Both the position numbers and the translations under genes were made by a program. Below the pieces are notes generated by a model that ran no database searches, was not told the origin of the DNA, and saw only the letters and a program-made list of their open reading frames with translations. From an uncultured Erysipelotrichaceae bacterium (GTDB lineage Bacteria; Bacillota_I; Bacilli_A; Erysipelotrichales; Erysipelotrichaceae), in NCBI GenBank assembly GCA_947575425.1, contig CANPNQ010000002.1, positions 1 through 16,678 on the forward strand: a DNA stretch of 16,678 nt, given 5' to 3'. This document shows, piece after piece, positions 1 through 16,678 of this stretch (position 1 is the first letter of the stretch; each line of letters starts with the position of its first letter).

Positions 1-49
1 ATTTTCTGTTTATCATCATATCAGCATGATTCTGAATTATCTTCGCCAT
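1..49 (-). CDS. 5' end of an unidentified gene running off the left edge
   Basis: An ATG at 49-47 opens a frame that reaches the window edge and encodes 16 residues, MAKIIQNHADMMINRK. A purine-rich ribosome binding site, GGGAGG, lies 5 nt upstream inside a longer AGGAAGGGAGGAAGG tract. The terminator of the preceding sensor kinase gene (75-104) ends about 25 nt before this start, so this would be a new translation unit. The tail is too short to assign a family, and I do not recognise it. The call rests on the ribosome binding site, the start codon and the position after a terminator. Confidence 0.5.
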   Translation of the reverse strand, partial: MAKIIQNHADMMINRK

Positions 50-74
50 TCCTTCCTCCCTTCCTCTTCTCGTC

Positions 75-104
75 AAAAATGCGCTGGTAATATGTCCAAC
101 GCAT
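75..104 (-). terminator. Rho-independent terminator after the kinase gene
   Basis: On the minus strand a 9-bp stem (ATGCGTTGG with CCAGCGCAT, one G-U pair) encloses an 8-nt loop (ACATATTA) and is followed at once by a run of T residues. It sits about 55 nt after the kinase stop codon and just before the next start codon, as expected for the end of a two-gene regulator-kinase operon. Confidence 0.75.
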
Positions 105-158
105 CTTTATGTTTTACAGTTATGATCATTCACACTGCGCTCATCAAAAAATCTTGAT

Positions 159-1628
159 CTATGCTTTTGGAAGTTCAATCCAAAAGGTGGTTCCCTGTTC
201 CAACTCACTTTCTACACCATATATCCCATGATGTAGCTCCACAATGTTTTTCACGATGCTTAAGCCCAACCCGCTTCCTACTGCCGAGCGAATATGGTGC
301 TTACTTTTATAATAGCGCTCCCATACATAAGGAAGCTCCTCCTCTGGAATACCTGCGCCATGATCAATGATTTCCAGACGAACCGTATGTTCCTGATTGA
401 TCTGGCGAATGATGACAGTCCGATCCTCTCCACAATAAGTAATCGCATTGTTAATTAAATTGTACATCACCTGATTCAGCTTGATCTCATCACCCTTGAC
501 CTTGCATGATTCTTCGTGTTCAAAGAGAATATGATATTCCTGTGCTTCCACCATCTTCTGATAGCGCCTGATCAAGGTTTCCACCAATTCGGTAATATTA
601 CATTCTTTCAAGGCAAGGCTTTGTACGCCTGCCTGTAACTTAGATAGATCCAGAATATCATTCACAAGTGAGGTCAATCGCTTGGCCTCATCTATAATCA
701 CCTGCACATTTTCCGCATTGTTTTCTCCGGGAATATCACGCATGACTTCGCCATAACCACTGATCATTGTCAGCGGTGTTCTCAAATCATGGCTCATGTT
801 TGCGATCAATTCCTGCTGGAGGTTTTGTACCTTGCTTAATTCACTTGCCGCATAAGTGAGCGTATCGTTTAACTCACGGATCTCCCGATATTCACTTCCG
901 GAAAAGGTCACATCATAATTGCCCTTTGCCAGTTGTTTGGCGCTATCATTGATCTTTATAATGGGTGAAGCGATCTTCCTTGCCATCACGTAAGCAAGAA
1001 ACAATCCCAGTCCCAGCAAGAGAAAGGAAATGATCATCAACTGGGTGCGTATCGTTTCCACCGTCGCATTGACCGGTGATATTTCCGCATTGACCAAAAC
1101 GATGACGGACTGATTTTGGGAGAGCTTCAGCACCTCCGCATACGTCATATTCTGATTGGCACGTCCTGAGACCGCGATCACCATGCCATCTTGAAATATT
1201 CCCTGCCACATCTTTTCCCCCATCGGATTATGCTTTTCATCTGTGGTGATCAGGCGGGATGCACTTCCCCCATTGGCAATCGCTTCTTCATGCAGGGAGA
1301 TGATCTCACTTTGTTTCATCTTATCGATCATACAACGGGGATCTCTGCGATTGCTTGTATAAATCTCGATGTAATCCTCATTCAATATCGATACACACAA
1401 CTCATTTTCACTTGCGATCTCATCAATCCGCTGCCGATAATCATCCTTCAGCAACACCGAGCTGATATCCGTTGCGGCCGCTTTCACTGCTTTTGCCTTG
1501 ATAGTACGGTAAAACTCATCCAAAAATTGTACCTGAAAGATCCATAACAAAGCCAACATGATCCCGCCAAAAATCAGAAAGGAAAGGAAGATTTTCGCTC
1601 TCAGCGTCATATTATTGTTTTGTTTCAA
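159..1628 (-). CDS. Two-component sensor histidine kinase (HAMP, HisKA, HATPase)
   Basis: Membrane histidine kinase of about 489 residues that would phosphorylate the response regulator encoded just upstream. A transmembrane helix (about 12-34) and a second (about 195-214) flank an extracytoplasmic sensor of about 160 residues. A HAMP linker follows (about 215-267). The H-box NMSHDLRTPLTM has the phospho-acceptor His280. The N-box (NQVMYNLINNAITY, about 385-398), G1 (DHGAGI, 422-427), F-box region (YVWERYYKSKHH) and G2 (GSGLGLS, 451-457) are all present, so the kinase should be active. The likely start is TTG at 1628-1626, overlapping the end of the regulator gene by 17 nt, with GAGGGGTGGG 8-12 nt upstream. 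An in-frame ATG at 1610-1608 would shorten it by six residues but has no well-placed binding site. The signal sensed cannot be read from the sequence. Confidence 0.93.
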   Translation of the reverse strand: MKQNNNMTLRAKIFLSFLIFGGIMLALLWIFQVQFLDEFYRTIKAKAVKAAATDISSVLLKDDYRQRIDEIASENELCVSILNEDYIEIYTSNRRDPRCMIDKMKQSEIISLHEEAIANGGSASRLITTDEKHNPMGEKMWQGIFQDGMVIAVSGRANQNMTYAEVLKLSQNQSVIVLVNAEISPVNATVETIRTQLMIISFLLLGLGLFLAYVMARKIASPIIKINDSAKQLAKGNYDVTFSGSEYREIRELNDTLTYAASELSKVQNLQQELIANMSHDLRTPLTMISGYGEVMRDIPGENNAENVQVIIDEAKRLTSLVNDILDLSKLQAGVQSLALKECNITELVETLIRRYQKMVEAQEYHILFEHEESCKVKGDEIKLNQVMYNLINNAITYCGEDRTVIIRQINQEHTVRLEIIDHGAGIPEEELPYVWERYYKSKHHIRSAVGSGLGLSIVKNIVELHHGIYGVESELEQGTTFWIELPKA

Positions 1629-2292
1629 AACGATATCCCACCCCTCGTAAGGTGACGATCAGCGTAGCGTACTTGCCAATGCTTTTACGCAATAGCTTAA
1701 TATGGGTATCTAAGGTCCGATCATCTCCATAGAAATCATATCCCCACACGTCCTTGATCAGCTGCTCTCTCGTTAAGGCAATGCCTTTGTTTTTCACCAA
1801 ATAGAAAAACAGGGCATATTCCTTCGGTGTCATATCTACCCGCTTACCTTCAATCGTTACGATGCGTGCGGTAAAATCAATACAGAGATCCTCATACACA
1901 AACACATCCTTCTCCACCGGCACACGCTGATTCCGCGCACGCTTTAAAACCGCACTGATGCGCATCATCAATTCTTTGGGTGAAAACGGTTTTACAACAT
2001 AATCATCAATACCGATCTCAAAGCCATGAATCTTATCGTACTCCTCCCCTCGTGCTGATAAAATGATCAGCGGAATATCCTTTTCCCTTCGGATCATTTT
2101 CCCGGCGGAGAAGCCATCCAAATGGGGCATCATCACATCCATGATAATGAGGTCAAAAGATTCCTTGCGGCACAGCTCCACCGCTTCCATGCCATCCCTT
2201 GCCTCTGCGACCTCATAGCCTTCAAACTCCGCATACTTGCGGATCATATCACGAATTCCTTTTTCATCATCGACGACCAACAATCTGTTCAT
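1612..2292 (-). CDS. OmpR/PhoB-family response regulator
   Basis: Response regulator of 226 residues. The receiver domain shows the acidic pair D8-D9, the phospho-acceptor Asp52 in IIMDVMMPHLDG, a switch serine in ILSARG (Ser79) and Lys101 in VVKPFSP. The C-terminal winged-helix DNA-binding domain contains the usual DMTPKEYALFFYL, the DxRTLDTHIKLLRKSIG recognition region and ends in RGVGYRFE. The ATG at 2292-2290 is preferred over an upstream in-frame alternative at 2322 because AAGAGGTG lies 7 nt before it and the protein then begins MNRLLVVDDE, as in other members. It is cotranscribed with the overlapping histidine kinase gene. The regulon is unknown. Confidence 0.95.
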   Translation of the reverse strand: MNRLLVVDDEKGIRDMIRKYAEFEGYEVAEARDGMEAVELCRKESFDLIIMDVMMPHLDGFSAGKMIRREKDIPLIILSARGEEYDKIHGFEIGIDDYVVKPFSPKELMMRISAVLKRARNQRVPVEKDVFVYEDLCIDFTARIVTIEGKRVDMTPKEYALFFYLVKNKGIALTREQLIKDVWGYDFYGDDRTLDTHIKLLRKSIGKYATLIVTLRGVGYRFETKQ

Positions 2293-2360
2293 ACATACAC
2301 CTCTTATTCTATATGGCTTCACTTATTGTGTGATTTCCATTTTTGCTTATCTGTCATTTT

Positions 2361-2405
2361 ATTATAACCTTACTGCCTCATTCTTCATTGATCTCTATCA
2401 TTATA
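2361..2405 (-). promoter_or_regulatory. Candidate promoter region for the regulator-kinase operon
   Basis: Two perfect TATAAT hexamers on the minus strand (2366-2361 and 2405-2400) lie about 70 and 110 nt upstream of the response regulator start in an AT-rich stretch. Neither has a good -35 box at normal spacing, so a regulator (possibly the response regulator itself) may be needed. This rests only on hexamer matches. Confidence 0.3.
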
Positions 2406-2474
2406 ATATAAGAATTACCTTTGCGGGTGGAAAACAGCTGAAAAAAAATTCAATTTTTTTCACACAACCATCAC

Positions 2475-2960
2475 ATGAAAAGTAATCGACCTATTTCACA
2501 TAAGCAAGCGAAAATCATATACCTGTATTGGAATATTCCACTTTTGAATATCATGTCTCTCATCGCAGGAACAGCAAGCATGATCGTATTATCACAGGTA
2601 AATCCGATCTGCCGGATCAATTCTGAGATGGTTTTTATGTAAATGTATGTGACAAACGGGCAGGTTTCCTTTTCAAAGATGCTCCTCCACCATGGAATTA
2701 CTGCGTGCTTTCGCTTTGCCCTAGCAATGATAAACGGGAAATACCGCTACCATCGCGATGGAACCGAACTCGTGAATTCCGATAAAGCCAATTCCTCGAT
2801 CATGAAGGCATCGATCATCCCTTCCTCTCGACGTTGAGAAATATATTCCAGATCAGACAAATATTGAAACGAAAAATGCTTACAATCCTATTTTTATCCA
2901 GTTTCTATTTCATTTCCATCAGGATATAAGTGACTGCCTTCTTAAGAGTGGAACCGTTTT
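2475..2960 (-). pseudogene. Possible gene relic (unidentified) in the gene-poor region
   Basis: This stretch has the texture of a coding strand read in minus orientation but no intact gene. One minus frame is open from about 2891 to 2475 except for a single TAG near 2740. Upstream of the TAG it includes the segment YLSDLEYISQRREEG. Downstream of it comes KTISELIRQIGFTCD and a final stop at about 2475. Another frame between about 2960 and 2905 reads ENGSTLKKAVTYILMEMK and then stops. A gene broken by a frameshift plus a nonsense codon would give this picture. I cannot assign a family. Chance open frames are a fair alternative. A cre-like site lies at the upstream end. Confidence 0.3.
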
Positions 2961-2962
2961 CA
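2949..2962 (-). promoter_or_regulatory. cre-like site (candidate CcpA or LacI-family operator)
   Basis: The minus strand reads TGAAAACGGTTCCA, which matches 13 of 14 positions of the CcpA consensus TGWAANCGNTNWCA. It lies at the upstream end of the possible gene relic, in a region with no intact gene downstream before the response regulator. Single matches of this quality also arise by chance. Confidence 0.3.
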
Positions 2963-3007
2963 CATAAACATAAAAACGATAGGGGGGGTTCGACAAGCCA
3001 AGCAGGA

Positions 3008-3058
3008 TGCTTCCTGATTTCTTTGCTAAGATAGGAAGCACATGACAATCGTTCCTAT
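3008..3058. repeat. Two overlapping, mutually exclusive inverted repeats
   Basis: TGCTTCCT (3008-3015) can pair with AGGAAGCA (3033-3040), leaving a 17-nt loop. ATAGGAA (3031-3037) can instead pair with TTCCTAT (3052-3058). The shared segment means only one hairpin can form at a time, as in attenuators and riboswitches. No obvious target gene follows on either strand, so function is unclear. Confidence 0.35.
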
Positions 3059-3154
3059 TGAACCGTTTCCGCAACCATGAAAATCTGTTTAGTTGATTTA
3101 ACTCCTTGCATCCGCGTACAGATATGCATGCTTGCTAGCGCATATTAAAACACC

Positions 3155-3247
3155 TTACCATTGATTGAACAAACAATCTGCATTGTCGTTTATAGCGCAT
3201 AAAGTATAGTCGGATGATGCAGGGGCAAGTGGCAAGCACACAGTCAT
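3155..3247 (-). CDS. Possible small ORF, 30 codons, unidentified
   Basis: An ATG at 3247-3245 with AAGGA 7 nt upstream opens a frame encoding 30 residues (beginning MTVCLPLAPASSDY and ending in NADCLFNQW) that stops at 3155. It begins about 40 nt after the rsmI stop and directly follows the hairpin that overlaps that stop. It could be a small peptide or leader, or chance. The only support is the binding site and spacing; I know of no homologue. Confidence 0.2.
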   Translation of the reverse strand: MTVCLPLAPASSDYTLCAINDNADCLFNQW

Positions 3248-3263
3248 ACACACATCCTTTTTT

Positions 3264-3289
3264 AAAACTGCGTCATTGTATACGCAGTT
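3264..3289 (-). terminator. Terminator-like hairpin overlapping the rsmI stop codon
   Basis: A perfect 8-bp inverted repeat (AACTGCGT with ACGCAGTT, 8-nt loop) begins within the rsmI stop codon. On the minus strand it is followed by only two more T residues and then AAAAAAGG, so the U-tract is weak. It is probably the end of the tmk-holB-ricT-rsmI transcript, but it may be leaky. Confidence 0.45.
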
Positions 3290-4145
3290 AATGAGATTTA
3301 TGATATTGTCGATATACGTCGTTTTTTGACAACCCGTTTTCTTTCGCAACTCGTTTGATCGCTTCCTTGTGAGAGATACCTTCTGCCACATAATGATCAA
3401 TACATGCCTGAATCTCCGCCCTATTCATTTCCGGTGTCTTATGTGCTGTTGACCCTTCTACAACAAGCACCATTTCACCCTTGCATTCATCACAAACCGT
3501 AAGAATCTCACCAATCGTTCCCCGCAAGAATTCCTCATGAACCTTGGTCAGCTCACGGGCAAGACATATGCGCCGATCTCCGAATACCTGAAGCATATGA
3601 TCCAGCGTTTTATAAATGCGATGAGGTGCCTCATAGAAAATCAGCGTCATCGCATACTCCTTCAGTTTCTCCAATTCTCGCAGCTGGTCCTTTTCCTGCG
3701 GCTGTAAAAACCCGTAAAATAGGAATGGCTGGGTTGGAAGTCCGCTCGCCACCAGTGCATTTAACATAGCGTTCGCACCCGATACGGGAATGATTGGATA
3801 TCCCGCTTCAATCACCATCTCACTGACAATCTGTCCCGGATCGGAGATCAGCGGATAGCCCGCATCACTGACAATGGCTACGCTCTTGCCTTCCTTCAGG
3901 AGCTTACAAATTCCCATAGCGCTGGTATGCTCATTGTGCTGATGATGAGAAATCAGCCGAGTATGGATATCAAAATGAGTCAACAGACGCATCGTATTTC
4001 TGGTATCTTCCGCAGCGATCACATCCACACTCTTTAACACATCGATCGCACGAGGGGTCATCTCCTCCAAATTCCCGATCGGGGTTGCGACCACATATAA
4101 GGCATTGGCAGATGCTTGATTCGCAAAGCTTTTTTGTCGTTTCAT
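3288..4145 (-). CDS. rsmI: 16S rRNA (cytidine(1402)-2'-O)-methyltransferase RsmI
   Basis: RsmI uses S-adenosylmethionine to methylate the 2'-OH of C1402 in the decoding centre of 16S rRNA. The protein has 285 residues, normal for the family, and the tetrapyrrole-methylase fold. Diagnostic segments are LYVVATPIGNLEEMTPRA near the N-terminus, AAEDTRNT, SDAGYPLISDPG, IPVSGANAMLNALVASGL, FYGFLQP, FYEAPHRI and ELTKVHEEFLRG. The C-terminal helical part (IDHYVAEGISHKEAIKRVAKENGLSK) is also typical. The start at 4145 has AGGCGGA about 8 nt upstream, and the gene begins 12 nt after the ricT stop, so it is the last gene of the tmk operon. The placement downstream of ricT matches the Bacillus cluster, although yabA and its neighbours are absent between them. 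Confidence 0.97.
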   Translation of the reverse strand: MKRQKSFANQASANALYVVATPIGNLEEMTPRAIDVLKSVDVIAAEDTRNTMRLLTHFDIHTRLISHHQHNEHTSAMGICKLLKEGKSVAIVSDAGYPLISDPGQIVSEMVIEAGYPIIPVSGANAMLNALVASGLPTQPFLFYGFLQPQEKDQLRELEKLKEYAMTLIFYEAPHRIYKTLDHMLQVFGDRRICLARELTKVHEEFLRGTIGEILTVCDECKGEMVLVVEGSTAHKTPEMNRAEIQACIDHYVAEGISHKEAIKRVAKENGLSKNDVYRQYHKSH

Positions 4146-4157
4146 ACCGTGTTCCGC

Positions 4158-5066
4158 CTAGCGTTTTGAGAAATCGATATCCGGCCAAAGCTCTTTGAAA
4201 TCAAGAAACTGGACATCCTCCTTATTTTCGATCTTTGCCTGTTGCAGGAGAACATTCATGCTGGTAACACGATACTTATTTCCTTTATATTCTATCTGAG
4301 CGTTCAGCTTGGGTAAGCCTTCTCGCAACTTCTTATATTGACTGTCCTCATATTTCAGACAGCACATCAGCTTGCCACACTGTCCGCTCAGCTTCTGTAT
4401 ATTCAATGCCAACAGCTGGTTTTTTGCCATATTGATCGATACGACATCAAAATCATTCAAAAATCGGCTGCAACAGGTTTCCATACCGCACATGCCCAGT
4501 CCTCCGACAATCTTTGATTTATTGCGCGGTCCTACCTGACGCAGCTCAATGCGGCATTTGAATTCGGCGGCCAACTCCTTTAACAGCTCACGGAAATCCA
4601 CCCGCTCATCCGCAACATAGACAAAGATGATCTTACTGCGATCCAGTGTATACTCCGCTTCAATTAAATTCATATCCAAGCCTAAGCGCTTAATATGCTC
4701 GCTACAAATTTTCATCGCTTCTTTGGCTCTCTCTGCATTGACTCTGGATGTTTTCATATCTTGTTCGCTTGCCTTACGCAGGATCGGTTTGATCTCCATT
4801 CCGTTTGGATTGGCAATGAATGCTTCACATTCCTTGGCAATCGTTCCGATCTCCTGTCCTCTTACCGTCTCTACCACGACCAGATCTCCGACCTTTAAAT
4901 CATTATTATCCCAACCAAAGGAATAAATTTTCTTTGACTCGCGAAATGAGACATAAGCTATATAAGGATAGGTACGCTGTTCGCCTCTTTCCTCTCTTTT
5001 ATTGGGACGCCGCTGCGGACGTTCCTTCCCCTCCTTTTCCTGTTCTTTGAAATTCTTTTGATTCAT
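4158..5066 (-). CDS. ricT: RicT (YaaT)/PSP1-domain protein
   Basis: Homologue of Bacillus subtilis RicT (YaaT), which with RicA and RicF forms an iron-sulfur complex that affects RNase Y-dependent mRNA maturation, sporulation and competence. The protein has 302 residues. The PSP1 core starts near residue 33 (YPYIAYVSFRESKKIYSFG). The cysteine clusters GMCGMETCCSRF and GQCGKLMCCLKYE, which supply cluster ligands in the family, are present. The first 32 residues are an unusually charged, Lys/Arg/Glu-rich extension that B. subtilis YaaT lacks. The start is firm: AAGGAGG lies 8 nt upstream, inside the last codons of holB (Lys-Glu-Val), and the ATG directly abuts the holB stop (ATAAATG), so translation is probably coupled. 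The ricA and ricF partner genes are not in this window. Confidence 0.95.
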   Translation of the reverse strand: MNQKNFKEQEKEGKERPQRRPNKREERGEQRTYPYIAYVSFRESKKIYSFGWDNNDLKVGDLVVVETVRGQEIGTIAKECEAFIANPNGMEIKPILRKASEQDMKTSRVNAERAKEAMKICSEHIKRLGLDMNLIEAEYTLDRSKIIFVYVADERVDFRELLKELAAEFKCRIELRQVGPRNKSKIVGGLGMCGMETCCSRFLNDFDVVSINMAKNQLLALNIQKLSGQCGKLMCCLKYEDSQYKKLREGLPKLNAQIEYKGNKYRVTSMNVLLQQAKIENKEDVQFLDFKELWPDIDFSKR

Positions 5067-6047
5067 TTATAGTACCTCCTTCATCAAAGCGATCATCTGA
5101 TCACATAATAGCGTCAGATTTACCGATTTCCATAATTTATCCCTTGTTTCTAATAGGATCTCCAGCCATGCTCCATAAGGATAGCCGCATCCCTGATAGG
5201 ATTGAAGCATCTGCTGATACCCATGATCCTCACAAAGCGTGCTTCCTTGTATGAGATCCTTATACAAGATCATCTGCATTTCCAAAAAATAGCGCATGCA
5301 TTGCTTGCCATCCCGCTTTTTTCCATCCATGCCTTCCTTCAGCAGCATTGCCAAAGCATCATAAGGACTTTGACGAAACGCTCCTTGAAACTGTTGAAAC
5401 AGGTAGAAAGCATGCTGGTACTCCTCGCTTTCATAGGCGTCCTGCATTCCTTTCTGATTATGGACCATTCCACTTAACAAATAGGCATCCAAACAAGGCA
5501 GCTGCGTTTTTGCCAATGCAAAACACGCTTCCCGGCTCAATGGACGAAAGCGGATCGGTTGACAGCGGGAGATGATTGTCGGTAAAAGACGATCCAACTG
5601 TTCTGCCAGTAGAATCGCATTCATATCCTCTGCCGGCTCTTCCAAAAACTTTAATAGAGAATTGAGCGCCTCTGGTGTCGCATGCTCCGCACAATTCACA
5701 ATATAGACGCGCTTTCCCGTATGCTCCAAGCCTGTCTTATGAAATGCCTGCTGGAGCTTTAGGACTTCTTCTTTTTTGATCGACTCCTGACTGCCATCCA
5801 AAACACGCATATCCGCAAAGCTTTGATTCTTGATTCGCATGCATTCCTCGCATTGTTCACAAGCAAAGCCATCGGAATCACGATGGGCGCAAACCAAGCT
5901 TTGGGCAAGCAAGCATGCACAATCCAGCTTGCCGGTTCCCTTTGGTCCATGAAACAAATAGGCATGAGCGAGCTTGTTTGTTTTTAAGGCATGTGCCAGC
6001 GTCTGATAAACGATCGGCTGTTCCTTGGCAAGCTGTTCCTTTACCAT
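5067..6047 (-). CDS. holB: DNA polymerase III delta' subunit (clamp loader)
   Basis: Clamp-loader delta' subunit, 326 residues, which with delta and tau/gamma opens and loads the beta sliding clamp during replication. The AAA+ N-terminal domain has a P-loop-like GPKGTGK (34-40) followed by Leu where ATP-binding relatives have Thr or Ser. This fits delta', which does not hydrolyse ATP. A four-cysteine zinc site (C53, C63, C66, C69 in CEQCEEC) follows, then LLKFLEEP and the sensor/arginine-finger motif SRC (160-162, IISRCQP). The C-terminal collar region is divergent, as usual. The start overlaps the tmk stop by 7 nt (ATGGTAA). In B. subtilis darA (yaaQ) and yaaR lie between tmk and holB; here they are missing. 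Confidence 0.94.
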   Translation of the reverse strand: MVKEQLAKEQPIVYQTLAHALKTNKLAHAYLFHGPKGTGKLDCACLLAQSLVCAHRDSDGFACEQCEECMRIKNQSFADMRVLDGSQESIKKEEVLKLQQAFHKTGLEHTGKRVYIVNCAEHATPEALNSLLKFLEEPAEDMNAILLAEQLDRLLPTIISRCQPIRFRPLSREACFALAKTQLPCLDAYLLSGMVHNQKGMQDAYESEEYQHAFYLFQQFQGAFRQSPYDALAMLLKEGMDGKKRDGKQCMRYFLEMQMILYKDLIQGSTLCEDHGYQQMLQSYQGCGYPYGAWLEILLETRDKLWKSVNLTLLCDQMIALMKEVL

Positions 6048-6673
6048 AACGCAGCGATGATCCTTTCACATGCCCGTTGCGCCTGATCACTCACGCTGTC
6101 CACATCCTGACTTGCATCAATGATTTCCATACGATCCAAAAAGCGCTCCTTTACCTGCTCATAGCCTTGTGCTACTTTTTCATGAAACATAAGGCTTTCC
6201 TGATCCATGCGATCCAAATTTCCACGATCTGCGACTCGCTGATACCCAAGCGCTAAGGGAATGGATAAGAAGATTGTCGCATCCGGCATATGACCCTCAA
6301 TCGCAAATTCATTGATCTTCCAAACCGCATCCATCCCAATCCCTCTGCCGACTCCCTGATAGGCAAGTGAGCTGTCCACAAAGCGATCACACAATACAAT
6401 CTCCCCCTTTGACAGTGCCGGTATGATTTTTTCTACCAAATGCTGGCGGCGACTTGCGGCATACAGTAACGCCTCTGTGCGCGCATCCATCGCTGTGTTG
6501 GCAGGGTCTAAGATCACACGGCGAATCTGTTCCGCAATATCAATGCCCCCCGGCTCTCTTGTATAGATCACGGGATAGCCTTTTTCCTTTAACGCTTCAT
6601 ATACCCGCTTGGAAATGGTCGTCTTTCCTGATCCATCATTTCCTTCAAAGGTAATTAACAAACCCTTTCGCAT
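6041..6673 (-). CDS. tmk: Thymidylate kinase
   Basis: dTMP kinase, which converts dTMP plus ATP to dTDP in the pathway to dTTP. The chosen ATG gives 210 residues beginning MRKGLLITFEGNDGSGKTT, with the P-loop at 11-18. TREPGG, the dTMP-site DRFVDSSLAYQGVGRGIG and the lid segment around RVADRGNLDRMDQES are all present. An in-frame upstream ATG at 6688 would add five residues, but GAGGAG lies 7 nt before the ATG at 6673-6671 and overlaps that upstream ATG, so the shorter start is better. It is the first gene of a tmk-holB-ricT-rsmI operon and has a promoter directly upstream. Confidence 0.97.
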   Translation of the reverse strand: MRKGLLITFEGNDGSGKTTISKRVYEALKEKGYPVIYTREPGGIDIAEQIRRVILDPANTAMDARTEALLYAASRRQHLVEKIIPALSKGEIVLCDRFVDSSLAYQGVGRGIGMDAVWKINEFAIEGHMPDATIFLSIPLALGYQRVADRGNLDRMDQESLMFHEKVAQGYEQVKERFLDRMEIIDASQDVDSVSDQAQRACERIIAALW

Positions 6674-6697
6674 AAAATCGCTCCTCATAACGGTAAC

Positions 6698-6726
6698 ATT
6701 ATATCATGCTTTCCCTTTGATTGCCT
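6698..6726 (-). promoter_or_regulatory. Promoter of the tmk-holB-ricT-rsmI operon
   Basis: The minus strand carries an extended -10 element, TGATATAAT (TGn plus a perfect TATAAT at 6703-6698). A weak -35 (AGGCAA, 6726-6721) lies 17 nt upstream. Transcription would start near 6691, leaving a leader of about 18 nt that just contains the GAGGAG binding site of tmk. No other gene lies between this site and the terminator of tcdA. Confidence 0.6.
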
Positions 6727-6740
6727 AAGGAAAATCATAC

Positions 6741-6790
6741 ATATGCACGATTTTTCATTTCTTTTGTATAAAATTTTATTTTGTGCATAT
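6741..6790. repeat. Spaced 8-bp inverted repeat upstream of tmk
   Basis: ATATGCAC (6741-6748) and GTGCATAT (6783-6790) are perfect inverted copies, separated by 34 nt of AT-rich sequence. They lie upstream of the tmk promoter and could be an operator pair or the arms of a weak hairpin. Nothing else in the window repeats them that I can see. Confidence 0.3.
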
Positions 6791-6798
6791 CATAATAG

Positions 6799-6819
6799 AA
6801 AGGGAACTCCTTTCCCTTT
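6799..6819. repeat. Small hairpin AAAGGGAA/TTCCCTTT
   Basis: A perfect 8-bp stem with a 5-nt loop lies between the tcdA terminator and the tmk promoter. It has no long T-run on either strand, so it is at best a backup terminator. On the minus strand the loop reads AGGAG. Confidence 0.4.
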
Positions 6820-6840
6820 GTTATATAGCGGCTTGTCCGC

Positions 6841-6872
6841 AAAAAAACGGTGAGCGATTTCACCGTTTTTTT
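6841..6872 (-). terminator. Strong rho-independent terminator after tcdA (bidirectional in form)
   Basis: AAAAAAACGGTG and CACCGTTTTTTT form a perfect 12-bp inverted repeat around an 8-nt loop, with seven T residues at the 3' end on either strand. On the minus strand it ends the tcdA transcript. Because no plus-strand genes are nearby, the symmetry is probably incidental. Confidence 0.9.
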
Positions 6873-6961
6873 ATCGTTTATGGAGGGATGCTAATATGAT
6901 GGATCGTCTTCTTTTTCCATTCGTGTTCCATCGTTTGAAGTATAGCTTCCATTTTATATAG

Positions 6962-7690
6962 TTATTGCTTATGCTCGCACAAATAGCGTACCGCATAAGA
7001 AGCGGCGGCCAAACCGGCAGCGCTTGGCACAAAAGGAGAGCTTGCAGGTGGAATGCGATCCTTGCGTGTTTTTCCCAACACATCGACCATCTGATTTTGT
7101 TTGATCGGCTGTTCTATCGAAAATACCACCGGAATCTTTCCTTTGATATTTTGTTTCCTTACTTGTGAGCGCATCATTTTGGCTAGCGGATCGTAGGTTG
7201 TTTTCATTAGATCGGTAATCAAGATCTTGGTCGGATCCAAGCGATTGGCCATCCCCATACTGGAAATAAAAGGAATGTCATGGGTTAAGCAATAGCGAAT
7301 CAGCTCCAATTTCGCAGAGATCGTGTCAATCGCATCCACGACAAAATCGATTGGTTCATGGAATAATTCCTCATTTTGACTGCCATCGTAAAATAATGAA
7401 TGCGTGATGACTTGACATTCCTTCTGATAAGAGAGAATGCGCTGTTTCATCATTTCACATTTATCCTTGCCGATTGTTTCATAACGCGCATGAATCTGGC
7501 GGTTCAAATTGCTGGGGGAGATGAGGTCCTTATCGACTAGATGAATGGTCCCCACTCCACAGCGTGCCAAGCCTTCCGCACAATAGGAGCCGACACCCCC
7601 GACGCCCACAACCATGATGCTTGTTTCAGACAATCGTTGTAATGCATGATTTCCCAATAATAACTCTGTTCGCTGTTTCGCTGTTTCCAT
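6962..7690 (-). CDS. tcdA: tRNA threonylcarbamoyladenosine dehydratase TcdA (ThiF/E1-like)
   Basis: ATP-dependent enzyme that cyclises t6A37 to ct6A37 in tRNAs reading ANN codons. The 242-residue protein has the E1-like Rossmann motif VVGVGGVGS (27-35), the acidic strand DKD (53-55), NLNRQ (61-65), VVDAIDT (117-123), SSMGM (143-147) and the family-typical end region IPPASSPFVPSAAGLAAAS. The start at 7690 has GGGGTGAT 3 nt upstream. It stands alone between the zinc-ribbon gene (252 nt gap) and its own strong terminator. A 24-codon frame follows in the same reading phase 9 nt after the stop (6950-6878) and closes just before the terminator; see the findings. A cre-like sequence lies upstream. 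Confidence 0.94.
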   Translation of the reverse strand: METAKQRTELLLGNHALQRLSETSIMVVGVGGVGSYCAEGLARCGVGTIHLVDKDLISPSNLNRQIHARYETIGKDKCEMMKQRILSYQKECQVITHSLFYDGSQNEELFHEPIDFVVDAIDTISAKLELIRYCLTHDIPFISSMGMANRLDPTKILITDLMKTTYDPLAKMMRSQVRKQNIKGKIPVVFSIEQPIKQNQMVDVLGKTRKDRIPPASSPFVPSAAGLAAASYAVRYLCEHKQ

Positions 7691-7762
7691 GGAATCACCC
7701 CGCTATCTCTTTGGATCGATCTTATGTTTGTATTACGAGAAAGGAAAAGATCTCCTTTTGTG

Positions 7763-7776
7763 TGAAACCGTTCCCA
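7763..7776 (-). promoter_or_regulatory. cre-like palindrome upstream of tcdA
   Basis: The plus strand reads TGAAACCGTTCCCA, matching 13 of 14 positions of the CcpA consensus TGWAANCGNTNWCA, and the reverse complement also matches at 13. It is flanked by GTGTG and CACAC arms (7760-7764 and 7775-7779). It lies about 75 nt before tcdA. The rest of the 7691-7942 gap shows the tcdA ribosome binding site, a 6-bp AAAGGA/TCCTTT repeat near 7740-7758 and no clear -35/-10 pair. Confidence 0.35.
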
Positions 7777-7942
7777 CACTTATGATCCATCCTATTGGTG
7801 TTTGTCGTTTTTTATCTCATTTCTGTTTTCTTCTTTTGTATTTCCCGATTAGTTGCTTCTAAGAATCCCGATATAAAAGGATTTTTTTGTCTTTTTATGA
7901 TACTTTCTGCCTATTTCCCAAATTGCTTTTTACTTCTTCCAA

Positions 7943-8992
7943 TTATGAAATCGATATTTCTATCGGATGAAAACCATCGTAACTGCTTCCGCTGTAAATA
8001 CCTGTCGCCTTCCCATCTGCCAAGGTAATAGAATAGCTATTGCCATTGTTCAGATAAACCAGCATCGTTTTGATCTGATCCTGATCACGATATTTGCTTG
8101 CTTCATATAAATAACGCACCAGTATTTCCACATCGCTCTGGGTGACTTCCTCCTCGATAGCTACAGACATCATATCAAATCCCCAATAGGTTTGGTAAGT
8201 AAAATCCGGCGCTGTGACACCGATTCCACATGTTCCGCTGTCTGTCAGCTCATAGGTATCAGGAATACCATTGGCATCCATGTCATAATCTATATTCTCA
8301 TAGGGCATCAATACGACACCATATTGAGAAGCGACTTTTTCTCCCTCTGCGTAAAATTCCATATCGACATAGCGACATTCATTTTGCTTATGCTTGACAT
8401 ATGCTCGGATCGTATCATCGTACTCCGCATACATGACATGAGAAAGATCTATCTCCTCATAAATCTGCGCCTTTGGATTCACTGGATCAAGAAAAAGCTC
8501 AAGCTTTTCCAGATAGAACTCATTGGTTTCTTCCGTTTCCTCCCATGTATCATTCGACAAATATTGACGCACACTGATCCCTATACCGATACAAATGGCA
8601 ATCGCCACGAAGCCTATCCATATCATCAAGCCGGCATTCTGCGACCGAGATTGCCTCCTATGGGAGCTATTATCCAGTTTTAGACCAATCAAATCATCCA
8701 TATTTCGCTTTGTCTGCCGATTCTTATTTCCTGCTTTATGAAAGGCTTCAACGGTATTTGTCTGTGTTTGTCTCGCTTCCATGATGCGCTCTTTTATATG
8801 TCCTCTGTGTACTTCATGATTTTTCGGCTGTGATACGACTTCCTCTCCTTTTGTTAACAGTTTATGCTTTCGCTTTCCCATCGCATAGCTGCTTCTTGGC
8901 AGCAATTTTCCACAGATCGGACAGCGATCACAATACGTCACAACCTGACATTTCGAGCATTTTCTCGCTTCGTCAAAATAATCCAGCTCCAT
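7943..8992 (-). CDS. Zinc-ribbon, single-pass membrane protein with a calcium-loop-like motif
   Basis: I do not recognise the family; 349 residues. Residues 12-27 (CSKCQ to CPICG) form a four-cysteine zinc ribbon (C12, C15, C24, C27, plus C21). A basic, polar linker of about 90 residues follows, ending HRRQSRSQ. One transmembrane helix (about 121-140) comes next, and then an acidic C-terminal domain of about 205 residues. The positive-inside pattern suggests that the ribbon faces the cytoplasm and the acidic domain faces outward. Residues 237-248 (DMDANGIPDTYE) match the DxDxNGxxDxxE calcium loop of EF-hand, dockerin and thrombospondin type 3 proteins. The gene starts 15 nt after the miaA stop, with AAGGAG 9 nt before the ATG, so it probably ends the mutS-mutL-miaA operon. 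The function is unknown; a cell-envelope role is only a guess. Confidence 0.85.
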   Translation of the reverse strand: MELDYFDEARKCSKCQVVTYCDRCPICGKLLPRSSYAMGKRKHKLLTKGEEVVSQPKNHEVHRGHIKERIMEARQTQTNTVEAFHKAGNKNRQTKRNMDDLIGLKLDNSSHRRQSRSQNAGLMIWIGFVAIAICIGIGISVRQYLSNDTWEETEETNEFYLEKLELFLDPVNPKAQIYEEIDLSHVMYAEYDDTIRAYVKHKQNECRYVDMEFYAEGEKVASQYGVVLMPYENIDYDMDANGIPDTYELTDSGTCGIGVTAPDFTYQTYWGFDMMSVAIEEEVTQSDVEILVRYLYEASKYRDQDQIKTMLVYLNNGNSYSITLADGKATGIYSGSSYDGFHPIEISIS

Positions 8993-9007
8993 CTGTCATT
9001 TCTCCTT

Positions 9008-9922
9008 TTACTGTGTTTTCCAAGCACGAATATCCGCAAGCAGTCGCTCCCTCCAGTCACTCTCCTCCACATTGTACCAATGCATCGGCAGCTGATTGCG
9101 AAACCAAGTATATTGTCGCTTCGCAAAATTGCGGGTATTTTTTTGAATTGCTTTGATACAATCCTCCATGGAAGCTCCATTTTGGAAATGATCCTTCCAC
9201 TCCTTATAACCAATGGATTGAAAGCAGCCTCTCTCCCATATGTGTGGATCCTGCTTGAGCAGTTCGCTCACTTCCTCATACAAACCGTTCTTTATCATCT
9301 GTTCCACTCTTTTATCAATACGCTCATATAAATGTGTACGATCCATGTCCAAGCCTATGATATAGGCATCATAAAGCATTTCATGTGCCTGCGAGCGAAT
9401 CACGTCGCTTTTGCGCTTTCCGCTGTGCGCCATTTCTATGGCACGAATCAATCGCTGACGATTATGGGGGTGAATCGTTTCACAGGCTTCCTTATCCACA
9501 TGCGTCAAAATTGCATATAGCTGCGCATTGCTTAAAGTGGAAAGAAACGACAGGAAATCTTCATCCTTTTCCTGAATCTCAAAGGTATAATCATACAATA
9601 AGGATTTGATATATAACCCTGTTCCCCCGCATACGATCGGTAAATGCCCCCGTGCAGTGATCTCATCCACCATCGCTCTTGCCATTTCCTGAAAGATTTT
9701 CACATTATAAGAATACGTATAAGGAAAACAATCAATCAGATGATGCGCAATCCCTTCCATTTCTTCCTTTGTGATTTTTGCGGTCCCGATATCCAATCCC
9801 TGATATACCTGCATGGCATCCCCATTGATGATCTCTCCTTGAAATTGCTTTGCCAAGTCAATACTGCACGATGTCTTTCCGACACCAGTGGCTCCGCTAA
9901 TGACCAAAACTTTCTTTTTCAT
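9008..9922 (-). CDS. miaA: tRNA dimethylallyltransferase MiaA
   Basis: Transfers a dimethylallyl group from DMAPP to N6 of A37 in tRNAs reading codons that begin with U. The protein has 304 residues, the normal length. Visible motifs are the P-loop GATGVGKT (10-17), DAMQVYQGLDIGTAK, the tRNA-binding/catalytic GGTGLYIKSLL, RLIRAIE, FQSIGYKEW and the C-terminal NTRNFAKRQYTWFRNQ. The start lies 4 nt after the mutL stop, and its binding site (GAGGT) lies inside the last codons of mutL, so it was built for coupled translation. Because the mutL stop at codon 84 is far upstream, coupling from full-length mutL translation may be weakened here, although miaA keeps its own binding site. Confidence 0.97.
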   Translation of the reverse strand: MKKKVLVISGATGVGKTSCSIDLAKQFQGEIINGDAMQVYQGLDIGTAKITKEEMEGIAHHLIDCFPYTYSYNVKIFQEMARAMVDEITARGHLPIVCGGTGLYIKSLLYDYTFEIQEKDEDFLSFLSTLSNAQLYAILTHVDKEACETIHPHNRQRLIRAIEMAHSGKRKSDVIRSQAHEMLYDAYIIGLDMDRTHLYERIDKRVEQMIKNGLYEEVSELLKQDPHIWERGCFQSIGYKEWKDHFQNGASMEDCIKAIQKNTRNFAKRQYTWFRNQLPMHWYNVEESDWRERLLADIRAWKTQ

Positions 9923-9926
9923 GTGC

Positions 9927-11948
9927 TTACCTCAAAAATTCCTTAATGAGCTGTTTATCACTGAGACAAATAAAGGTGGGACGACCATGGGGACAATGAA
10001 AGGGCTGTTCACACTTCTCCAAATCACGGATTACCTGTTTCATCTCCTCCATCGTCAGTGAACGATGAAAACGAATCGAGGAATGGCACGCCATGGTAGC
10101 GATCGTCAAATGACGAAGTTTTTCTTCACTGAGTATTTCCTCCTTGTGCCATACATCAATCAGATCCTGTAGGAATGCGACCTCATTGGTATCCTGCATC
10201 CACAAAGGAAGATCACGAACAACCAATGCATTATTTCCAAACAATTCAAATTGCAAGCCAAGCAATGACATCGCCTCATTCAATTCCTCCATTCGGGCGG
10301 TGATTGCGCCATCCACCTCAATCGTAATGGGAATTAACAATGGCTGTGTATCCTTATTTCCGGAAAGAATCGCTGTTTGAATTACCTCATAGTGGTAGCG
10401 CTCCTGTGCCGCATGCTGGTCGATGATATAGAGACCGCCCTCTCCCTGAGCGAGGATATAGCTGTTGTGAAACTGACCGATAACCTCCATTTGCGGCAGC
10501 GACTGATTCTTTGGCTTCGGCGTGATTCCCGCATCCTTTCCTTCGATCTCTTTCGCTATTTTCTCCTCATTTTCCTCTGTTTTTTGAAAATTCCATGCAG
10601 ATTCGTCACCATTCTTCTCTTGGGAAATATCTCTTTTATTCAGGGAAATAAGGCAGTCATTTTTATTATACTCCACTTTTGTAATATTGGGTCTTGATTT
10701 TTGCGGATATTGTAATTCCGGCTCCTCCACCATCGGAATTTTCTCTTCGATTTCGACAGCCTCCGCCTTTTTTTGTGGAACCGTTTCCATCATTTTTTGG
10801 CGAATTTTGTCAAAATCCAGCGATGGGAGTTCTTGTGGCTTTGTGAATCCCTCATTGACCTCCTGATGAAGTTTTTTTACCAGCGGATCACGTTGATACG
10901 TAAAATCCAGCTCTGCCATTTCCACCTTTTCCCGCGGTTCTTTTATCTCCGCCTGTACCACTTGAAGTTTTTTCTTGAGCGCTAGATCAATCGTCTGATA
11001 CAATAATTTCTCCAGCTGTTTTTCCTTGGATAAACGTATTTCCCACTTAGATGGATGTACATTGACATCCACTATTTGTGCATCCATATCGATATTCAAT
11101 ACTGCGATCGGATAACGATCCTTTGGCATATAAGCACTGTATGCATCCATGATCGCCTTCTGTAAATGATAGTTGCGAATCATGCGATGATTGATGAATA
11201 AAGTCATATAATATTTTGTCGCACGATTGAAATTCGGCTGTACGATATAGCCGCTGATCTGATAATCATAATCACTATTATCAATCTCTATGGCACTTTT
11301 GGCAATCTCTCTGCCATAGATCTGCATCAGTACCTCTTGTAAGTGATTACTGCCTTTGGTTTGAAAGATCTCCTTGCCATCATGTGAAAGATAAAACGAA
11401 ATCTCCGGATGCGCCAATGCAAATTTCTGCACAATATCAGCGATCAGTGAAAATTCATATTGCGGACGCTTTAAATGCTTAAAGCGTGCCGGCGTCTTTT
11501 GAAATAAATTACGGATTTCAATGCTGGTACCATGTGGCGCAGCGCTTGGATGCACTTCTTTATTTTGTCCGTATTGAATCGACACCTCAGTGCTTTGTTT
11601 TCCGTTATTGGTGCGCATCCGTACCTGTGATACTGCCGCGATGGAAGGGAGCGCCTCTCCACGAAAGCCCATAGTGGTTATATGCCCCAGATCTGCTTAT
11701 TCCTTCAGCTTGCTGGTGGCATGACGCTCAAAGGCAAGCTGAGCATCCTCCTCATCCATACCGATCCCATTGTCACTGATTAAAATGCTATCAATGCCTC
11801 CCTGTGTGATTTGGATCTCAATGCTTGTGGCTTTGGCATCAATGCTGTTTTCAATCAGCTCCTTGACGATACCCGCCGGTCGCTCTACTACCTCACCGGC
11901 TGCGATCATATTGCTTAAATGCTCATCCAATCGATGGATCCTACCCAT
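9927..11948 (-). pseudogene. mutL: mutL with an in-frame TAA at codon 84
   Basis: DNA mismatch repair protein MutL, 673 codons from the ATG at 11948 (AGGTGA 6 nt upstream) to the stop at 9927. The frame is intact throughout except for a TAA at 11699-11697. The N-terminal part (83 residues) has the GHKL ATPase motifs ELIENSIDA and DNGIGM and ends at HATSKLKE. The sequence then resumes in the same frame as ADLGHITTMGFRGEALPS. B. subtilis MutL has [21 protein letters not shown] here, so the TAA takes the place of a residue (Glu in B. subtilis) with no length change; one G-to-T substitution in GAA would explain it. The rest is well preserved: the endonuclease motif DQHAAQERYHYE, ACHSSIR, CPHGRP and a terminal FLR. 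Restart at the ATG at 11672 would give 581 residues without the ATP site. It is a recent nonsense mutation, a sequencing error or, less likely, a read-through codon. Confidence 0.9.
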
Positions 11949-11994
11949 AAAATCACCTGTGCTTTCCCGATTTGATTGACTTTTCTGGATCACT

Positions 11995-12013
11995 GCTCTG
12001 CCAATCACAGAGC
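11995..12013. repeat. Hairpin in the mutS-mutL intergenic region
   Basis: GCTCTG and CAGAGC pair perfectly (6 bp, 7-nt loop) about 50 nt before the mutL start. No T-run follows on the minus strand, so it is not a normal terminator; it may be a processing or stability element. The 154-nt gap (11949-12102) otherwise shows only the mutL binding site and no clear promoter. Confidence 0.3.
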
Positions 12014-12102
12014 TTCTCTATCTTTTCCTTTTTATCTTCTATTTGCTTCCTATTCTTCTATCGAATTATCAACAGCGATACCACAGAGCGATATCTTTGC
12101 GT

Positions 12103-14088
12103 TTATGACACCAATGCTTTCATTTCATTGACAAATAATAGCGCCTCGATGGGTGTCATCTGTTCGGCATTGACTTGTAAGAGTTTTTCCTTTAATGCTT
12201 CAGCCTTGGGATCACTTTTTTCCATCATGATCGTTTCGTTATTCTTATATGGAAGTTCGCTTATTCCCTGATCTTGTGTCTCCAAATAGCTGAGGATTTG
12301 CTGCGAGCGAGTTAAAACAGCCTCCGGAAGCTTTGCCAGCCTTGCGACATTGATGCCATAGGATTTATCCGCTTTTCCCTCATTCACACGATATAAAAAT
12401 GTCACGTGTTCATCCTCTTCGTAAACCTCCACATGAACATTGCGAATTCCCGGATGCGTATCTGCCAGCTGTGTTAGTTCATGATAGTGCGTAGAAAACA
12501 GTGTCTTTGCATGTATCGTTTGTTCGATATATTCGATCATTGCCTGTGCCAATGCCATTCCATCATATGTTGAGGTACCTCTGCCGATCTCATCAAACAG
12601 GATCAAGGAATCCGCAGTGGCATGCTGAAGCGCATGATTGGCTTCGTTCATTTCCACCATAAAGGTCGATTGTCCCGACATGATATCATCACTCGCCCCA
12701 ATCCTTGTAAAAATCTGATCAAAGAGCGGTAATTTGGCATTTCTTGCGGGCACGAAGCAGCCAAGCTGCGCCATGATCACAATCAAGGCGGTCTGTCTCA
12801 TATATGTGGATTTTCCTCCCATATTCGGTCCGGTTATCATCAAAATGGAATTATCCTGATCCATACACAGATCATTGGAAACATAACGACTTGTTTTTTT
12901 CATCATCTGTTCAAGAATCGGATGTCTTGCCTCTGTCAAACAAATCCTGTGTTCCTGATGGAAGCTTGGTCTTGTATATCCGTTTTCACTGGACACCTCC
13001 GATAATGCATACAGCACATCAATCGTTGCCAAGACATTTGCCAAATCATGAAGCTTCGATATATATACCTTAATCTGATTTAACAAATCCTGAAACAATT
13101 CGTTTTCCAAGCGAACACTGCGCTCCTGTGCATGTACAATCGCATCCTCTTGTTCCTTTAGCTCCGCGGTAACAAAGCGTTCCGCATTCGCTAGGGTCTG
13201 TTTCCGCACATAGCCATATTCCTCTTTGATTTGTGACAAATTGCTCTTCGTCACTTCGATATAATATCCGAATACCCGATTATAGCTGATCTTTAATGAT
13301 TTTACTCCGGTACGTTCCCGCTCCTTGGTCTCTAACTCCAAGATCCATTGTTTTCCATTTTTACTGATGGAACGAAGTTCATCCAATTCCTTGTGATATC
13401 CATCGACAAATACGCCGCCTTCTTTTAGGTTCAATGGCGGTTCTTCTACGATCGCGCCCTCCAACTTCTGATATAGTGCATGGCAGGGATCCACCTGATG
13501 AAATTCCTCGTAGCTGCCACACCCTTGGAAGGCTTCCAAGATCATCGGCGCATGCTCCAGTGTTTTCACAAAGCGCAGAATATCCCGTGGATTGGCATTC
13601 CCATATGCCACTCTTGCGCTCAATCGCTCTAAGTCATATACATTGCCCAAATGCTCTCGCAGCTCATCCTTGGTAATGAAATTATCATTTAAAAATTCAA
13701 TCGCATCCAACCGCTGATTGATCTGTGCTTCCTTTACGAGTGGATATGTGATCCACTTCTTTAACAATCGCGATCCCATGGAGCTTTGACAATGATCCAA
13801 AAAACTCCACAGCGTTTGACTTTTGGAGTTGGTTCTTAAGCTCTGTGTCAACTCCAAGTTTGATCTGGTATGAAAATCCATCTGTAAGAAATCCGTTTCC
13901 TGCAACTGTACTACCGGCTGTAAATGTGCCATGTTTCGCTTTTGTGTTTCACTTAAATAATTGGTCAATGTCGCAAAGCTGCGCTTGATCCGATCATCCG
14001 CAATATCGCTTAATAAATGCACGTAGGAATCCTTACATATATGATCTGTTTCAAAAGATACCGTAATCCCCTGCATTTCCTCAATCAT
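12103..14088 (-). pseudogene. mutS: mutS, large 3' fragment (part of connector, core, clamp, ATPase)
   Basis: 661 codons that continue MutS from the second half of the connector domain (EEMQGITVSFE) through SYLSETQKR-type core sequence (NYLSETQKRNMAHLQP), the lever (DLERLSARVAYGN), the clamp (SYNRVFGYYIEVTK, RKQTLANAERF) and the ABC-type ATPase. The ATPase carries Walker A GPNMGGKST (420-428), GQSTFMVEM, Walker B LILFDEIGRG (495-504) and STHYHEL. The C-terminus (MTPIEALLFVNEMKAL) is complete, so all known catalytic residues are present. The frame begins at an ATG overlapping the stop of the 5' fragment as ATGA, with AGG 4 nt upstream. Termination-reinitiation could in principle produce it as a separate polypeptide, but on its own it lacks the mismatch-recognition domain. 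Confidence 0.88.
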
Positions 14089-14582
14089 TTTACCTGCTTA
14101 TCGATGATCTGCGCCCGCAGCTCTCCGGTTGTCATTTCACATAGCACAATCGCCAGTCCATACTGAAAATCATATAGGGATGCGATATAGACTGATGTCT
14201 TTTCATCGCTGCTTTCCTCCATGATCGTCCCCGGTGTCACCACTTTAATGACATCTCTCTTGACGAGTCCCTTTGCCAATGCAGGATCTTCCAGCTGTTC
14301 GACGATTGCTACCTTATAGCCCTTTTGAATGAGTCTTTGAATATATCCGGAAGCCGCATGGAACGGAATCCCACACATCGGAACTCGTTCCTCCACTCCG
14401 GCACTTCTCCCTGTCAAAACAAGATCTAATTCATTGGAAGCTGTTTTTGCATCTTCAAAAAACATCTCATAAAAATCACCCAAACGATAAAAAACAATGG
14501 CATCCGGATGCCTCTCCTTAATTTCTAGGTAATGGTTCATCATAGGTGTATATTTCCCTCTTACCACAGTTGTTTCACTCAA
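14085..14582 (-). pseudogene. mutS: mutS, 5' fragment (mismatch-recognition domain, truncated connector)
   Basis: 165 residues: MutS domain I with the mismatch-stacking Phe37-x-Glu39 in GDFYEMFF, then [37 protein letters not shown] and the first part of the connector up to [15 protein letters not shown]. It ends at TGA (14087-14085). Compared with B. subtilis MutS recalled from memory, the stretch from TTGE to TQKR should be about 81 residues; the two fragments together supply about 58. So roughly 25 residues are missing, including the usual xREIVV strand, and the frame changes (net loss of 1 mod 3, about 70-76 nt). The best start is TTG at 14582-14580, with GGAAGTGAT 4 nt upstream; a GTG at 14591 is the alternative. 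Confidence 0.88.
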
Positions 14583-14608
14583 GAATATCACTTCCGTTTC
14601 AGGAATAT

Positions 14609-14638
14609 ATTATACCAAAAAAAGACATGTTTTGTCAT
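14609..14638 (-). promoter_or_regulatory. Promoter of the mutS operon
   Basis: On the minus strand a -35-like ATGACA (14638-14633) and a perfect -10 TATAAT (14614-14609) are separated by 18 nt. The start point would be near 14602, about 20 nt before the mutS TTG, which leaves room for the GGAAGTGAT binding site. The upstream terminator at 14769-14814 isolates this unit from the PTS gene. Confidence 0.6.
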
Positions 14639-14768
14639 GATTCCATAGGAAATTTACATTGACATACAGGAAATATAACCGGCACTTTTCCTCTCTTGTA
14701 TTGTATTCTTTTTTTCTAGTGATCCTTAATTCAATATAGCAATTCAACAGCTTGATCTTCTTCCTCAT

Positions 14769-14814
14769 AAAAAAAGCATTGCCAATCACAAGTACAACGC
14801 AGGATTGCCAATGT
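14769..14814 (-). terminator. Rho-independent terminator downstream of the PTS gene
   Basis: On the minus strand CATTGGCAATC and GATTGGCAATG form an 11-bp stem with one central G-G mismatch and a 15-nt loop. It is followed by C and seven T residues. Seen on the plus strand, the arms are two copies of ATTGCCAAT (14778-14786 and 14804-14812). It ends the transcript of the PTS permease and the short relic that follows it. Confidence 0.65.
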
Positions 14815-14866
14815 CTTGATTTATATTTAACCTTCACACTCTCACAAAGGAACCTCTTTCATCAAT

Positions 14867-15030
14867 TCAAATAGATTCCAAGGCTCCATCATTCATAAAA
14901 CGCTCCACAGTATATCGTACCGATTCTTCGATTGCGTATCCGTTATCCTTAACTCTTTTTGCACCACCGTTTGGTACTTCCAGTTTATATAATGAAAATC
15001 CCTTTTTCTTTTGATTTCCTTTTCAGACAA
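14867..15030 (-). pseudogene. Short decayed or frameshifted reading frame after the PTS gene
   Basis: A minus-strand frame from 15022 to the TGA at 14867 has strongly coding-like content (FSLYKLEVPNGGAKRVKDNG, then YAIEESVRYTVERFMNDG) but no usable start codon. In another phase, a TTG at 15030, 3 nt after the PTS stop, opens SEKEIKRKRDF. Joining the two in the A-rich tract near 15005-15015 would give a protein of about 55 residues. This suggests an indel in a homopolymer. After the TGA the same frame reads IDERGSFVRV before the next stop, so the TGA may also be a mutation. I do not recognise the family. It lies between the PTS gene and the terminator, so it was probably cotranscribed. Confidence 0.5.
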
Positions 15031-15033
15031 TGC

Positions 15034-16608
15034 TTACTCCAAAGCTGCCTTTTCCTTCTTCTTTAATCGCTTTTTGATCGTCTTAGCGACAATGGTGGAA
15101 AGGTTGCCCAAGCGAATAAGATAGCCTTCCTTGGATTCCAAAATCAGATAGGCGCCTTCCTCCCGCAGCTGATCAAAGCTTACCTTATCCCGCTGCGCCA
15201 ACGCCACAGTCAATTTATCTGGAGTTGATGTTATCGTGCGTATGTTATCCAAACCGCCTAACGCCTTCACAATGCGATCCGATACTTCATTGGCATCGCT
15301 GAAATGAAACAACCCGATCGCAAAACGTCCGAAATATAAGCGTGTCGCAAAGAAAAATAAAATAAATACAGCACATCCAAATCCGGCAATCACACTCAAC
15401 GAATAGGTCAGATCGGGATTACGGAAGCAGGGAAACAAATCCAGCAAAGAACCGGGATTGGCGACCATCAGCGTCCCGGCTGTCGAACTGAGCGAACCCT
15501 TGAACCAAAAGCCGATCGCCGCCCCCATCATCTCACATCCCGCATATAGAAAACCAACGGTAAAAAGATACAATACATACAGCATCGGTGACAGAATCAG
15601 CATCATTACTTCGATCGGAAACGCATTCCCACATACGATGGATAAGGCAAGCGCGAGGATAAAGAACGGTAAATATCGCCTTTTGTCTTTTCCGCTATGT
15701 ACCAAAGAATAATACCCCAATAAGAATCCCGGCATTAAAAACAAATTGATAATATAATACGGGGTAATGAGGTGTCCGGCATTCGCTGTCACGATATGCA
15801 GGTTCTGATAGGCATACCATGTGTTGACATCGCCCTGATAAAGCACACCGAAATTATCCGTTGCGGTACCGCCTAACTCACTTAGCCAAAATGCATTGCG
15901 CGGTATCTCCTGTAAACCGAAAATCGCCGATAACCGCTCTCCCATACCATATAAAAACAAATTCATCGGGTTTAACAGATCGCCTGCCAAATATTCATGA
16001 AAATAATTAATGATATGGATCACCAAAGGCCATCCATAAGCAAAGACAATACCACAAGCCACACTTAACAAGCCGCACAGGATCATAGCCCATGCATCAT
16101 GGTCGATAAAAGACAGGATTCCATGCATTGTATAATGACGCGATTTTAAATAACCATACATGGTGATCCCATATGCCGCCAGCAATGAGAAAATACCGGT
16201 ATTATAAGGAATGCGTACCATTTCTTTGAATATGCTGGTAGAATCAAAGCTAATTCGTATTCCCAATAAATTATCATAAAAATAACTGGCCGCATCTGTA
16301 TTCTCCAAAAAAAGAATGACAAGCGATATAATGATATATGATACAAAACCGATGAATACCGGTGCGGAATCCTCAAATTTTCGATTCATAACGACAAGAA
16401 ATACCAACAAGGGAAAAATCTTGATTAAAAACCCGCCGCAATAGCGCATCATTTCACAAATCATTATGACAATCTCATTTTCCACATTCCATAAATAAGT
16501 AATGTTGGGATTGAGAATTGAATTGCCTACGCCAAGCAAGATTGTCGCAAAAAACAAGATCTTCAATGGAAATTGAAAATATTCCAATAAGGAGTGCCAT
16601 CTTGCCAT
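15034..16608 (-). CDS. PTS glucose-family EIIC permease with a degenerate EIIB domain
   Basis: Integral membrane protein of 524 residues with about ten hydrophobic segments, followed by a soluble C-terminal domain (about 440-524). Its membrane part follows the glucose/GlcNAc-family EIIC layout: a LLGVGN N-terminal helix, an ITPYYIINLFLMPGFLLGYY segment and a final stretch where relatives have GITEPIEFxFLFVAPxLY. Here that reads GNAFPIEVMMLILSPMLY (327-344), so the substrate-binding Glu of GITEP is replaced by Phe. Residues 443-516 resemble EIIB (IVKALGGLDNI), but the segment that carries the phospho-cysteine in relatives (ACxTRLR) reads STPDKL, with Thr462 in the Cys position. It may be a non-phosphorylating transporter or a sensor; the substrate is unknown. 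GAGGTGAT lies 3 nt before the ATG. No EIIA or sugar-metabolism gene is adjacent in the window. Confidence 0.85.
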   Translation of the reverse strand: MARWHSLLEYFQFPLKILFFATILLGVGNSILNPNITYLWNVENEIVIMICEMMRYCGGFLIKIFPLLVFLVVMNRKFEDSAPVFIGFVSYIIISLVILFLENTDAASYFYDNLLGIRISFDSTSIFKEMVRIPYNTGIFSLLAAYGITMYGYLKSRHYTMHGILSFIDHDAWAMILCGLLSVACGIVFAYGWPLVIHIINYFHEYLAGDLLNPMNLFLYGMGERLSAIFGLQEIPRNAFWLSELGGTATDNFGVLYQGDVNTWYAYQNLHIVTANAGHLITPYYIINLFLMPGFLLGYYSLVHSGKDKRRYLPFFILALALSIVCGNAFPIEVMMLILSPMLYVLYLFTVGFLYAGCEMMGAAIGFWFKGSLSSTAGTLMVANPGSLLDLFPCFRNPDLTYSLSVIAGFGCAVFILFFFATRLYFGRFAIGLFHFSDANEVSDRIVKALGGLDNIRTITSTPDKLTVALAQRDKVSFDQLREEGAYLILESKEGYLIRLGNLSTIVAKTIKKRLKKKEKAALE

Positions 16609-16626
16609 AGAATCACCTCTTCTATT

Positions 16627-16655
16627 ATGATACCATTTTGCATGAAGTACTTCAA
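16627..16655 (-). promoter_or_regulatory. Promoter of the PTS gene with a palindromic operator candidate
   Basis: On the minus strand TTGAAG (-35, 16655-16650) and TATCAT (-10, 16632-16627) are 17 nt apart, and the -10 has a TGG extension. Transcription would start near 16620, giving a very short leader before GAGGTGAT. The 12-bp perfect palindrome TGAAGTACTTCA (16643-16654) overlaps the -35 box and is well placed for a repressor. Confidence 0.6.
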
Positions 16656-16678
16656 ATCTTTTTTCTTTATTCTATTGT

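What the first reader, a model, noticed from the sequence alone, without database searches (positions are those of the whole stretch)
11697..11699. In-frame TAA at codon 84 of an otherwise intact mutL
The reading phase is unbroken on both sides of the TAA, and the number of residues between the ATS and GFRGEAL motifs matches B. subtilis MutL exactly, with the TAA in place of a Glu. This is what one base substitution (GAA to TAA) would produce. Endonuclease and C-terminal motifs are intact, which implies a recent change. The lesion removes the ATPase from any restart product.
Basis: partly seen in the sequence, partly recalled or inferred. Interest (0 to 1): 0.82.

Follow-up and report, generated by a model that had tools for sequence, protein, structure and literature searches.

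The report
Stop in mutL, possibly assembly error
A DNA-repair gene in this draft gut-bacterium genome is cut short by a stop signal, but a nearly identical intact copy exists elsewhere and the damage pattern looks slightly more like a draft-assembly error than a repair-deficient strain, so it is a caution rather than a discovery until raw reads are checked.

Summary
The TAA is at 11697-11699 (minus strand), codon 84 of a 673-codon mutL frame open on both sides. A near-identical intact MutL (P0001, on a 17,184-base contig) has Glu there. The gene is not "otherwise intact": an invariant Trp four codons on is Gly and an invariant Leu is Ile. The source is a draft genome (292 contigs, 66.5% complete); sampled contigs hold further out-of-frame deletions (about 11, 4 and 31 bases). 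None of the four deletions is a one-base slip, and all four MutL differences are transversions if single-step, so the usual mark of lost mismatch repair is missing. The sister contig also departs at invariant positions. I favour consensus or assembly error (0.50) over a real mutS/mutL-null strain (0.43). Against my reading: excess lesions outside the window are not significant (P = 0.20), both broken genes among 11 conserved ones are mismatch-repair genes, and three near-complete genomes of the same family show no MutL or MutS1 above cut-off. Reads would decide.

The parts
11697..11699 (-). In-frame TAA at codon 84 of mutL
   Evidence: Sequence; alignment to P0001; Glu in 119 of 119 aligned homologues
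11685..11687 (-). Codon 88 of mutL, GGG (Gly) where P0001 and 119 of 119 aligned homologues have Trp; 12 bases from the TAA
9927..11948 (-). mutL frame, 673 codons from the ATG plus terminator, interrupted at codon 84
11697..12008 (-). Upstream open frame (103 aa from a GTG) holding the start of the ATPase domain
9927..11672 (-). Downstream open frame (581 aa from an ATG at codon 93) with DNA_mis_repair and MutL_C domains, no ATPase match
14085..14093 (-). Junction of an inferred 79-base out-of-frame deletion in mutS (residues 160-185 of P0121 missing)
   Evidence: size computed from the alignment coordinates
12103..14591 (-). mutS, read as 168 aa plus 661 aa; 6 of 6 genus-mates have open frames of 851-862 codons

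Best explanation
The TAA is most likely an error in the consensus of a draft assembly (probably low depth or mixed strains), and the organism's mutL is probably intact. Shown: the stop is in the assembly; a near-identical intact allele exists on a contig of different length; the two contigs differ without regard to conservation; the genome sample holds other small out-of-frame deletions. Inferred: that depth or strain mixture caused it. No reads or depth were available.
For: An intact MutL (P0001) and an intact-frame MutS (P0121) that differ from the window at only 4 and 7 residues besides the start codon, the stop being one of the 4, and the deleted mutS segment. 6 of those 11 differences fall at columns that are invariant in 119 MutL or 115 MutS homologues; about 42% of MutL and 53% of MutS positions are (nearly) invariant, so the differences look unselected; 4 are deviant in the window and 2 in the sister. 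Two of the four MutL differences lie 12 bases apart (chance 0.07 for 4 random sites). All four MutL differences are transversions if single-step. Frame-changing deletions of about 11, 4 and 31 bases in yvcK, mgtE and a cytidylyltransferase-like gene of the same draft. Low coverage or quality is reported to create false frameshifts and internal stops (PMC11017572, passages; that study did not assess MAGs).
Against: Lesions outside the window are 4 of 115 places against 2 of 200 in two genus-mates, P = 0.20, frameshifts alone 3 of 115 against 1 of 200, P = 0.14. Isolated radical substitutions are no commoner than in G002: 30 of 5543 against 15 of 3194. No internal stop in the pieces found of rpoB, rpoC, ileS, mutS2 and mutY. 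YvcK departs at 0 of 104 invariant columns. The 2 broken genes among the 11 conserved ones of the window are both mismatch-repair genes. Short reads do not commonly give a 79-base deletion by base-calling error (own knowledge). No depth was seen.
Confidence: 0.5

Rival explanations
1. Real null: the sampled strain has lost mismatch repair. The mutS deletion or the mutL stop came first and the other gene then decayed without selection; the strain lives beside an intact sister and would be a mutator. A restart at the ATG at 11672 would give a MutL without its ATPase, so inactive or possibly interfering (inference).
For: Both broken genes in the window are mismatch-repair genes. Window MutL departs at 4 of 281 near-invariant columns (one shared with the sister) against a mean of 0.31 in 119 homologues, as a dead gene would. 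Loss happens in this family: 3 of 35 same-genus or same-family genomes gave no match to the MutL query (G008, G022, G024; 98-100% complete), and with family models these three have no MutL or MutS1 match above the cut-off, while a control relative G012 has both.
Against: mutS or mutL loss is said to raise transitions and small indels (PMC10710837, passage); here the 4 MutL differences are transversions and the four deletions are of 79, 11, 4 and 31 bases. The near-identical sister is intact in frame in both genes, so two losses would have to fall in a short time. The sister's MutS also departs at 2 invariant columns without being broken. High counts of departures occur in intact homologues too (P0120: 11; three others: 3). 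A mutY gene is present and open, so a mutY-type origin of transversions has no support.
Confidence: 0.43
2. The TAA is read through, recoded, or separates a working split MutL.
For: Long open frames on both sides.
Against: TAA ends 11 of 14 listed frames of the window, the one in question included, and none of the other conserved genes of the window was flagged with an internal stop. P0001 and 119 of 119 aligned homologues have Glu. The break lies inside the ATPase domain.
Confidence: 0.02

Closest known systems
Spurious pseudogenes from low-coverage or low-quality assembly (PMC11017572; passages seen)
   Same: Internal stop and frameshifts in conserved genes of a draft while a near-identical genome is intact
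   Different: That study did not assess MAGs; depth here is unknown; the excess of lesions outside the window is not significant
Natural mutS or mutL mutators (PMC10710837, passages; PMC7064181, listing and start of abstract only)
   Same: A mutL stop and a mutS frameshift with an intact sister
   Different: Both genes are hit; the changes are transversions and multi-base deletions, not mainly transitions and small indels; no mutation rate is known
Lineages without mutS and mutL (G008, G022, G024 of the same family)
   Same: No working MutS1/MutL pair would be present
   Different: There no MutL or MutS1 match above cut-off remains; here both genes are nearly whole

Membership tests
bacterial MutL | N-terminal GHKL ATPase domain | tested here: met
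   PF13589 and PF02518 in the upstream 103-aa piece, partial because the stop cuts the domain
bacterial MutL | DNA_mis_repair and MutL_C domains | tested here: met
   PF01119 and PF08676 above cut-off in the downstream piece
bacterial MutL | One uninterrupted reading frame | tested here: not met
   TAA at codon 84
bacterial MutL | Endonuclease motif DQHA(X)2E(X)4E (motif recalled) | tested here: met
   DQHAAQERYHYE in the translation
mismatch-repair mutator | Loss of mutS or mutL in the organism | not testable with these tools
   Present in the assembly; reads not available
mismatch-repair mutator | Excess of transitions and small indels | tested here: not met
   0 of 4 MutL differences are transitions; 6 of 7 MutS differences fit a transition, but of these only window S436 is at an invariant column with the window deviant; 0 of 4 deletions are one-base slips. 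Small sample; sister codons inferred from residues
spurious pseudogene of assembly | Intact allele in a near-identical genome | tested here: met
   P0001 and P0121
spurious pseudogene of assembly | Excess of frame lesions across the assembly | tested here: inconclusive
   4 of 115 places outside the window against 2 of 200, P = 0.20
spurious pseudogene of assembly | Reads contradict the consensus | not testable with these tools
   No reads held

The most novel reading that the evidence does not exclude
A gut Erysipelotrichaceae strain lost both mutS and mutL in the short time since it parted from a nearly identical intact sister: a natural double mismatch-repair null caught early, in a family where other lineages appear to have lost both genes altogether.
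Probability: 0.35. Interest if true: 0.45.

Novelty: not a real feature. Interest (0 to 1): 0.18.

Why it matters
If real, it would be a commensal caught at the start of losing mismatch repair beside its intact sister, in a family where three near-complete genomes show no MutL or MutS1 above cut-off, so the cost and gain of the loss could be studied directly. If an error, it warns against calling mutators from one draft genome: the same contig and its sister carry other unselected-looking changes.

Tried and rejected
Recoding, read-through and a split gene were rejected (see rivals). A second mutL copy: none found. A restart product: by eye no clear ribosome-binding site before the ATG at codon 93 (sequence), and no ATPase. 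RNA features in the window: no tRNA and no Rfam match at gathering threshold. Rampant substitution error: not found by clean-flank radical changes; in-frame gaps in the same call were 8 in G000 (37,822 aa) and 1 in G002 (21,349 aa), all of 1 to 6 residues, not tested further. A chimeric yvcK: the downstream half is less conserved in all five relatives compared, so no case.

Rows dropped: of 12 places flagged in G000, three (two in L059, one in L161) were dropped because a longer open frame covers them, and three (L047:12644, L061:1471, L062:7860) because the stop lies within about 25 codons of the start of the match. In the controls L074:616, L129:1943 and L147:16361 were dropped as shadows (the last two on weaker grounds, short frames), L074:6335 was counted for G002 and L147:16630 for G004; L080:14296 (stop near the start, in G004, seen with G002 references) was not counted. 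Counting it would weaken the excess further. A stretch of a distant MutS-like gene on G000:C186 is reported with stops inside but not, and genus-mates G003 and G004 show the same, so I read it as alignment overrun. My earlier notes give 73 and 76 bases for the mutS deletion and about 8 for yvcK; recomputation and coordinates gives 79 and 11.

Papers: one search found 13 papers, listing of 12 seen only; two searches found 0; one search found 1 (PMC10710837, passages read); one search found 5 (PMC11017572, passages read); one search found 22, listing of 8 seen only. No claim of absence from print is made beyond these.

Full report
What is there. The window is a housekeeping block on the minus strand; from high to low coordinate: a PTS transporter gene, mutS, mutL, miaA, an uncharacterised gene, a TcdA/ThiF-like gene, tmk, holB, ricT, rsmI and a two-component pair. 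The TAA is at 11697-11699, codon 84 of mutL from the ATG at 11948, with the phase kept on both sides. The 6 genus-mates held, G001-G006, all have open mutL frames.

The intact sister. A protein search gave P0001, a 693-aa MutL aligning over 693 of 693 residues with no gap and 688 identities. Its longest contig is 17,184 bases, while the window's contig is 16,678; that it is another assembly of the same species is my inference from the different length and sequence (the search tool lists it with '-' for sources, its mark for proteins the window encodes, although the letters differ). P0001 has Glu at 84, Trp at 88 and Leu at 292, where the window has the stop, Gly and Ile; each is identical in 119 of 119 other aligned homologues. 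So the window departs at three invariant columns, two of them 12 bases apart.

The neighbour mutS. It is read as 168 aa plus 661 aa. Against P0121 (847 aa, longest contig also 17,184) residues 160-185 are missing and the frame changes; from the alignment coordinates this is a 79-base deletion if no other indel is present. The 6 genus-mates have open mutS frames of 851-862 codons. P0121 itself departs at two columns that are Gly and Thr in 115 of 115 aligned homologues, not far upstream of the deletion.

Genome or assembly? G000 is a 292-contig draft, 66.5% complete. I compared 41 of its 292 contigs (435,619 bases) with 1.58 Mb of G004: 129 matched places, 12 flagged, 6 kept after inspection: mutL, mutS, yvcK (11-base deletion against P0241), an mgtE-like gene (4 bases) and a cytidylyltransferase-like gene (31 bases), both sized against G004 only, and a stop in a small HTH-like gene (L047:2830-3198). 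Outside the window this is 4 of 115 places against 2 of 200 in G002 and G004 together, P = 0.20: suggestive at best. Isolated radical changes are level with G002; pieces of rpoB, rpoC and ileS, and mutS2 and mutY, have no internal stop. polC gave only weak matches in this incomplete draft.

Signature. Loss of mutS or mutL is described as raising transitions and small indels (PMC10710837, passage). By codon all four MutL differences are transversions if single-step, while 6 of 7 MutS differences fit a transition (one of these could also be a transversion); sister codons are inferred from residues (Fisher P = 0.015). The four frame-changing deletions are of 79, 11, 4 and 31 bases. This is not what a mismatch-repair mutator should show, though the sample is small.

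Family background. Among 60 relatives, 57 matched the MutL query; the three that did not (G008, G022, G024, same family, 98-100% complete) have no MutL or MutS1 match above the family cut-off, while the control relative G012 has both. G022 gave no candidate at all in either search, which may be a peculiarity of that genome. Loss of both genes thus seems possible in this family, which raises the chance that the window's double lesion is real; for this I moved the odds from 0.55/0.38 to 0.50/0.43.

Judgement. Six of 11 residue differences between the two contigs fall at invariant columns, four deviant in the window and two in the sister. Consensus error explains this simply; a real double null explains why the two broken genes of the window are both mismatch-repair genes. 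The evidence does not settle it. I commit to error at 0.50, real null at 0.43, recoding or split gene at 0.02.

Noticed in passing
   Followed up: yes
G008, G022, G024 (same family): Three genomes, 98-100% complete, show no MutL or MutS1 match above the family cut-off: apparent natural co-loss of mismatch repair
   Followed up: partly
L050:1235-2162: yvcK broken by an 11-base deletion relative to a 99%-identical intact protein P0241
   Followed up: partly
L171:3205-3211 and L175:3038: Frame breaks of about 4 and 31 bases in an mgtE-like and a cytidylyltransferase-like gene (names recalled)
   Followed up: partly
L047:2830-3198: In-frame stop in a small HTH-like gene with 61% identity to a G004 counterpart
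   Followed up: no
L147:16630-17733 and L080:14296-15300: In-frame stops in two conserved frames of genus-mate G004
   Followed up: no
P0121 residues 100 and 111: The sister MutS has Arg and Ile where 115 of 115 aligned homologues have Gly and Thr; it may carry errors or be impaired itself
   Followed up: no
window 7943-8992: 349-aa frame between miaA and the TcdA-like gene with no NCBIfam match and only a 98-residue, 40%-identical match in the G002 counterpart region
   Followed up: no
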